A stretch of DNA of 64,000 nt, taken from contig NZ_LNDE01000001.1 in NCBI RefSeq assembly GCF_002866025.1, positions 620,001-684,000 of the forward strand. The letters are read 5' to 3'. Positions 1 to 64,000 of the stretch are shown here, one piece after another; the stretch's first letter is position 1, and the number at the start of each line of letters is the position of its first letter. A program made the translations under genes and the position numbers. The notes beneath the pieces were generated by a model. It did no database searches. It had not been told where the DNA came from and saw only the letters and a program-made list of their open reading frames with translations. The DNA is from Thermotoga sp. KOL6 (lineage in GTDB: Bacteria > Thermotogota > Thermotogae > Thermotogales > Thermotogaceae).

Positions 1-41
1 TTGGAATTTATTCCGTCATCGTTCGTCAAAAGAATTCTCAT
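1..41 (-). CDS. surE: 5'-nucleotidase SurE, N-terminal fragment (cut by window edge)
   Basis: Only the first 13 codons lie in the window. From an ATG at 41 on the minus strand they read MRILLTNDDGINS, which is the invariant SurE N-terminus: the NDD residues bind the divalent metal of this nucleoside-5'-monophosphate phosphatase. The start lies inside the 3' end of the upstream ABC ATPase gene (26-base overlap), so the two are probably translationally coupled. The rest of the protein cannot be judged here. Confidence 0.85.
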   Translation of the reverse strand, partial: MRILLTNDDGINS

Positions 42-780
42 ATCGATCCTCCCACCTAACTTTCTCACCACATTTTTTCCAAAGCTTCCATTTGAAAGGT
101 ATTTCCACGTCTTCGAAACCTTTCATCATGAAGTCTTCCCAACTTCCACAAAAATCAATTGTACCATCCGATATGTGTATAATCGAGTCGATATCCTCGA
201 GATATTCCAACTCGTGCGTTACAAGTACTATTCCCTTTCCTTTCTTCTTCAAATTCTCCAATACCCTAAATATCTCTTTCTGCGACGGGGGATCGAGCAT
301 AGAAACAGGTTCATCTAGTGCAAGAAAACGTGTGTTTCGAGCCAACATAGAAGCAATGGCAAGCCGCTGCTTCTGTCCACCCGAAAGGTTCAAAGGATCT
401 TCTTTTTCCAATCCAGAGAGTCCAACTAAATTCAATACTTCCTTTATTCTCTTTTGCATTTCTTCCTTGTCTAGTCCCAATATTTCTAGGGAGAACGCTA
501 TATCTTCTTCCACAGTGGCTCCAATTATTTGGGATGATGGATTCTGAAAAACATAACCTACGTTCTCTCTCAACAACAACGGATCCGCACAATCGTCATC
601 TAAAAAAATGGTACCCTCAGGTTCCAAAAGTCCCGCCAGCACCTTGAGAAGGGTGGTCTTTCCGGAACCATTTCTCCCTACCACAACGTAGATCTTCCCG
701 GTTTCGAACTCCACGTTTACTCTATTCAGCACGTACTTTCCATTGTATCTGAAGGATACATCATTGAAGACTATCTTCAT
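16..780 (-). CDS. ECF/cobalt-type ABC transporter ATP-binding protein (EcfA)
   Basis: A 254-residue ABC ATPase of the energy-coupling-factor type, which powers micronutrient (vitamin or metal) uptake with a partner ATPase, an EcfT membrane coupler and exchangeable S components. Walker A GRNGSGKT is at about 35-42, followed by a Q-loop (VFQNP), the signature LSGGQKQR and Walker B FLALDEP. The VFQNP Q-loop region is typical of CbiO/EcfA proteins. From memory, the T. maritima orthologue TM1663 forms a heterodimer with TM0222. No EcfT or S gene is adjacent, as expected for a group II (unlinked) system. The gene overlaps the methyltransferase upstream by 20 bases and surE downstream by 26. Confidence 0.88.
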   Translation of the reverse strand: MKIVFNDVSFRYNGKYVLNRVNVEFETGKIYVVVGRNGSGKTTLLKVLAGLLEPEGTIFLDDDCADPLLLRENVGYVFQNPSSQIIGATVEEDIAFSLEILGLDKEEMQKRIKEVLNLVGLSGLEKEDPLNLSGGQKQRLAIASMLARNTRFLALDEPVSMLDPPSQKEIFRVLENLKKKGKGIVLVTHELEYLEDIDSIIHISDGTIDFCGSWEDFMMKGFEDVEIPFKWKLWKKCGEKVRWEDRYENSFDER

Positions 781-1396
781 CTTCCTTCAATCCTTTTACA
801 GATCTGTAGACTCTTATTCCTCCTGTTTTACACAATTCTTCCACGTTTCCAAATACTTTTTCCATGTACTCCTTTATACGCCTTCCACCTTTGTTGTGGT
901 ACGCTACCATCTGAAGGCTTCCACCTTCTTCTAAAAACTCAGGAGCTCTTTTCACAATCTCCATCCATACCCTTTTACCAGCGACTATGGGAGGATTGCA
1001 CACGATCATGTCGAACTTCATACCTTCCCACGGTTCGTAGAGATTCCCCCAACGAATTTCCACTTCAACGTTGTGATTTTTTGCATTTATCTTAGCAAAT
1101 TCCACAGCACGCTTGTTTATATCGCTCATATAGACATCCAAATCTGGATATTCTTTCTTAAGAACCACACCTATCACACCGTAACCACACCCCAAGTCGA
1201 GGACTTTCTTCCCGTGGACCCTCACATTCTCTATCAAAACCTTCGTTGCCTTGTCTATCTTGCCGTAAGAGTAAACTCCCGATGGCGTTTTGAACACATA
1301 TTCGTGACCGTTTTTAAGAACCAATTTTGCCTCTCTTACTTTTAATTTCGAGGTGGGTTCAACTGTGTAATAATGCTCGAATTTCTTTTCACTCAC
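761..1396 (-). CDS. Class I SAM-dependent methyltransferase, RsmC-like
   Basis: A Rossmann-fold methyltransferase of about 211 residues. The SAM-binding motif I is VLDLGCGYGVIG, and an NPPI motif follows, the catalytic NPPx signature of N-methyltransferases acting on guanine or adenine amino groups (RsmC/RsmD group). The most likely target is rRNA or another nucleic acid, but the substrate is not shown. I prefer the GTG at 1396 because a GAGAGGTGA ribosome binding site lies 5 bases ahead of it; an in-frame GTG three codons upstream (1405) is the alternative. The start overlaps the stop of the GHKL ATPase gene, indicating coupling. Confidence 0.75.
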   Translation of the reverse strand: MSEKKFEHYYTVEPTSKLKVREAKLVLKNGHEYVFKTPSGVYSYGKIDKATKVLIENVRVHGKKVLDLGCGYGVIGVVLKKEYPDLDVYMSDINKRAVEFAKINAKNHNVEVEIRWGNLYEPWEGMKFDMIVCNPPIVAGKRVWMEIVKRAPEFLEEGGSLQMVAYHNKGGRRIKEYMEKVFGNVEELCKTGGIRVYRSVKGLKEDEDSLQ

Positions 1397-1943
1397 TTTC
1401 TTCACCTCTCTTCAGCTCCTCCTCCAAACTTTCAAGAGTCTCGAACAAAAAAGATGCAAAAGCGGGATTGTCTGGACTCCAGAGCCCCGCCTCTTTCAGC
1501 TTCACCGTATCTATTTCGTAACCGCTTTTACCTCTTTTTCTCACAATGTACCAATTCACCTTCGGATCCGAGAGTATCAAGCTTGCCAAAGTTGTTGCCA
1601 CATTTCCTATAGGTTGACAATCCACACTCTTGAGATTGAACCTGGCTTCCACTTTCGTTCCCTTGCCCGGTTGAGTTTCCAACTTCACCCAACCTCCGGA
1701 TTGTTCAGCTGCCTGCTTCAGAAACGGAAGACCAAGCCCCACTTTCCTCAAACGAGGATTCCTCGTGGTGAAAAACGGATCAAAAACTCTCTCAGGATTC
1801 TCTATACCTGGACCATCATCTTCCACGATGAAGGTGAACCACTCATCCGTTTCATCTATCATTATCTTGATATTTTTTGCACCAGCTTTTACGGAGTTCT
1901 GAGCAATGTCCATAAGGTGATCTGCGATCGTTCTGAGTGCCAA
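1389..1943 (-). CDS. Stand-alone GHKL (histidine-kinase-type) ATPase
   Basis: A 184-residue protein with the ATP-binding fold of histidine kinases: an N-box (DIAQNSVKAG), a G1 box (VEDDGPGI) with a downstream DPFFTT segment, and a G2 box (VGLGLPFL). It has no sensor, HAMP or HisKA dimerisation region and no obvious phospho-acceptor helix, so it is either an anti-sigma-type kinase or a nucleotide switch with an unknown partner. The C-terminal 60 residues are not recognised. A TTG start at 1943 is chosen because AGGTGA lies 5 bases upstream; GTG at 1952 is also possible. The start follows the peptidase stop within a few bases. Confidence 0.7.
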   Translation of the reverse strand: MALRTIADHLMDIAQNSVKAGAKNIKIMIDETDEWFTFIVEDDGPGIENPERVFDPFFTTRNPRLRKVGLGLPFLKQAAEQSGGWVKLETQPGKGTKVEARFNLKSVDCQPIGNVATTLASLILSDPKVNWYIVRKRGKSGYEIDTVKLKEAGLWSPDNPAFASFLFETLESLEEELKRGEESE

Positions 1944-1948
1944 CCCTT

Positions 1949-3142
1949 TCACCTCTCGACTCCAAGCAAAGCGAATACTTTCGCATCTTCTACCATATGA
2001 TCTATTCTTCTGTACTCGTTGGGTTGATGTGCTGTTTCGTCTATGGTACTCCAAACAACAGCGGGCCACCCTTTCTTCCTGAAGAATGCCGCACACGTTC
2101 CTCCGCCTATTCCTCCAACTCGGGCTTCCAGATTTCTCTGGCTCTTCAACACCCTGGAAAGTTTCACAACCAACTCGGAATCGGGTGGAGTTGGCTGTGG
2201 CGCAGGTTGTTTTACAACAATCTCAATACTCGCACCTCTTCCTTTCAACACGGACTCCACGATTTTTAAAATCTCGTCCAAGTCATACTTAGGAAGCACT
2301 CTGCAATCGAAGTAAAACGTATACTTTCCAGGGATAGTATTCACGTTGTCGACAGTCTTTTCTGAACGAGTGGGCTCAAAGGTGCTCAATGGCTCGTCAA
2401 AAAGATCATCCCTGTCAGGGCACTTTCTGCGGAGAATCTCGTCTATTTCGATCATGAGCTGTGCTCCTTTTCTAAGTGCATTCTCAGCCATTCTTGGCCG
2501 GGAGGCATGTCCTTGCTTACCTTCCACCGTCACTTTGAACCAAAGAATACTTTTCTCAGCTATTTCTATGAAGTCTCCTTTTTCGTTTCCTGCGTCGGGT
2601 ACCAGAAACATATCCTCGGGATTGAAAACATTCTTCTCTATCAAGTACTGAATTCCATAATCGCTTCCCGCTTCTTCGTCAGCTACAAGAGCCAAACCGA
2701 AGTTATACTCCGGGACGATTCCAAGATCGATAAGAGATTTCCCGGCATATATAGAAGCTATCATGGAACCTCCGTTATCTTCCGCTCCTCTTCCGTAAAC
2801 TTTTCCGTCTTTTACCACAGGGTTGAACGGGTCCGTTTCCCACAGGGAAAGGTCTCCTGGGGGGACGGTGTCTATGTGTGTTACTATCCAAAGAGTACGT
2901 CTTGTATCCTTTCCCTTTATTGTTGCAAGTAGATTCGATCTCAAAACACCGTTTTGATCTTTCACATCATAGCGCTCGACTTCATACCTAAAATCTTTCA
3001 GAAGATACTCCAACCAATCTGCCTTTTCCTTCTCTCCGGGACCGCCAAAGGCAGGATTGACAGAGTTGATAGAGACGAAAGTTTTCAAAGATTCCACCAT
3101 TTCATCTTTCAGTTCTTCTATTCTTCTCAAAATCTCCTCCAT
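1949..3142 (-). CDS. M20-family metallopeptidase/deacylase (ArgE/DapE-like)
   Basis: A 397-residue binuclear zinc hydrolase of the M20 family. The first metal/catalytic motif is THIDTVPPGD (His89, Asp91). The bridging Asp is in GRGAEDNGG (about 122), the catalytic Glu pair is ADEEAGS (about 156-157), and a further ligand is in the VPDAGN segment. The family removes acyl or aminoacyl groups from peptides or amino acids; the sequence does not fix the substrate. The ATG at 3142 has a GGGAGGTG site 6 bases upstream, which is better than the GTG three codons earlier. It is the first gene of the minus-strand operon leading to surE and lies back-to-back with xylA. Confidence 0.82.
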   Translation of the reverse strand: MEEILRRIEELKDEMVESLKTFVSINSVNPAFGGPGEKEKADWLEYLLKDFRYEVERYDVKDQNGVLRSNLLATIKGKDTRRTLWIVTHIDTVPPGDLSLWETDPFNPVVKDGKVYGRGAEDNGGSMIASIYAGKSLIDLGIVPEYNFGLALVADEEAGSDYGIQYLIEKNVFNPEDMFLVPDAGNEKGDFIEIAEKSILWFKVTVEGKQGHASRPRMAENALRKGAQLMIEIDEILRRKCPDRDDLFDEPLSTFEPTRSEKTVDNVNTIPGKYTFYFDCRVLPKYDLDEILKIVESVLKGRGASIEIVVKQPAPQPTPPDSELVVKLSRVLKSQRNLEARVGGIGGGTCAAFFRKKGWPAVVWSTIDETAHQPNEYRRIDHMVEDAKVFALLGVER

Positions 3143-3163
3143 TGAAAACACCTCCCAAATTCA

Positions 3164-3192
3164 AGTATATCTCTTCATGAGAAATATTTGAA
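3164..3192 (-). promoter_or_regulatory. Possible promoter of the M20-peptidase operon
   Basis: On the minus strand a TATACT -10 element (3169-3164) has TTCAAA 17 bases upstream. The -10 is good and the -35 weak. It overlaps the xylA promoter, so the two divergent transcription units share a region of about 60 bases. Confidence 0.35.
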
Positions 3193-3217
3193 ATATCGAC
3201 TCATTTTTGTATATAAT
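3188..3217 (+). promoter_or_regulatory. Sigma-A promoter of xylA
   Basis: TTGAAA (3188-3193) and TATAAT (3212-3217) are separated by 18 bases. The predicted start is near 3224, which leaves a short leader carrying the GGGAGGTG ribosome binding site of xylA. I see no clear operator palindrome for a xylose regulator in this gap. Confidence 0.75.
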
Positions 3218-3250
3218 TGATTGATAGAAAAAAATTAGGGAGGTGTTCAC

Positions 3251-4585
3251 ATGACAGAATTTTTCCCGGAAATTCCAAAGATACAGTTCGAAGGGAAGGA
3301 AAGCAATAACCCTCTTGCCTTTAAGTTCTACGATCCAGACGAAGTAATCGATGGAAAACCTCTGAAGGACCATTTGAAATTCTCCGTTGCTTTCTGGCAC
3401 ACTTTTGTAAACGAAGGTCGAGATCCCTTCGGTGACCCCACTGCTGAAAGACCCTGGAACAAGTATTCGGATCCCATGGACAAAGCGTTTGCAAGAGTGG
3501 ATGCTTTATTCGAATTCTGTGAGAAACTCAATATTGAATACTTTTGTTTTCATGACAGAGACATTGCACCCGAAGGGAAAACTCTGAGAGAGACGAACAA
3601 AATTCTGGACAAAGTTGTTGAGAAAATAAAAGAACGAATGAAGGAAAGCAATGTGAAACTCCTTTGGGGAACTGCCAATCTGTTCTCACATCCTCGGTAC
3701 ATGCACGGTGCGGCAACTACTTGCAGCGCCGATGTTTTTGCATACGCTGCTGCACAGGTGAAAAAAGCGTTGGAGATTACGAAGGAACTTGGAGGAGAAG
3801 GATATGTTTTTTGGGGCGGTAGAGAAGGATACGAAACCTTGCTCAACACGGATTTGGGATTGGAACTCGAAAACCTCGCGAGGTTCCTCAGAATGGCCGT
3901 AGAGTACGCAAAGAAGATAGGTTTTGATGGACAGTTCCTCATAGAACCCAAACCAAAAGAACCCACAAAACATCAGTACGATTTCGACGTAGCGACCGCA
4001 TACGCCTTCTTGAAAACTCACGATTTGGATGAATACTTCAAGTTCAACATAGAAGCTAATCACGCAACACTCGCTGGTCATACTTTCCAGCATGAATTGA
4101 GAATGGCCAGAATCCTCGGAAAATTCGGAAGTATCGACGCAAATCAAGGCGATCTTCTGTTGGGATGGGACACCGATCAATTTCCAACGAACGTATACGA
4201 TACAACTCTTGCCATGTACGAGGTTATAAAAGCAGGGGGTTTCACAAAAGGTGGTCTCAACTTCGACGCCAAAGTGAGACGTGCTTCTTACAAGGTAGAG
4301 GATCTCTTCATCGGGCATATAGTAGGAATAGACACTTTCGCACTCGGTTTCAAGATAGCCTACAAACTTGTAAAAGACGGCGTATTCGACAGATTCGTTG
4401 AGGAAAAATACAGAAGTTTCAGAGAAGGTATTGGAAAAGAAATATTGGAAGGAAAAGCAGATTTTGAAAAACTAGAATCGTATATAATAGACAAAGAAGA
4501 TGTTGAACTTCCATCTGGAAAACAGGAGTATCTTGAAAGTTTGCTCAACAGCTATATCGTGAAGACCGTATCAGAACTGAGGTGA
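3251..4585 (+). CDS. xylA: Xylose isomerase, class II
   Basis: Converts D-xylose to D-xylulose (and glucose to fructose) in the cytoplasm. The length, 444 residues, equals that of the thermostable Thermotoga enzymes. All active-site residues are present: His101 and Asp104 for ring opening, Lys234, and the two metal sites Glu232, Glu268, His271, Asp296, Asp307, Asp309 and Asp339. The N-terminus [13 protein letters not shown] is typical of the family. A GGGAGGTG site precedes the ATG. No xylulokinase or xylose transporter gene is adjacent. The stop codon lies inside the ribosome binding site of the next gene. Confidence 0.98.
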
Positions 4586-4593
4586 TCTGGGGC

Positions 4594-5088
4594 ATGAGGC
4601 CCCTTTCTCCGAATAAACAAAAGAAAATAAAAAAAATTGTTCTACCCATCTTGATCATAATTGGAATCACCGTGATCGTCGTTGCAACTGGAAGAAAAGA
4701 GGGAATAAGGTTCCCAAAAGGAAAAATCGTGATCACCAATGAAAGGAAATCACTAGAACTGAATGTGGAAATTGCGAACACTCCTTTTTTGCGTTCCGTT
4801 GGTTTCATGTACAGAAAGAGCATCCCAAACGATCTTGGGATGCTCTTTATTTTTGATGAAAACACCAGAAGCGGTTTTTGGATGAAGAACACTCACGTTC
4901 CACTGGAAATCGCTTTCATAGACGAAGATGGCATTATATTCTCCGTACAAGAAATGGAACCGTGCGAAGAAGAACCTTGCAAGATCTACTACGCCCCAAA
5001 ACCGTTCAGGTATGCACTGGAAGTGAAGAAAGGTTTCTTCGAAAAATACGGTTTCGGAGTGGGAAGCAAAGTTTTCATAGAACATTAA
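4594..5088 (+). CDS. DUF192 family protein, membrane-anchored
   Basis: A 164-residue protein with one N-terminal membrane segment (about residues 11-31) after a basic start, then a DUF192 (COG1430) domain. The family core is visible as GFMYRKS, GMLFIFDE and FWMKNTHVPLEIAFID. The function is unknown; the domain probably faces the periplasm. The ATG at 4594 uses the GAGGTGA that contains the xylA stop, so it is likely co-transcribed with xylA. A strong terminator-like hairpin lies within the coding sequence (see 4815). The gene converges with the lipoprotein gene, leaving 5 bases between the stops. Confidence 0.82.
   Translation: MRPLSPNKQKKIKKIVLPILIIIGITVIVVATGRKEGIRFPKGKIVITNERKSLELNVEIANTPFLRSVGFMYRKSIPNDLGMLFIFDENTRSGFWMKNTHVPLEIAFIDEDGIIFSVQEMEPCEEEPCKIYYAPKPFRYALEVKKGFFEKYGFGVGSKVFIEH
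4815..4855. terminator. Perfect terminator-like hairpin inside the DUF192 coding sequence
   Basis: A 14-bp perfect inverted repeat (4815-4828 pairing with 4835-4848) with a 6-base loop is followed on the plus strand by TTTATTTTT. It has the form of an intrinsic terminator but lies within codons for the conserved DUF192 motif leading into GMLFIF. On the minus strand the flanking tail is only modestly T-rich. It may limit xylA read-through or act on the convergent lipoprotein transcript. Confidence 0.55.
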
Positions 5089-5093
5089 GCTCA

Positions 5094-5675
5094 TCAAAGA
5101 CCTATCATGAACATTGGATACCATTTCACATCTGTTGAACCGGGGGTATCACCCTCACCGACGTATAAAGTGAAGAAATAAGAATTTCCTTCTACGATTA
5201 TCATCGGAAGTTGAAGAACGGTTTTTGTACCATCTGTGGTTGTTTTCTCCAGTGTAAGGAAATAGACCTCGTCAATGAAAGACGGTTTGTCGTCCACCCG
5301 ATAGTTTATAAACCTTGTTCCCTCCACAGGAGTGATATCAAGCAGATCGACACTGGTGGGAGTTGCAGGAACAAAGAAGGCTAGTCCCAAGAGTTCAGAA
5401 AAGAGATCAATCCAATACTCAATATCTGCATCTCCCTCACTTTCTGGAGGAACATAGACCACAGAAGATGCAAGGTTCGATAGTTCTGCAAAAAGTTCTT
5501 CATCACTTAAACTGCCACTGCTCTCTATGAAGTTTCTCACCTGGTCGAGTAACCCTTCTGCTTTTTCCCGAACCGTATCTTCAGGAGAACCCAATATACC
5601 TGGAATGCTACAACTTGCAACCAGAAAACCCACAAAGACCATACTCGTTAGTATCACCACTCGAAAACCCTTCAT
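5094..5675 (-). CDS. Predicted lipoprotein of unknown function
   Basis: A 193-residue protein starting at the ATG at 5675, 7 bases after a GGAGG site. The signal peptide is hydrophobic and ends in a lipobox VASC, so the mature protein probably begins with a lipidated Cys and sits at the inner or outer envelope surface. The body is rich in acidic residues with no motif I recognise. A transcription terminator for the upstream tRNA lies just before the gene, so its own promoter is unclear and it may depend on read-through. Confidence 0.72.
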   Translation of the reverse strand: MKGFRVVILTSMVFVGFLVASCSIPGILGSPEDTVREKAEGLLDQVRNFIESSGSLSDEELFAELSNLASSVVYVPPESEGDADIEYWIDLFSELLGLAFFVPATPTSVDLLDITPVEGTRFINYRVDDKPSFIDEVYFLTLEKTTTDGTKTVLQLPMIIVEGNSYFFTLYVGEGDTPGSTDVKWYPMFMIGL

Positions 5676-5693
5676 AAAAGCCCCTCCTTTCAA

Positions 5694-5726
5694 TAAAATA
5701 AAAAGCCGGGATGAACCCCGGCTTTT
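5694..5726 (-). terminator. Intrinsic terminator downstream of tRNA-Glu
   Basis: Ten-bp arms (5701-5710 with 5717-5726, AAAAGCCGGG type) and a 6-base loop are followed on the minus strand by TTTTTATTTTATTG. It lies between the tRNA and the lipoprotein gene. Confidence 0.85.
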
Positions 5727-5749
5727 TCGAAATCTCAGTGAATATCATC

Positions 5750-5824
5750 TGGTAGCCCCACGGGGAATCGAACCCCGACCTCCGGACTGAGAATCCGGCG
5801 GACTGGCCGTTATCCTATGGGGCC
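5750..5824 (-). tRNA. tRNA-Glu (anticodon CTC)
   Basis: The minus strand folds as a cloverleaf. The acceptor stem GGCCCCA/TGGGGCT is followed by A and an encoded CCA. The anticodon stem CCGGA/TCCGG encloses loop TTCTCAG, giving anticodon CTC (decodes GAG). The T arm GGTTCGATTCC is standard. It has its own promoter and terminator, so it is a single-gene unit between two minus-strand protein genes. Confidence 0.95.
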
Positions 5825-5834
5825 ATCCGTGGTG

Positions 5835-5863
5835 ATTTTAAACCATTTCTTGAAAAAAATCAA
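5835..5863 (-). promoter_or_regulatory. Promoter of tRNA-Glu
   Basis: On the minus strand TTGATT (5863-5858) and TAAAAT (5840-5835) are 17 bases apart. The expected start is a few bases before the tRNA 5' end at 5824. Confidence 0.75.
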
Positions 5864-5869
5864 GCCCTT

Positions 5870-6829
5870 TCACCTTTTCGGCTGTATATCTTCCACAATG
5901 TTGATCTCATCGAGAAGAAGATCCGACTCCGCCGCGTAAGGAACGTATCCCTTGTTTTTTGCCTGTCGATAGAAATTTTTTATTCTCTCTAAATTTTCAA
6001 AAGAATTTCCACCGTCATCAACGTAATCGACTACCAATATAAACTTTCCATGGACTTTCAAGGTGTCTAAATATTTTATTCTCTCCCTCGTTTCATTGAA
6101 AGGCAGGGGAGTTGTTTTGAAATAGAACAAATGTTCCACTGCCCATCCAGAAACAGACGAGATCAGTTCTCCGTTATCGAAATCTATGATACTTTCCGCA
6201 TTCTGTGGTATGACGATGAAATCCGGATCTTTTTCACGAGTATACTCAATGATATTCAGAACGAAATCTATCATTTCAAGCGCTGCCTCTTCTTTCCGAA
6301 TTTCACCTTTTATGTCCGACCAATATTCGAACGAATCTACCCTATCCAAATAAACACCCTTGAATCCTTGAGAAATAATTTTATCAATGTACGAAAACAC
6401 TATTTTTTGCCACTCTGGATACCAATATCTTACAAAAAAGTTGCCGGGCCAATGAGGATCTTCCTCCCCAAGCCAATCTGGTGGGTTTTTATCCCATTCT
6501 TTTTTCCAATAAAAACGATAGTTTTCCGCTTGCCCTATGCTTACGTACGCAATCGGTGTCGTACCAGCTTCAAAAATCGTGTTTATTTCCTCGAAAGAGA
6601 ACTCTCCATCCTCGTTACCATTCCTTGAATAATCTATAACCGCCAGGTCGAAACCCGCGGACGCTATATCTTGAGGTTCTACATTTTGAAGCTGATAAAC
6701 CCAGCTTTGGTAAGGGCTTTCGAAGAAAGCTCTGTGAATACATGATGTTACAAATACTGATATCATAGTTACTACTGTTGTAATGACCATTATAATGAAC
6801 CTAGAGGTTTTCTTTGCCAAGAAAATCAT
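5870..6829 (-). CDS. GH114/GH166-like glycoside hydrolase (TM1410/PelA-hydrolase type), probable lipoprotein
   Basis: A 319-residue protein beginning with a basic, hydrophobic signal segment that ends in FVTSC, a plausible lipobox, then a (beta/alpha)8-type domain of the TM1410/endo-alpha-1,4-polygalactosaminidase group. Visible motifs are AVIDYSRNG, YVSIGQAENYR and GVYLDRVDSFEYW, the last carrying conserved acidic residues. The hydrolase domain of Pseudomonas PelA is reported to resemble TM1410. Together with the divergent DUF2194 gene this suggests the two halves of PelA as separate proteins acting on an amino-sugar polymer. The start at 6829 has a weak ribosome binding site; 6790 is an alternative. 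Confidence 0.75.
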   Translation of the reverse strand: MIFLAKKTSRFIIMVITTVVTMISVFVTSCIHRAFFESPYQSWVYQLQNVEPQDIASAGFDLAVIDYSRNGNEDGEFSFEEINTIFEAGTTPIAYVSIGQAENYRFYWKKEWDKNPPDWLGEEDPHWPGNFFVRYWYPEWQKIVFSYIDKIISQGFKGVYLDRVDSFEYWSDIKGEIRKEEAALEMIDFVLNIIEYTREKDPDFIVIPQNAESIIDFDNGELISSVSGWAVEHLFYFKTTPLPFNETRERIKYLDTLKVHGKFILVVDYVDDGGNSFENLERIKNFYRQAKNKGYVPYAAESDLLLDEINIVEDIQPKR

Positions 6830-6854
6830 CCCTTTCTCAGGAGGAGTGAATACC

Positions 6855-8996
6855 ATGGTAAAAAAAGCTTTCCTGATGATTTTGATTATAATTGTTTTCC
6901 CACTTTTTGCAAGGACCTTGCTCCTCTACAAAGGTTCAGAGAACGGCTACGGCTACAACATACTGGTTTCTTATGTGGTTCCCTCGCTCGAAAACGCGGG
7001 AGAAGAGTACAAACTGGTGGATATTGAAAAAGACTTCCCTAACTTCGAAGAATACGATCTCATAGTGAGTTGTTATTACTCCTCTTCAATGCCAGAAGCA
7101 AAGCGATATTTGAAGGAACTTTCTAACTTCATATTGAATGGTGGTAGGCTCTTTGTAATAAATAACTTAGGGGCTTTTGAGGGAACCTCCCTTGAAGAAA
7201 TAAACGCTGTTCTGAATTTACTGGGAGTTCGTTTTGAATACAACTGGCGGACAGAAAGGGTTATCGAATACGAAATTAACAAAAACTATCTTCTGTCCCC
7301 ACCTGTGACACCCGTTCTCAAATCTTTCGATGGCTTTGAAATCTTTTCAAATACAACAGAAGTTGTCGCTTGGGCAAAAACCTCTACGGGGAAGTACCCT
7401 GTCGTTTTCTACAACGAGCAGGGAGGAATGGCACTGTTCGACCACGCGTTCAACGAAAAAGGAGAACCTGTTCTAGATCTGGGAAAAATCGTGAGTAGGA
7501 TTCTTCTAGGAAGACCTACCAACAGAATTTTAACGCTTTTCAACGATCCTAACATTTTGGCGATTTTCAAAAACGCTTTCTTCGAAATAGAAACTACTCC
7601 GAGAAAACCGTTGATCCAATACAAAGCAATCGTTTTATCGAACTTGAACACCTTAAACGATAAAGTCATGAAGAGGTATCTGGAAAGCGGCGGTGTCGTA
7701 ATTTTGGTAGGTAGTGGACCGAGAACGGTTCGTGGGAAGGTTGTTGTGAAAAAGGACCATCTTGATATCCCCATGGATCTTTCACTGTTTGAAACCACCG
7801 TCAATTACACAGAAGCCCCTGAAACGGCGATTCCTTTTATAACTGTAGATGGCACTCCCGTTTCTTGGATGATGAAGGTGGGAAAAGGCAGTCTTGTTTT
7901 CTTCCCAAAATCGTTGAACGAAAAGCTAACGAGAGGATTTTTGTTCGATGAGTTTCTCGCTGCTTCAAATTCTTTGATAACACCCATAGTAAATTCTTTT
8001 TCTATCTTCCTCGATGATTTTCCACTACCAACTTACAATTTAAAACACGAAATAGCGAAATTTAAGGACGTTACCTTCTACTACAAAATCTGGTGGCCCG
8101 ATTTAGAGAAGATCTTCAAAGATTTCTCCGTGAAACCCATCACTGCGTTGGTAACTAGCTACATGAACACTCCGTATTATGTGGGATTTTCAGAGTTTCT
8201 TCTAAACACAGAAAACGTTGAATTCTTGAAAGGCATAATAAATAACGATGGAGTGGAACTGGGATTGCACGGTTACAATCATCTTTCGCCCCTTTCAAAA
8301 AATTGGGATCCATCGGAACTCGAAAAATCCTACAGAGCTTTGAAAATATTCCTGAAACATCTGAAGGAAGGCTGGACCCCGCTGAGTTTCGTGGCTCCAG
8401 ACAACAGAATAGATAAACTTGGACTCAGCGTGTTAAAAAAAGTCTTCCCTCACATTCTCGTTGTTGGCACCACCTTTCTCTCCGACGATGAGTTTTCCGA
8501 GTTCAAACTCTTAAACGGAACCCTTGTACTACCTAGAAACGTGAGTGGCTTTTATCCCCTCAGTAAACTTCTAGTCCAAACGACTTCTACCTTGTTGAAC
8601 ATAGGTACTTTCAACTATTTCGTTCATCCCGACGACGTGTTTTCTAAAGATAGAAATCCGCAAGGATTATCGTGGGATGAAATGAAAAACTCTATGAGAG
8701 AATTTTTGAAAGTAGTGAGAGATTACTACCCATGGGTAAAAAACTCCGATTCATCTCAAACTTACGAAGTTTTCAAAGAATTTTTCGAAAATCCTCCAAG
8801 TATAGTCTACTACGACGACAAAATAAAGGTATGGCTTCCAAGAAACGCAGAACTTCCCCGATATTTCTTTTTGAAAAACAGCAGTCGCGAGATGAACGTA
8901 AAAGGTGGCAAAATACTGCACAAGTCGAAAAATTTTCTAGTCTTGGAAATGACAACTCATGAAATGGAAATCACTGGACCAACGACTTCGTTCTGA
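6855..8996 (+). CDS. DUF2194 polysaccharide deacetylase-like protein (PelA deacetylase counterpart)
   Basis: A 713-residue exported protein with a signal peptide at residues 1-20, an N-terminal region of about 370 residues with flavodoxin/glutamine-amidotransferase-like alternation (GGRLFVINNLG, GGVVILVGSG), and a C-terminal carbohydrate-esterase-4-like domain. Candidate metal ligands are Asp387-Asp388 in LDDFP and His472/His476 in HGYNH, in the order seen in polysaccharide deacetylases. DUF2194 genes commonly accompany PelF/PelG. It probably removes acetyl groups from the secreted polymer in the periplasm. The ATG at 6855 follows GGAGGAG. It is divergent from the hydrolase gene by only 25 bases. 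Confidence 0.75.
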   Translation: MVKKAFLMILIIIVFPLFARTLLLYKGSENGYGYNILVSYVVPSLENAGEEYKLVDIEKDFPNFEEYDLIVSCYYSSSMPEAKRYLKELSNFILNGGRLFVINNLGAFEGTSLEEINAVLNLLGVRFEYNWRTERVIEYEINKNYLLSPPVTPVLKSFDGFEIFSNTTEVVAWAKTSTGKYPVVFYNEQGGMALFDHAFNEKGEPVLDLGKIVSRILLGRPTNRILTLFNDPNILAIFKNAFFEIETTPRKPLIQYKAIVLSNLNTLNDKVMKRYLESGGVVILVGSGPRTVRGKVVVKKDHLDIPMDLSLFETTVNYTEAPETAIPFITVDGTPVSWMMKVGKGSLVFFPKSLNEKLTRGFLFDEFLAASNSLITPIVNSFSIFLDDFPLPTYNLKHEIAKFKDVTFYYKIWWPDLEKIFKDFSVKPITALVTSYMNTPYYVGFSEFLLNTENVEFLKGIINNDGVELGLHGYNHLSPLSKNWDPSELEKSYRALKIFLKHLKEGWTPLSFVAPDNRIDKLGLSVLKKVFPHILVVGTTFLSDDEFSEFKLLNGTLVLPRNVSGFYPLSKLLVQTTSTLLNIGTFNYFVHPDDVFSKDRNPQGLSWDEMKNSMREFLKVVRDYYPWVKNSDSSQTYEVFKEFFENPPSIVYYDDKIKVWLPRNAELPRYFFLKNSSREMNVKGGKILHKSKNFLVLEMTTHEMEITGPTTSF

Positions 8997-9024
8997 GGTA
9001 GAATAAACATCGAGAGGTGGAATT

Positions 9025-10710
9025 GTGAATGTAAGGACTCTTCAAGAGACAATAAAAGATGTGATTTACAGAAGAAATCTGCTTTTTGTTCTTATCATAT
9101 CAATAGCCGTGTCTATTGTAGTAACGTTGATCACTTATCATATAGAAAAAAGAACTGTATTAGAAAAGTTAAATTTTATAGAAAAAGAATGGAGCAAAAC
9201 GATAGACAATTACAAAGACATCCTAAATTTTCTTGCAAATAATCCTAGTAATTTTAGAAATCCCGGTGATATTTTGAAAGCGCTAAAGTTGATTCGTGAG
9301 TATTTCAGTGACTATACCGCGTACCCCATCTTCGCTACCCCCGATGGGAACTACTACATATACCCTTCTGCCACTTTACCACCAGGTTACGATCCAAGAG
9401 AACGACCTTGGTACAAATCTGCTGTTGAAAATCCTAACGTTGCGGTTATTTCCCCTCCTCTTGTGCACAAGATTCTCAACGTTGTTACGATTGGAATTTC
9501 GAGAGCTGTATTCGATGAAAATGGGAAATTTTTGGGAGTTTTGGCTGTAGACATAGTCCCTGAAAAAATTATGAAAGACGTTCTTCCCATTGGGGTCTAC
9601 GTTATGAACAAGGGTGGAAAGGTCCTTCTTCAAAACGGGAAGATCTTCGTTCACGTTTCTCCTGAAAACGAAGATACAGGCGTGAAATTTCAAGCCTCTT
9701 ATATTGCTTTCTTCAAGAGATCGATAGACGACACCGTGTTCGTGATGCAACTACCATTCTTCAAAATTCTAAGAAATTCTCTACTCCACATAGGCTATAT
9801 ATTCGGTCTTTCCTATCTTCTTGGTATGATTATTTTGACAAAGATTAAAAGGGTTCTCATCAAGGAATTGAACGAACCGCTGAAGAAATTTTCCCGATCG
9901 GCTGAAGAATACTTGCGTTCGAGAGTTTTCGATGTATCGGGAATCTCTTCCAACATCCTGGAGATCAACCAACTGATTGATGATGTAGCAGACATGATTA
10001 CGATCATAGAATCTCAGCGTGAAGAGTTGGAAGCGTCGTACGAAGAACTCGAGGCCTCTTATTCCGAACTGCAAAAAATGGCACAAGAGATCGAAGAGAA
10101 AGGTCGAGCACTCGCTGAAGCTTACGAGTTCTTCGCATATAAAATGGCAGACATCGTTGAAGGATTCGACGAGCCTACGGGAGCACACGTAAGAAGAGTA
10201 CAAGAGCTTTCTAGATTTTTCGCAGAGAAATTAGAACTTCCCGAAGATTTGGTGAGACAAATCTATCTTTACTCACCTCTTCATGACATTGGAAAGATTA
10301 GAGTTCCAAAAGAAATTTTGAACAAAAAAGGAAGACTTACCCCGGAAGAGTGGGAAATCATGAAAAAACACACTGTCTGGGGTGGAGAGTTGCTTTCCGG
10401 AAGAAAGGAGTTGACGGTAGCAAAGAACATCGCTCTCTATCACCATGAAAACTACGACGGAACAGGTTATCCTTTCGGTTTGAAAAACGGTGAGATCCCA
10501 ATAGAAGCTCAGATCGTGAAATTAGCGGATGTTTACGACGCGCTTCGCTCGAAAAGACCATACAAGCCCGCTTTGGATCACGAAACCGCTGTGAGGATCA
10601 TCCTAGAAGGAGACGGAAAGACCTTACCTTCCCACTTCAATCCGGAACTTCTAAAGATACTCAAAAAATATAGCGAAGAGATAAAAAAGATTTGGGAGAG
10701 TGCGCAATAG
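9025..10710 (+). CDS. Cache-domain sensor HD-GYP phosphodiesterase (c-di-GMP)
   Basis: A 561-residue membrane sensor. A transmembrane helix at about 18-37 is followed by a periplasmic Cache domain (signature YDPRERPWY) up to about 245, a second membrane helix at about 253-272 and a long coiled coil rich in EELEASYEEL repeats (about 325-370). The C-terminal HD-GYP domain keeps His420-Asp421, His473-His474 and the Gly481-Tyr-Pro signature, so it should hydrolyse cyclic di-GMP. GTG start with GAGAGGTGG just upstream. It sits 28 bases after the DUF2194 gene on the same strand and probably links an extracellular signal to polymer production. Confidence 0.9.
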   Translation: MNVRTLQETIKDVIYRRNLLFVLIISIAVSIVVTLITYHIEKRTVLEKLNFIEKEWSKTIDNYKDILNFLANNPSNFRNPGDILKALKLIREYFSDYTAYPIFATPDGNYYIYPSATLPPGYDPRERPWYKSAVENPNVAVISPPLVHKILNVVTIGISRAVFDENGKFLGVLAVDIVPEKIMKDVLPIGVYVMNKGGKVLLQNGKIFVHVSPENEDTGVKFQASYIAFFKRSIDDTVFVMQLPFFKILRNSLLHIGYIFGLSYLLGMIILTKIKRVLIKELNEPLKKFSRSAEEYLRSRVFDVSGISSNILEINQLIDDVADMITIIESQREELEASYEELEASYSELQKMAQEIEEKGRALAEAYEFFAYKMADIVEGFDEPTGAHVRRVQELSRFFAEKLELPEDLVRQIYLYSPLHDIGKIRVPKEILNKKGRLTPEEWEIMKKHTVWGGELLSGRKELTVAKNIALYHHENYDGTGYPFGLKNGEIPIEAQIVKLADVYDALRSKRPYKPALDHETAVRIILEGDGKTLPSHFNPELLKILKKYSEEIKKIWESAQ

Positions 10711-10733
10711 GATAAGAGAGATTACCCATTCTC

Positions 10734-10772
10734 TTGACTGTGCTTCCATATATATGTATAATACATATATGG
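10734..10772 (+). promoter_or_regulatory. Strong promoter overlapped by a palindrome, upstream of the small Gly/Trp genes
   Basis: TTGACT (10734-10739) and TATAAT (10757-10762) are 17 bases apart, close to consensus. A dyad CCATATAT...ATATATGG (10746-10772) spans the -10 element, with inner halves ATGTAT/ATACAT. Its placement suggests an operator for a repressor or other dimeric regulator. The regulator is not identified. Confidence 0.7.
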
Positions 10773-10782
10773 AGGTGAGAGC

Positions 10783-10986
10783 ATGTGGTGGGGCGGCGGT
10801 TTCGGTTGGAGAAGAGGATGGAGAGGAGGTTTTGGATTCGGTTTCGGTCCCTGGTGGATGTACGCTGAATTTCCACCATATTCAGTCGAAGATGAAAAGG
10901 AAATGTTGAAAGAGTACAAAAGATTTTTGGAAGAGGAACTTAGATACGTTGAAGAGAGGCTGAGAGAATTGGAAAACAGGAGGTGA
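10783..10986 (+). CDS. Small Gly/Trp/Arg-rich protein with C-terminal coiled coil (DUF5320-like)
   Basis: A 67-residue protein in two parts: residues 1-27 are almost only Gly, Trp, Arg and Phe (MWWGGGFGWRRGW type), and residues 34-67 form a charged helix (KEMLKEYKRFLEEELRYVEERL). This layout resembles DUF5320 proteins. The function is unknown; a scaffold or surface/metal-associated role is only a guess. GGAGGTGAGAGC precedes the ATG. Expression should be strong given the near-consensus promoter. The second small gene starts 4 bases after its stop. Confidence 0.7.
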   Translation: MWWGGGFGWRRGWRGGFGFGFGPWWMYAEFPPYSVEDEKEMLKEYKRFLEEELRYVEERLRELENRR

Positions 10987-10990
10987 GAAT

Positions 10991-11134
10991 ATGTGGTGGC
11001 TGAGATGGCCAGGCTACGCGTGGAGAGGATTTAGGTGGGAACGGATGAGGCTGTGGCCAATATGTTTGGGTGGATTCGGACTGGGATTGACTTGGCGTCA
11101 CAGAAGAGGATGGGGTTGGAAAAGCTGGTGGTAA
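10991..11134 (+). CDS. 47-residue Trp/Arg/Gly-rich protein
   Basis: This ORF of 47 codons contains about ten Trp and nine Arg residues, starting MWWLRWPGYAWRG. Its ribosome binding site AGGAGGTGA (10978-10986) covers the stop of the preceding small gene and sits 4 bases before the ATG, which makes translation likely. It resembles the N-terminal half of its neighbour without the coiled coil. It is co-transcribed with that gene and with the MBL-fold gene, whose GTG is 3 bases after its stop. Function unknown. Confidence 0.6.
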   Translation: MWWLRWPGYAWRGFRWERMRLWPICLGGFGLGLTWRHRRGWGWKSWW

Positions 11135-11137
11135 ACC

Positions 11138-11905
11138 GTGCTCGTGCACGTTATATGTGACGACTCCGCTTTAGAAGGATTAGAACACGAACATGGTTTT
11201 TCAGCGGTTACGAACACAATACTCTTCGACACGGGAAAAACTGACGTTTTTTTAAAAAACTTAAAGAAAATGCACATGGAAGTTCCAAAAAATGTTGTGA
11301 TCAGTCACGGACACTACGATCACATTGGTGGTCTTGCTTTTCTTTCCAACAAGAGAATCTGGATTCGAAAAGAAGCCCTCTTTCCAAAGTATTCTGGAAA
11401 TAAGTATGCTGGATACCCTCACGATTGGAACGATGTTGCTACAAAAAACGAAGTCATTTTCGTTGAAGACAGGTTACTTGAGCTCGAACCCGGTGTCTTT
11501 TTGATCGGACCGGTGAACTTGAGAAATGATGTTTCTTTTGGGGAATTTTACGTAGAAAAAAGCGGCACGAAACAAAAAGATCTTTTTGAAGATGAACAAA
11601 CGTTGATTTTAACCACAGAAGAAGGTCTAGTTGTTATAACTGGGTGTTCTCATCGTGGGATCGACAACATAGTACTGGATATCTCGGAGATTTTCAACAA
11701 AAGTATTCAGTTGCTAATAGGCGGTTTTCATCTTTTGAACGCTTCCGAAAAGAGAATAGAGAAAATCGTCAAGGTCTTCAACGATCTAAGAATAAAAGGT
11801 ATCGCCCCTTGTCATTGTACCGGAAACAGAGCGATAGAGATTTTCAAAGAAAAATTCAGTGGAACGGTGTTAACATGCAAAGCAGGTGTTAAGTTGAGGG
11901 TTTGA
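11138..11905 (+). CDS. MBL-fold metallo-hydrolase (COG1237-like)
   Basis: A 255-residue metallo-beta-lactamase-fold protein. The metal motif HGHYDH is at residues 57-62, followed by LFDEDEQTL, ITGCSHRGI and GGFHLL, the ligand segments of the COG1237 branch (annotated as dihydropterin phosphate synthase-like). That name rests on one methanopterin enzyme, so the substrate here is open. GTG start with GGTGG 6 bases upstream. It is the third gene of the strong-promoter unit at 10734 and overlaps the HD-GYP gene tail-to-tail by 17 bases. Confidence 0.8.
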   Translation: MLVHVICDDSALEGLEHEHGFSAVTNTILFDTGKTDVFLKNLKKMHMEVPKNVVISHGHYDHIGGLAFLSNKRIWIRKEALFPKYSGNKYAGYPHDWNDVATKNEVIFVEDRLLELEPGVFLIGPVNLRNDVSFGEFYVEKSGTKQKDLFEDEQTLILTTEEGLVVITGCSHRGIDNIVLDISEIFNKSIQLLIGGFHLLNASEKRIEKIVKVFNDLRIKGIAPCHCTGNRAIEIFKEKFSGTVLTCKAGVKLRV

Positions 11906-13064
11906 GATTTTTGATCTCAGAAAGGTGAGTTGCCAGAATTTCAACAATTTTCTGATCTAAAGGCATTTCCTTCATGAGGTTTACAGCATCTTCTGGCTTC
12001 AAGCTTTTTCTGTACGGTCTGTCACTGGTGAGGGCATCATACACATCCGCAACTGCTATAATCCTTGCAAAGAGAGGTATTTCATCGTTTTTCAAGCCTT
12101 CTGGATAACCAGAACCGTCGATCCTTTCATGGTGGTAAAGTACAGCAGACACGATAGAAGAAAGCTCAGGGTATTCCCTCAAGATATCCGCTCCTATTTG
12201 CGGATGTCTTTTTATCACTTCAAATTCTTCATTTGATAGCTTCCCGGGTTTGTTGAGAATGTGTTCAGGTACTGCTATTTTCCCGATGTCGTGGAGTTTT
12301 CCAGATGCTTCTAGAGCCTTCAAGTCTTTTCTTTTGAGTCCCATCTTTTCTCCCAAGAAAACAGCTATTTTTGATACGTTTCTGGAGTGGATAGCTGTGT
12401 AATGATCTTTCCTCCCCACAATGTTCACTATCCTTTCAAGACCCTCTGTTTCGTAATGTGCTTTCAGAACAGAATTTACAAAGAACACATGAAAAGCCAT
12501 CATAAGAATCATTCCAACGATGGTTCCTTGGAAAGAAACGAAAAACCAGTCGTTTTTATTCGATACATACTCCAATCCCCAAAAGGTTTTCTTCCCACCT
12601 TTTTTAAACCTCACGCTTGCTCCTATCGAATTGAGAATTCGGTTCGCATCCCATTCAACCAAAGCCGTTTTGTTTGGTATCATATCTTCTCCCATGCTAT
12701 CGTAGATCTTGAAACGAACCCAAATTCTCTCACCGTCCGACTCTACATGATAATATCCTTCCTCAAAATTCGGAGGTTGATCCAGAATCTCTATCTTCTT
12801 TATGTAAGGATCGAGAGATTTGATTTCTTTGAAAGCCTCCTCTATGAATTCTTTATCATTTTGCTCTATTGCCATCTTCAGTTCTGTCCATTGGAAATAC
12901 CCACTGGACACCAAATCTATGGAACACTGAGCAATAACTCGGAAAACCTTCAGTTGATAGGTTTCTATCTTCTTTTGATAGTGTAGCTGAACAAACACGA
13001 ATCCGAGAAATATGAGAATGGCGGCTCCTACAAAAAACCATCTATGACGTGAGAGATACCACAA
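11889..13064 (-). CDS. Membrane HD-GYP phosphodiesterase (c-di-GMP)
   Basis: A 391-residue protein with a membrane helix at about 9-27, a periplasmic sensor region of about 150 residues without a recognised domain, a second helix at about 182-198 and an HD-GYP domain. His258-Asp259, His311-His312 and GYP at 319-321 are intact, so c-di-GMP hydrolysis is expected. The start is TTG at 13064, about 10 bases after GGAGGG. It is the last gene of a three-gene unit (DUF218, DUF996, HD-GYP) read away from pelF. Confidence 0.88.
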   Translation of the reverse strand: MWYLSRHRWFFVGAAILIFLGFVFVQLHYQKKIETYQLKVFRVIAQCSIDLVSSGYFQWTELKMAIEQNDKEFIEEAFKEIKSLDPYIKKIEILDQPPNFEEGYYHVESDGERIWVRFKIYDSMGEDMIPNKTALVEWDANRILNSIGASVRFKKGGKKTFWGLEYVSNKNDWFFVSFQGTIVGMILMMAFHVFFVNSVLKAHYETEGLERIVNIVGRKDHYTAIHSRNVSKIAVFLGEKMGLKRKDLKALEASGKLHDIGKIAVPEHILNKPGKLSNEEFEVIKRHPQIGADILREYPELSSIVSAVLYHHERIDGSGYPEGLKNDEIPLFARIIAVADVYDALTSDRPYRKSLKPEDAVNLMKEMPLDQKIVEILATHLSEIKNLKPST

Positions 13065-13086
13065 TTCTTCTTAGCCCTCCTGATCC

Positions 13087-13593
13087 TTATGCCTGTTCAC
13101 GAGCAGGAACGGAGAAAAACCCTATCAAGGCGAGTATATCACCGATAAACATCAAAATGAGCCCCACTCCAAAAACAATCATGAGAATGGCTCCCCATTT
13201 GTAAAAAGACGCAGCGATGTTGAAAATAGGAACTTTGAGAACCTCGGCGAGCAACCTGTACGCTTTCACTTTGTACACCAAAGCTACTATACCTAGAACC
13301 ACAATGACCAAAAATCCAAAAAGAGCCACACCACTTGCAAAAATCCCTCCTACAAACAAGGCAGCTGCTAGAAATACACCGTATACAAAAGAAGCTATGA
13401 GTAGCAAAATGGCGGGTATCAACAGAAAATTGAAAATTCTTCTTTCACCGGTGATCTGAGAAATGTTGTAGATGCCCATCAAAAAGAAAATCGTTCCAAT
13501 CAGCGAAAAGATCCATCCCACAGCTGGTATCGCTCCAAAGAAACCCAGTATCAATCCAACCCCTGCCATGATCTTCGCTGTCGACAAATTCAT
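13087..13593 (-). CDS. DUF996 family membrane protein
   Basis: A 168-residue protein with four to five membrane helices. The early pattern, a Gly-rich first helix pair followed by GIYNISQITGERRIF, matches DUF996, a family seen in archaea and Thermotogota. The function is unknown. A GGGGAGGTGA site lies 4 bases before the ATG. It is placed between the DUF218 and HD-GYP genes with short gaps, so it is probably co-expressed with them. Confidence 0.7.
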   Translation of the reverse strand: MNLSTAKIMAGVGLILGFFGAIPAVGWIFSLIGTIFFLMGIYNISQITGERRIFNFLLIPAILLLIASFVYGVFLAAALFVGGIFASGVALFGFLVIVVLGIVALVYKVKAYRLLAEVLKVPIFNIAASFYKWGAILMIVFGVGLILMFIGDILALIGFFSVPAREQA

Positions 13594-13597
13594 TCTT

Positions 13598-14308
13598 TCA
13601 CCTCCCCTTCAGATTGTACCAGAGAATTCCAATCCATTCGTATACGGCACGCGAGTTCAGATAGAAGGAGGTTGAATTCGGAAAGAAATCGATAAATTCA
13701 GGTGTGCCGAAGTAACAACCTGCTGGATAGGGTACAACCGTTTTGAAAAATCTTTTGAATGTGAAAAGAGCCCTTCTCATGTGTATGGAATCGGTTACAA
13801 GTATTATCGGCGTGTCGCCACCCAATATCTCTTTCGTGAAGATGGCATTCTCGTACGTATTTTTTGATCTGCTCTCGACTAAAATATCTTTTTCTGAAAC
13901 GCCGAGAGAAAGAAGATATTCTTTCATCACCACTGCTTCAGGTTTAATTTGTGAAAAACCACCACCACTGAGAAGGACAGGAAAACCAGTCTCTTTATGA
14001 ATTTGAAAACCGGCCATGAGCCTTCTCAAAGTAGAATCTTTCAAACTATCTCCCAATCTCGTCCCTCTCTCTACTCCACCACCAAGAACCACGATTACCG
14101 CGTTTCTAGGCAATGTTGAAAACGTCAGGTTTTTTTCCAGAGGTCGAAGAAGAAAAAATTCTCCGGGATAGCTACTTAAAAGGTACAAAAGCACAGCAAG
14201 AACCAAATAGAACCATTTTTTTCTCTTCAACAAAAAAGCACCGAAGACAAGGAACAAGATCAAGATTCCGGGAGGAATCAGAAAACTTCCAATGATTTTT
14301 TGAAGCAA
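13598..14308 (-). CDS. DUF218/YdcF-SanA-ElyC family membrane protein
   Basis: A protein of about 236 residues with two N-terminal membrane helices and a DUF218 domain: VIVVLGGGVERG, LLSGGG, ESRSKNTYENA and VTDSIHMRRA are the characteristic blocks. Members such as ElyC and SanA act in envelope or undecaprenyl-phosphate-linked metabolism, so a role in cell-surface polymer assembly fits its neighbours. The TTG at 14308 lies 6 bases after GGGGGG; the ATG at 14335 would sit at or next to the predicted transcription start. It is divergent from pelF. Confidence 0.72.
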   Translation of the reverse strand: MLQKIIGSFLIPPGILILFLVFGAFLLKRKKWFYLVLAVLLYLLSSYPGEFFLLRPLEKNLTFSTLPRNAVIVVLGGGVERGTRLGDSLKDSTLRRLMAGFQIHKETGFPVLLSGGGFSQIKPEAVVMKEYLLSLGVSEKDILVESRSKNTYENAIFTKEILGGDTPIILVTDSIHMRRALFTFKRFFKTVVPYPAGCYFGTPEFIDFFPNSTSFYLNSRAVYEWIGILWYNLKGR

Positions 14309-14341
14309 AGCTGACCCCCCTTTTGTGAAAAACATGTTTTA

Positions 14342-14349
14342 ATTATAAC
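14342..14349. promoter_or_regulatory. Divergent AT-rich promoter between the DUF218 gene and pelF
   Basis: The minus strand shows TATAAT at 14347-14342, and the plus strand reads TATAAC at 14344-14349. The -35 elements are weak on both strands. The elements overlap, so the two divergent units are probably expressed from one short region. Confidence 0.4.
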
Positions 14350-14366
14350 TAAGGAGGGGATCCAGA

Positions 14367-15782
14367 ATGAAAATAGGTATCGTCTCGGAAGGAAGTTATC
14401 CGTACGTTCAAGGAGGCGTCTCAACATGGGTTCATGAACTTATATCCAACCTTCAGGAATTTGAATTCGAGATTTATTACATAAAACCTGACTCAGAGAA
14501 AATGGTTCCTAAGTACGAAATCCCAAAAAATGTTACGGGAATTTACGAACTCAACATCTTCGGATTCTACAATCCATCCTTGCCTGATGATTTGGATCTA
14601 TCTCCTGTTGAACAAATAGTGGATGCAATAACTCGAAAGGAAAGTTTGGACACCATCTCCAAAAATGTGATTGAACTCATCCGAAAAAATGCAGGAAAAG
14701 CCTTTGGAAAATTTTTCGAAAGCAAAATATTTTGGGATGCAACGGTAAAAACCTACGAGAAATTCTTCAACTATCGAGGATTCACGGAGTATTATTGGAT
14801 GGTCAAGAATCTCCTTCTTCCTATATTCAATTCACTTCAGTTCATCCCAGACAAATGTGACATTTTCCACGTTCCGAGTACGGGTTACGCTTCACTCGTT
14901 GGAATCGTCGGAAAGTTCATCCACAACGCTCCTCTAATCATAACAGAACATGGAATTTATCACCGCGAAAGAGAAAGAGAAATCATCATCTCCAACTGGA
15001 TACCCGATGATTACAAACCAATGTGGATAAATATGTTTAAGATTTTGAGCAAAGTCGCCTATGAAGTTAGTGATGTGTTAATAACATTGTTCGGAAGAAA
15101 TCAGATGTTTCAACTGGAGTTGGGGGCAGATCCCAAGAAAATGATGATCATTCCTAACGGGGTGGATGTAGAAAAATTAGTCTCTTTAAAAAGGGAAAAA
15201 CATGAAGGATTCAGTGTGGCTTTCGTTGGAAGAATCACCAGGATAAAAGATATTAAAACGTTGATAAAAGCTTTTGAAATTGTCAAAGAAATCGTTGGAG
15301 AGAGGAGAATAAAACTTCTCCTGATAGGACCCATAGAAGACGATAGATATTACAAAGAGTGTGCTCAACTGATAGAAGAATTGAATTTGGAAGATTACAC
15401 AGAATTTCTCGGGCATCGCGACGTCAACGATTATTATCCGAGAATCGATCTGTTGGCCTTGAGCAGTGTTTCAGAAGGACAACCTTTGGTTCTTTTAGAG
15501 GCTATGGCGATGGGTATTCCAATCGTAGCAACAGATGTGGGTGCGTGTAGAGAACTAGTTTACGACGAAATAGGACAATGTGGTATTATCGTTCCTCCGA
15601 AAGATTATATAAGCATGGCAAAAGCTATCTTGAAAATCTATGAAGACAAGGAGATGAGAGAAGCTTTCTCAAAAAATGCCAGGAAGATCGTTGAAAAAAA
15701 GTACAGACTGGATCTTGTGATCGAGCGTTACAGAAACTTATATCTCAATCTCCTGAAGAGAGAAACTTTTTCAAAGATCTGA
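14367..15782 (+). CDS. pelF: PelF-type GT4 glycosyltransferase
   Basis: A 471-residue cytoplasmic retaining glycosyltransferase of family GT4. The N-terminal hallmark GSYPYVQGGVSTWVHELI is diagnostic of PelF, the UDP-sugar-using transferase that builds Pel polymer on the inner face of the membrane. The C-terminal nucleotide-sugar domain has FVGRITRIKDIKTLI and the catalytic pair Glu370-x7-Glu378 (SEGQPLVLLEA). AAGGAGGGG precedes the ATG. It runs toward the pelG-pelD-pelE unit and overlaps the end of the pelE-like gene by 38 bases. Confidence 0.93.
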   Translation: MKIGIVSEGSYPYVQGGVSTWVHELISNLQEFEFEIYYIKPDSEKMVPKYEIPKNVTGIYELNIFGFYNPSLPDDLDLSPVEQIVDAITRKESLDTISKNVIELIRKNAGKAFGKFFESKIFWDATVKTYEKFFNYRGFTEYYWMVKNLLLPIFNSLQFIPDKCDIFHVPSTGYASLVGIVGKFIHNAPLIITEHGIYHREREREIIISNWIPDDYKPMWINMFKILSKVAYEVSDVLITLFGRNQMFQLELGADPKKMMIIPNGVDVEKLVSLKREKHEGFSVAFVGRITRIKDIKTLIKAFEIVKEIVGERRIKLLLIGPIEDDRYYKECAQLIEELNLEDYTEFLGHRDVNDYYPRIDLLALSSVSEGQPLVLLEAMAMGIPIVATDVGACRELVYDEIGQCGIIVPPKDYISMAKAILKIYEDKEMREAFSKNARKIVEKKYRLDLVIERYRNLYLNLLKRETFSKI

Positions 15783-16548
15783 ATTTTTCATATTCTTTGT
15801 TCTTCACAAGTTCGACCAACAAAAGCCCGAGAATCTCCCTTGATTTGGTTTCCTTCAAGCCTTCGAAAAGAACCGAAACATCCCCCTGAACTTTATACTT
15901 CAAGACGAAGTACTCTGGTGTTTTACCCAGAGTTTCTATCTTTTTAATCAAAAATTCTTTGTAACGTCTTCTTTTTTCACCACTCCAAAAATCCGACTTC
16001 AAATAATCCTCCACAGCATTGTTGAGCTCTTCTATCATAAGAGGAGTGTTAGTAGATTCCCCAAAGAAACTTTCTATTTCACCGATCGATTCTGAAGCGT
16101 AGAGAACCACATCAGGATGGGGATCCAGAACCAGTTTTTTAAGGAAAGGAACAATTTTATCAACTTTCACTTTTCCCTTTTTTAGATCATCTACTAACTG
16201 CAGAATCAGACGTTTCTTTTCTTCTGGTGATCCGAAATAACACACCGCCTTCGGATGAAGAATGTTTACATTCTTTTTTCTGAAAACAAAAAATTTCTCA
16301 TTCTGACCTTCTTCGGGGAATCGTACGTTCAATATTTTCGTGAAGGTGATCAGTCCAAGGGGGTACGTTAGGAGGGCAACGAGTGTTTGCACTGGATCCC
16401 TGTTCACTAAGAAGTGAACGACAAGATTTGCTCCAAACACAAAAAAGAAGAAATCGTTTTCTCCTTTCAGCCAGAAAAGTATGTTCACTAAACCTATGGC
16501 AAAATTTATAGAATTAGCAGTTAACAAAATCGATGTCTTCGATTTCAT
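15745..16548 (-). CDS. PelE-like membrane protein with helical repeats
   Basis: A 267-residue protein with two or three N-terminal membrane helices (about 8-27, 33-48 and 55-72) followed by an all-helical cytoplasmic part with a HEAT-like unit (DPHPDVVLYASESIGEI). Pseudomonas PelE likewise has membrane helices plus TPR helices and is encoded next to pelD. The assignment rests on position and topology, not on a sequence motif. The start overlaps the pelD end by 35 bases, with GAGG 7 bases upstream. The 3' end overlaps pelF on the other strand. Confidence 0.55.
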   Translation of the reverse strand: MKSKTSILLTANSINFAIGLVNILFWLKGENDFFFFVFGANLVVHFLVNRDPVQTLVALLTYPLGLITFTKILNVRFPEEGQNEKFFVFRKKNVNILHPKAVCYFGSPEEKKRLILQLVDDLKKGKVKVDKIVPFLKKLVLDPHPDVVLYASESIGEIESFFGESTNTPLMIEELNNAVEDYLKSDFWSGEKRRRYKEFLIKKIETLGKTPEYFVLKYKVQGDVSVLFEGLKETKSREILGLLLVELVKNKEYEKFRSLKKFLSSGD

Positions 16549-17698
16549 GTCTCAACCTCTCCATAACAGATATTTTCCCTATCTCATCACAAAGAGGAAG
16601 TAAAATTTTTAATTGAACGCTCTCAACATCTTCAAAGATTTTCGCCACAAGGTCATCCTTCCTCAGAGCATTCAAAACGTTTCTTAATTCGTTACTAGGT
16701 ACTTTTACACAGATTTCCGAGAAAGGGAGACCATACTTTGCATAAAGATTTTGATACTTTTGTCTCTCCGAGTTGTAGCGATTCAGATCGTATGTGCCAT
16801 CGGGAAGTTTGTACTCTTCGATCTTTCCCTTTTCTTCCCTTTGAAACTCTCTAACACTGATGTAGAACCATCCTGCCAACGCCTTTAGATGGTTCTCCAC
16901 TTTGTCGAGTTCACCCGGGTTCATTCTTTCAACGACAATCACCCCGAATGGATCTTTTTCATTTTCACCTATCCTGATTGCAAGCCACGGCTCTCTGAAT
17001 CTTTCATCACTCAGACTGTCAATGATTTCCACTATGGAGCAACTGCCGTTTCTCAAAGCGTTTTTTACAACCAAAGAGTCGTTCAATAGAGTGGAAAAAT
17101 GAGAATCAGGAAACGAAGGCACGCTCGCAAAGATTCTCAAAAAACCTTGATTGTAAACCCATATGGAAATTCCTTCCAAGTCGAAAAATTCAGCCACAAT
17201 CTCCAAGAATCTATGGGCAAACAACCTCAGATCGTCTCTCGGCAACTCCGTCAACTTCAAAAATAAAGAACTCACTCCTTCAGTTTCGTAAGCAAGCTTG
17301 GTTTTGAGAGTATCGATGACGTTTTCAAAATAATTCGCTTGTCTCTCCAACGTCTCCAGACTCGATTCTGCCCGTCTCAATTTCTCTTCATAATCACGCA
17401 AACTTTCGAGCCGAGCTTTGTTTATCAAGGCCACTGCAAAGGAGGTACTCAAGATGACAACGTGTGATGTGTACGCACCAAAAGAGATTTCACTTTCAGC
17501 TAGAATTATCGCAAAGATTGTGTAAAGAAGCATGTTGAGTATGTGGTAAAGTATATCGTATCTAACGGATATAACGAACAAAGGAACGTAGAAAAAGGCG
17601 GTGAAGATGTCTTGATCGTTTTCAGGAAGAAGATGGATCAATAGGAAGATACCAAGATAAGTGCCTATTATTTCCAGAACTCGAACGAACTTTCTCAT
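16514..17698 (-). CDS. pelD: PelD-type c-di-GMP receptor of the exopolysaccharide synthase
   Basis: A 394-residue protein with about four N-terminal membrane helices (residues 8-112), a coiled-coil linker, a GAF domain (about 150-275) and a degenerate GGDEF domain at the C-terminus. The segment LRKDDLVAKIFEDVESVQLKILLP aligns by eye with the LRxxDLVARxGGDEFxxLLP stretch of diguanylate cyclases: the GGDEF active site is lost, but the RxxD inhibitory site (Arg346-Asp349) remains. This is how Pseudomonas PelD binds c-di-GMP. It lies 7 bases after pelG, with GGAGGT upstream of the ATG. Confidence 0.82.
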   Translation of the reverse strand: MRKFVRVLEIIGTYLGIFLLIHLLPENDQDIFTAFFYVPLFVISVRYDILYHILNMLLYTIFAIILAESEISFGAYTSHVVILSTSFAVALINKARLESLRDYEEKLRRAESSLETLERQANYFENVIDTLKTKLAYETEGVSSLFLKLTELPRDDLRLFAHRFLEIVAEFFDLEGISIWVYNQGFLRIFASVPSFPDSHFSTLLNDSLVVKNALRNGSCSIVEIIDSLSDERFREPWLAIRIGENEKDPFGVIVVERMNPGELDKVENHLKALAGWFYISVREFQREEKGKIEEYKLPDGTYDLNRYNSERQKYQNLYAKYGLPFSEICVKVPSNELRNVLNALRKDDLVAKIFEDVESVQLKILLPLCDEIGKISVMERLRHEIEDIDFVNC

Positions 17699-17705
17699 AC
17701 GTTCA

Positions 17706-19061
17706 TTACCTCCTCGGTTTCCAATGAAGTTTCTCTACTTTCTCTAATTTCCACGATTGTTTAGTGTAGATCTTGAAAATAACATTTTTCGTGTTGAATC
17801 TAAGCACAAAAAAGACAACTCCGAAAAGAAAAGAAAGGAAGAAACTCAGTCCCGGAACTTCTCTGATTGTAAAAATAGAGAGCAAAAGGTTCGATACAAA
17901 AACAACAACAGATGCTTCAAAAACCAGCATGTACTCTTCAAAATGAAGGCACATTATAAGGAAAAACATGAACAGAGAGTTGAAAAAACCACCGAAAAGT
18001 GCCATTCTGAAAATATTCACTGATCTTTCGGAAAACTTCAACCATTTTCCTATAAAATCACTCGACAAAAGACCAACGATCAAAATCAATGCGTTCATCG
18101 TCAACAATCTTGTAAAAACACCTTCCATCGCACGCTGAGTGTCTTTCAGTTTTATCTTCACATATTCCAAAGGTTTGTTGTTCTTTATCGCGGAGAGAAA
18201 GGCAAGATAATTTCTCAAAAATCGTGTTTCAACACTTACGCTGAGTAGAACCATTGGAAGGACGAAAAACAACAATGCTGAGAAGAAAGGGAAATCGTAC
18301 TCTGGATAGATCACTACGTGAGGTGTCACTTCTTCGCCCATCGCCCACCATGCAACCATGTTATCCGTCCAATAGGACAAGTAATAGAAAAAACCCATAA
18401 AGAACAACATTGGATATCTCTTGATCAATTTCATAAAATCGAAACTCATTCTGTTCGTCGTCCTAAAATACACAGATATTATGAGATTTATCAAAAACAC
18501 TACCAAACTTATTGCAAGTGAGAAGATTATGAGAAATTCTCCTTCATTCAATTTACCCTGATGTGTCTCTACAAAGATCACAGCGGGGAGAAAACCGAGG
18601 ATGAACGACAAGATGATGAAAAAATTCCTTTCTATTATGCCAGCAAATTGAAGGGAGAGCTGCATCAGTGTTAGAATCACAAAGAGATAGACTGCCACGT
18701 TCCTATATGGATACCCTCTGAACAGAATCAAACCAATCATCAACGATACAACAAATGCCAGAAGAAAAGATCCTGAATAATTTTTGTAGATTTCTTCAAC
18801 TTTTCTGGAATACACGAAGTCCGAAAGCGTTCTAAGAATCGCATACAAAACACTTCCGGAGAGTATAGCAGAGAATATGAAGGAATAAGTTAAAACACCG
18901 AGAGCCGAAGGAGGAATAGATATCTTCCTGTACGACCATAACACAAAAATAAAAGGAAACAACCAAGGGGAAGAATAGATAAAAGTGGAGTACACTAACG
19001 CCACTACGTTACCGAAAAATGTGTTTCGATAGAAAGGAAGGTCAAAAGTCTTACCTGCCAT
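17706..19061 (-). CDS. pelG: PelG-type exopolysaccharide export/synthase membrane protein
   Basis: A 451-residue integral membrane protein with about 12 helices. PelG family blocks are visible: YSSPWLFPF near residue 30, GFFYYLSYWTDNMVAWW in the middle, and YPEYDFPFFSALLFFVLP. PelG is the MOP-like partner of PelF, with which it forms the inner-membrane synthase/transporter together with PelD and PelE. The ATG at 19061 follows GGGAG by 8 bases. It is the first gene of the pelG-pelD-pelE unit. Confidence 0.9.
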   Translation of the reverse strand: MAGKTFDLPFYRNTFFGNVVALVYSTFIYSSPWLFPFIFVLWSYRKISIPPSALGVLTYSFIFSAILSGSVLYAILRTLSDFVYSRKVEEIYKNYSGSFLLAFVVSLMIGLILFRGYPYRNVAVYLFVILTLMQLSLQFAGIIERNFFIILSFILGFLPAVIFVETHQGKLNEGEFLIIFSLAISLVVFLINLIISVYFRTTNRMSFDFMKLIKRYPMLFFMGFFYYLSYWTDNMVAWWAMGEEVTPHVVIYPEYDFPFFSALLFFVLPMVLLSVSVETRFLRNYLAFLSAIKNNKPLEYVKIKLKDTQRAMEGVFTRLLTMNALILIVGLLSSDFIGKWLKFSERSVNIFRMALFGGFFNSLFMFFLIMCLHFEEYMLVFEASVVVFVSNLLLSIFTIREVPGLSFFLSFLFGVVFFVLRFNTKNVIFKIYTKQSWKLEKVEKLHWKPRR

Positions 19062-19102
19062 TTTTAACACTCCCGTACTTGAAAACTCGTTATATATAAA
19101 TT

Positions 19103-19130
19103 ATTTTAGCAACTCTTTCTGATAACACAA
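19103..19130 (-). promoter_or_regulatory. Promoter of pelG-pelD-pelE
   Basis: On the minus strand TTGTGT (19130-19125) and TAAAAT (19108-19103) are separated by 16 bases, about 40 bases upstream of the pelG start. The region downstream is very AT-rich (TATATATAA). Confidence 0.6.
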
Positions 19131-19185
19131 ATTGTTCTCACAGTTTCAATTGAAATGTCGATAATCGTATTTGGAGGGGGAGCGA

Positions 19186-20349
19186 ATGGACGTCTGGAAA
19201 GTTATAGGAAGGTACAACAATGTTGTAGTACTCTCAAAAAAACACAACGTTCTTATTTTAGAAATAAATGGAAAACCACCAAAAGTGGGAGAAAGTGTTA
19301 GAGTGTGGAACAACAGAATTTTAACGGGGAAAGAGTTAAAAGCAAAACTGATCGCCCATTTCGGTGAAGATCTCGCCTTGAAAATTTTCAAGACCCCAGG
19401 GCTTCTCAGTTTTCTCAATGAAATTTCTCGGGGATTTGAAAAAAGCTACGTACACTTCCTGAAAATGCTTGTGAAACATCTCGTGGTTCGACGTTTTTTG
19501 GAAATGTCTGATGAAGACAAAAAATCCTTATCAAGCTTCTTTCCGAAAGCTCTAGAGGCAAAATGGACGGAGTTTCCTAAAAAATTTTCTTTTCAGATAT
19601 TCATCGAATTCGTCAAGGAAAATTTTCAAAGCGAAAAAGATTCACCGGTCGATGTCGATGTAGAAAGAATGATATCAATGAGAAGGCCCGATATACACAC
19701 TGAAGAACACGACGTCTATCAAATTGATTTTCCCGCGATGAAAAAGGGTATCGTGGGAGAGAGTTACATGATCATTCCACTTCAGAGAAAAATCATCCTG
19801 ATCGTTTTTAAAAAAAGGAAACTTCCAAAATTGTCTTTTCATGTAAAAGAAAATCCAAGTTTTCTCTTTTTAGAAGATTTCTTGAAAGATAAAGTTACCG
19901 TTGAAAAAAGGAATTCTACGTGGTTCCTGATATGGAAAGGAAAAGAAATGTTAGAGTTTGAATTACCTGACAAAGAGATACTCCCCAAACCAAACCGATT
20001 GCCGATGCCTAATATACCGGACGCTGTTTTTCTACTGAACAATCTTTTGGATGAAAATGTTAAGTTTCTTTCGTTACCGTCACTCGGCGTATCAGAAATG
20101 TGGTGGGAAAAGAAAGAAAACAGGATCGTAGTTGTGGTGAATACCTTCAAATTCGGCAAAGTTGTCGCAGACGTTCTTTTAGATGGCAGAAACCTCTCCA
20201 TAAAATTTTACGCAGAGAGACATTCCGAAGAACTGCAAAAGCACGGTGAAGAACTGCAAAAGAATTTGGAGAGGCTCGGTCTGAACACACAAATTTTCTT
20301 CTCTAGGAAAGATCCCATGATCTGGGAGGGATTCAATGCGTATGGATGA
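19186..20349 (+). CDS. Probable flagellar hook-length-control-like protein (FliK C-domain/YlqG type)
   Basis: A 387-residue soluble protein. Most of it is unrecognised, but the C-terminal stretch (about 300-375) has the FliK C-domain pattern: a beta hairpin FGKVVADVLLDGRNLSIKFYA followed by a helix HSEELQKHGEELQKNLERLG. The gene downstream encodes a stand-alone FlhB C-domain-like protein, the same pairing as ylqG/ylqH in Bacillus. This supports a role in flagellar export-substrate switching. The start at 19186 follows GGAGGGGGAG. The function is inferred from context and pattern only. Confidence 0.5.
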   Translation: MDVWKVIGRYNNVVVLSKKHNVLILEINGKPPKVGESVRVWNNRILTGKELKAKLIAHFGEDLALKIFKTPGLLSFLNEISRGFEKSYVHFLKMLVKHLVVRRFLEMSDEDKKSLSSFFPKALEAKWTEFPKKFSFQIFIEFVKENFQSEKDSPVDVDVERMISMRRPDIHTEEHDVYQIDFPAMKKGIVGESYMIIPLQRKIILIVFKKRKLPKLSFHVKENPSFLFLEDFLKDKVTVEKRNSTWFLIWKGKEMLEFELPDKEILPKPNRLPMPNIPDAVFLLNNLLDENVKFLSLPSLGVSEMWWEKKENRIVVVVNTFKFGKVVADVLLDGRNLSIKFYAERHSEELQKHGEELQKNLERLGLNTQIFFSRKDPMIWEGFNAYG

Positions 20350-20596
20350 TATAAAAAAAGCTATAGCACTGAGGTACGACCCCTCTCGAATGAGAGCACC
20401 AGAGGTTGTTGCAAAAGGAGTCGGGGAGATTGCAGAAAGAATCATAAAGATGGCACAAAAATATGGAATTCCTATAGAAGAAAGGCCGGATTTGATAGAC
20501 GATCTGATGAGATTGGAGCTTTTTTCGGAGATACCCGAAGAGATGTATTTAGTTATAGCAGAGATATTTGCTTTCCTGAAAAGATACGATAAATAA
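20336..20596 (+). CDS. FlhB C-terminal-domain-like protein (EscU/YscU/YlqH family)
   Basis: An 86-residue protein matching the cytoplasmic domain of the flagellar export gate FlhB: AIALRYDPSRMRAPEVVAKGVGEIAERI, then YGIPIEERPDLIDDL and IPEEMYLVIAEIFAFL. It begins downstream of where the NPTH self-cleavage site would be, so it has no autoprotease and no membrane part. The start overlaps the upstream gene by 14 bases, with GGGAGGG 5 bases before the ATG, so the two are coupled. Confidence 0.88.
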   Translation: MRMDDIKKAIALRYDPSRMRAPEVVAKGVGEIAERIIKMAQKYGIPIEERPDLIDDLMRLELFSEIPEEMYLVIAEIFAFLKRYDK

Positions 20597-20598
20597 GA

Positions 20599-20625
20599 AA
20601 TGCCCTCGGCAAGCCCGAGGGCATT
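20599..20625 (-). terminator. Terminator hairpin downstream of tRNA-Pro
   Basis: An 11-bp stem (AATGCCCTCGG type, 20599-20609 with 20615-20625) with a 5-base loop. On the minus strand it is followed by TCTTATTTATC. Its upstream arm reaches the last base of the encoded CCA. It also lies directly after the plus-strand FlhB-like gene, but no T-tract follows on that strand. Confidence 0.7.
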
Positions 20626-20701
20626 GGTCGGGGCGACTGGACTTGAACCAGCGACCTCTTGCGCCCCATGCAAGCGCGCTAGCCACCTGCGCTACGCCCC
20701 G
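20625..20701 (-). tRNA. tRNA-Pro (anticodon GGG)
   Basis: The minus-strand cloverleaf has acceptor stem CGGGGCG/CGCCCCG with A and an encoded CCA. The anticodon stem CTTGC/GCAAG encloses loop ATGGGGC, giving anticodon GGG (decodes CCC and CCU). The T arm GGTTCAAGTCC is standard. Start and overall layout are typical of bacterial tRNA-Pro. Confidence 0.95.
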
Positions 20702-20711
20702 CCGTTTTGTA

Positions 20712-20739
20712 ATTTTATCACATCTATTAAAGATTTCAA
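20712..20739 (-). promoter_or_regulatory. Promoter of tRNA-Pro
   Basis: On the minus strand TTGAAA (20739-20734) and TAAAAT (20717-20712) are 16 bases apart, placing the start close to the tRNA 5' end at 20701. Confidence 0.75.
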
Positions 20740-20822
20740 CCCCTTGAATAACACATCGAAGTTTCCAAGAAATATTCTTCAATATTCAGTCCCAATTCTG
20801 GATAAATGAAAAAAACGAGAAT

Positions 20823-20850
20823 TTGATTGTAAATGTTTTCATAATATACT
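20823..20850 (+). promoter_or_regulatory. Promoter of the cel12A-cel12B operon
   Basis: TTGATT (20823-20828) and TATACT (20845-20850) are 16 bases apart, about 20 bases before the cel12A start. No operator dyad is obvious. Confidence 0.6.
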
Positions 20851-20870
20851 GTTTTTTGGAGGTGAATTGA

Positions 20871-21638
20871 ATGATAGAACTGAGAAAACCGGGAACAAGG
20901 GATTTTATTTGGAACGGGATACCTCTCTCAATGGAGTTGAATCTGTGGAATGTGAAGCATTATGAAGGAAATGCTTCCATGAAATTTGACGGTGCGACAC
21001 TCTCTTTTAACGCGGATCTTCACAATCTTTCAGCTTTGAAACCTGAGCGCTTCATTCTCGGCTATCCAGAATTTTACTACGGTTACAAACCCTGGGAAAA
21101 ACATAGTGCAGAGGGTACCATTCTTCCCGCGAAAGTAAAGTCTGTGAATTCTCTTGTAACAACTATCGCCTTTGAAATAGATCATTCCACAAATCTTCCT
21201 TTGAATTTCGCACCAGAAACGTGGCTTACGAAAGAAGAATATCAAACCGGAGCATCCATAGGAGACGTTGAGATTATGATTTGGTTTTATTCGAACAATC
21301 TCACCCCCGGTGGTAAGATGATCCGAACAATTCAAATCCCTTACATCTTAAACGGTGAGAAGAAAACACAAAATTGGGAACTCTGGCATGCGGAATGGGA
21401 ATGGGACTACTTGGCCTTTCGACTGGAGAATCCGGTGAAAAACGGAAAAATTACCTTCGATTTGAAACCATTTCTAGAAGCTGCTAAAGAAGTTCTGTCT
21501 GAATCTTCACGTGTAAGAAACTTCGATGAGCTCTACTTCACAGTTTGGGAAATTGGAACGGAATTCGGTGGTCCTGATTCAAAAGAAGCTCGATTCAATT
21601 GGATGTTCAAAGATTTCTTTTTGGAGGTGAGACCATGA
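20871..21638 (+). CDS. cel12A: Endo-beta-1,4-glucanase, GH12, without signal peptide
   Basis: A 255-residue GH12 endoglucanase that cleaves beta-1,4-glucans with retention. Catalytic residues match the family: nucleophile Glu134 (GDVEIMIWF) and acid/base Glu231 (WEIGTEFGG). The motif GYPEFYYGYKPW is typical. There is no signal peptide, so the protein should stay in the cytoplasm or leave by an unknown route, as described for T. maritima Cel12A. The ATG follows GGAGGTGAATTG. The stop overlaps the cel12B start (ATGA). Confidence 0.95.
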   Translation: MIELRKPGTRDFIWNGIPLSMELNLWNVKHYEGNASMKFDGATLSFNADLHNLSALKPERFILGYPEFYYGYKPWEKHSAEGTILPAKVKSVNSLVTTIAFEIDHSTNLPLNFAPETWLTKEEYQTGASIGDVEIMIWFYSNNLTPGGKMIRTIQIPYILNGEKKTQNWELWHAEWEWDYLAFRLENPVKNGKITFDLKPFLEAAKEVLSESSRVRNFDELYFTVWEIGTEFGGPDSKEARFNWMFKDFFLEVRP

Positions 21639-22456
21639 AGTGGGGTATATTTTTAATGCTGGTGGTTTCAACTTTTCTATTCCCAGTTGAAGTGGTCCTT
21701 ACAAGCGTCGGTTCAGCGGATATCGCTTTCAACAACCTTCCACTCACAATGGAGCTGAACTTTTGGAACATTCAATCTTACGAAGGTGAAACATGGCTGA
21801 AATTTGACGGGGAAAAAGTTGAATTCTACGCTGATATCTCCAACATAGTGCTTAGAAACCCGAGTAGTTGGGTACATGGATACCCAGAAGTTTATTACGG
21901 TTATAAACCTTGGGCAGCCCACAGCAGCGGAGTAGATTTTCTCCCTATTAAGGTAAAAGACCTACCCGATTTTTACGTGACACTCGGTTATTCCATCTGG
22001 TATGAAAACAACCTACCGATAAACCTGGCCATGGAAACTTGGATCACGCGTCAGCCAGATCAAACCTCTGTCTCCTCTGGAGATGTGGAAATCATGGTTT
22101 GGTTCTACAATAACATATTGATGCCCGGCGGCAACAAAGTAGGTGAATTCACAACAACTGTGGAAATAAACGGTGTACCAACTCAAACAACTTGGGATGT
22201 GTATTTCGCCCCATGGGGTTGGGATTACATTGCCTTTAGGATACACTCACCTCTTCAGGAGGGTAGAGTGAAGATCAACGTTAAGGATTTCGTACAAAAA
22301 GCAGAAAAGATCTTGAGTTTATATTCCACTCGTGTTCAGAATTTCGGTGAAATGTTCTTCAACGTCTGGGAAATAGGAACGGAGTTTGGCGACCCCAACA
22401 CCACCGCAGCAAAATTCGGTTGGACTTTCAACGAGATTGCAATTGAAACTGAGTAA
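21635..22456 (+). CDS. cel12B: Secreted endo-beta-1,4-glucanase, GH12
   Basis: A 273-residue paralogue of Cel12A with a signal peptide of about 18-20 residues (KWGIFLMLVVSTFLF). Both catalytic glutamates are present, in SGDVEIMVWFY and WEIGTEFGDP, as is GYPEVYYGYKPW. It is expected to act on beta-glucans outside the inner membrane. The ATG at 21635 follows GGAGGTGA and overlaps the cel12A stop by 4 bases. The pair is a tandem duplication that diverged in location, and a strong terminator follows. Confidence 0.95.
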   Translation: MKWGIFLMLVVSTFLFPVEVVLTSVGSADIAFNNLPLTMELNFWNIQSYEGETWLKFDGEKVEFYADISNIVLRNPSSWVHGYPEVYYGYKPWAAHSSGVDFLPIKVKDLPDFYVTLGYSIWYENNLPINLAMETWITRQPDQTSVSSGDVEIMVWFYNNILMPGGNKVGEFTTTVEINGVPTQTTWDVYFAPWGWDYIAFRIHSPLQEGRVKINVKDFVQKAEKILSLYSTRVQNFGEMFFNVWEIGTEFGDPNTTAAKFGWTFNEIAIETE

Positions 22457-22487
22457 GCAAACAAAACCACATGCTACGAGATGACAG

Positions 22488-22512
22488 AAAGAGGGGCAGT
22501 GCCCCTCTTTTT
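22488..22512 (+). terminator. Terminator of the cel12A-cel12B operon
   Basis: Ten-bp arms AAAGAGGGGC/GCCCCTCTTT with an AGT loop, followed by a run of five T. Confidence 0.92.
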
Positions 22513-22546
22513 GCTTTAGGTGTAGAATACACTCAGGGGTGATCAT

Positions 22547-23872
22547 ATGAAGATCCTTCTTGTCAATCCCTATAGTGGCGGTTACTACTATAGGCTCGGG
22601 GCGGTTTATCCTCCTCTTGGTCTCATGTACATAAGCTCCTCATTGAAACAAAAAGGACACAAAGTAGAACTGATTGACATGAACGTCGAAAAATTACTGT
22701 GGAAAACTTTTAACTTCAGAGAATACGACGTGATAGGAATTTCCACTGATACCGTTCGTTTCCCGATTGCGAAGGAAATAGCAAAGAGAGCAAAATCTCA
22801 AGGTGTAACGGTGATAATAGGAGGACCTCATGCTACAGCTTTCCATAAGGAAATCTTGCGAGAAGAAATATGCGATTACGTCATACTGGGAGAAGGAGAA
22901 AAGACTCTCCCATCGCTTTTGGAGGTTTTGAAAGCAAGAGAAAGAAACATTTTTTTACCTGGCGTTGCTTATCTAAAGGATGGTGAAGTCATAGCCCACT
23001 CACCTTCCTTTATAGAGAATTTAGATGAGATCTCCTTTCCCGATAGAAGCAAAGTGAACCTTTACAGAACGAAATTCGCTGGCAGAAAAGCTACAAGTCT
23101 CATAACATCGAGGGGATGCCCTTTCAATTGTGAATTCTGTAGTGCATCTCAATTCATGGGAAGAAAGATCAGGTGGAGGAGTATTGAAAACGTTATAGAA
23201 GAACTTGAACTGCTGAAAAGAATGGGGTACGGTTCTGTTATCTTCTTTGATGACAACTTCACGATAAATCCAAAAAGAGTAATGAGGCTCTGCGAAACGA
23301 TGATCGAGAGGAATCTCGGATTCAAATGGTGGGCTTTTTCGAGAGCGGATGAACTTTTAGAGAAAGAAGATATGGTTGAGGCGATGGCGAAGGCAGGTTG
23401 CAAGATGCTCTTCATAGGTTTCGAAAGTGCTAGTAATGAAGTGCTTGAAGAATACGGAAAAGATATGAAATCCGAGATCGCTTTCGAAGTCGTAAAGATT
23501 TTGAAGAAGTACAAAATAGACATTTTCGCAAGTTTCGTGATAGGTGCGTTGAGAGAGACAAAAGAAACGATAGAAAAGACTATAAAATTTGCCAAAAAAT
23601 TGAAGGCCTCTATCGTTCAATTCTCCATTCTCACACCTTATCCTGGAACGGCTTTGTTCGAAAAGTTGAAACGCAAGATTCTGGAAAAAGACTGGAGGAG
23701 ATACGACGGAACACACTTGGTATTCAAACATCCGAGCTTCTCACAAAAAGAACTTCGAAAACTTTTTATCAAAGCGTATTACTCTGTGTACACCTCTCCA
23801 AGGTTGATTTTCAGAAGGGGAATTCCATTCTTGTTCCGTTTGATTTTCCATAAAGAAGCTTACTCCCTTTGA
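22547..23872 (+). CDS. B12-binding-domain radical SAM protein
   Basis: A 441-residue protein with an N-terminal cobalamin-binding-like Rossmann domain (residues 1-135; GGPHATAF and GEGEKTLPSLL) and a radical SAM core with the 4Fe-4S cysteines Cys191, Cys195 and Cys198 (CPFNCEFC). The base-off DxHxxG motif is not visible. The class includes BchE, hopanoid and tetraether/membrane-spanning lipid enzymes. A lipid or cofactor C-C or methyl-transfer reaction is plausible, but the substrate is unknown. GGGGTGAT precedes the ATG. The 3' end overlaps the flgJ-like gene by 13 bases. Confidence 0.85.
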   Translation: MKILLVNPYSGGYYYRLGAVYPPLGLMYISSSLKQKGHKVELIDMNVEKLLWKTFNFREYDVIGISTDTVRFPIAKEIAKRAKSQGVTVIIGGPHATAFHKEILREEICDYVILGEGEKTLPSLLEVLKARERNIFLPGVAYLKDGEVIAHSPSFIENLDEISFPDRSKVNLYRTKFAGRKATSLITSRGCPFNCEFCSASQFMGRKIRWRSIENVIEELELLKRMGYGSVIFFDDNFTINPKRVMRLCETMIERNLGFKWWAFSRADELLEKEDMVEAMAKAGCKMLFIGFESASNEVLEEYGKDMKSEIAFEVVKILKKYKIDIFASFVIGALRETKETIEKTIKFAKKLKASIVQFSILTPYPGTALFEKLKRKILEKDWRRYDGTHLVFKHPSFSQKELRKLFIKAYYSVYTSPRLIFRRGIPFLFRLIFHKEAYSL

Positions 23873-24129
23873 GGAAAGTTAGAGAACACTTTTTCTCCCA
23901 AACTTTTCAACACCAGGTCCGTCAATTGACTCTGCTCTGCAGCATGCTTTGAGTACTCTCGCAAAAGCATTTCTCTGAACCACTTCTCTGCCGTTGTTTC
24001 TGGGATCAAATCGTACTTTGGGATAGATTCATACATTTCCTTGAAAATTTTGTAAAAAAGATCACCAACGAATTCTACACTGGCATCCCGAAGACTTTTT
24101 ATATTTGAAAGTATCCCTGATACAAACAC
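23860..24129 (-). CDS. flgJ: FlgJ-type rod-binding protein (N-terminal domain only)
   Basis: An 89-residue protein equivalent to the N-terminal, rod-binding half of FlgJ: an amphipathic helix pair with DLFYKIFKEMYESIPK and AEKWFREMLLREYSKHAAEQ. The peptidoglycan hydrolase half of enteric FlgJ is absent, as in many bacteria. It is the last gene of the flg series and lies 9 bases after flgI. Confidence 0.75.
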   Translation of the reverse strand: MFVSGILSNIKSLRDASVEFVGDLFYKIFKEMYESIPKYDLIPETTAEKWFREMLLREYSKHAAEQSQLTDLVLKSLGEKVFSNFPQRE

Positions 24130-24138
24130 TTTCTCACC

Positions 24139-25131
24139 TCACATGATGATGAGTTCTCCCGTAATATATCCAGATTCATACAACACCTGAAGAATAGCAA
24201 TGATGTCTTGTGGCGTGGCACCGGCCGCTTTCAAAGCGTTAACAAGATTGGCAACTGTGGCATCTTTGTCACCTATCTTACCCGAAGATACACTTATGGT
24301 GAAATTGCCATAGGAAATCACAAAATCCGCAATCTTCACATCTCCACCAAAAAGAACAGTTCCTGTCCTTTCGTTCACCACAATCCTCGCAGGGAGATCA
24401 AACTGAACCTCTATACTTTCAACCAAGGAAAGAAACGTGATCAGATCGTTTTGGAATGCACTCGGAATGGTCAATTTAATTGCAGAAGGATCGACCGCCT
24501 TCGCCAGGTCCATTTCGAATTTCTCGTTTATTGCCTTCTCAACTCTCGCAGCAGTGGTAATATCCGGTTGTTTCAGGAGAATCGTCACGGTGTCTCCTTC
24601 TAGCATATCAGAAGGAATGTCTCTTTCAACGATAGCTCCCCCTGGAAGATAACCAACGACTTTGTATCTCTTTTGAAGATTCGCAGAAAGCTTCACATCC
24701 TCACCACCGAGACTCACTGATCCTTGAGCCACAGCGTAAACTTTACCGTCAGCACCGTAAAGGGGCGTTTGAATGAGATACCCTCCTTCTAAAGATTTGG
24801 CATCAGCTATAGAGGCCACAACACAATCAATTCTCATTCCCTCTTTTGCGAAAGGCGGAATATCGGCGAGTACCATCACAAGAGCAGTGTTTTTAGATTT
24901 CAAATCTTCCTCCGGCACTTGGACACCAAATTTCTTCATCATTTCCAGAAGGAGCGGTGAACTCACATTCCCAGAATCACCAGTCCCGTTGAGACCCACA
25001 ACGAGACCTATGCCAAACAACTGATTGTCACGTGCACCTCTGAAGAAAGCTATATCTTTTATTCGCGTTGTAACAGAAAAAATAGATCCTAAAACTAGAA
25101 TTATCAGAAGCAGTGAAGTTATTTTCCTCAC
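24139..25131 (-). CDS. flgI: Flagellar P-ring protein FlgI
   Basis: A 330-residue periplasmic protein with a signal peptide at about 1-19. The family start TTRIKDIAFFRGARDNQLFGIGLVVGLNGTGD is highly characteristic of FlgI. It forms the P ring around the rod in the peptidoglycan layer. It needs FlgA, encoded two genes upstream, for assembly. Length is slightly below the enteric protein (about 365). Confidence 0.96.
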   Translation of the reverse strand: MRKITSLLLIILVLGSIFSVTTRIKDIAFFRGARDNQLFGIGLVVGLNGTGDSGNVSSPLLLEMMKKFGVQVPEEDLKSKNTALVMVLADIPPFAKEGMRIDCVVASIADAKSLEGGYLIQTPLYGADGKVYAVAQGSVSLGGEDVKLSANLQKRYKVVGYLPGGAIVERDIPSDMLEGDTVTILLKQPDITTAARVEKAINEKFEMDLAKAVDPSAIKLTIPSAFQNDLITFLSLVESIEVQFDLPARIVVNERTGTVLFGGDVKIADFVISYGNFTISVSSGKIGDKDATVANLVNALKAAGATPQDIIAILQVLYESGYITGELIIM

Positions 25132-25142
25132 GGTTCATCACC

Positions 25143-25748
25143 TCACGTGAACAATCCTGCCAGGAATGAAAGAACTTTGTCAAAAAAGCTTTCTTTCCCA
25201 GGCTCTTCGCTGAAAACAAGTTTCCCGTTCACCCATATTTCCGAATCGGCGAGTTTGGAAGAATCCACCTTGTTTCCTATCTCTATGTCGTCCGGCCTCA
25301 CTTTTCCCTTTATTATGATCTCCTGAAAATCCTTATCTACTTTTATGGTCTTTCGGCCCTCTATCACAAGGTTTCCGTACGGATCTACATCTACAACAAC
25401 TGCGGATATCTTGGCCACCACTGCCGATTTCATCTCACCACCGCGCGTGGTCTGAGGAGATGGATTGTTGTTTATAGGAATGAAATTGTTGAGATTGAAG
25501 TTAGTAGCTGCTCTCACCACGTTTCCCAAAATACTCAAAATAGTTTTTTGTATCTCCAAACTCTCCCTTTCCGAAGACATGTTGTTTTTCTCGTAAATTA
25601 CTATGGTAACAATATCTCCCACTTTGGAAGCTTTCCGAATCGAAAGCAAATTTTTGTACTCCGATTCACCTGCGGAATTCCATATGGAGAACGAGAAAAT
25701 AACAACCGATACCATGATGAAAATTAAACTGGTCATTTTTTCTTTCAT
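25143..25748 (-). CDS. flgH: Flagellar L-ring protein FlgH, without lipobox
   Basis: A 201-residue L-ring protein. Family motifs are VGDIVTIVIYEKN, VVDVDPYGNLVIEGRK and GKVRPDDIEIGN. The N-terminal signal segment (FIMVSVVIFSFSIWNSAG) has no cysteine, so it cannot be lipidated as enteric FlgH is. The ring must be held in the toga outer layer by another contact. The ATG follows GGAGGTGG and overlaps the flgA stop (ATGA). Confidence 0.9.
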   Translation of the reverse strand: MKEKMTSLIFIMVSVVIFSFSIWNSAGESEYKNLLSIRKASKVGDIVTIVIYEKNNMSSERESLEIQKTILSILGNVVRAATNFNLNNFIPINNNPSPQTTRGGEMKSAVVAKISAVVVDVDPYGNLVIEGRKTIKVDKDFQEIIIKGKVRPDDIEIGNKVDSSKLADSEIWVNGKLVFSEEPGKESFFDKVLSFLAGLFT

Positions 25749-26611
25749 TCTGCCACCTCCAGAAGTATCCTCAAGACTGGTCCTCTTTCTACTTTGCCGT
25801 AAACGTATTTTCTACTTTCTACATTCATTGCTCTGATCGTTTCACCCAAATAACCATTTTCTAAAACTTCTACAAAGGTCGATACTTTTATACCTCCCAA
25901 AGCTACGTAAGCGGGTACAATTTGTCCTCTCACAACCTCTGGTGGATCTTTCAACATCTTCTTAGTGAGAACAGTTCCTTCTCTTAGATATCTTTTTGAC
26001 ACTTTTCCCACCACATCTGAAACATCGTAGAATGGTTCATCGTAGAGTTCGAAAACGTTTCTTTTCTCCAAAGCAACGAATTCTTCCTTTATAACGTCTC
26101 CCACATTTATATTTCTTTTCAAAACAACGACATTCCTTTCTTTCTGAAGAACCATGTTCAGAGTCACGTAAGAATCTGGAAATCGTAAAAAAACACTGAA
26201 AAGATTCCTTGAAATTCTAGTAACTCTCACAGTGGAAATCTTAAACGTCTTCGGAAATTTCCCGAAAGTTTTCACAACGAACGCTTCAAAATCTTTCATC
26301 CCCACCTTCTTCTCTATTTCATTGAAAACTCTCTCCTCGAGTTCTTCAGGGCCGCTCACCACAATCTTTACCTGCTCTGGACCGGTGAATTCGCAATCGG
26401 GAAATTTTGTTTTGAGGAAGTCTTGAGACACAAGATAAGTGAAGCCAGGTAAAAGTATCATCAAACCTTTTTCTGAATTTGATTTTTCCAACGTGATCTC
26501 ATCTAAGGAAAGAACTCCTGGCGAAGCCAGGAGTGTTTCTACAAGCGTTAAAGTTTCAGAAAGGAGGAAGGAGGAGAATATTAAGAGCAGGATTATAAAA
26601 CACACTTTCAT
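25745..26611 (-). CDS. flgA: Flagellar P-ring assembly chaperone FlgA
   Basis: A 288-residue periplasmic protein with a signal peptide, a variable N-terminal part and the C-terminal SAF/FlgA region (about 160-288): VVVLKRNINVGDVIKEE, EGTVLTKKMLKDPPEVVRGQIVPAYV and GYLGETIRAMN. It assists FlgI polymerisation. A stable inverted repeat (26514-26534) lies in the first 100 bases of the coding sequence. It sits between flgG and flgH in the same operon. Confidence 0.87.
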   Translation of the reverse strand: MKVCFIILLLIFSSFLLSETLTLVETLLASPGVLSLDEITLEKSNSEKGLMILLPGFTYLVSQDFLKTKFPDCEFTGPEQVKIVVSGPEELEERVFNEIEKKVGMKDFEAFVVKTFGKFPKTFKISTVRVTRISRNLFSVFLRFPDSYVTLNMVLQKERNVVVLKRNINVGDVIKEEFVALEKRNVFELYDEPFYDVSDVVGKVSKRYLREGTVLTKKMLKDPPEVVRGQIVPAYVALGGIKVSTFVEVLENGYLGETIRAMNVESRKYVYGKVERGPVLRILLEVAE

Positions 26612-26617
26612 AACTCA

Positions 26618-27403
26618 TCATCTCTTCACATTGGTAGCAGTTCGCAACATTTCGTCAGCAGTTTGAATAACCCTGGAATTGAATTCGTACGCCCTCTGAG
26701 CAGTTATCATATCTACCATTTCTCTAACCACATCAACGTTGGATTTTTCCAAAAAACCTTGCTTTATAGAACCAAATCCATCTTGATTCGGTACTCCTTC
26801 AATGGGGTCTCCAGATGCAGGCGTGGCAATGAAGAGATTGTCACCTATTGCCTTCAACCCAGAAGGATTCACAAATCTTACGAGTGTGATCGTTCCAAGC
26901 TCCTGTATGGTTCCATCCTGAAGCTCCGCGGACACGATTCCATCTGGAGAAACATTTATCGAAACAGCGTTCTCCGGAATGGTGATTTCCGGTACCAGAA
27001 GAAGGCCATTAGAAGTAACGATTTTTCCTTCACTATCCACCTTAAAACTTCCATCCCTCGTGTAGGCAACTCTCCCATCCTGAAGCTGTATCTGGAAGAA
27101 ACCATCACCAGCTATGGCGAGGTCCAAAGCGTTCCCCGTCTGCTCGAAATTACCGAGAGTGAATATTCTAGTGGTTGCGGCTGTTCTAACACCGTGTCCA
27201 ACGTATAAACCTGTCGGTAGAGAAGAAGTGGCCGCCGTAGGAGTCCCTGCGTTCTTCACATACTGATAGAGAAGATCTTGAAATTCCGCTCTGACTTTTT
27301 TGTAACCTGTGGTATCAACGTTTGCGAGATTGTTGGCAATGGTATCGAGCTTGAATTGCTGAGCAGACATTCCCGTTGCTGCAGAGTAGAGAGAGATCAT
27401 CAT
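26618..27403 (-). CDS. flgG: Flagellar distal rod protein FlgG
   Basis: A 261-residue axial protein. The N-terminal signature MISLYSAATGMSAQQFKLDTIANNLANVDTTGYKK and the C-terminal helix VDMITAQRAYEFNSRVIQTADEML are classic FlgG. A central segment with DGFFQIQLQDGRVAYTRDG is present. A GGAGGTG site precedes the tandem ATGs; the first (27403) is used here. It builds the distal rod, exported through the type III apparatus. Confidence 0.96.
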   Translation of the reverse strand: MMISLYSAATGMSAQQFKLDTIANNLANVDTTGYKKVRAEFQDLLYQYVKNAGTPTAATSSLPTGLYVGHGVRTAATTRIFTLGNFEQTGNALDLAIAGDGFFQIQLQDGRVAYTRDGSFKVDSEGKIVTSNGLLLVPEITIPENAVSINVSPDGIVSAELQDGTIQELGTITLVRFVNPSGLKAIGDNLFIATPASGDPIEGVPNQDGFGSIKQGFLEKSNVDVVREMVDMITAQRAYEFNSRVIQTADEMLRTATNVKR

Positions 27404-27421
27404 GATGAAAACACCTCCGAA

Positions 27422-28171
27422 TCATTTCAGATTAGCCAAGGAGTTTATGAGTTTTCCGTTCAACTCATCGTTGACAAGAAGGGCTCTCTGTGATAATTCG
27501 TAGTGTCTCATCGCAGAAATCATGTCCACCATTGCCTTCAACGCATTCACATTTGATTTTTCTACGTAGCCTTGAAAAATCCTAAAGTTTTCTGAGAGGA
27601 TAGGATTCTCTCCTGTAAAGAGTGTATTGCCGAATTTTTGAGGGTTTTCGATATTGTAAACACCTATTTTGGTTATAACATTCCCATTTTCATCTTTCAC
27701 ATATCCGCTTTCATCAACTGTGAAACCATCGAAATACTTGATTCTCTCTCCGTTTTCATCGAGAAGGTACCCACCGAAGTTCGTCACAATGTATCCTTCA
27801 CCGTTCACTGCAAACTCACCATTTCTGGTGAAGTATTCCTTCCCATTGAATTCCACTCTGAAAAACCCCTCACCATCTATTGCTAAGTGGTAAGGTAACC
27901 TCGTCTCTTCCATCACCCCTTGTGAAAGATCCACCCTCACCTCGTCCAGAACAACCGCGTGCTCCAATGGGCCTATGGGAATCTTTTCAACCATTCCTTT
28001 TTTAGGATTAGGTTCCAATCTGACCACTTCTTTTCTCAAATAGGCCCTAAAAGCCTCCCTATCCTGTTTGTAACCCGCGGTATCCACATTCGCTAGGTCG
28101 TTGGCTATTCTGTTGAGTTTAGCCATGTCTATCAACATTCCCATCGCAGCGTTGTAAATTCCCCTCGTCAC
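27422..28171 (-). CDS. flgF: Flagellar proximal rod protein FlgF
   Basis: A 249-residue FlgG paralogue with N-terminal TRGIYNAAMGM and the NDLANVDTAGYKQDR motif, a DGEGFFRVEFNG core and C-terminal VDMISAMRHYELSQRALLVNDE. The GTG at 28171 is preferred because GAGGTGA lies 5 bases upstream and because family members begin M-x-RG-Y. Its ribosome binding site overlaps the mreB stop. It is followed by flgG, as is usual for proximal then distal rod genes. Confidence 0.88.
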   Translation of the reverse strand: MTRGIYNAAMGMLIDMAKLNRIANDLANVDTAGYKQDREAFRAYLRKEVVRLEPNPKKGMVEKIPIGPLEHAVVLDEVRVDLSQGVMEETRLPYHLAIDGEGFFRVEFNGKEYFTRNGEFAVNGEGYIVTNFGGYLLDENGERIKYFDGFTVDESGYVKDENGNVITKIGVYNIENPQKFGNTLFTGENPILSENFRIFQGYVEKSNVNALKAMVDMISAMRHYELSQRALLVNDELNGKLINSLANLK

Positions 28172-28176
28172 ACACA

Positions 28177-29187
28177 TCACCTCGAGAAAGTTTCACAGAC
28201 AGTTTTCAGCAATTTTTCGTCTTCCAGAAGAAGTCCTGTTCCCCTGGCAACACAGGTTATGGGATCTTCCGCAACTATCGTCTTAACATGTATTTCATCG
28301 TAAATGGTTCTATCCAATCCTCTGAGAAGAGCTCCACCACCTGTGAGGTGTATTCCGTTGTTTATAATGTCCGCCGAAAGTTCTGGGGGAGTTTTTTCTA
28401 AAACATTTTTTATCTTTGTCAGAAGAGAATCAATAATGGGTTCTATAGCCTCTCTTACATCTTCTGAGCTCACTCGGTCTGTTCTTGGGAGCCCCGTTAC
28501 CACGTCTCTCCCTTTTATCTCTATCTCATAATCTTCGAAAGAAGGATGTGTTTTTCCTATTCTCTTCTTTATTTCTTCCGCTGTGGATTCGCCTATGATA
28601 AGACCGTATTTTTTCCTGATGAATTTTACGATGGCTTCGTCCATGGCATCTCCAGCCATTCTCACAGATTCTCCCACAACAATTCCACCGAGACTTATCA
28701 CTGCTATATCCGTGGTTCCTCCACCTATGTCAACCACCATGTTACCTTCAGAAGCCATGACATCTATTCCCGCACCAATTGCAGCCGCTATAGGTTCGGA
28801 AACTATGTGCACTCTTTTCGCCCCAGCGTTGAGTCCTGCTTCAAAAACTGCTCTTTTTTCCACTTCGGTAATTTTCGTTGGAACGCCTATAATGAGAGAA
28901 GGTTTCACAAAGCTGAACCTACCTACTATGCGTTTCAAAAATGTCCTTATGATCGCTTCTATTGTCTTGTAATCAGCTATAACACCATCTTTCATGGGCC
29001 TTATTGCCTTCAAACCCTCCGGAGTTTTACCGAGCATTTTCTTTGCTTCCTCTCCTATCGCGACTATCTCACCCGTTTTCTCCGAAATTGCAACGACAGA
29101 TGGTTCATGCAGGACTATTCCTTCTCCTCTTTTGTAGACAATTATGGAGGCCGTACCTAAGTCTATACCGATGTCTCCTTTCGGCAT
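28177..29187 (-). CDS. mreB: Rod-shape-determining protein MreB
   Basis: A 336-residue actin-like ATPase. Phosphate-1 loop DIGIDLGTASI, phosphate-2 loop VVDIGGGTTDIAVI and adenosine motif LTGGGALLRGL are all present. It forms membrane-associated filaments that guide cell-wall synthesis. It sits between tRNA-Arg and the flg genes without mreC/mreD. From memory T. maritima has a second MreB elsewhere, so this may be the paralogue. GAGGAGG precedes the ATG. Confidence 0.95.
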   Translation of the reverse strand: MPKGDIGIDLGTASIIVYKRGEGIVLHEPSVVAISEKTGEIVAIGEEAKKMLGKTPEGLKAIRPMKDGVIADYKTIEAIIRTFLKRIVGRFSFVKPSLIIGVPTKITEVEKRAVFEAGLNAGAKRVHIVSEPIAAAIGAGIDVMASEGNMVVDIGGGTTDIAVISLGGIVVGESVRMAGDAMDEAIVKFIRKKYGLIIGESTAEEIKKRIGKTHPSFEDYEIEIKGRDVVTGLPRTDRVSSEDVREAIEPIIDSLLTKIKNVLEKTPPELSADIINNGIHLTGGGALLRGLDRTIYDEIHVKTIVAEDPITCVARGTGLLLEDEKLLKTVCETFSR

Positions 29188-29245
29188 TCTAAAACCTCCT
29201 CGTCTTGATTATTCTTTGTTTCGAAAGGATTCTCCTAAAAAAATC

Positions 29246-29321
29246 TGGTGTGCCTGGCGGGACTCGAACCCGCAACCTCTGGATCCGGAGTCCAGCGCTC
29301 TATCCGTTGAGCTACAGGCAC
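29246..29321 (-). tRNA. tRNA-Arg (anticodon CCG), overlapping the ruvX stop
   Basis: The minus-strand cloverleaf has acceptor GTGCCTG/CAGGCAC with A and an encoded CCA. The anticodon stem CTGGA/TCCAG encloses CTCCGGA, giving anticodon CCG (decodes CGG). The first ten bases are also the last codons and the TAG stop of ruvX. No separate promoter or terminator is evident, so it is probably processed from the recJ-ruvX-mreB transcript. Confidence 0.94.
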
Positions 29322-29935
29322 ACCAGTTTTCCTCTTTCAGTTGTATAATTCACCAATTCACCACAGTTTTTCCCTGAAAGAACTAGATCATACTTCTTAT
29401 TGGGAATACTTCTCTCAACGAAGTATCCTTTTTCATAGTAGAAATAAGCCAATACAGGATCTCGAGTCACTACATAAATTTCTTTCGCCTCTATCCTCAA
29501 AGAAGGATCAGGAAACTCATAAAGAAGAACTCTTTCATAAACTGCGTTGCCAACAGTTATATCTACCTTCTCTCTTCTATCTTCAACCTTTACACAACTG
29601 AGAGGATTCTCCACGAACAATTGAAATATGAGAGCCGCACTCACTGCGTCGTCCCTCTTCGAGATCTTAGTGGCAATCTTGGTGGTCAACCTTTCATCGC
29701 ATAAATACGTTTCATACTCCTTGGAGAATTTAATAGCAACCTGGATCGTTTTGAAAGTCTGCTGCGAATACCGTCCACTCATTGATAAAGGCAATCCGAA
29801 AGCAATTTTTTCTGGGCGCAGCTTTTTTATAAAATCTTTAAGCCGACCTGTCGGAACCACAACACTTTCCCTCGGAAGAAACTGACCATAAGCCACTCCA
29901 CACTTTTTTTCTCCGTAATCTACAGCAACTATCAC
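29312..29935 (-). CDS. ruvX: RuvX/YqgF-type RNase-H-fold nuclease with a C-terminal extension
   Basis: 207 residues against about 140 for usual YqgF. The N-terminal 115 residues show the RNase-H fold: IVAVDYGEKKCGVAY, FGLPLSMSG, CDERLTT and DDAVSAALIFQLF, with the acidic catalytic residues in place. The family processes the 5' end of pre-16S rRNA or resolves junctions. The last 90 residues are not recognised. GTG start, overlapping the recJ stop (GTGA). The stop codon lies inside the tRNA-Arg gene. Confidence 0.78.
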   Translation of the reverse strand: MIVAVDYGEKKCGVAYGQFLPRESVVVPTGRLKDFIKKLRPEKIAFGLPLSMSGRYSQQTFKTIQVAIKFSKEYETYLCDERLTTKIATKISKRDDAVSAALIFQLFVENPLSCVKVEDRREKVDITVGNAVYERVLLYEFPDPSLRIEAKEIYVVTRDPVLAYFYYEKGYFVERSIPNKKYDLVLSGKNCGELVNYTTERGKLVCL

Positions 29936-32784
29936 CTTACCACCTTACTCTTAAAGAAAGAAAACAGCTCTTTCAAGTCTTTTGTAAGAATGCGAACAGT
30001 ATTTTCGAACATTGTCTTTTCAATTTCACCTTCTATTACCCTCCACGGTACGTTATCCGATCCTTTATAGCTCCACGTCTTAAGATCCAATCCCATGTCT
30101 TCGAGAAGCTTTTCGTAAATTCCCTTCAAAACACGTCCTTTTATCCCAGAATTTTCCAAAAATTCTTCCAACTCTTTTATGTTTTTCACACTCAGAATAA
30201 TTTCCATCAATTTATCTCGACTGGGAAAAAGCTTTGACAGTTCATCTCTACGTTTTTCTATACTCTGATTAGAGTAACAAAGGTTGATAACAGCACCTTT
30301 TCTAAGCAGATCGATCACCTCGTAAATACTGAGAGGGAAATCATAGAAAAATATGTCACCTTTAATGTAAGTTGGCAGACCGTCAGAGTTGCTTGTGAGA
30401 ATTGCCTTTTGAACGGAACCGTTTTCTATCATACCTATCACTTTCATCTTTTTTTCCAAATCCATTCCCCCGTAATATACGAGGACATTCCTACCGAGCT
30501 TTGAGTAAACCACCGGCACTAATTTTTTTTCAGAAACAACGACGGAGAAACCACTGTATTCTTTCAAAGACTCAAGAGAAAAAGAACCACGTTGATCCGA
30601 AATGAAAAATTCTTCCAATTCGTCGGTTCTGAATTCTAAAGCTTCGTATCCTGTCCCTTTTAAAAACGTTTCCAATTCCAGAGTATTCATCGAAGATATC
30701 AGGACAAATTTTTCGGGATATCTTTCCACAATATCCAAAAACCTCTGAACCTGTTCGTTGCGGGCGAAAGACACAAAATCTTGAAATTCACTAATAACGA
30801 ACAAATTGAAATCATCCAATGGAAGATGCTTCAAGAACCCCATCAGGGTTAAGACTACTATTTCGCTTTCTCTGTTCTTTGAAAGTGTGGAATTCACGAA
30901 TCCTGGTAACTTTGTGGTACTGTATCTAGTTAAACAACCAGATACGTTCTGTGCTGCTGCATTTGTTAACGAAACAACAGCGAGCCTTCCACCGACTTCC
31001 TCTTTGACAGAAAGTAGAAATTTAGTCTTGGAAGGATAAGGAACCTTCACAACCGTCCTTTTTCGGGATCCTCTCAGAATGTTTTCTACTGCTTTATTTT
31101 TCACGTGGAAGCTCGGTTTCACTTCCAAAGATACAAGGTAATAGTGTAGACTACCTCCCATGGGTCTCACATTGACAACGACATTGCCCTTCGTTGGACA
31201 GACAGGGAGGGTAGAGAAACTATCCGCTAGATTTTTAAAACCGTAACCAACAATCTCCAGTTTTTTTTCTCCATTTCTCAAGTGAAGGATGACGTTGCTG
31301 TTCTCTTCACCGAAAAAGTGTATCTTTTCTATGATCAAGTCACTGAAGAGAAGAACAGGCTCTGGATTGCCTTGGCCAAAAGGCATGAGACGTCCTATGT
31401 CATTGACAAACTGCCCGTTTATATCCTCAATTTTAATTTCCGCATCAACTATAACTTTTTCTTCCCTTTCCTCTAAAACGAGGTTTTTCACGTGTTCTCT
31501 GAAAACATTAAGTTGCTCTCTCCTGAGAGTGAATCCTGCCGCAGAAGCGTGTCCTCCTATTTCATCGAATATCTCCAACGTCTGATCGGAAAAAACGCTC
31601 ATTATATCGTAACCGTTGTAGCTCCTAATGGATCCTTTTGCAAATTCATCACTTAAAGAGACCACTGCAACAGGTTTTTCATATCGATTTGCCAGTTTTG
31701 CCGCTACGATACCTATAACTCCAAGATGCCAATTTTCTTTTGCGACCACTATGATAGGCTCCTTCCAAAGGTCATTTGCCTCGATGATTTCAACAGCTTC
31801 CCTGTATATCTCTCTTTCAGTTTTTCTCCGAATGTTGTTCAATTCCATTAATCTATCCACAACATCATTTGCCCTTATCGGATCGGTCATCGTCAACAAC
31901 TTGAAAGCATCTATCGCACTTCCCATCCGGCCTGCAGCATTAAGCCGAGGAGCCACTTTGTAACTAATATCATGGGATGTCAACCCTTTCAAACCGAGCC
32001 TTTCAAGGAGCTTTCTCAATCCGATTCGTCTCGTCTCTTTCAACAGTTCTATGCCTTTTTTCACGAAATACCTGTTCTCATCCAGCAGGGAAACCATGTC
32101 TGCCACAGTTCCCAGAGCCACTAATTCTAGAAATTTTTCTACTCCGGAGTACTTTATAACTCGGGCGAGAGCTTGGACGAGTTTGTAAGTTACTCCTACA
32201 CCAGCCAGATCTCTGAAAGGATATTTTTCCCCAGGCACTTTTGGGTTCACCACAGCGTCGGCTGGGGGTACCTCGTTGTTCACTTCGTGGTGATCTGTTA
32301 CGATCACTTTCATACCAAGATCCTTTGCAAGGGCGATGGACTCGAAAGCAGTGATACCACAATCGACGGTTACCAAATAAGATACATTTTCTTCTCTAAA
32401 AGCGGTAATGTTTTCTGGTTGGACACCGTATCCCTCTTCTATACGGTGCGGAATGTAAACATCAACCAACCAACCGTTCTCTTCAAGAAACTCTTTCAAT
32501 ATCGCTGCGGATGTTATTCCGTCTACATCGTAGTCACCATGAATCAACACACGAGATTTTTCTGCACGAGCCTTGAGCAAGATTTCCACAGCTTTTTCCA
32601 TGTCCTTGAAAAGGAAGGGATCATGCTGATGCGACTCGTCTATAAACAGAAAGGATTCAACAGCTTCTTCAGTATCGATTCCGCGATTCACCAGTATTCT
32701 GGCCGCTATTTCGGTGAGACCAAAATGCTGTGAAATCCTCTTCACAGCTCCTTCATTGGGTTGTGAGAGTTCCCACTTTTTCAT
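29932..32784 (-). CDS. recJ: Single-strand exonuclease RecJ with fused degenerate helicase-like domain
   Basis: 950 residues, far longer than enteric RecJ (577). Residues 1-430 hold the DHH/DHHA1 nuclease (HGDYDVDG at 82-89, DHH at 164-166, GGHASAAGF at 410-418), then an OB domain to about 555. Residues 575-840 resemble a decayed RecQ-type SF2 helicase: VPYPSKTKFLL in place of the P-loop, LFVISEFQDF in place of the DEAH region, and YYGGMDLEKKMKVIGMIENG with IFFYDFPLSIYEVIDL in place of motifs V-VI. The ATPase residues are lost, so this part is probably a DNA-binding platform. Confidence 0.9.
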   Translation of the reverse strand: MKKWELSQPNEGAVKRISQHFGLTEIAARILVNRGIDTEEAVESFLFIDESHQHDPFLFKDMEKAVEILLKARAEKSRVLIHGDYDVDGITSAAILKEFLEENGWLVDVYIPHRIEEGYGVQPENITAFREENVSYLVTVDCGITAFESIALAKDLGMKVIVTDHHEVNNEVPPADAVVNPKVPGEKYPFRDLAGVGVTYKLVQALARVIKYSGVEKFLELVALGTVADMVSLLDENRYFVKKGIELLKETRRIGLRKLLERLGLKGLTSHDISYKVAPRLNAAGRMGSAIDAFKLLTMTDPIRANDVVDRLMELNNIRRKTEREIYREAVEIIEANDLWKEPIIVVAKENWHLGVIGIVAAKLANRYEKPVAVVSLSDEFAKGSIRSYNGYDIMSVFSDQTLEIFDEIGGHASAAGFTLRREQLNVFREHVKNLVLEEREEKVIVDAEIKIEDINGQFVNDIGRLMPFGQGNPEPVLLFSDLIIEKIHFFGEENSNVILHLRNGEKKLEIVGYGFKNLADSFSTLPVCPTKGNVVVNVRPMGGSLHYYLVSLEVKPSFHVKNKAVENILRGSRKRTVVKVPYPSKTKFLLSVKEEVGGRLAVVSLTNAAAQNVSGCLTRYSTTKLPGFVNSTLSKNRESEIVVLTLMGFLKHLPLDDFNLFVISEFQDFVSFARNEQVQRFLDIVERYPEKFVLISSMNTLELETFLKGTGYEALEFRTDELEEFFISDQRGSFSLESLKEYSGFSVVVSEKKLVPVVYSKLGRNVLVYYGGMDLEKKMKVIGMIENGSVQKAILTSNSDGLPTYIKGDIFFYDFPLSIYEVIDLLRKGAVINLCYSNQSIEKRRDELSKLFPSRDKLMEIILSVKNIKELEEFLENSGIKGRVLKGIYEKLLEDMGLDLKTWSYKGSDNVPWRVIEGEIEKTMFENTVRILTKDLKELFSFFKSKVVR

Positions 32785-32814
32785 CCTCCGTGATCTCCTT
32801 TTCTTTTTTTAATA

Positions 32815-32842
32815 ATTTTACCATACCTTATGAGTGATACAA
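32815..32842 (-). promoter_or_regulatory. Promoter of the recJ-ruvX-tRNA-mreB-flg series
   Basis: On the minus strand TTGTAT (32842-32837) and TAAAAT (32820-32815) are 16 bases apart. It is about 30 bases from the recJ start. The plus-strand TACAAT at 32838-32843, a possible -10 for the divergent HD gene, overlaps its -35. Confidence 0.6.
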
Positions 32843-32866
32843 TTTAACTTGAGAGGTGATGGGGAT

Positions 32867-34282
32867 ATGTTGAAAAAAGTTTCGAGAGATCCCATTCATT
32901 CGGAGATATACCTGTATCCTCTGGAAATACTCGTTACTGATACAAAGATAGTTCAGAGATTGAGGTTTCTTTCCCAACTTGCAGGAGCAACGATCGTATA
33001 CCCAGGAGCTACCCACACTCGATTCGCCCATTCTCTCGGAGCCATGCACATCGCTGGAATATATGCCAGGAATCTGTTCACCGATCCACATAGAATCAGA
33101 CTCGTTCGTTTGGCTGCCCTCTTGCATGATGTAGGACACGGTCCTTTCAGCCATCAATTCGACGATGTGGTTTTCAAAAAGTACGGTTATGAAGATGGCC
33201 ATGATGAATTCAGAAACAAAATCGTTTTCGAAAAGCTTCCAGAAGAAATGATAAGGGTTTTCAGCTCTTACAATTCGCGATTGAAACAAGCAGTAGAAGA
33301 GGACATCAGAGAAACTTTTGGAGATCTCTCCGTGGAAGATGCGTTTGAAAAGTTGGCAAGAGAAATAGTGGACGTGTTCAACGGTGAGGGAACAGGGAGC
33401 GTAGATTTCAACATCATTCAGGGTCCCCTCGGTGCAGACAGACTCGATTTTCTACTGAGAGACTCTTATCACAGTGGTGTAGGACATTTCACTCCTATGA
33501 ACGTGGACAGAGTTTTAAGAAACTCGCTCGTTAAAATGAAAGAAGGAAAGGAGATCCTGTGTTATCACGTAAAAGTCATCGACAACATCTACTCCATACT
33601 TTTTAGCCGTTTCATGATGTACAAAAACGTATACTTCCACAAGACATCAAGAGCAGCAGATCTCATGATTCAAGAGATTCTCTCACGCGCCTGTGAGATT
33701 TTGAATTTGAAAGAACGTTTGGAAAATTTGGACGAATTTTTGGAGTTGACGGATTATTCCATTCTCAAAGAACTGGAATTGAAAGGAGACGCTGAGACCA
33801 AAAAACTCATAGAACGCTTTAAAACTCGAAATCTTTGGAAAATGGTAGTCGAACGTCCGTTCTCAACGGAGGGTTTTGATCCATCTGAGTTGAGCCTCTC
33901 AGCTGCAAAGAGTATCATAGACAAGATGGTGGAAAACATAGAAAACCTTTTGAAGAAAGACGAAGAAATCGAAGAAACGGATAGAAAGATACTCGAGGAC
34001 ATCCGTGAAAGAAGAGAAGATTATTTCAGAATAGACACACCTTACAAGCTCACGATCTTCCATCCGGATGAATTCCTACAAAACAACGTCTTTCTTTACG
34101 ATCCAAAAATTGACGAAGTGATCACTGTAGACGATTACGTGAAAAAATACCCTGCTTATAAGCTCATGGTGAGTAACATGATACAGATCGTCAGGATCTA
34201 TGTCACAGAAGACGTTCGAGAGACACTATACAAATATAAAATCGTACCCGAAGATGGAAGAAAGGCGGTTACGAGATGGTGA
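32867..34282 (+). CDS. HD-domain phosphohydrolase (COG1078, dGTPase-like)
   Basis: A 471-residue member of the dGTPase-related HD family. DPIHSEIYLYP at the N-terminus and the metal motifs FAHSLGAMHIA and LLHDVGHGPFSHQFD match the SAMHD1/dGTPase group, as does DRLDFLLRDS. The likely reaction is hydrolysis of a nucleoside triphosphate, but the substrate is not shown. The ATG at 32867 follows GAGAGGTGAT. It overlaps the next gene by 7 bases. Confidence 0.85.
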   Translation: MLKKVSRDPIHSEIYLYPLEILVTDTKIVQRLRFLSQLAGATIVYPGATHTRFAHSLGAMHIAGIYARNLFTDPHRIRLVRLAALLHDVGHGPFSHQFDDVVFKKYGYEDGHDEFRNKIVFEKLPEEMIRVFSSYNSRLKQAVEEDIRETFGDLSVEDAFEKLAREIVDVFNGEGTGSVDFNIIQGPLGADRLDFLLRDSYHSGVGHFTPMNVDRVLRNSLVKMKEGKEILCYHVKVIDNIYSILFSRFMMYKNVYFHKTSRAADLMIQEILSRACEILNLKERLENLDEFLELTDYSILKELELKGDAETKKLIERFKTRNLWKMVVERPFSTEGFDPSELSLSAAKSIIDKMVENIENLLKKDEEIEETDRKILEDIRERREDYFRIDTPYKLTIFHPDEFLQNNVFLYDPKIDEVITVDDYVKKYPAYKLMVSNMIQIVRIYVTEDVRETLYKYKIVPEDGRKAVTRW

Positions 34283-36099
34283 ATGCGAGGAAATTCGTGT
34301 TGTTTCTTTTGGATGTTGGTTTGACTCTCTTTTCTGGTGTGATCGCTCTTTTCGCAAGGTTTGGTTTTGATTTCCAGGAAATGAGTCGTTACAACGAATC
34401 AATTCTCGTGTACACTCTCATTGCCTCTGTCATCTATATCTTGAACAGAAATTATTCTGTTGTGTGGGAATACGCGAATGCTAGAGATTTCCTCCTTCTC
34501 ATAAGGGGAAGTGTCGCCTCATACATTGCAAATCTCGTCTTTTTCTATTTCTATCGGAGTATCATCCTTCCACGTTCGGTGGGGTTTGCTACCTTCTTAG
34601 GTTCAATGGTTCTTATCGTCCTGAGCAGAATAACATGGCAATGGTTGATTTTGAACAGAAGGAAGAAAAAAACCGGTGAAAAGAGGATATTGATCATTGG
34701 AGCAGGTGACGCCGGGGTATCTATATTAGAAGAGTTTGAGAAACATCCACACCTCGGAAAAGTGATTGCCTTCGTAGATGACTCTCCGAGAAAAATCGGG
34801 AGAAGGGTGAGAGGAATCCCTGTTTTCGGACCTGTAGACAGAATCATGGATCTGGTAGAACAATTCGTCATAGACGAAGTAATTGTGGCCATTCCTTCTG
34901 CAACCAAGCAACAGATGGAGCGTATTTTGGAAAAAATAGACCTGAAAAGAGTAAAAGTGAAAACGTTACCGAGCATAAGAGAACTTATGGAGGAAAAAGT
35001 AAAGCTTTCACACTTGAAAGAAATCTCGATAGAAGATCTCTTAGGAAGAGAGGAAGTGAAAGTCAATATCCGTGAGATAGAAAATTTCTTGAAAGGAAAA
35101 AGAGTTCTGGTCACCGGAGCCGGTGGAAGTATAGGATTCGAACTCTGCAAACAAATAGCAAAGATCGATCCAGAAGAGATAATTCTTTTAGGACACGGTG
35201 AAAACAGCATTTACCTTATAGACGAGTTCCTCAACGAAAACTTTCCCAATCTGAAAAGAAAAAGGATAATAGCGGATGTTGCTGAAAGAAAAATCTTAGA
35301 ATATTGGTTGTCTAAGCTGACTCCCGAGATTGTATTCCACGCAGCGGCTCACAAACACGTTCATCTGATGGAAGAAAATCCTTTAGAGGCTTTCCGAGTA
35401 AACACTCTTGGAACGATAAATCTCATAGAACTTTCAAAAAAGACGGGTGTGAAGCACTTCGTTTTCATCTCTACGGACAAGGCAGTGAATCCTTCCTCGG
35501 TAATGGGACTCACGAAAAGAATTTCGGAACTATACATCCTATCACAAAACAACACCAGAACAAGATTCTCTATAGTCAGATTCGGAAATGTACTTGGAAG
35601 CCGCGGTAGTGTGGTGGAGAAATTCAAGCGTCAAATAGAAAAAGGTGGTCCTGTAACTGTAACAGATCCGAGAATGAAACGTTACTTCATGTCCATTCCA
35701 GAAGCGGTTTCTCTCATCCTCCAATCTTTACTCTATTCGTCGGGAAAAGACCTGTTCATACTCGATATGGGAGAGCAGATTCCAATCGTCAAACTCGCGG
35801 AAACGATGATCATGCTTTCCGGATTCATTCCTCATCAAGATGTAAAAATTGTATTCACAGGCTCTAGACCAGGAGAAAAGATTTACGAAGAACTCACCTA
35901 CCCTTATGAAAAGAAAGAACCCACTCCTCATCCTAAGATCTTCAAAGTGCTTTCTGAGAAGGACTTTTCAGAAAAAGAAGTTCGAGCTTCAATTGAAAGG
36001 ATGAAAAATGCTTACGAAAGGATGGACATGGAAAGGCTTTTCGAAGAGATGAAGAAGCTCGTTCCGGAGGCAAGAATAAATGCTGGAATTTTTGGTTAG
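34276..36099 (+). CDS. Membrane-anchored nucleotide-sugar 4,6-dehydratase (CapD/WbpM type)
   Basis: A 607-residue enzyme with four N-terminal helices (to about 125), a CoA-binding-like Rossmann domain (IIGAGDAGVS, about 140-260) and an extended SDR catalytic domain with TGAGGSIG (279-286), STDK (399-402) and MGLTK (410-414), where Asp/Lys/Met replace the usual Tyr triad, as in UDP-GlcNAc inverting or retaining dehydratases. It makes UDP-4-keto-6-deoxy amino sugars for surface glycans. ATG start at 34276, translationally coupled to the HD gene. Confidence 0.9.
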   Translation: MVNARKFVLFLLDVGLTLFSGVIALFARFGFDFQEMSRYNESILVYTLIASVIYILNRNYSVVWEYANARDFLLLIRGSVASYIANLVFFYFYRSIILPRSVGFATFLGSMVLIVLSRITWQWLILNRRKKKTGEKRILIIGAGDAGVSILEEFEKHPHLGKVIAFVDDSPRKIGRRVRGIPVFGPVDRIMDLVEQFVIDEVIVAIPSATKQQMERILEKIDLKRVKVKTLPSIRELMEEKVKLSHLKEISIEDLLGREEVKVNIREIENFLKGKRVLVTGAGGSIGFELCKQIAKIDPEEIILLGHGENSIYLIDEFLNENFPNLKRKRIIADVAERKILEYWLSKLTPEIVFHAAAHKHVHLMEENPLEAFRVNTLGTINLIELSKKTGVKHFVFISTDKAVNPSSVMGLTKRISELYILSQNNTRTRFSIVRFGNVLGSRGSVVEKFKRQIEKGGPVTVTDPRMKRYFMSIPEAVSLILQSLLYSSGKDLFILDMGEQIPIVKLAETMIMLSGFIPHQDVKIVFTGSRPGEKIYEELTYPYEKKEPTPHPKIFKVLSEKDFSEKEVRASIERMKNAYERMDMERLFEEMKKLVPEARINAGIFG

Positions 36100-36955
36100 T
36101 TTTTTTGGAACTTTCACTCTGTTCTTGATAGGAAAAAGGACAGGCTTTCTCGATCATCCTTCCTCCAGAAAATTACACGAAAGCGCTGTCCCGCCGGTTG
36201 GTGGTATTGCTATTTTCCTGACGTTACTGGTTTTTGGAAGGGACAATCCTGTTTTTGTCTACTCGATTCCCATGTTTGTTCTTGGAATACTGGACGATAT
36301 CTTCGATCTTTCGTACAAGGTAAAACTCACTGCCACCGCTTTCGTTTCTCTTTGGTATGTTCTTTCCGTGCCACTCGAAACATACATTTTTGGTACAAAG
36401 GTTCCCCAAATTCTTCTCCTCATTTGGATTCTTGGAATGGTGAACGCCTTCAATGTCATAGACGGAATAGACGGTTTGATGGGAGGGATATCTTTCCTGA
36501 TGGCTCTTTTGCTAGGGGAAAAGAGCCTTGCTTTTTCCATCTTGGGGTTCATCCCTATGAATCTTCCACCAGCAAAAGTGTTCCTCGGAAACAACGGGTC
36601 TTTTTTTCTCGGTACCTTCCTTTCATTGGCAAGCTTCCAGTTCTTTGACGGAGACATTGGATTCGCAACGCTTTTCCTTGGTCTTCCCTTTTATGAAATA
36701 GTTTTCAGTTTTTTAAGAAGAGCCTGGAAAAGGAAAAATCCTTTTTCACCAGATAAATTTCACACCCATCATGTGTTTTGTCGAAGACTTGGAAAGTGGG
36801 GCTCTTTTATTACTCTTCTCTCGATTTCTGCTTTCTTCAATCTCCTTGGGTTATCCGAGAAGTTCCAGACCTTCTTCCTTTACTTGGTGATCTGTATTAT
36901 CCTCTTTTTCACTTACAGCCTGTTTCAAAGCGACTATCGCGGTTTCGATCTGTGA
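36080..36955 (+). CDS. Polyprenyl-phosphate sugar-1-phosphate transferase (WecA/TagO/MraY superfamily)
   Basis: A 291-residue membrane enzyme with about nine helices. Motifs are ILDDIFDLSYKVKL (the catalytic Asp pair), NVIDGIDGLMGG and the C-terminal HTHHVF His box. It transfers a sugar-1-phosphate to undecaprenyl phosphate and starts a surface polymer, in line with the dehydratase upstream (20-base overlap). The last 105 bases overlap the DUF1385 gene on the opposite strand. Confidence 0.88.
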   Translation: MLEFLVSFFGTFTLFLIGKRTGFLDHPSSRKLHESAVPPVGGIAIFLTLLVFGRDNPVFVYSIPMFVLGILDDIFDLSYKVKLTATAFVSLWYVLSVPLETYIFGTKVPQILLLIWILGMVNAFNVIDGIDGLMGGISFLMALLLGEKSLAFSILGFIPMNLPPAKVFLGNNGSFFLGTFLSLASFQFFDGDIGFATLFLGLPFYEIVFSFLRRAWKRKNPFSPDKFHTHHVFCRRLGKWGSFITLLSISAFFNLLGLSEKFQTFFLYLVICIILFFTYSLFQSDYRGFDL

Positions 36956-37741
36956 GTCATCTGGCTTTGCCGTAGTCAAGTACTGAAGAAGATAACCCGG
37001 AAAGTACAAGACTTTTATCCATCCCTTTCCCTCGAAGAAGGCGGCAAGTTTTAGAAACTCATAAGAAATTCCTGCCGCGAACGGGAGTAAAATCAACCTT
37101 GAAATTATTCTTGTCCACACAGAGAGCTCTATAAGCGCTCCAAAAACGCTGAGCAGAACGATAGCGACTATCAGAAAAATCATGACGAAGTTGGTTCCAC
37201 ACCTTGGATGTACAGTGGAATATTTCCTAACATTCTCCACTGTTAACTCTTCGCCGTGTTCGTACGCGTGTATCGTCATGTGCTCTGCTCCATGATATTG
37301 AAAGACCCTCTTCACGTCTTTGAAAAGAGAGATAATCCAAACATAGAGAAGGAAGAGACCTAACCTAATAAATCCCTCGACGATCGAATAAAGAAACTCA
37401 TCTTCCTTTTTAATCAGAAAATTTGTCAGGAAAATAGGCGCTACGACAAAAAGACCCACAGCGAGTCCAATCGCCAAAATCAAAGAGAAAAATTTCTCAC
37501 TGCTTTTCATCTCTTCACCCGAAGAGATCTCTGAGGAAAGGTTGAGAGCCTTTATTCCAAAATACAAGGAGATGAAAAGAGAATAAAAACCTCTCAAAAA
37601 AGGGACCCTTGCCCATTTTGGGAATCTTACACTTCCCAAATCCTTTACCACAATCTCCCCAGAGGTTTTCCTAACAGCCAGAGATACTCTCTTCGCTATC
37701 ATGAGAACTCCTTCAATAACCGCCTGTCCACCTACTTTCAC
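36851..37741 (-). CDS. DUF1385 family membrane protein (YqhQ-like)
   Basis: A 296-residue protein starting [13 protein letters not shown], the DUF1385 signature, with [27 protein letters not shown] (possible metal site) and HPRCGTNF. It has about five membrane helices. The function is unknown; it is called a predicted metal-dependent enzyme in COG3872. GTG start with GGAGAGG 5 bases upstream. Its last 35 codons are antisense to the end of the transferase gene; this tail ([10 protein letters not shown] type) extends past the usual family end. Confidence 0.85.
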
Positions 37742-37779
37742 TGTATCCTCTCCTTTCCAAATTTAATGATACACCAAAA

Positions 37780-37788
37780 TGCTATAAT
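37780..37788 (+). promoter_or_regulatory. Extended -10 promoter of the AMMECR1 operon
   Basis: TGC-TATAAT (37780-37788) is an extended -10 element; I see no good -35. The predicted start near 37795 leaves a leader of about 15 bases that consists of the GGTGGTGA ribosome binding site. Confidence 0.55.
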
Positions 37789-37809
37789 TATCTTGTGGTG
37801 GTGAGAATT

Positions 37810-38334
37810 ATGATAGGTGAGCATCCTTATGTGAAGTGGGCAATCAGGGTTATAGAAAATTACGTAAGATATGGGAAAATAATAGAACCTGACGAAAATG
37901 TACCAAAGGAGCTTTTTAAAAGAAAAGCAGGAGCTTTTGTAACTCTTCATAAAACGGACGGTTCATTGAGAGGATGTATAGGAACTTTTCTGCCCACGAA
38001 ACCAAATCTTGCCCTTGAAATAAGAGACAATGCCATAGCTGCTGCTACTCAAGACCCTCGTTTTCCCCCGGTTACTCCTGATGAACTGGATGATATAGAA
38101 GTCCACGTCGACATTCTCAGCACACCTGAACCCGTGAGAGACCTCTCGGAGCTCGACCCCAAGAAGTACGGCGTGATAGTTATGAAAGGTTGGAGAAGAG
38201 GGTTACTCCTTCCAGATATAGAAGGTGTCAACACCGTGGAAGAGCAACTCAGAATAGCCAAACTGAAAGCAGGTATCCCGGAGTGGGATGACGAGGTAGA
38301 AATATACAAGTTTACAGTCGAACGTTACAAGTGA
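37810..38334 (+). CDS. AMMECR1 domain protein
   Basis: A 174-residue single-domain protein with the invariant LRGCIGTF motif, [12 protein letters not shown] and the C-terminal [15 protein letters not shown]. The biochemical role of AMMECR1 is not settled. The adjacent radical SAM gene is its usual partner in the AmmeMemoRadiSam set; the Memo component is not in this window. The ATG at 37810 has GGTGGTGA 6 bases upstream. Confidence 0.9.
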
Positions 38335-38346
38335 GGAGGAGGAGAC

Positions 38347-39342
38347 ATGGAGAAAATGGCGATACACTTTGAACCTCTTGAAGGAAAAAAGGTGAAATGT
38401 CTTCTGTGTCCACATGAGTGTCGCCTCGATGAGGGACAAGTGGGACTGTGTGGAGTTAGAAAAAACAAAGGCGGTGCGTTAGTAAGTTTGAACTATGGAG
38501 AAGTAACTGCCATAGCTATGGATCCAATAGAAAAAAAGCCACTTTTTCATTTCAATCCAGGCGAACAGATTTTTTCTGTTGGAACATTCGGATGTAATTT
38601 CAAGTGTGGATTTTGTCAAAATTGGGAGATTTCACAGATGAAGCCTGAGACAAAAAAAGTGACACCAGAACAGCTCGTAAAAATTGCCTCTATAAATAGA
38701 GAATCCAAGGGTATTGCTTTTACGTACAACGAGCCCCTCGTCTGGTTCGAATTTGTCCTAGACACTTCCCGAGTAGCTGTAAAGGAAGGAATGTACTGCG
38801 TCTTGGTAACGAACGGATATATAAATGAGGAACCACTGGAGCTGTTGTTTCAATCCATTCATGCGATGAACATTGACCTCAAGGGATTCAACAGAGATTT
38901 CTACAGGGAGATCGGAGGAGATCTGGACGTGGTCCTCAGAAACATTGAAAAGGTGTATAATGCTGGAATCCACATTGAGTTGACTACACTCATTATTCCG
39001 GGGAAAAACGATGACAGAGAAGATTTGAAAAGAGAATTCGAATGGATAGCAAATTTGGACAAAGACATTCCTTTACATATCAGTCGATACTTTCCGAACT
39101 ACAAATACACCATCCCTCCTACCCCTATAGAAGAACTCATTGAGATATATGAATTGGCGAAAAAGTATCTAAACTTTGTGTATCTAGGAAACGTTTGGGA
39201 TGAAAGATTCGAAAGCACTTTCTGCCCTGATTGTGGCAACCTTGTTATTAGAAGGCGAGGATATGAAGTAGAGAAGATTGGATTAGATGAAGAAGGGAAG
39301 TGCAAAAAGTGTGGTCGTCAAATAGCAACAATCATTGGATAA
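38347..39342 (+). CDS. AmmeMemoRadiSam-type radical SAM enzyme (PflA-like)
   Basis: A 331-residue radical SAM protein with the cluster motif CNFKCGFC (Cys83, Cys87, Cys90), an N-terminal Cys set (Cys18, Cys21, Cys25, Cys35) and a C-terminal zinc-ribbon-like pair of CxxC (CPDC and CKKC). This architecture is that of COG1180 proteins found beside AMMECR1 and Memo genes. The substrate is unknown; a radical modification of a protein or nucleotide is possible. It starts 12 bases after the AMMECR1 stop, with GAGGAGGAG upstream. Confidence 0.9.
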   Translation: MEKMAIHFEPLEGKKVKCLLCPHECRLDEGQVGLCGVRKNKGGALVSLNYGEVTAIAMDPIEKKPLFHFNPGEQIFSVGTFGCNFKCGFCQNWEISQMKPETKKVTPEQLVKIASINRESKGIAFTYNEPLVWFEFVLDTSRVAVKEGMYCVLVTNGYINEEPLELLFQSIHAMNIDLKGFNRDFYREIGGDLDVVLRNIEKVYNAGIHIELTTLIIPGKNDDREDLKREFEWIANLDKDIPLHISRYFPNYKYTIPPTPIEELIEIYELAKKYLNFVYLGNVWDERFESTFCPDCGNLVIRRRGYEVEKIGLDEEGKCKKCGRQIATIIG

Positions 39343-40358
39343 CGAAGGGGAAAATTTTTCTCTTTTCTCTCCTCCTTCTCGGAACTATTGGAACTTTCCT
39401 CGTTTTTGTTCTCTTTCGTTCGAACGAACAGTATTACGAACTCAGAGGATTTGCTCTAGGAACGAGTGTGAGAATCGTCGTTGCTTCAAAAAAGATCAAC
39501 CCCAAAACTATAGCGGAAGCTATACTCGAAGACATGAAAAGAATCACCTACAAATTTTCTACAACCGACAACAGAAGCGTGATAAAGAAGATCAACGATC
39601 ATCCGGAAGAGTGGATCGAAGTCGATGAAGAAACCTACAGTTTGCTGAAAGCCGCCTATGCTTTCGCTGAACTAACAGAAGGCGCTTTCGATCCGACGGT
39701 AGGTGGACTTTTATCACTCTGGGGATTCGTTGGAAATTATGAGAATCCACGAGTACCATCGACAGAGGAAATAGAAAAGGAACTGGAACATGTTGGATAC
39801 AACAACATTCTTTTCGATGATGAAAACATGAGGATAAAAGTCAAGGATGGCACAAAGATGGATCTCGGTGGAATAGCAAAAGGTTATGCATTAGACAGAG
39901 CAAGGCAAATAGCTCTCTCGTTTGATGAGAATGCAACGGGTTTTGTAGAAGCGGGCGGAGACATTCGTATCATCGGACCAAAATTCGGAAAATATCCGTG
40001 GGTAATAGGTGTGAAAAATCCCCGTGGTAACGACGTGATAGATTATATCTACTTGAAGTCCGGTGCAGTAGCAACTTCCGGCGATTACGAACGTTACTTT
40101 GTGGAAAATGGAATTCGATACCACCACATATTGGATCCATCAACTGGTTACCCTGTAAAAGGTGTTTGGAGTGTCACGGTGATAGCAGAGGACGCAACAA
40201 CGGCAGATACTCTCTCTACGGCTGGTTTTGTTCTGGCGGGAAGAGATTGGAGAAGAGTGATTCTTGATTTTCCAAGAATGGGAGCACATCCCATGATTGT
40301 TCTCGAAGGAGGCAAAGTAGAGAAATCGAACACTTTCACTCTCTTTGAGAAAGAGTGA
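39300..40358 (+). CDS. apbE: FAD:protein FMN transferase ApbE
   Basis: About 350 residues with an N-terminal membrane anchor. ApbE motifs are FALGTSVRIV, EGAFDPTVGGL, KMDLGGIAKGYALD, EAGGDIRI, HHILDPSTGYPV and DATTADTLSTAGFV. It attaches FMN covalently to Thr/Ser of extracytoplasmic flavoproteins. The start is uncertain: GTG at 39300 or 39309 overlaps the radical SAM gene, and no ATG is available. No flavinylated target such as an FMN-binding-domain protein is seen nearby. Confidence 0.9.
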   Translation: MQKVWSSNSNNHWITKGKIFLFSLLLLGTIGTFLVFVLFRSNEQYYELRGFALGTSVRIVVASKKINPKTIAEAILEDMKRITYKFSTTDNRSVIKKINDHPEEWIEVDEETYSLLKAAYAFAELTEGAFDPTVGGLLSLWGFVGNYENPRVPSTEEIEKELEHVGYNNILFDDENMRIKVKDGTKMDLGGIAKGYALDRARQIALSFDENATGFVEAGGDIRIIGPKFGKYPWVIGVKNPRGNDVIDYIYLKSGAVATSGDYERYFVENGIRYHHILDPSTGYPVKGVWSVTVIAEDATTADTLSTAGFVLAGRDWRRVILDFPRMGAHPMIVLEGGKVEKSNTFTLFEKE

Positions 40359-40362
40359 GAGA

Positions 40363-40713
40363 ATGAGAAAGTTTCTTGAGAAAAAAGATCTTCTTGTGTT
40401 TTTCGTTTTCCTTGCAATCGTGATTTTTCCTTTTATCGTTCCAAAAAACATCGGAAACAAAGTAGTTGTCGAAGGAAGAGATTTCAAAAAGATTCTGTCA
40501 AAACCTGGGATTTACGACATAGTGGAAAACGGAAAGTTTCTCATGAAAGTGGAGTTCACCGGGGAAAAAGTCAGAGTGGTGGAATCGACTTGTCCATTGA
40601 AAATATGCGTAAAAACTGGTTGGGTGGGACCTGGTGGTACCATTGTATGTGTCCCAAATGAGGTGATAATATACTTCGAAGGAAAAACAGATTACGATAT
40701 CGAAACTTGGTAA
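40363..40713 (+). CDS. NusG domain II-containing membrane-anchored protein
   Basis: A 116-residue protein with a single N-terminal membrane helix (about 12-29) and a NusG-II-like beta domain. The segment VVESTCPLKICVKTGW, with its two Cys, then GGTIVCVPNEVIIYF is the family hallmark. Such genes commonly sit beside ApbE and Gx-transporter genes and are proposed to serve extracytoplasmic flavin redox chains. The ATG at 40363 has only a weak ribosome binding site and lies next to the apbE stop. Confidence 0.82.
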   Translation: MRKFLEKKDLLVFFVFLAIVIFPFIVPKNIGNKVVVEGRDFKKILSKPGIYDIVENGKFLMKVEFTGEKVRVVESTCPLKICVKTGWVGPGGTIVCVPNEVIIYFEGKTDYDIETW

Positions 40714-41273
40714 AACGAATTGCTTTACTTTCTGTCTTGACGGCTTTATCCTCGGTTTTGTACACCGCAGAAAATCTTCTTCCTTTTCCGGTACCTTTTG
40801 GAAGATGGGGTTTTTCCAACTCCGTTGTACTCTTTATAGCTTCAGAGATAGGATTTGCAGATGCCTTGATAGTATCTTCCGCTAAAAGTATCATCGGAGC
40901 CCTTTTCAGCGGCCGATTTCTTTCCCCATCTTTTTTGACGGGATTTTTTGGGGCAATTTCCGCGGCAACGATAGAGTCTTTATTAGCAAGATTCGGATTC
41001 GGATACCTCGGTTTGAGTCTCTCAGGAGCATCCATGAACAACTTTGTTCAATTAATTGTGATCTCTTTCATCTTGGAAAACACCAAAGCTTTTTCTCTTC
41101 TTCCTGTGATGATGAATCTTGGACTGATCTCCGCTACAGCTAACGCTTTCATCGCCAGCAAGATGGGAGGGATCTTATTTGAAAATCGTGCTAGCTTCTT
41201 CTTCACCGAGGAGACAGCAGTTGATGAAACTCCTGGGAATAGACTTCGAAATCGAATATCCCAACATCGATGA
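40707..41273 (+). CDS. Gx transporter family membrane protein
   Basis: A 188-residue protein with five to six helices of the Hpre_diP_synt_I/Gx transporter family: [31 protein letters not shown] and [19 protein letters not shown]. The fold is related to ECF S components, so substrate uptake is likely; the name heptaprenyl synthase component I is historical. TTG start at 40707, overlapping the NusG-II gene. The C-terminal 31 residues are read from DNA that also encodes the start of Maf. Confidence 0.8.
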
Positions 41274-41781
41274 AAATATTATCGGTGACCCTCTTACCAC
41301 CGCAAGGGAATTGGCTTTGAAAAAAGCGGAAGACGTTTTTCAAAGGCGAAAAGACAAAAAGGAGATCTTGGTTATTGGCTCGGACACGGTGGTGGAACTG
41401 AACGGAGAAACTCTTGGAAAACCAAAAGACACTGAAGAAGCTGAGGAATTCCTCAGTAAACTCTCAGGAAAATGGCACATGGTACACACAGGTGTGGCAT
41501 TCGTGTCTTTTTCGGCAAGTGATGTTTTGATTTCTTCCACCAAAGTTAAGTTCAGAGAATTGCCTGACGAAATCATCCGGTACTATGTGCAACAGTACAA
41601 ACCGCTTGACAAAGCGGGAGCTTACGGAATACAAGATTTTGCCTCTGTTTTCGTGGAAAAGGTGGAAGGAGATTTCTTCACTGTTGTCGGCTTTCCAATA
41701 GGTTTGATTTGGCAATATCTGTACGAGAAAGGTTGGTGGAAAGTTGTTACCAAGGGAAAGGCTGATAAAAGCAGGGCCTGA
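41179..41781 (+). CDS. maf: Maf-family nucleoside triphosphate pyrophosphatase
   Basis: A 200-residue house-cleaning nucleotide pyrophosphatase. It has the SSSPRR substrate motif (residues 7-12), [23 protein letters not shown] and DKAGAYGIQ. It hydrolyses dTTP/UTP or modified nucleotides to monophosphates. TTG start with GGGAGGGA 6 bases upstream, inside the end of the Gx gene (95-base overlap). The maf-radC order is the same as in Bacillus, where mreB follows. Confidence 0.92.
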
Positions 41782-42391
41782 AGCACTTTCAAAAGAAGAA
41801 TTGATCGCCATTCTTTTGAGAACAGGAAGGAAGGGCAAGCATGTACTCGAATTGGCCCGAATTCTATTCGAAAAGTTCGACTCATCCCTGGTAAAGCTCA
41901 CGAACGCCAATATCGAAGAAATAGCCTCTGTAAACGGCGTAGGAATTGTAAAAGCAGTCACATTGAAAGCTGCTCTCGAACTTGGAAAAAGATTGCACGA
42001 AGAGCTAGAGGGAATCCCAAAGAGATTGGATTCACCTGAAAAAGTTTATCGGCACTGTAAAGACATGATCTATCTTGAAAAGGAAGCTGTGAAAGTGATA
42101 TGTCTTGACAGAAAACTCAACCTTATTTCTGAAGTTGTCATAACCGTTGGGACTTCTGAAAAGAGTCTCGTTCATCCAAGAGAAGTCTTCCGAACAGCTA
42201 TCAGAACAAACGCTTCGGGAATAATAGTGGCCCACAATCATCCTTCTGGGGATCCAACTCCCAGCAGAGAGGACAGATTGATCACGAAGAATCTAAAAGA
42301 GGCAGGAAAAATTCTTGGTATAGATCTGGTTGATCATGTGATAATCTCAAAGAGAGGGTACTTCAGTTTCAAAGAGGGGGGAGAACTTTGA
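41744..42391 (+). CDS. radC: RadC family JAB-domain protein
   Basis: A 215-residue protein with an N-terminal helix-hairpin-helix part (about 55-85; [13 protein letters not shown]) and a JAB1/MPN metalloprotease-like domain with His164, His166 and Asp177 in [15 protein letters not shown]. The cellular role of RadC is unsettled despite its name. TTG start at 41744 after GGTGG, overlapping maf by 38 bases. Confidence 0.92.
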
Positions 42392-42936
42392 TTACCCGAG
42401 AAAGAGCTCTGGAACTCCTGAAAGAACATGTGAAAACAAAAAACCTCGTTAAACACTGTCTCGCAACCGAGGTCGTGATGAAGTCTCTCGCGAAAGTACT
42501 CGATGAAGACGAAGAAAAATGGGGAATCACAGGACTTTTACACGATCTGGATTACGATTATACAAAAGAAAATCCAGATGAGCATGGTTTAAAGACCGTG
42601 GAAATTTTGAAAAACGAAGACGTACCCGAAGATGTGATCAATGCCATTCTCGCTCACTGTGGAAAAAAAGAACCAGAAACCTTGATGGAGAAAGCACTTT
42701 ATGCAGTGGATCCAACCACCGGTTTCATAGTGGCAGCAGCACTCATAAGGCCGGAAAAAAAACTGGAAGTTCTTGACGTTGACTTCTTGCTGAGGAGATT
42801 CAAGGAAAAAGCCTTTGCAAGGGGTGCAAATAGAGATCAAATAAAATCTTGCGAGGAAATAGGCCTTTCTTTGGAAAAGTTCCTCGAAATATCTTTGGAA
42901 GCGATGAAGTCGATATCTTCCGAGCTTGGATTGTGA
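42388..42936 (+). CDS. HD-domain hydrolase (HDIG type)
   Basis: A 182-residue HD protein: His near residue 23, [10 protein letters not shown] (His-Asp pair) and [27 protein letters not shown]. The position of the second Asp fits the family of phosphohydrolases annotated as HDIG. The substrate is unknown. TTG start overlapping radC by 4 bases. It is followed closely by deoC. Confidence 0.82.
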
Positions 42937-42946
42937 GGTGGTGTTC

Positions 42947-43682
42947 ATGCTGGAATACAAGATTGAAGAAGCGATCGTTCGATACAGAGAATCCTATGAG
43001 TTCAAACCCTATAAGGATAAAATTTCCCTTGAAGACGTGAAAGGAGCAATAGAGCACACCAATTTGAAACCTTTCGCCACTCCCGATGACATAGTAAAAC
43101 TCTGTTCGGAAGCAAAAGAATATGGATTGTACGGAGTGTGTGTGAATCCTTGCTATGTCCCGCTTGCAGAAAGAGAACTTGAAGGAACAGATGTAAAAGT
43201 GGTGACCGTTGTCGGATTTCCACTTGGTGCAAACGAGACAAGAGTCAAAGCCCAAGAAGCTTTTTTTGCTTTTGAAAGCGGGGCAGATGAAGTGGATATG
43301 GTTATAAACATCGGCATGTTGAAAGCCAAGGAATGGGAATACGTATACGATGATATAAGAAGTGTGGTTGAAGCCGCTCGCGGGAAAACTGTCAAAGTGA
43401 TTATCGAAACTTGTTATTTGGATCTGGAAGAAAAAATGGCGGCTTGTGTTATCTCGAAAATTGCAGGAGCTCACTATGTTAAGACGTCAACGGGTTTTGG
43501 TCCAAAAGGAGCAACGGTCGAGGATGTACACCTGATGAAGTGGATCGTCGGTGAAGATATGAAAGTCAAAGCTGCCGGTGGAATAAGGAGCTATGAAGAC
43601 GCTGTAAAAATGCTTATGTACGGTGCGGAAAAAATAGGTACGAGTTCTGGTCATAAAATCGTACTGGAGGGGGAAGAAAAGT

Positions 43683-43693
<11 letters not shown>
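42947..43693 (+). CDS. deoC: Deoxyribose-phosphate aldolase
   Basis: A 248-residue class I aldolase splitting 2-deoxyribose-5-phosphate into glyceraldehyde-3-phosphate and acetaldehyde. Active-site residues are Asp117 (DEVDMVI), the Schiff-base Lys179 (YVKTSTGF) and Lys208 (KVKAAGGIR). The 30-residue N-terminal extension is also found in the T. maritima enzyme (TM1559, from memory). GAGGTGG precedes the ATG at 42947. Confidence 0.96.
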
Positions 43694-46179
<2,486 letters not shown>

Positions 46180-46180
46180 T

Positions 46181-46990
46181 ATGCTTCTGACACGGTTGAT
46201 ACTAACCTCAATAACCGTAGTTGTCTCTTATTTGGTGTTCAAATGGATTTTCAAAATCATAGAGAAAAGCGTTGAAAGGCTTGGAAAAGAACTTCAAATG
46301 AGAAACACTATAAGGTTTTTCCTGGGACTCATCATAGCGGTTATAGCAATCATGGTGATCCTTGATATTTGGGATCTAAATCTCGCGCCTATGTTGGCAG
46401 GGGTGGGAATTGGCGGCCTTGTCGTAGGTCTGGCTCTCCAAGAACCCCTCTCTAATTTCTTCTCTGGAGTATTCCTTTTGATTTCAAGAGCCATAAAAGA
46501 AGGAGAAGCAGTAGAAGCAGGTGGAATTTCTGGAACAGTTGAAGTGGTGAATCTCAATCACACCGTGATCAGAACATGGGATGGACGGAAGGCTATGATC
46601 CCAAACAAAACAGTTTGGAACGACAAAATCATTCATTTCTGGCCTTCGAACGTGAGGAGACAGGAAATCACGGTAGGTGTCCCCTACTCCGCCAATCTCA
46701 GGAAAGTAGTGGAAATCTTCCAGAAGGCTCTAGAGGATGAAGAAACTGTTGAAAAAGATCCTGTCCCCGCCATAATTTTCTCTGCTTTCAACAGTTCTTC
46801 CATAGACTTCATAATAAGATTCTGGGTGAACAGGGATAATTACTTCGAAGGTGTGAAAAGACTCGCCTTCAGAATCAAAGAATATCTGGAGAGAGAAGGA
46901 ATATCCATTCCTTTCCCTCAACTCGACGTACATTTTGATGATGACTTTCTGAGGGTGTGGGAACGTGAAAGCGATAAAAATAAGAGTTGA
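46181..46990 (+). CDS. mscS: Small-conductance mechanosensitive channel MscS
   Basis: A 269-residue channel with two N-terminal helices and the pore helix TM3 (LAGVGIGGLVVGLALQEPLSNFFSGVFLL, about 78-106), then the cytoplasmic beta and alpha/beta domains. It has one fewer N-terminal segment than enteric MscS, or equals it if the first helix is split. It releases turgor under hypo-osmotic stress. The ATG follows GAGGTGGTGAT. Confidence 0.93.
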   Translation: MLLTRLILTSITVVVSYLVFKWIFKIIEKSVERLGKELQMRNTIRFFLGLIIAVIAIMVILDIWDLNLAPMLAGVGIGGLVVGLALQEPLSNFFSGVFLLISRAIKEGEAVEAGGISGTVEVVNLNHTVIRTWDGRKAMIPNKTVWNDKIIHFWPSNVRRQEITVGVPYSANLRKVVEIFQKALEDEETVEKDPVPAIIFSAFNSSSIDFIIRFWVNRDNYFEGVKRLAFRIKEYLEREGISIPFPQLDVHFDDDFLRVWERESDKNKS

Positions 46991-47237
46991 GGGGATCGTT
47001 CAAGGCGTTGGATTTAGATATTTCACGAGGAGAGTTGCGAAATCTCTAGGTGTGAAGGGTTATGTAATGAACATGGACGATGGATCTGTTTTTATTCACG
47101 CCGAGGGTGAAGAGAATGCTCTACGTCGCTTTCTAAACGAAGTGGCAAAAGGGCCTCCAGCAGCTGTAGTAATGAACGTGAGCATTGAGGAAACAACACC
47201 AGAAGGGTACGAAGATTTCGTTATCAAGTATTATTAA
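46965..47237 (+). CDS. acyP: Acylphosphatase
   Basis: A 90-residue alpha/beta sandwich with the phosphate-binding loop GIVQGVGFRYF (catalytic Arg18) and catalytic Asn36 (YVMNMDDG). It hydrolyses acyl phosphates such as carbamoyl or acetyl phosphate. GTG start inside the last 26 bases of mscS. The operon appears to end here; the next gene follows a 152-base gap. Confidence 0.94.
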   Translation: MKAIKIRVEGIVQGVGFRYFTRRVAKSLGVKGYVMNMDDGSVFIHAEGEENALRRFLNEVAKGPPAAVVMNVSIEETTPEGYEDFVIKYY

Positions 47238-47256
47238 TATTACATCACGTTTATCA

Positions 47257-47277
47257 GGTGCATTAAGTTAATACACC
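47257..47277. repeat. Inverted repeat upstream of ffh
   Basis: GGTGcATTAA-G-TTAATaCACC: ten-base arms with one mismatch around a central G. It lies 20 bases after acyP and 113 bases before ffh in a 152-base gap with no gene. There is no T-tract, so it is more like a protein-binding site than a terminator. No clear sigma-A promoter is recognised in the rest of the gap, although ffh needs one. Confidence 0.5.
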
Positions 47278-47389
47278 TATTCTTCGAAACTATATTGTAA
47301 CATTTATTACTAGACTCCTTACGTGATTAGAAACCTGAAATTAATGGGGGACGTCTAATATCAGAGAGAGACTCGTTGGAGGTGTTTGA

Positions 47390-48691
47390 ATGTTCGAGAA
47401 TCTCCAAGAAAAACTATCCAGAGTGTTTAGAAATCTTTCCGGTAGAGGAAAGATAACTGAAAAGAACGTTAAAGAAGCTGTCAGGGAAGTAAAGCTTTCT
47501 CTGTTGGAAGCTGATGTAAACTACAAAGTTGTGAAAGAATTTGTCGATCATGTCCTCCAAAAAGCGTTGGGTGAAGAAGTTCTCAAAAGTCTAACACCCG
47601 ATCAGCAGTTCGTGAAGATCGTAAGAGATGAATTGATAAAGATAATGGGAGAGAAAAACGAACCTTTAAAGCTTATACACAGACCTGCCCCTGTGATGAT
47701 GGTTGGTCTCCAAGGGAGTGGAAAAACAACTACTTGTGCGAAACTTGCAAGACTTCTCAAAAAAGAAGGTCGGAATCCCTTACTCGTTGCGGCTGATCTG
47801 TACAGACCAGCAGCTATCGATCAACTTGTCAAACTGGGAAACCAATTAGGAATCGATGTTGTTCATGACTACAAGAAATCGCCCGTGGAAATTGTAAAAG
47901 AAAGCATCAGGAAAGCTGAAGAGACGGGAAAAGATGTCCTCGTAGTCGATACCGCTGGTCGTCTCCACATAGATGAAGAGATGATGAAAGAGCTTGAAGA
48001 AATAAAATCCGTCCTCAATCCTGATGAGATTTTGTTGGTTGTAGATGCGATGATGGGTCAGGATGCTGTTAATACCGCCAAAGTCTTCGATGAGAGGTTG
48101 AATTTGACAGGATTCGTTGTAACGAAAATGGACGGTGATGCCAGAGGCGGTGTGATCCTTTCCATAAAATACATAACGGGGAAGCCTGTTAAATTCATAG
48201 GAACAAGCGAAAAACTCGATGGCTTGGAGCCTTTTTATCCTGACAGAGTTGCAAACAGAATTCTCGGTATGGGAGATGTGTTGTCTCTGATAGAAAGAGT
48301 GGAAAGGGAATTAGATCAAGAAAAGATGAAAAAAAGTGCGGAAAAGTTTCTCAAAGCAGAGTTTACGTTGGAAGATTTCAAAGAACAACTTCAAGAGATG
48401 AAAAAGTTAGGACCTCTCTCCTCCCTTTTGGAGATGCTCCCAGGATCACCCAAAATAGACGTTGAGATGAGCGAAAAGGAATTGAAAAAGATTGAAGCTA
48501 TCATCAATTCCATGACTGTAGAGGAAAGAAAAAATCCCCACATCATAAACGCAAGTAGAAAAAGAAGGATTGCAAAAGGTAGTGGTACCACTGTTCAAGA
48601 TGTAAATAAACTCCTCAAGAGTTACGAGCAGATGAAACTTCTTATGAAGAGGATGAAAAAAGGAAAGTTCAAAATACCCTTTGGATTGTAG
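47390..48691 (+). CDS. ffh: Signal recognition particle GTPase Ffh (SRP54)
   Basis: A 433-residue SRP protein: N domain (1-90), G domain with GLQGSGKTT (106-114), DTAGRLHIDE and TKMDGDARGG, and a methionine-rich M domain (about 300-433) that binds 4.5S RNA and signal sequences. It targets membrane proteins to FtsY and SecYEG. GGAGGTG precedes the ATG. It leads the rpsP-khpA-rimM-trmD-rplS-lepB series. Confidence 0.98.
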   Translation: MFENLQEKLSRVFRNLSGRGKITEKNVKEAVREVKLSLLEADVNYKVVKEFVDHVLQKALGEEVLKSLTPDQQFVKIVRDELIKIMGEKNEPLKLIHRPAPVMMVGLQGSGKTTTCAKLARLLKKEGRNPLLVAADLYRPAAIDQLVKLGNQLGIDVVHDYKKSPVEIVKESIRKAEETGKDVLVVDTAGRLHIDEEMMKELEEIKSVLNPDEILLVVDAMMGQDAVNTAKVFDERLNLTGFVVTKMDGDARGGVILSIKYITGKPVKFIGTSEKLDGLEPFYPDRVANRILGMGDVLSLIERVERELDQEKMKKSAEKFLKAEFTLEDFKEQLQEMKKLGPLSSLLEMLPGSPKIDVEMSEKELKKIEAIINSMTVEERKNPHIINASRKRRIAKGSGTTVQDVNKLLKSYEQMKLLMKRMKKGKFKIPFGL

Positions 48692-48704
48692 GGAGGTGTA
48701 GTTC

Positions 48705-48998
48705 GTGGTTAGGATAAGACTCACAAGGATGGGAAAAAGAAAACAACCCTTTTACAGAATTGTGGTCGTTGATAGCAGAAAAAGGAGAGATGGAGCGTAC
48801 ATTGAATCCCTCGGTTATTACAACCCTTTAAAAGAGGGAGAAATAAAGATTAACGTTGAAAAAGCAGTGGAATGGATTTTGAAAGGTGCTCAACCGAGCG
48901 ATACGGTGAGGGACATTTTCAGAAAATTCGGAGTGATGAAAAGGGTACACGAGATAAAGTACGAGAAGAAAAAAGAAGAGGAGGCAACTTCTGAATGA
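48705..48998 (+). CDS. rpsP: 30S ribosomal protein S16
   Basis: A 97-residue S16 with the family start [33 protein letters not shown] and GYYNP. It is an assembly protein of the 30S body. GTG start with GGGAGGTG upstream. Its stop overlaps khpA. Confidence 0.98.
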
Positions 48999-49222
48999 AA
49001 GAGTTGGTGGAGAAAATACTTCGGGGAATAGTAAAACACCCCGAAGAAGTTGTTGTCATGGAATTCGAAGAAGAAGGAAAAAAAGTACTCGAAATAGTAG
49101 TGAACGAAGAAGACATTGGGCAAGTCATAGGTAAAGATGGTAGGACTATAAAATCTTTGAAAATCCTCCTGAGTGCCCTCATGGGTGATTCCAAAGAGAT
49201 CACCATCAGGGTGGTCAGGTGA
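48995..49222 (+). CDS. khpA: KH-domain RNA-binding protein KhpA
   Basis: A 75-residue protein made of one KH domain with the GxxG loop in [18 protein letters not shown]. It is a conserved partner in RNA regulation and cell-size control, in its usual place between rpsP and rimM. An 8-bp inverted repeat (49019-49026 with 49039-49046) lies in the first codons. Confidence 0.93.
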
Positions 49223-49226
49223 GAAA

Positions 49227-49756
49227 ATGATAAAAACTCTTCAAGATTTGATCAACGAAAGAATACCGATCGGAAAAGTTGTGAATACGCACGGTTTGAA
49301 GGGAGAAGTGAAGCTTTTTCCCTACACGAATTCAGAGGAGATTTTGGGGAATCTCTCGGAAGTCGTTCTATACAACAAAGAGAAGAAGGTGTTTTATCAT
49401 TTATCCGTAGAATCTATCAGGAGGATGAACAAACTTTTTCTTGTCAGATTCGATACTATCGATACAATAGAAGCAGCAGAAAGAATAAAGGGATGCGAGG
49501 TTTTTATAAAGTACGAAGAACTTCCGCCTCTTCAAGAGGATGAATATTACTTCTACGAAATTCTGGGATGTGATGTATTCTACGATTCGGGAGAGAATGT
49601 AGGAAAAGTTGTCGACATCATAGAAACAGGATCTAACGATGTACTAGTCGTGAAGAATCAAAAAAAGGAAACACTGATTCCCATGACAAAAGACTGGATC
49701 ATAAAGATCGATAAAGGTGAAAAAAAGATCGTTGCCAGAAAATTGGAGTGGATTTG

Positions 49757-49757
<1 letters not shown>
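49227..49757 (+). CDS. rimM: Ribosome maturation factor RimM
   Basis: 176 residues: an N-terminal RimM beta-barrel (IPIGKVVNTHGLKGEVKLFPYT) and a C-terminal PRC barrel (YYFYEILGCDVFYDSGENVGKVVDII, LIPMTKDWIIKID). It binds S19 and helps mature the 30S head. ATG at 49227, preceded by GGTGAG. The stop overlaps the trmD start (TGATG). Confidence 0.95.
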
Positions 49758-51066
<1,309 letters not shown>

Positions 51067-51069
51067 GGA

Positions 51070-51423
51070 ATGAGTATGGATCATATCGTAAGGATCATCG
51101 AAAAGAAATACGAAAAGAAAGAAGTTCCAGATTTCAGACCTGGTGATACAGTGAGAGTTCACGTAAAAGTGGTTGAAGGTGACAGAGAGAGGATACAGGT
51201 TTTCGAAGGGATAGTGATCGCCAAGAGAGGTTCTGGAATAAACAAGACGTTCACTGTGAGAAGAATCGGAAGCCACGGCGTCGGTGTGGAAAGAATATTC
51301 CCAATACATTCACCCGTTGTCGAAAAGATAGAAGTTGTGAGAAAGGGTAAAGTGAGAAGAGCAAAACTTTACTATCTCAGAAATGTGAGGGGCAAAATCA
51401 GGATCAAGGAGCGCAGAGATTAA
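51070..51423 (+). CDS. rplS: 50S ribosomal protein L19
   Basis: A 117-residue L19: [55 protein letters not shown] and RRAKLYYLR are family blocks. It lies at the subunit interface. ATG at 51070 (or 51076), after AGGAGGGATTAAGG. The stop overlaps the lepB start (TAATG). Confidence 0.98.
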
Positions 51424-52346
51424 TGAATCTGAAAAAAGAATCCATAGAATGGATCAAGGCGTTGCTTTACGCCTTGGTAGCCGCAACTATTGTGAGGTTG
51501 TACATATTTGAAACCATGTTGGTGCCCACAGGATCAATGATTCCCACAATACAGATCGGTGATCGGTTGTTTGTAGAAAAAATCACCTACACTGTTCGAG
51601 AACCCGAAATCGGAGAAATTGTTGTATTTTGGTCTCCCTTTGTAGATGAAAGAGCGAGTAAAATGCTTCGCCTTTTTGACAGGTTTATGGATCTTTTTTC
51701 ACCTGCTAAATTCAGAGGTCATGTTAAATATGTGAAACGCCTTGTTGGAAAAAGTGGAGATGTTCTGGAGATAAAGAATGGCAAATTGTATGTCAACGGG
51801 AAAATTCCAGAAACTTTGAAAAATCTGCATTACACTCCTGAGGGAATTTTCAAGTACGAAGATTTTTATGAATGGCTTTACACCGCGAGCAAACTGAGAA
51901 AAGACAAAGAATCTTATAGGAAGTACATCTACTCTCTTGCCGAAAAGTACGGTAGAACAGTAGCTGTTTTGGTTTTCTCTCTTATCGGGGAGGAAGGGTT
52001 GAAATATGGGGAATACTTCCTCCCCGGTTTACTGAATTACTTCGATCCTTCGATGGTGTACTACGATGAAGAGACAAAATCTTACTATATTCCCGGTATG
52101 ATCTATCACACGTTTTATGAAGAATACTACGCTAGTTTGGATCTGAAAAGATATATCGAAAGGACAGAGGATGGAACGATAAGGATAAAGGTCCCGGAGG
52201 GTTTTTACTTTTTGATGGGGGACAATACAACCGAGAGTCTCGATTGCAGATATTTTGGATTCGTACCAAAAGACCATATCATCGGTTGGCCGATTCTGAG
52301 AATATGGCCCTTTGAAAGATTCGGTCCAATTCAACAGCGTTATTGA
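51423..52346 (+). CDS. lepB: Signal peptidase I with a large insertion
   Basis: A 307-residue membrane protease with one N-terminal membrane helix (about 12-30). The catalytic Ser38 is in VPTGSMIPT and Lys105 in YVKRLVGKSGD; the C-terminal box is GDNTTESLDCRYFGFV. Between residues about 134 and 250 there is an extra helical, Tyr-rich segment not found in short Gram-positive enzymes. It removes signal peptides on the outer face of the membrane. The 3' end overlaps the convergent propeller gene by 7 bases. Confidence 0.95.
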   Translation: MNLKKESIEWIKALLYALVAATIVRLYIFETMLVPTGSMIPTIQIGDRLFVEKITYTVREPEIGEIVVFWSPFVDERASKMLRLFDRFMDLFSPAKFRGHVKYVKRLVGKSGDVLEIKNGKLYVNGKIPETLKNLHYTPEGIFKYEDFYEWLYTASKLRKDKESYRKYIYSLAEKYGRTVAVLVFSLIGEEGLKYGEYFLPGLLNYFDPSMVYYDEETKSYYIPGMIYHTFYEEYYASLDLKRYIERTEDGTIRIKVPEGFYFLMGDNTTESLDCRYFGFVPKDHIIGWPILRIWPFERFGPIQQRY

Positions 52347-54163
52347 GAATAAACTTTATCGAAAAAGCAATAAACGATTCCTTCACGTGTAGCAACCACT
52401 ACCCTTTCTTCTCCTAATGCGGGAGCAGAGTTTGTTTCCCCCACTCGTTCCTCCCATCTCTTTTGACCATCGAAGGTGTAAGAGTAGAGAATACCATTTG
52501 AAACAAAGAAAAGATATCCCTCTTTCGAAACGACTACGGGTGAGGGTGATACAGCAGAAATGATTTTATTCACTCCCCCTTGTAAGTCCACAATGTAGAC
52601 ACCTTCTTCAGTGTTCATCACCAAATGTTTCCCATGTGCGAAAAGCTCGGTATTCAGTGTCAAAGGAAATTTCTCTTTCCAAATTACTCCTCCAGTTGAT
52701 CTGTCCACACAGAACAACCATCCAGAGTTGCTCCCGACAAACACATAATCTTCTATAACTACAGGTCTGGTAGTGAGGAGATATCCAATGTCCGTTTTCC
52801 ACCTCACAGTCCCGTTGGGATAGAGGGAGTAGAGGCTTCTAGATGTTCCAAAATAAACAGTACCTCTATCATCCACAGCTATGCCTGTAGAAATCCAATC
52901 ATCATCTTTGAACTGCCAAAGTATGTTCGATTCGTGATCTATTAAATATGCTTCCCCTCCATCGGTTGATACGTAAACTCCCTGGGAATTCACCTCAAAA
53001 GATTTCGAAACGTCCGCATCTAACCTCACTTTCCATAAAAGATGCCCGCTTAAGGACAAAGCATACAAATGATCGTCCCAGCTCGTGACATACACTCGTC
53101 CCATAAAAACTCTCGGTGGAGCGGTTATTACAAATCCCGTTTTGTAACTCCATAGCTTCTTTCCACTGATCGACAAAACGTGAACAAGTCCCTCAACATC
53201 TGCCAAAACAATAAAGCCATCTCCTACAGTGACTGGGGCTCTTACTTCAGAATCCAGATCTATTTTCCAAAGCAGTTCCCCTGGTACAGTTAATTTACTT
53301 GAAGGGGCTGAGACTAAGAAAATCTTCCGAGCGACTCCGAGTTTTTTCATCAATAAAGAGACATCCACCCTATAAAGCGTGGTACCCGCTGTAAAGAAGA
53401 GAGAATCGTCTGTTTTCACAATGGAGGAAACCATACTTGACAAGGTGTATTCTTTCACGACCTTCAGAGAATTTAACTTGATAGTACTCATAACCAAGAT
53501 CTTATTTCTAGAAAAAACGAAAAGGAAATCTCCAAGCCATTCAACCTCTCTTAACTCTTCAATATCTGTAAAATAAACCACCTTTGGAGTTAACGGGTTT
53601 TCTAAATCAACAATAAACAGAGTGCCTCCTTTTGTTATTCCAGAGAGTGATTTTTTTCCTTTGTTCACAGAGATTCCAATAATATCGGAATTAGATTCTA
53701 TCTTCCAATATTCCTCATCATTCCTGATAAGGGAAATGTATCTTCCATGGCTCACTATCCAATAATCCTCGAATCTTTCCACATCAGTGGGATCTTCTTG
53801 TAGATCGATCGTTTCATAGTCGAATGTGATTGGATCTACTATCAAGACCTTTTTCTTTGAAAGGACAACCAATTTTTCATCTTCCCACTTCAGATTCTCC
53901 GCCCGTATTTTCAGTTCACGGTCGATTTTTTTTCTTTTCAAGTCGTACTCTACAATTCCTGTAGTTGTTACAAAGTAAGCTTTATCAGAAAGCACCACCC
54001 CTTTCATCGGTGTGAAGGGAAGAACAAGATCAAGGGTACTTTTCAGAGACTCCCCTTCGATCTCAACAACCGACACGAAATTTTCCTCAACCGTCATCAA
54101 CTGAACGGCGAGGGAAAAAGATATCAAGAAAATCAAAACAAGAATGATCATTCCCTTTCGCAC
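52340..54163 (-). CDS. Exported PQQ-like beta-propeller protein
   Basis: A 607-residue protein with a signal peptide at about 1-20 and two propeller-like halves. The C-terminal half has PQQ-type repeats ending in LWSY, LWKV, LWQF, VRWK, VIWK and KRWEE, as in BamB-like quinoprotein folds. No catalytic PQQ ligands are evident. A scaffold role in the envelope is possible. The GTG at 54163 follows GGGAG by 9 bases; the ATG four codons later is an alternative. Confidence 0.75.
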   Translation of the reverse strand: MRKGMIILVLIFLISFSLAVQLMTVEENFVSVVEIEGESLKSTLDLVLPFTPMKGVVLSDKAYFVTTTGIVEYDLKRKKIDRELKIRAENLKWEDEKLVVLSKKKVLIVDPITFDYETIDLQEDPTDVERFEDYWIVSHGRYISLIRNDEEYWKIESNSDIIGISVNKGKKSLSGITKGGTLFIVDLENPLTPKVVYFTDIEELREVEWLGDFLFVFSRNKILVMSTIKLNSLKVVKEYTLSSMVSSIVKTDDSLFFTAGTTLYRVDVSLLMKKLGVARKIFLVSAPSSKLTVPGELLWKIDLDSEVRAPVTVGDGFIVLADVEGLVHVLSISGKKLWSYKTGFVITAPPRVFMGRVYVTSWDDHLYALSLSGHLLWKVRLDADVSKSFEVNSQGVYVSTDGGEAYLIDHESNILWQFKDDDWISTGIAVDDRGTVYFGTSRSLYSLYPNGTVRWKTDIGYLLTTRPVVIEDYVFVGSNSGWLFCVDRSTGGVIWKEKFPLTLNTELFAHGKHLVMNTEEGVYIVDLQGGVNKIISAVSPSPVVVSKEGYLFFVSNGILYSYTFDGQKRWEERVGETNSAPALGEERVVVATREGIVYCFFDKVYSQ

Positions 54164-54249
54164 AACTTTCAGCTCCCATTCGTGGTGTTCTGATGCTATT
54201 ATAGAATAAACGGGACAACAAAAAAACAGCATAGGACGAGGTGAAGAAG

Positions 54250-54987
54250 ATGAAACGTGTGGCCGCAGTTATCGAGTACGACGGAAGCAATTTCTTTGGC
54301 TTCCAAGGACAACCCGATGTTAGGACCGTACAGGGTATTATAGAGGATGCCTTAGAAAGGATCTTCAAACAGAGAGTCTATACACAAGCAGCAGGAAGAA
54401 CGGACGCTGGTGTTCATGCAAACGGCCAATTGATCGCTTTCAATTGTCCCAATGACAGAATGAGTACCGAAGATATCAAGAATGCTATGAATGCCAATCT
54501 TCCGGATGATGTGTACGTTAAGAAAGTTTTCGAAGTTCCAAAAAATTTTCATCCTCGCTTCGATGTTACAAAGAGGATCTACCATTATTTCATAGATACT
54601 TCCAAAGAGAGGAACGTCTTTTCCAGAAAATACGTCTGGTGGTTTCCCTACGAATTGGATTTGAACGCGATGAGAAAAGCCGCGAAGTATTTGGAAGGAA
54701 CACACGACTTTACCTCTTTCAAAACCGGGAGTGATGAGAGAGATCCGGTGAGAACTATATATAGAATAAGAATTTTGAAACTCAAAAGGAACATCGTACT
54801 TATCAGAGTTGAGGGAAGGTCTTTCTTGAGAAGAATGGTTCGAAACATAGTCGCAGCACTGGTTAAGGTAGGGCTAGGTCATTGGAAACCTGAGAAAATG
54901 AAGGAGGTGCTCGAAGCACGAGACAGAAGTGCAGCAGCAGGTACCGCACCTGCACATGGTTTGTACTTCTACAAAGTGTTGTTCTGA
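54250..54987 (+). CDS. truA: tRNA pseudouridine synthase A
   Basis: A 245-residue enzyme forming pseudouridine at positions 38-40 of tRNA. The catalytic Asp52 lies in [25 protein letters not shown] and [17 protein letters not shown] are family motifs. GAGGTGA is 5 bases before the ATG at 54250. Its stop overlaps the next gene (TGATG). Confidence 0.97.
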
Positions 54988-56297
54988 TGTTTGCATTTAA
55001 CTACAAAATAGAAGAAAATGGGATTCTGTATTTTCTTGGTGACTCCACACCCACAACCTTGGAACTCGAGATCGTTCAGGAATGGAAAAAATTACCAGTG
55101 GTTACTCTTGTGTACGACGGGCCCGTAGAATACAAAGGGATCGTCGAGGATCTCTTATCACAGGAAGGTATTCTGACTGGTACAGGAACCCCCCTTATTG
55201 TGAAAATCCGTACCAAAGATGAATATGTAGCCTTTCAGATTGTTTTCGAAGACAAATCGATTGATAATTTTGAAAATTTAACAACCAAAGATTTGTTTCC
55301 AGAACAGTTCAGAAAGACTGTGAGAGAAGTTTTTCCGTCGATACAGATTCCATCGGAATTTTTCCTCATCGAGTATAAAGACGGTGTCTTCGAGAAAAAA
55401 ATAGCTTATACAAAAGACTATGAGAAAAAATCTCCGGTGATCTTTCTTCCTCTTTGGAGCGAGGAACATATTCTAGAGATAGGAGATTACAGAAAAGTCG
55501 TGAAGGAAGGATTTTACCAGATAGGAGGAAAGACGGTGTATGTGGGAAGAGACATATCTATGGAAAATGTTCCCGGACTCTATAGAAACGTTGAAATGGT
55601 CTTTCTAGACGGTGAAAGAGAGTATCTCTACAAAGATGGATTCCTCAGGTTAGGAGAGAAAGTTTTGAAGATAGAAGAACCGGTGGATATCGTCAATGGA
55701 GTTGTAATAACCAGGCATAGGATAGGTTATAGAAAAATTGAAGACACCATTATCTTCAGATGGAACGATTTTGTGCTCACCGCATCGGGATCTTTGATGG
55801 GGATAAACGGAAGGTGGACTTGGAAAGTTTCAAAGACACCTGTAGAGTATTCGATTTTTGGAAGCATGCTCTACATATTGGATGTGTGTGGTTTCTTAAG
55901 GAAATACGATATCAAAACAAGACAACTTGTTTGGGAGAAAAAGATAGAAGGTGCATGGGGAGTCGATGCAACCGAAGACAAAGTATTCGTTGGTTCGGAA
56001 AACACGGTAATGATTTTGAACGCACAAGACGGAGAAACGATCGAAATATTGGAAGCCGATGACTTCGCTGTATGGAACGGAAAATTACTCGTTTACAAAA
56101 ACGGTATTCTCAATGGAGAAAAAATAGAGGGATTCTTTATAAGGAACTTCGGAACTCCTCTCTTTGTTTCGAAAGATAAGATTATAATGTTCGGGGACGA
56201 AAAGAAAGTTTATGAAAATGCAGAAAAAATACGTGTCTTTCAATGGGGAACCGTTATAAAAGCGGGGGATAAGTTATGGCTGATAAAAAGAGATTAG
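54987..56297 (+). CDS. Beta-propeller-like protein of unknown function
   Basis: A 436-residue protein without a signal peptide. The first 150 residues are unrecognised. The C-terminal half has propeller-like strands (RWTWKVSK, LYILDVCGFLRKYDIKTRQLVWEKKIEGAWGV, KVFVGSENTVMILNAQDGET) similar to PQQ repeats. It is coupled to truA (TGATG) and overlaps tlyA by 22 bases. It may be a distant, cytoplasmic relative of the propeller gene on the opposite strand. Confidence 0.6.
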   Translation: MFAFNYKIEENGILYFLGDSTPTTLELEIVQEWKKLPVVTLVYDGPVEYKGIVEDLLSQEGILTGTGTPLIVKIRTKDEYVAFQIVFEDKSIDNFENLTTKDLFPEQFRKTVREVFPSIQIPSEFFLIEYKDGVFEKKIAYTKDYEKKSPVIFLPLWSEEHILEIGDYRKVVKEGFYQIGGKTVYVGRDISMENVPGLYRNVEMVFLDGEREYLYKDGFLRLGEKVLKIEEPVDIVNGVVITRHRIGYRKIEDTIIFRWNDFVLTASGSLMGINGRWTWKVSKTPVEYSIFGSMLYILDVCGFLRKYDIKTRQLVWEKKIEGAWGVDATEDKVFVGSENTVMILNAQDGETIEILEADDFAVWNGKLLVYKNGILNGEKIEGFFIRNFGTPLFVSKDKIIMFGDEKKVYENAEKIRVFQWGTVIKAGDKLWLIKRD

Positions 56298-57079
56298 ATC
56301 AGATAGTTTTAGAAAAAGGCCTTGTTGAAAGTAGAGAAAAAGCAAAAGCCCTGATCTTGGCTGGCAAAGTTTTAGTGAACGGTGAAAGAGTAACGAAAGC
56401 GAGTAAAATCTTCTCGGAAGATGTTCACGTCGAACTTGTAGAGGAACAAAAATATGTGAGCAGAGGTGGATACAAACTTGAATCTGCTTTCGAAAGTTTC
56501 AAAATAGACGTTTCCGGGAAAGTGGCTTGTGATATAGGAGCATCGACGGGTGGTTTCACAGATTTTCTTCTGAAAAACGGTGTAAAAAAGGTATATGCCG
56601 TGGATGTGGGATATGGTCAACTCCATTGGAAACTTCGAAATGATCCAAGAGTAGTGGTGATGGAAAAAGTAAACGCTCGATACTTGAAGAAAGAAGATTT
56701 AGGAGAAGCGGTCGATTTGGTAACCTGTGATGTTTCCTTCATTTCTATAAAGAAGATCCTTCCCGCTATCTACGATATATTGAAAGAAAGTGGTGAGGCG
56801 ATTTTGTTGGTAAAACCCCAATTCGAAGCTCCGAGAAAATTCGTCAAGAAAGGCATCGTGAGAGATCCGAAAGTTCACGAAAAAGTCTTGGAAGATGTGC
56901 AAAAAAGCTTAATGGAAAATGGGTTCTCAGTTAAAGGATGTTGCTTTTCCAAACTAAAAGGAGCAGAGGGAAACATAGAGTACTTTTTCTGGGTTCGTAA
57001 GGATGGAGAACAAAGCGATATAGATCTTCAGAAAGTTGTGAAAGAGGCGTGGGAATTTTTTGGGGAGATGAAAAGATGA
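56276..57079 (+). CDS. tlyA: TlyA-family rRNA methyltransferase/hemolysin
   Basis: 267 residues: an S4 RNA-binding domain (KRLDQIVLEKGLVESREKAKALILAGKVLVNG) and an FtsJ-like methyltransferase domain with CDIGASTGGFTDFLL, VDLVTCDVSFIS and LLVKPQFE. Family members 2'-O-methylate 16S and/or 23S rRNA cytidines; some are called hemolysins. The ATG overlaps the propeller gene. The stop overlaps the following gene (ATGA). Confidence 0.9.
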   Translation: MADKKRLDQIVLEKGLVESREKAKALILAGKVLVNGERVTKASKIFSEDVHVELVEEQKYVSRGGYKLESAFESFKIDVSGKVACDIGASTGGFTDFLLKNGVKKVYAVDVGYGQLHWKLRNDPRVVVMEKVNARYLKKEDLGEAVDLVTCDVSFISIKKILPAIYDILKESGEAILLVKPQFEAPRKFVKKGIVRDPKVHEKVLEDVQKSLMENGFSVKGCCFSKLKGAEGNIEYFFWVRKDGEQSDIDLQKVVKEAWEFFGEMKR

Positions 57080-58314
57080 AATATGTAACAACGCTACTTT
57101 TGTTTGTGGTCGCCATTGCTCTTTCTGTACCCGTTCTTCCAGATTACGACTACCTTATCCGGCTTGAGAACACTGAGGAATTCTATTCAAAAATAAAAGA
57201 ACTCCCTCTTTTCGAGTTTTTATTGTCTGGAGAAAGAGTGGGATTTGAACAGACGATTCGAAGATGGGTTGAAACTCGCTTGGAAGATCCAAGTGTTTTC
57301 TACCGAGGACTGTCGAAGGAAATTGTGATTTCAGGAAAAGGTGATGTAAAAGATCTACTCAGTTTTGACGTCAATTCACTTCTTTCTACACCGGAAAAGC
57401 TCACTAATGGCTTCATAGCTTTCAGAACAGATTCTCCACAAAAATTCGTAGAATCCCTTGCAAAAATAAAGGCTTCAGAATATTACGAAAAAAATGGCGT
57501 TTTCGTTATTGAAGGTGCCACACATCTGTTTTCGAAAGTGATGGGAGAATACGTTTTAGTTTCACCCAACCGAAAGATCTTAGAGGAAGTCCAAGATCAG
57601 AAAATGGATCTGGCGAAAGCACCTGTTGCGATTCACGTGAGAGATTTAAATTTGTTTGGAAAGATTGGTGAGGCGACGCTGAAAGCGGAAATGAAACCGT
57701 CCCATCTCACAATAGAAGTTTCTCAAAAAGCTCCTCCGTTTTCGGTTTCGAAAAAAGAGGACATGGGGCAACTTCCTTACTTGGGAGATTTGTTCGCATT
57801 TACAAGTAGTCACGAAATACTGAAAATCATTCTGAATCAAATTTTCAAAAATGATGACGTTGAAGAGTTTTACCATGAATTTTTCTCAAACGGAGAGAGT
57901 GTTACTTTCCTGACCACTCTCTACGAAACACCCAAATTTGTATTTCTCATAGGAAACAAAACGCTGAAAGGAGTGGAATCCTTTCTCATCAGCAGGGGTG
58001 CAGAAAGAGTAGGAGACGAATGGCAGCTTCCGGTTAGAAACACAGTTTTACACTTTTTCGAGTACAAAGATAAACTCGTGGTATCTTCTATGAAAAGAGC
58101 GGAATACGTTCAAGCAGTGAACAGAAGAAGACTCGAGAATCATCCAACTTTCGCTTTTCTTGAAAAAGAATCACCCGAAGAGGTGTTTTTGGAAATGTTC
58201 CTCGATTTGAATTCTTTCATCAACAAGATTCTTGGATTCTCTCCAAAATCCAGTCTTCTCTTGATAGGATATATCGAGAACGGGCTAATAAAGTACAGAT
58301 TGGAGGTAATGTGA
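57076..58314 (+). CDS. Exported protein of unknown function
   Basis: A 412-residue protein with a signal peptide at about 1-18 ([19 protein letters not shown]). The repeated layout of a short helix, [18 protein letters not shown], a strand and [10 protein letters not shown]-like hairpins resembles DUF3352-type lipoprotein-like proteins, but I cannot assign it. It sits between tlyA and secA. The ATG at 57076 follows GGGGAGAT. Confidence 0.6.
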
Positions 58315-58315
58315 T

Positions 58316-60934
58316 ATGTCTTTGTTCTTGTTTGACAAAAACAAAAGAATTTTAAAGAAATACTCAAAAATGGTGGAGAAGATAAACCACCTAGACGAAA
58401 GTATGCGATCTAAGAGTAACGAAGAATTGATTGCCCTCTCCAAGGAACTGAAGGAGAAAATAAATTCGCTCGAAGATGCCGACAAGAACCTTCTCGAAGC
58501 ATTTGCTTTGGTGAGAGAGGTGGCTCGAAGGACTGTCGGCATGAGGCCTTTCGATGTACAAGTAATGGGAGGAATAGCCCTTCATGAAGGAAAAGTAGCA
58601 GAAATGAAAACAGGCGAAGGAAAAACTCTCGCCGCCACCATGCCCATTTATTTGAACGCTCTGATTGGTAAGGGAGTTCACTTGGTCACAGTAAACGATT
58701 ACTTAGCGAGGAGAGACGCTCTTTGGATGGGGCCTATTTACCTCTTTCTTGGTCTCAGAGTGGGCGTTATAAATTCTCTAGGAAAATCTTACGAAGTTGT
58801 GTGGAAGAATCCTGATTTGGCTGAAAAGGCCATAAAAGAGAACTGGAGTGTCTGGCCAGAAAATTTCAACGGAGAGGTTTTGGACGATGAACACAAGAAT
58901 ATAGAGGCTACAGAGGCTTTCCAAGTAGAGCTCAAAGAAATTACGAGAAAAGAAGCCTATCTGTGTGATGTTACCTATGGAACGAACAATGAGTTCGGTT
59001 TCGATTACTTAAGAGACAATCTCGTTCTGGATTACAACGATAAAGTACAAAGAGGTCATTTCTATGCTATTGTGGATGAGGCAGACAGTGTCCTCATAGA
59101 TGAGGCAAGAACTCCCTTAATTATTTCAGGTCCCTCCAAGGAGAGTCCCTCCACCTATAGGAAGTTCGCTCAAATTGCTAAAAAATTTGTTAAAGACAAA
59201 GATTTCACAGTTGACGAAAAGGCGAGGACCATAATCCTAACTGAAGAGGGTATAGCTAAGGCCGAGAGGATCATAGGGGTAGATAACCTCTACGAGCCCG
59301 GGAACGTTTCTTTACTTTATCACCTTATAAATGCCTTGAAGGCTTTGCATCTTTTCAAAAAGGATGTCGATTACGTTGTTATGAATGGAGAAGTCATCAT
59401 CGTTGATGAGTTCACGGGAAGACTCTTGCCAGGAAGACGTTACAGTGGAGGACTTCATCAAGCTATAGAAGCAAAAGAAGGGGTTCCTATAAAGGAAGAA
59501 TCGATCACATATGCGACCATTACTTTCCAAAATTACTTTAGAATGTACGAAAAGCTGGCTGGTATGACAGGAACAGCCAAAACAGAAGAAAACGAATTCG
59601 TGCAGGTTTATGGTATGGAAGTTGTAGTTATCCCCACCCATAAACCCATGATAAGAAAAGATCACGACGATCTAGTTTTCAGGACCCAAAGGGAAAAGTA
59701 CGAAAAAATCGTGGAGGAAATTGAAAAACGCTACAAGAAGGGACAGCCCGTTCTCGTGGGCACAACCTCCATCGAAAAAAGTGAGCTCCTCAGTTCTATG
59801 TTGAAAAAGAAGGGAATCCCTCACCAAGTCTTGAACGCTAAGCATCATGAAAAAGAGGCAGAAATCGTTGCCAAAGCGGGCCAAAAAGGAATGGTAACCA
59901 TCGCAACCAATATGGCAGGTAGAGGAACAGACATAAAGCTTGGACCGGGTGTCGCAGAGTTGGGAGGTCTTTGTGTCATCGGTACTGAAAGACACGAGAG
60001 TAGAAGAATAGACAATCAACTTAGAGGAAGATCCGGCAGGCAGGGAGATCCAGGAGAATCCATCTTTTTCCTCTCCTTGGAGGACGATCTTCTGAGAATA
60101 TTCGGGGGAGAACAGATCGGAAAAGTGATGAACATTTTGAAAATAGAAGAAGGGCAACCTATTCAACATCCTATGCTCTCAAAACTCATCGAAAACATAC
60201 AGAAAAAGGTTGAAGGAATCAATTTCTCAATTCGGAAAACTCTCATGGAAATGGATGAGGTTCTCGACAAGCAAAGAAGCGCAATATATTCCCTCCGTGA
60301 CCAAATTCTCCTCGAGGAAGATTACGATGAGTATTTGAGACAAATATTTGAAGACGTAGTGAGTACAAGGGTTGAGGAGTTTTGTTCAGGCAAAAATTGG
60401 GATTTAGAGGGTTTGAAAAATTCACTCTCTTTCTTTCCAAAAGGTTTGCTCGATTTCGAAGGGAAACGATTCACATCCTCAGAAGAAGTTTACGATTATC
60501 TCTTGAACAGAATGTGGGACGAATATCAAAGAAAGAAGCACGAGATAGGTGAAGAATACAAAAGAGTGATCAAATTTCTCATGCTTCGAATCATTGACGA
60601 ACATTGGAGAAGGTACTTGGAAGAGGTAGAACACGTTAAAGAGGCAGTACAACTCAGATCGTACGGTCAAAAAGACCCGATCGTTGAGTTCAAAAAGGAA
60701 ACGTACTTCATGTTTGACGAAATGATGAGGAGGATAAACGATACGATTGCAAACTACGTTTTGAGAGTGGTCAAGGTTTCAGAAAAAGATGAGAAAGAAG
60801 CAAAAGAAGAGCTTGGTAAAATAAGACTTGTACACGAAGAATTCAATCTCGTGAATAGAGCCATGAGAAGAGCTTACGAAAAGAAGAAAAAAAGTGGGAC
60901 TCACGGCCTTGGTAAAATAAGAGTGAAGAGGTGA
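58316..60934 (+). CDS. secA: Preprotein translocase ATPase SecA
   Basis: An 872-residue motor of Sec export. Walker A MKTGEGKT (about 97-104) and DEAD-like DEADSVL are present, with the preprotein-binding domain, [18 protein letters not shown] and [12 protein letters not shown] of NBD2, and a helical scaffold. An insertion around residues 160-205 ([28 protein letters not shown] type) is typical of Thermotoga SecA. There is no C-terminal zinc domain. It starts 1 base after the upstream stop. Confidence 0.98.
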
Positions 60935-60940
60935 TGAATC

Positions 60941-62044
60941 ATGATCAGTTTTGAAACAAAGACGAAAATAGAAGAATTGGAAAAGAAGTACAAAGATGTT
61001 TTGTCGATTATCAATGAAAAAGAAATCGAAGAAGAGTTAAAAAGCATTGAAAAGAAGCTTTCGGATCCCTCTGTCTGGGACGACCAAGTGAAAGCCCGTG
61101 AGTACACTCAAAAATTGAAAAGGTTGAAAAACATATCCGAAGATTTGAAGAAAGTAAGATCTCTTTTCGAAGATCTCGAAGTCGCAATAGAGCTCTCAGA
61201 AGAAGATGCAGATATGGTACAACAGGTGGAGGAGATTGTCCACGAATTGGAACATGCCGTAAAAAAGTTGGAGCTAGAAATCATCTTGAATGGCAAATAC
61301 GATCCAAATAATGCTTATCTTTCGGTCCATCCAGGAGCGGGTGGTACAGAATCGCAAGATTGGGCACAGATGCTCCTCAGAATGTATATGAGATGGGCAG
61401 AAAGGAAAGGATTCAGTGTAGAGATCGTGGAATACCAGCCCGGTGAAGAAGCAGGTATAAAGGACGCCACAATATTGATAAAAGGTGATTATGCGTATGG
61501 ATATCTGAAACACGAGTCTGGGGTTCACAGATTGGTCAGAATCTCTCCTTTCGATGCGGCAAGAAGGAGGCACACTTCCTTTGCCTCTGTGAACGTGGTA
61601 CCGGAAATAGAAGACGATGTAGACATAGACATAAGGCCCGAGGATCTAAAAATAGAAACTTTCAGAGCTTCTGGTCATGGTGGACAGCATGTGAACAAAA
61701 CGGAGTCTGCTGTGAGGATCACTCACATACCAACGGGAATAGTAGTTACTTGTCAAAATGAAAGATCTCAACATCAGAACAAACAAACCGCTTTGAAAAT
61801 CTTGAAGGCGAGGTTGTATCAACTGGAGATGGAGAAAAAAAGAAAGGAGATCCAGGAAATACAAGGAGAATTGAAAGACATCTCTTGGGGAAACCAGATC
61901 AGGTCCTATATTCTCCATCCGTACACTCTAGTCAAAGATCACAGAACTGGAGTGGAAACGTCGAATGTCGATGCGGTGATGGACGGAGATATCGATCTTT
62001 TCATAGAGGCAGAGCTGGTCTATTTTGCACAGAAGTCAACTTAA
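60941..62044 (+). CDS. prfB: Peptide chain release factor 2 without programmed frameshift
   Basis: A 367-residue release factor. SPF at 202-204 is the RF2 anticodon-like tripeptide and GGQ at 247-249 triggers hydrolysis. The reading frame is continuous from ATG 60941. The usual in-frame TGA with CTTTGAC slippery site near codon 25 is absent, so the common autoregulation is missing. GAGGTGATG precedes the start. It overlaps the convergent regulator gene by 9 bases. Confidence 0.97.
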   Translation: MISFETKTKIEELEKKYKDVLSIINEKEIEEELKSIEKKLSDPSVWDDQVKAREYTQKLKRLKNISEDLKKVRSLFEDLEVAIELSEEDADMVQQVEEIVHELEHAVKKLELEIILNGKYDPNNAYLSVHPGAGGTESQDWAQMLLRMYMRWAERKGFSVEIVEYQPGEEAGIKDATILIKGDYAYGYLKHESGVHRLVRISPFDAARRRHTSFASVNVVPEIEDDVDIDIRPEDLKIETFRASGHGGQHVNKTESAVRITHIPTGIVVTCQNERSQHQNKQTALKILKARLYQLEMEKKRKEIQEIQGELKDISWGNQIRSYILHPYTLVKDHRTGVETSNVDAVMDGDIDLFIEAELVYFAQKST

Positions 62045-63019
62045 TCCGTATTTTTTCATTTTATATGAAAGCGTTTTGTAGTTCATTTTCAAAATTTCAC
62101 ACGCCTTTTTACGGTTGCCCTCACTCTCTTCGAGGGCTTTTTCTATCATCTTTTTTTCTACGAACTCAACTACAGACTCAACGAACCGTTTCAAATCGAT
62201 TCCCTTCGTTCCACTCATATCCTTCACAATAGCTTTCATCTGCTCTGCGGGTTCTTTCAGTGTAAAAATTTCGTACACTTTTTCTATAAACTCCTGTGTG
62301 TTACCTGGCCAATGGTAATCAGTCAAAGCTTTTATCAGATCATCATCAACCTTTATGGTTCTCCCTTGAAGTTGTAACGATCGAAGAATACCATCCAACA
62401 TATACGGTATATCCACTTTTCTTTCTCTCAATGGTGGTATTACGACGAAAGGAACTTCTCTTTCTGGAAAAGAATCCATCCCCAGTATCACTTTCTCACC
62501 GGAGAACCTCGGTGGAACAAAATCCGATGGGGCATCGTCGATGAAGAGTGTCCGAGAGTTTATGTTCACTGGAAGATCCTCATGGTATGTCAGAGAAACG
62601 TAATTTCCTCCTGTTACAAAATCCACATAAGCATGTCTGTGGATTCCCCGTTCAGATACAAGCGCAAACACAGAATAGGAATTGTAGAACTTCTGAATCT
62701 TGAAAAGTGTTGATTTGATCTTCGCGCCTTGAAGCTCTGGAGTGTAGAGAAGTAAATTGAACTTTGCTCGCAAGGATTCATTCTCTTTCTTAACTGCGAC
62801 GTAGTTCAAAGCCAAATATAACTCGTTCAGACTCTTTACAAACAGTGTATCTTCAATTTCGAGAATCCTGTCGCCGAAAATCACATCCCACTTTTCAGCG
62901 AGAACTTTGTCTCTGTAATCTTCTCCTTCGTACAGATCCCAATCCACATCGTGAGATATTCTTGTTATCATATCTTTGAAGACATTAACGATGTCTTTCC
63001 TCACAAGCACTCTAAGCAC
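62036..63019 (-). CDS. Degenerate NtrC-like regulator with Fis-type helix-turn-helix
   Basis: A 327-residue protein with an unrecognised N-terminal part (about 1-95), a shortened sigma-54-activator AAA+ domain and a Fis-type HTH (EGNRKKACEILKMNYKTLSYKMKKYGL, 301-327). Walker A is replaced by SERGIHRH and the GAFTGA loop is missing, while LFIDDAP, IPPLRERKVDIP and YHWPGNTQEF still align with the family. It cannot be an ordinary sigma-54 activator and probably binds DNA as a plain regulator. GTG start with GGGGAT upstream. Confidence 0.78.
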   Translation of the reverse strand: MLRVLVRKDIVNVFKDMITRISHDVDWDLYEGEDYRDKVLAEKWDVIFGDRILEIEDTLFVKSLNELYLALNYVAVKKENESLRAKFNLLLYTPELQGAKIKSTLFKIQKFYNSYSVFALVSERGIHRHAYVDFVTGGNYVSLTYHEDLPVNINSRTLFIDDAPSDFVPPRFSGEKVILGMDSFPEREVPFVVIPPLRERKVDIPYMLDGILRSLQLQGRTIKVDDDLIKALTDYHWPGNTQEFIEKVYEIFTLKEPAEQMKAIVKDMSGTKGIDLKRFVESVVEFVEKKMIEKALEESEGNRKKACEILKMNYKTLSYKMKKYGLS

Positions 63020-63082
63020 TTTATCATCCCCACATGATCATTTGATTCTGTACTAAATCTTACAGAAAGGAGGACCATCTAA

Positions 63083-64000
63083 ATGAAACTAGAAAGGCTG
63101 GAAGACGATCTACTCTATCCTGATTATACCGGAAATTCTATCGTCAATTTCTCAAACACGATCTTGAAAATATACGATGAAAAGCCCCTACACGAACCTT
63201 ATAAACTGCCGAAAAAAGTGATTGAAAACCTCCGAAAGGTAATCGTTTTGATTGTTGATGCGCTCAGTTATGAAGCTTTCTCTTCCACCATTTCCGACGA
63301 CGACGTTCAAGTGTTTCCAGCCTCATCAGTTTTTCCTACAACAACGGCCGTTGCGTTGCCGAGCATTTATTCTGGATTGACTCCTTTGGAACACGGATTT
63401 CTAGGATATATTCTCTATCTTCGAGAGGTGGGAAGTCTCGTGAACATGATAGAGATGACACCTCCAGGCTTTCCAAGAGACAGCGTTCTCAAAAGTCATG
63501 AGATCCATTTCATCACAATTTTTCAACGATTACAAAAAAACGTTCAAAGTTTCTTTCTCATTCCAAGATATTTGTTGGGAAGCGGATTTTCCAGGATAAT
63601 GTCACAAGGTGCTGAACAGATCGGTTTTTCAAGTTTCGGTGATATGATTGAAAAGATCCTAGAACTGGTGAATCTTAAGGGAAAGATCCTGATTTTTGCC
63701 TATTGGTCATCTCTGGATTCAATAGCTCACAAAAGTGGTGTTGAAAGTGCTTATTTCAGAGAACTCAAATGGATTTATAGGATCTTGAAATCCGAACTAG
63801 TTCGAAAACTGAAAAAAGATACTGTCTTCTTCATGCTAAGCGATCATGGTCAGATCACAACATCAAAGGAAAAGGAAATTTGGTGGGATAAAAACTCGGA
63901 GATCTCAAAATTTTTTGAAAAGCCCCCGGCTGGTGAGCAAAGAATGATGTATCTTTACACAAGGAGAAAAAAGTCTTTGGTAGAATATCTTATGGAAAAG
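63083..64000 (+). CDS. Type I phosphodiesterase/nucleotide pyrophosphatase-like protein (3' end cut)
   Basis: An open frame of 306 codons from the ATG at 63083 runs to the window edge without a stop. AAAGGAGG lies 9 bases upstream. Motifs of the alkaline-phosphatase superfamily are visible: VIVLIVDALSY (metal Asp), FPTTTAVALPSIYSGLTPLEHGFLGY (nucleophile Thr), YWSSLDSIAHKSG and LSDHGQ. It should hydrolyse phosphodiester or phosphoanhydride bonds; the substrate is unknown. No signal peptide, so it is cytoplasmic. Confidence 0.82.
   Translation, partial: MKLERLEDDLLYPDYTGNSIVNFSNTILKIYDEKPLHEPYKLPKKVIENLRKVIVLIVDALSYEAFSSTISDDDVQVFPASSVFPTTTAVALPSIYSGLTPLEHGFLGYILYLREVGSLVNMIEMTPPGFPRDSVLKSHEIHFITIFQRLQKNVQSFFLIPRYLLGSGFSRIMSQGAEQIGFSSFGDMIEKILELVNLKGKILIFAYWSSLDSIAHKSGVESAYFRELKWIYRILKSELVRKLKKDTVFFMLSDHGQITTSKEKEIWWDKNSEISKFFEKPPAGEQRMMYLYTRRKKSLVEYLMEK

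Follow-up and report, generated by a model that had tools for sequence, protein, structure and literature searches.

The pelABCDEFG system of Pseudomonas aeruginosa shares PelD (TM-GAF-GGDEF, with an RxxD motif), PelE, PelF and PelG with the locus of Thermotoga sp. KOL6 described here. In contrast to it, Thermotoga has no bifunctional PelA, its hydrolase and deacetylase being encoded by separate genes; PelC is lacking as well, and no PelB is seen in the locus. Separate PelADA and hydrolase genes represent the Gram-positive arrangement (PMC7112168). The pelDEADAFG operon of Bacillus cereus ATCC 10987 (PMC7112168, PMC13254593) has in common with Thermotoga PelD, PelE, PelADA, PelF and PelG, a separate hydrolase gene, the I-site of the c-di-GMP receptor and the lack of PelB and PelC in the locus. 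Thermotoga differs from it by the presence of an outer sheath/outer membrane, by a PelADA with an extended N-terminal part (about 710 aa in all), by a hydrolase of family GH191 and by gene order (blocks pelGDE / pelF / DUF2194 / GH instead of D-E-ADA-F-G).

A plasmid locus of Cetobacterium somerae (Fusobacteriota; L087) has the order GH - PelD - DUF2194 - PelE - PelF - PelG and, like Thermotoga, lacks PelC in a phylum that bears an outer membrane, but it is a single compact operon and its hydrolase is circularly permuted. TM1410 of T. maritima (GH191, PDB 2AAM/9EUX) is the orthologue of the hydrolase studied here and adjoins the DUF2194 gene in its own genome.

The analyzed window comprises 64,000 nucleotides (positions 620001-684000 of contig 1; genome size 1.71 Mb). 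It very probably holds one complete PelADA-type Pel system of a Thermotoga species, the scattered layout of which arose from a compact double locus. On sequence evidence, the system is a rearranged and reduced Pel system of the PelADA type. The original prediction, which saw in it a candidate for an undescribed system, is not supported in this respect, since the PelADA type was already known (PMC7112168) and one sentence of a 2020 paper had mentioned Pel operons in Thermotogae (PMC7112194). All genes named in that prediction were recovered as intact ORFs where it had placed them (ORF and family profile searches).

The exopolysaccharide and biofilm of T. maritima are documented (PMC3065215), and no paper assigning this exopolysaccharide to Pel was found in the literature. 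Pel is a concrete candidate for this long-observed polymer.

Synthase Complex

The pelF gene (14367..15782, + strand) encodes a GT4 glycosyltransferase matching NF038011 (323.8 bits against a cut-off of 100; 2.2e-96) and DUF3492 (2.9e-77). The product of pelG (17706..19070, - strand), a putative polytopic translocase, matches PF16933 (227.4 bits against a cut-off of 29; 4.5e-67). With these profile matches, both identities, as originally proposed, can be considered certain. PelG of the window is 38-40% identical to other Thermotoga copies and 23% identical to proteobacterial PelG; it belongs to the divergent paralogue, set A, of two synthase sets discussed below, as do the other pel genes of this section.

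The ORFs of pelD (16514..17698, - strand) and pelE (15745..16548, - strand) gave no Pfam match above the cut-off. PelD is composed of transmembrane segments, a coiled coil, a GAF domain and a degenerate GGDEF domain with an RxxD I-site. When 15 Thermotogota PelD proteins were aligned and compared, profile to profile, with four proteobacterial PelD proteins from annotated pelABCDEFG plasmid loci, the two groups matched (hhalign 98.4%, 9.3e-15). The AlphaFold2 model of PelD (pLDDT 83.9) has helices in the membrane, an extended coiled coil and, where GAF and GGDEF are expected, two domains of mixed alpha/beta fold. PelD crystal structures (4EU0, 4ETZ, 4DMZ, 4DN0, 4EUV; E about 7e-7 to 4e-6) make up eight of its ten best Foldseek matches, and 4DN0 and 4EUV among them are c-di-GMP complexes; the top single match is a different diguanylate cyclase, 4ZMU. 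TM-scores are low due to a different relative orientation of the domains. Both I-site residues, R346 and D349, are invariant in 15/15 Thermotogota PelD proteins. A search of PDB sequences with the PelD profile returned no PelD match. The Pfam model PF16963 (PelD_GGDEF) matched nothing in the genome, and it missed the controls likewise, so its silence is no evidence of absence. The PelD assignment, initially made from architecture, is supported by profile-profile comparison, Foldseek and synteny.

PelE is a two-TM protein with a helical repeat domain, over which it matches proteobacterial PelE (hhalign 94.1%, 1.2e-7); its AF2 model is all-helical. The pelE gene adjoins pelD in the loci examined, and the PelE-like gene suspected next to pelD is supported by both the match and this synteny.

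Deacetylase and Hydrolase

The DUF2194 ORF (6783-8996, + strand) matches PF09960 (7.4e-148) and contains a DUF2334 patch; by sequence reading its true start is likely at 6855, which gives a product with a signal sequence encoded at 6855..8996. The window protein alone matches Bacillus cereus PelADA (PDB 9ZAU) with 7.6e-30; for the Thermotogota DUF2194 profile the value is 1.3e-61, and the match spans about 430 residues. Experiments have shown BcPelADA to be a Pel de-N-acetylase; its active-site aspartate pair, HxxxH motif and late histidine (PMC13254593) correspond to the residues invariant in DUF2194, D411/D412, H496-x3-H500 and H615 (numbered on the 737-aa ORF that begins at 6783). DUF2194 is likely the PelADA deacetylase family. 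A profile comparison of DUF2194 with proteobacterial PelA gave no significant match (probability 0.5%). Only two papers mentioning DUF2194 were found in the literature searched; one lists genes with changed expression in Fusobacterium, the other is on a cysteine database.

The divergently oriented hydrolase ORF (5870-6856, - strand) matches GH114 (9.8e-27) and TIGR01370 (2.9e-123). Its likely true start, again by sequence reading, is at 6829 and the product (5870..6829) carries the lipobox VTSC, suggesting an endo-galactosaminidase-like lipoprotein. The best structural counterpart is T. maritima TM1410 (PDB 9EUX/2AAM, 1.5e-124), with weaker matches to PelA (5TCB/5TSY). The active-site stretches YLDxxD and VSGWxVExLFY are kept in Thermotoga GH191 members. 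Of the GH114/GH166-like character predicted for the hydrolase, the GH114 part is supported by the GH114 and TIGR01370 profiles, but its CAZy family is GH191 (that of TM1410) and not GH166.

TM1410 was placed in the new family GH191 in 2025, the substrate of the T. maritima enzyme being left open (PMC12054363). Env-GH191, an environmental member, cleaves Pel, and endo-galactosaminidase activity is shown only for this enzyme; Pel is reported as tested with Env-GH191, and TmGH191 neither cleaved nor bound fungal GAG oligomers (PMC12054363). The word operon is absent from that paper. The pel neighbourhood of the TM1410-type hydrolase argues for Pel as its probable substrate. In this way two orphan families gain a likely job, DUF2194 as the PelADA deacetylase family and TM1410/GH191 as a member of the pel locus. 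The proposal that the hydrolase and DUF2194 stand in for bifunctional PelA is supported by homology to TM1410/GH191 and PelADA 9ZAU and by the constant company of DUF2194 with PelG.

Hydrolases similar to GH191 are circularly permuted in the pel loci of Cetobacterium (L087:4193-5092) and Ca. Mcinerneyibacterium (L064:7285-8223), profile positions 160-260 (160-279) coming first and about 25-153 second. The control genome of Methanocaldococcus jannaschii, a co-culture partner of T. maritima, encodes a TIGR01370 (GH191) protein and gives a weak DUF2194-like match.

Enzymes of c-di-GMP Turnover and Precursor Supply

Between the DUF2194 gene and pelF lie genes for a dCache-HD-GYP protein resembling c-di-GMP phosphodiesterases (9025..10710, + strand; HD_5 1.4e-33, dCache_1 1.1e-15), a metallo-beta-lactamase-fold (MBL) protein (11138-11905, from family search) and a membrane HD-GYP protein (11889..13064, - strand; HD_5 3.8e-40). 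A DUF996 protein and then an ElyC-like DUF218 protein are encoded between the second HD-GYP gene and pelF (family searches). Two short Trp/Gly-rich ORFs were read at 10711-11137, between the dCache-HD and MBL genes.

The HD-GYP enzymes between the pel pieces might form a dedicated Pel regulatory module and not be ancestral neighbours. HD-GYP genes do occur beside pel loci in other families as well (L048, L052, L078), and in one locus a YcgR/PilZ c-di-GMP receptor gene is located directly upstream of pelD (L051:3576-4247). However, the HD-GYP genes of the window are also present in two Thermotoga genomes without pel, and in T. maritima the block is located about 230 kb from pel. Because the block is kept in pel-less Thermotoga, its enzymes are rather unlikely to be dedicated to Pel, and they are better regarded as ancestral neighbours.

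Eight GGDEF domains are encoded in the genome, therefore synthesis of c-di-GMP is probably possible. The best candidate in the genome for galE, a possible source of UDP-GalNAc, scores 218 bits against a curated cut-off of 262, which does not confirm a dedicated galE. A search for c-di-GMP riboswitches and other RNA in window positions 1-30000 found tRNAs only.

Duplication, Rearrangement and Loss of Synthase Sets

Three congeners (G092, presumably T. neapolitana, G094 and G095) possess two complete pelDEFG sets, A and B, around one hydrolase-deacetylase pair. The order is pelG-pelD-pelE (forward), pelF (reverse), GH191 (reverse), DUF2194 (forward), pelG-pelD-pelE (forward), pelF (reverse). In G092 and G095 pelF of set B is directly followed by the dCache-HD, MBL, HD-GYP, DUF996 and ElyC genes. 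The window has this block 28 bp after DUF2194, and an inverted set A lies beyond it, five genes and 5.4 kb separating DUF2194 from set A. The search for set B remnants in the window returned only the set A genes themselves. In phylogenetic trees, PelG and PelD of the window cluster with set A (100/99); for PelF this grouping is weaker (91/72), and PelE is not resolved.

Of the two sets, the window retains A, in a new and inverted position, and has lost B. In T. maritima (G091, which we take to be strain MSB8) it is B that was kept and A that was lost, only a truncated pelF of A being present. Two further Thermotoga genomes are without pel. The layout of the window is derived, because the pel genes are contiguous or compact in relatives: it is a secondary rearrangement of an ancestral compact double locus. 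Contiguity in one operon is usual for PelADA-type Pel systems but not a functional requirement. From the ancestral locus, which carried the two pelDEFG sets as paralogues, set B would have been lost cleanly between the DUF2194 and dCache-HD genes, and set A would have come to lie, by inversion, beyond the HD-GYP block. The dispersed arrangement of the original prediction is real in so far as five genes split the pel genes of the window, but it is not typical, since close relatives have a compact locus. Elsewhere in Thermotogota, other families have compact pelD-E-x-F-G-DUF2194-GH operons, and in one other group pelGDE is far from pelF-DUF2194. The rearranged pel region lies between genes of tRNA-Glu (5750-5824) and tRNA-Pro (20625-20701), which may be landmarks of the rearrangement borders.

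Set A could alternatively be a paralogue that is neofunctionalized or in decay. The lost set B would then have been the canonical Pel machine, set A would make a different polymer or be on its way out, and DUF2194 and GH191 would be leftovers. PelG of set A matches the Pel family model with about 1e-58 to 1e-67, far below PelG of set B (1e-95 to 1e-105), and has longer branches in the tree; moreover, the window no longer has set B, and pel was lost altogether in two congeners. Nevertheless, DUF2194, GH191 and the four genes of set A are all present as intact, full-length genes, the I-site of PelD and the deacetylase motifs are conserved, and set A is kept beside set B in three other species. 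Loss or change of Pel function in set A is unlikely on this evidence, and a complete, rearranged Pel system remains the preferred explanation.

Distribution of the DUF2194 Gene and pel Genes

Counts over profile cut-offs were made in 103 Thermotogota genomes; these genomes are related, and Fisher p-values are not independent evidence. DUF2194 was found in 35/103 genomes, all 35 of which also have PelG. PelF is present in 41 of the 103 (40/41 with PelG), and TIGR01370 (GH191) in 27 (24/27 with PelG, three without). The DUF2194 gene adjoins pelG or pelF in 33/35 genomes, the exceptions being this window and one fragmented genome. A hydrolase and DUF2194 occurring regularly without pelDEFG, which would have spoken against the original prediction, is not the pattern observed.

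DUF2194 is part of pel loci in Fusobacteriota, Spirochaetia and Firmicutes as well. It lies inside pel clusters in six loci outside Thermotogota, among pelD-E-F-G of Tepidibacter, a Lachnospiraceae genome (in the locus of which PelE was not detected), Ca. Mcinerneyibacterium, two Spirochaetia and Cetobacterium. That pelDEFG make another exopolysaccharide, with DUF2194 and GH191 forming a separate pathway merely nearby, as the five-gene gap in the window and the three genomes with GH191 but no PelG might suggest, is highly improbable given that DUF2194 never occurs without PelG in the 103 genomes, adjoins pelG or pelF in nearly all that have it, is embedded in the six foreign pel clusters and is homologous to the proven Pel deacetylase.

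Proposed Mechanism and Export

In the preferred reading as a PelADA-type Pel system, PelF would polymerize a UDP-hexosamine (by homology UDP-GalNAc) at an inner-membrane PelD-PelE-PelF-PelG complex, and occupation of the RxxD I-site of PelD by c-di-GMP would activate this complex. Translocation of the chain over the inner membrane would fall to PelG. Once exported to the periplasm, the DUF2194/PelADA protein would remove acetyl groups, yielding a cationic polymer, and the GH191 lipoprotein would trim the deacetylated chain; the product expected of such a system is partially deacetylated alpha-1,4-GalNAc/GalN. The neighbouring HD-GYP proteins may lower c-di-GMP.

The PelC profile found nothing in 12 Thermotogota genomes or in the Cetobacterium plasmid, while it found an independent Azospirillum control (1.9e-20). 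No PelB-like gene is present in or beside the loci examined; genome-wide, the PelB barrel profile gave no match, but it also missed its own control. The predicted absence of PelC is supported by a working profile; for PelB, the prediction agrees with the gene content of the loci examined. Occurrence of Pel loci in diderms with an outer membrane but no PelC raises a sharp question of how the polymer is exported. As a tentative generalization, diderm phyla (Thermotogota, Fusobacteriota, some Spirochaetia) may run PelADA-type Pel without PelB and PelC, the polymer leaving via another exporter or being kept as a cationic matrix between the cell body and the toga. On this view, the two paralogous synthase complexes of Thermotoga would share one deacetylase and would have been reciprocally lost between species. 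Points that merit further attention are the likely roles given here to DUF2194 and TM1410, the synthase duplication and its reciprocal loss, and PelC-less export.

Directly upstream of pelF, a small single-TM ORF (128-221 aa) is found in several Thermotogota families (L048:11496-12056, L051:6406-6909, L052:10296-10682, L078, L079, L081-L083, L050, L080), and not in Thermotoga itself. It was rejected as a PelC analogue: it has a single TM, the sequences read lack a lipobox, and the one scanned belongs to no Pfam family. Nor is the ORF upstream of pelF one conserved gene, as it is FKBP-like in one clade (sequence reading). In Marinitoga-type loci a second, distant PelF-like glycosyltransferase gene follows the hydrolase gene (L081:16637-18100, L060:15490-16685); the L060 copy is broken.
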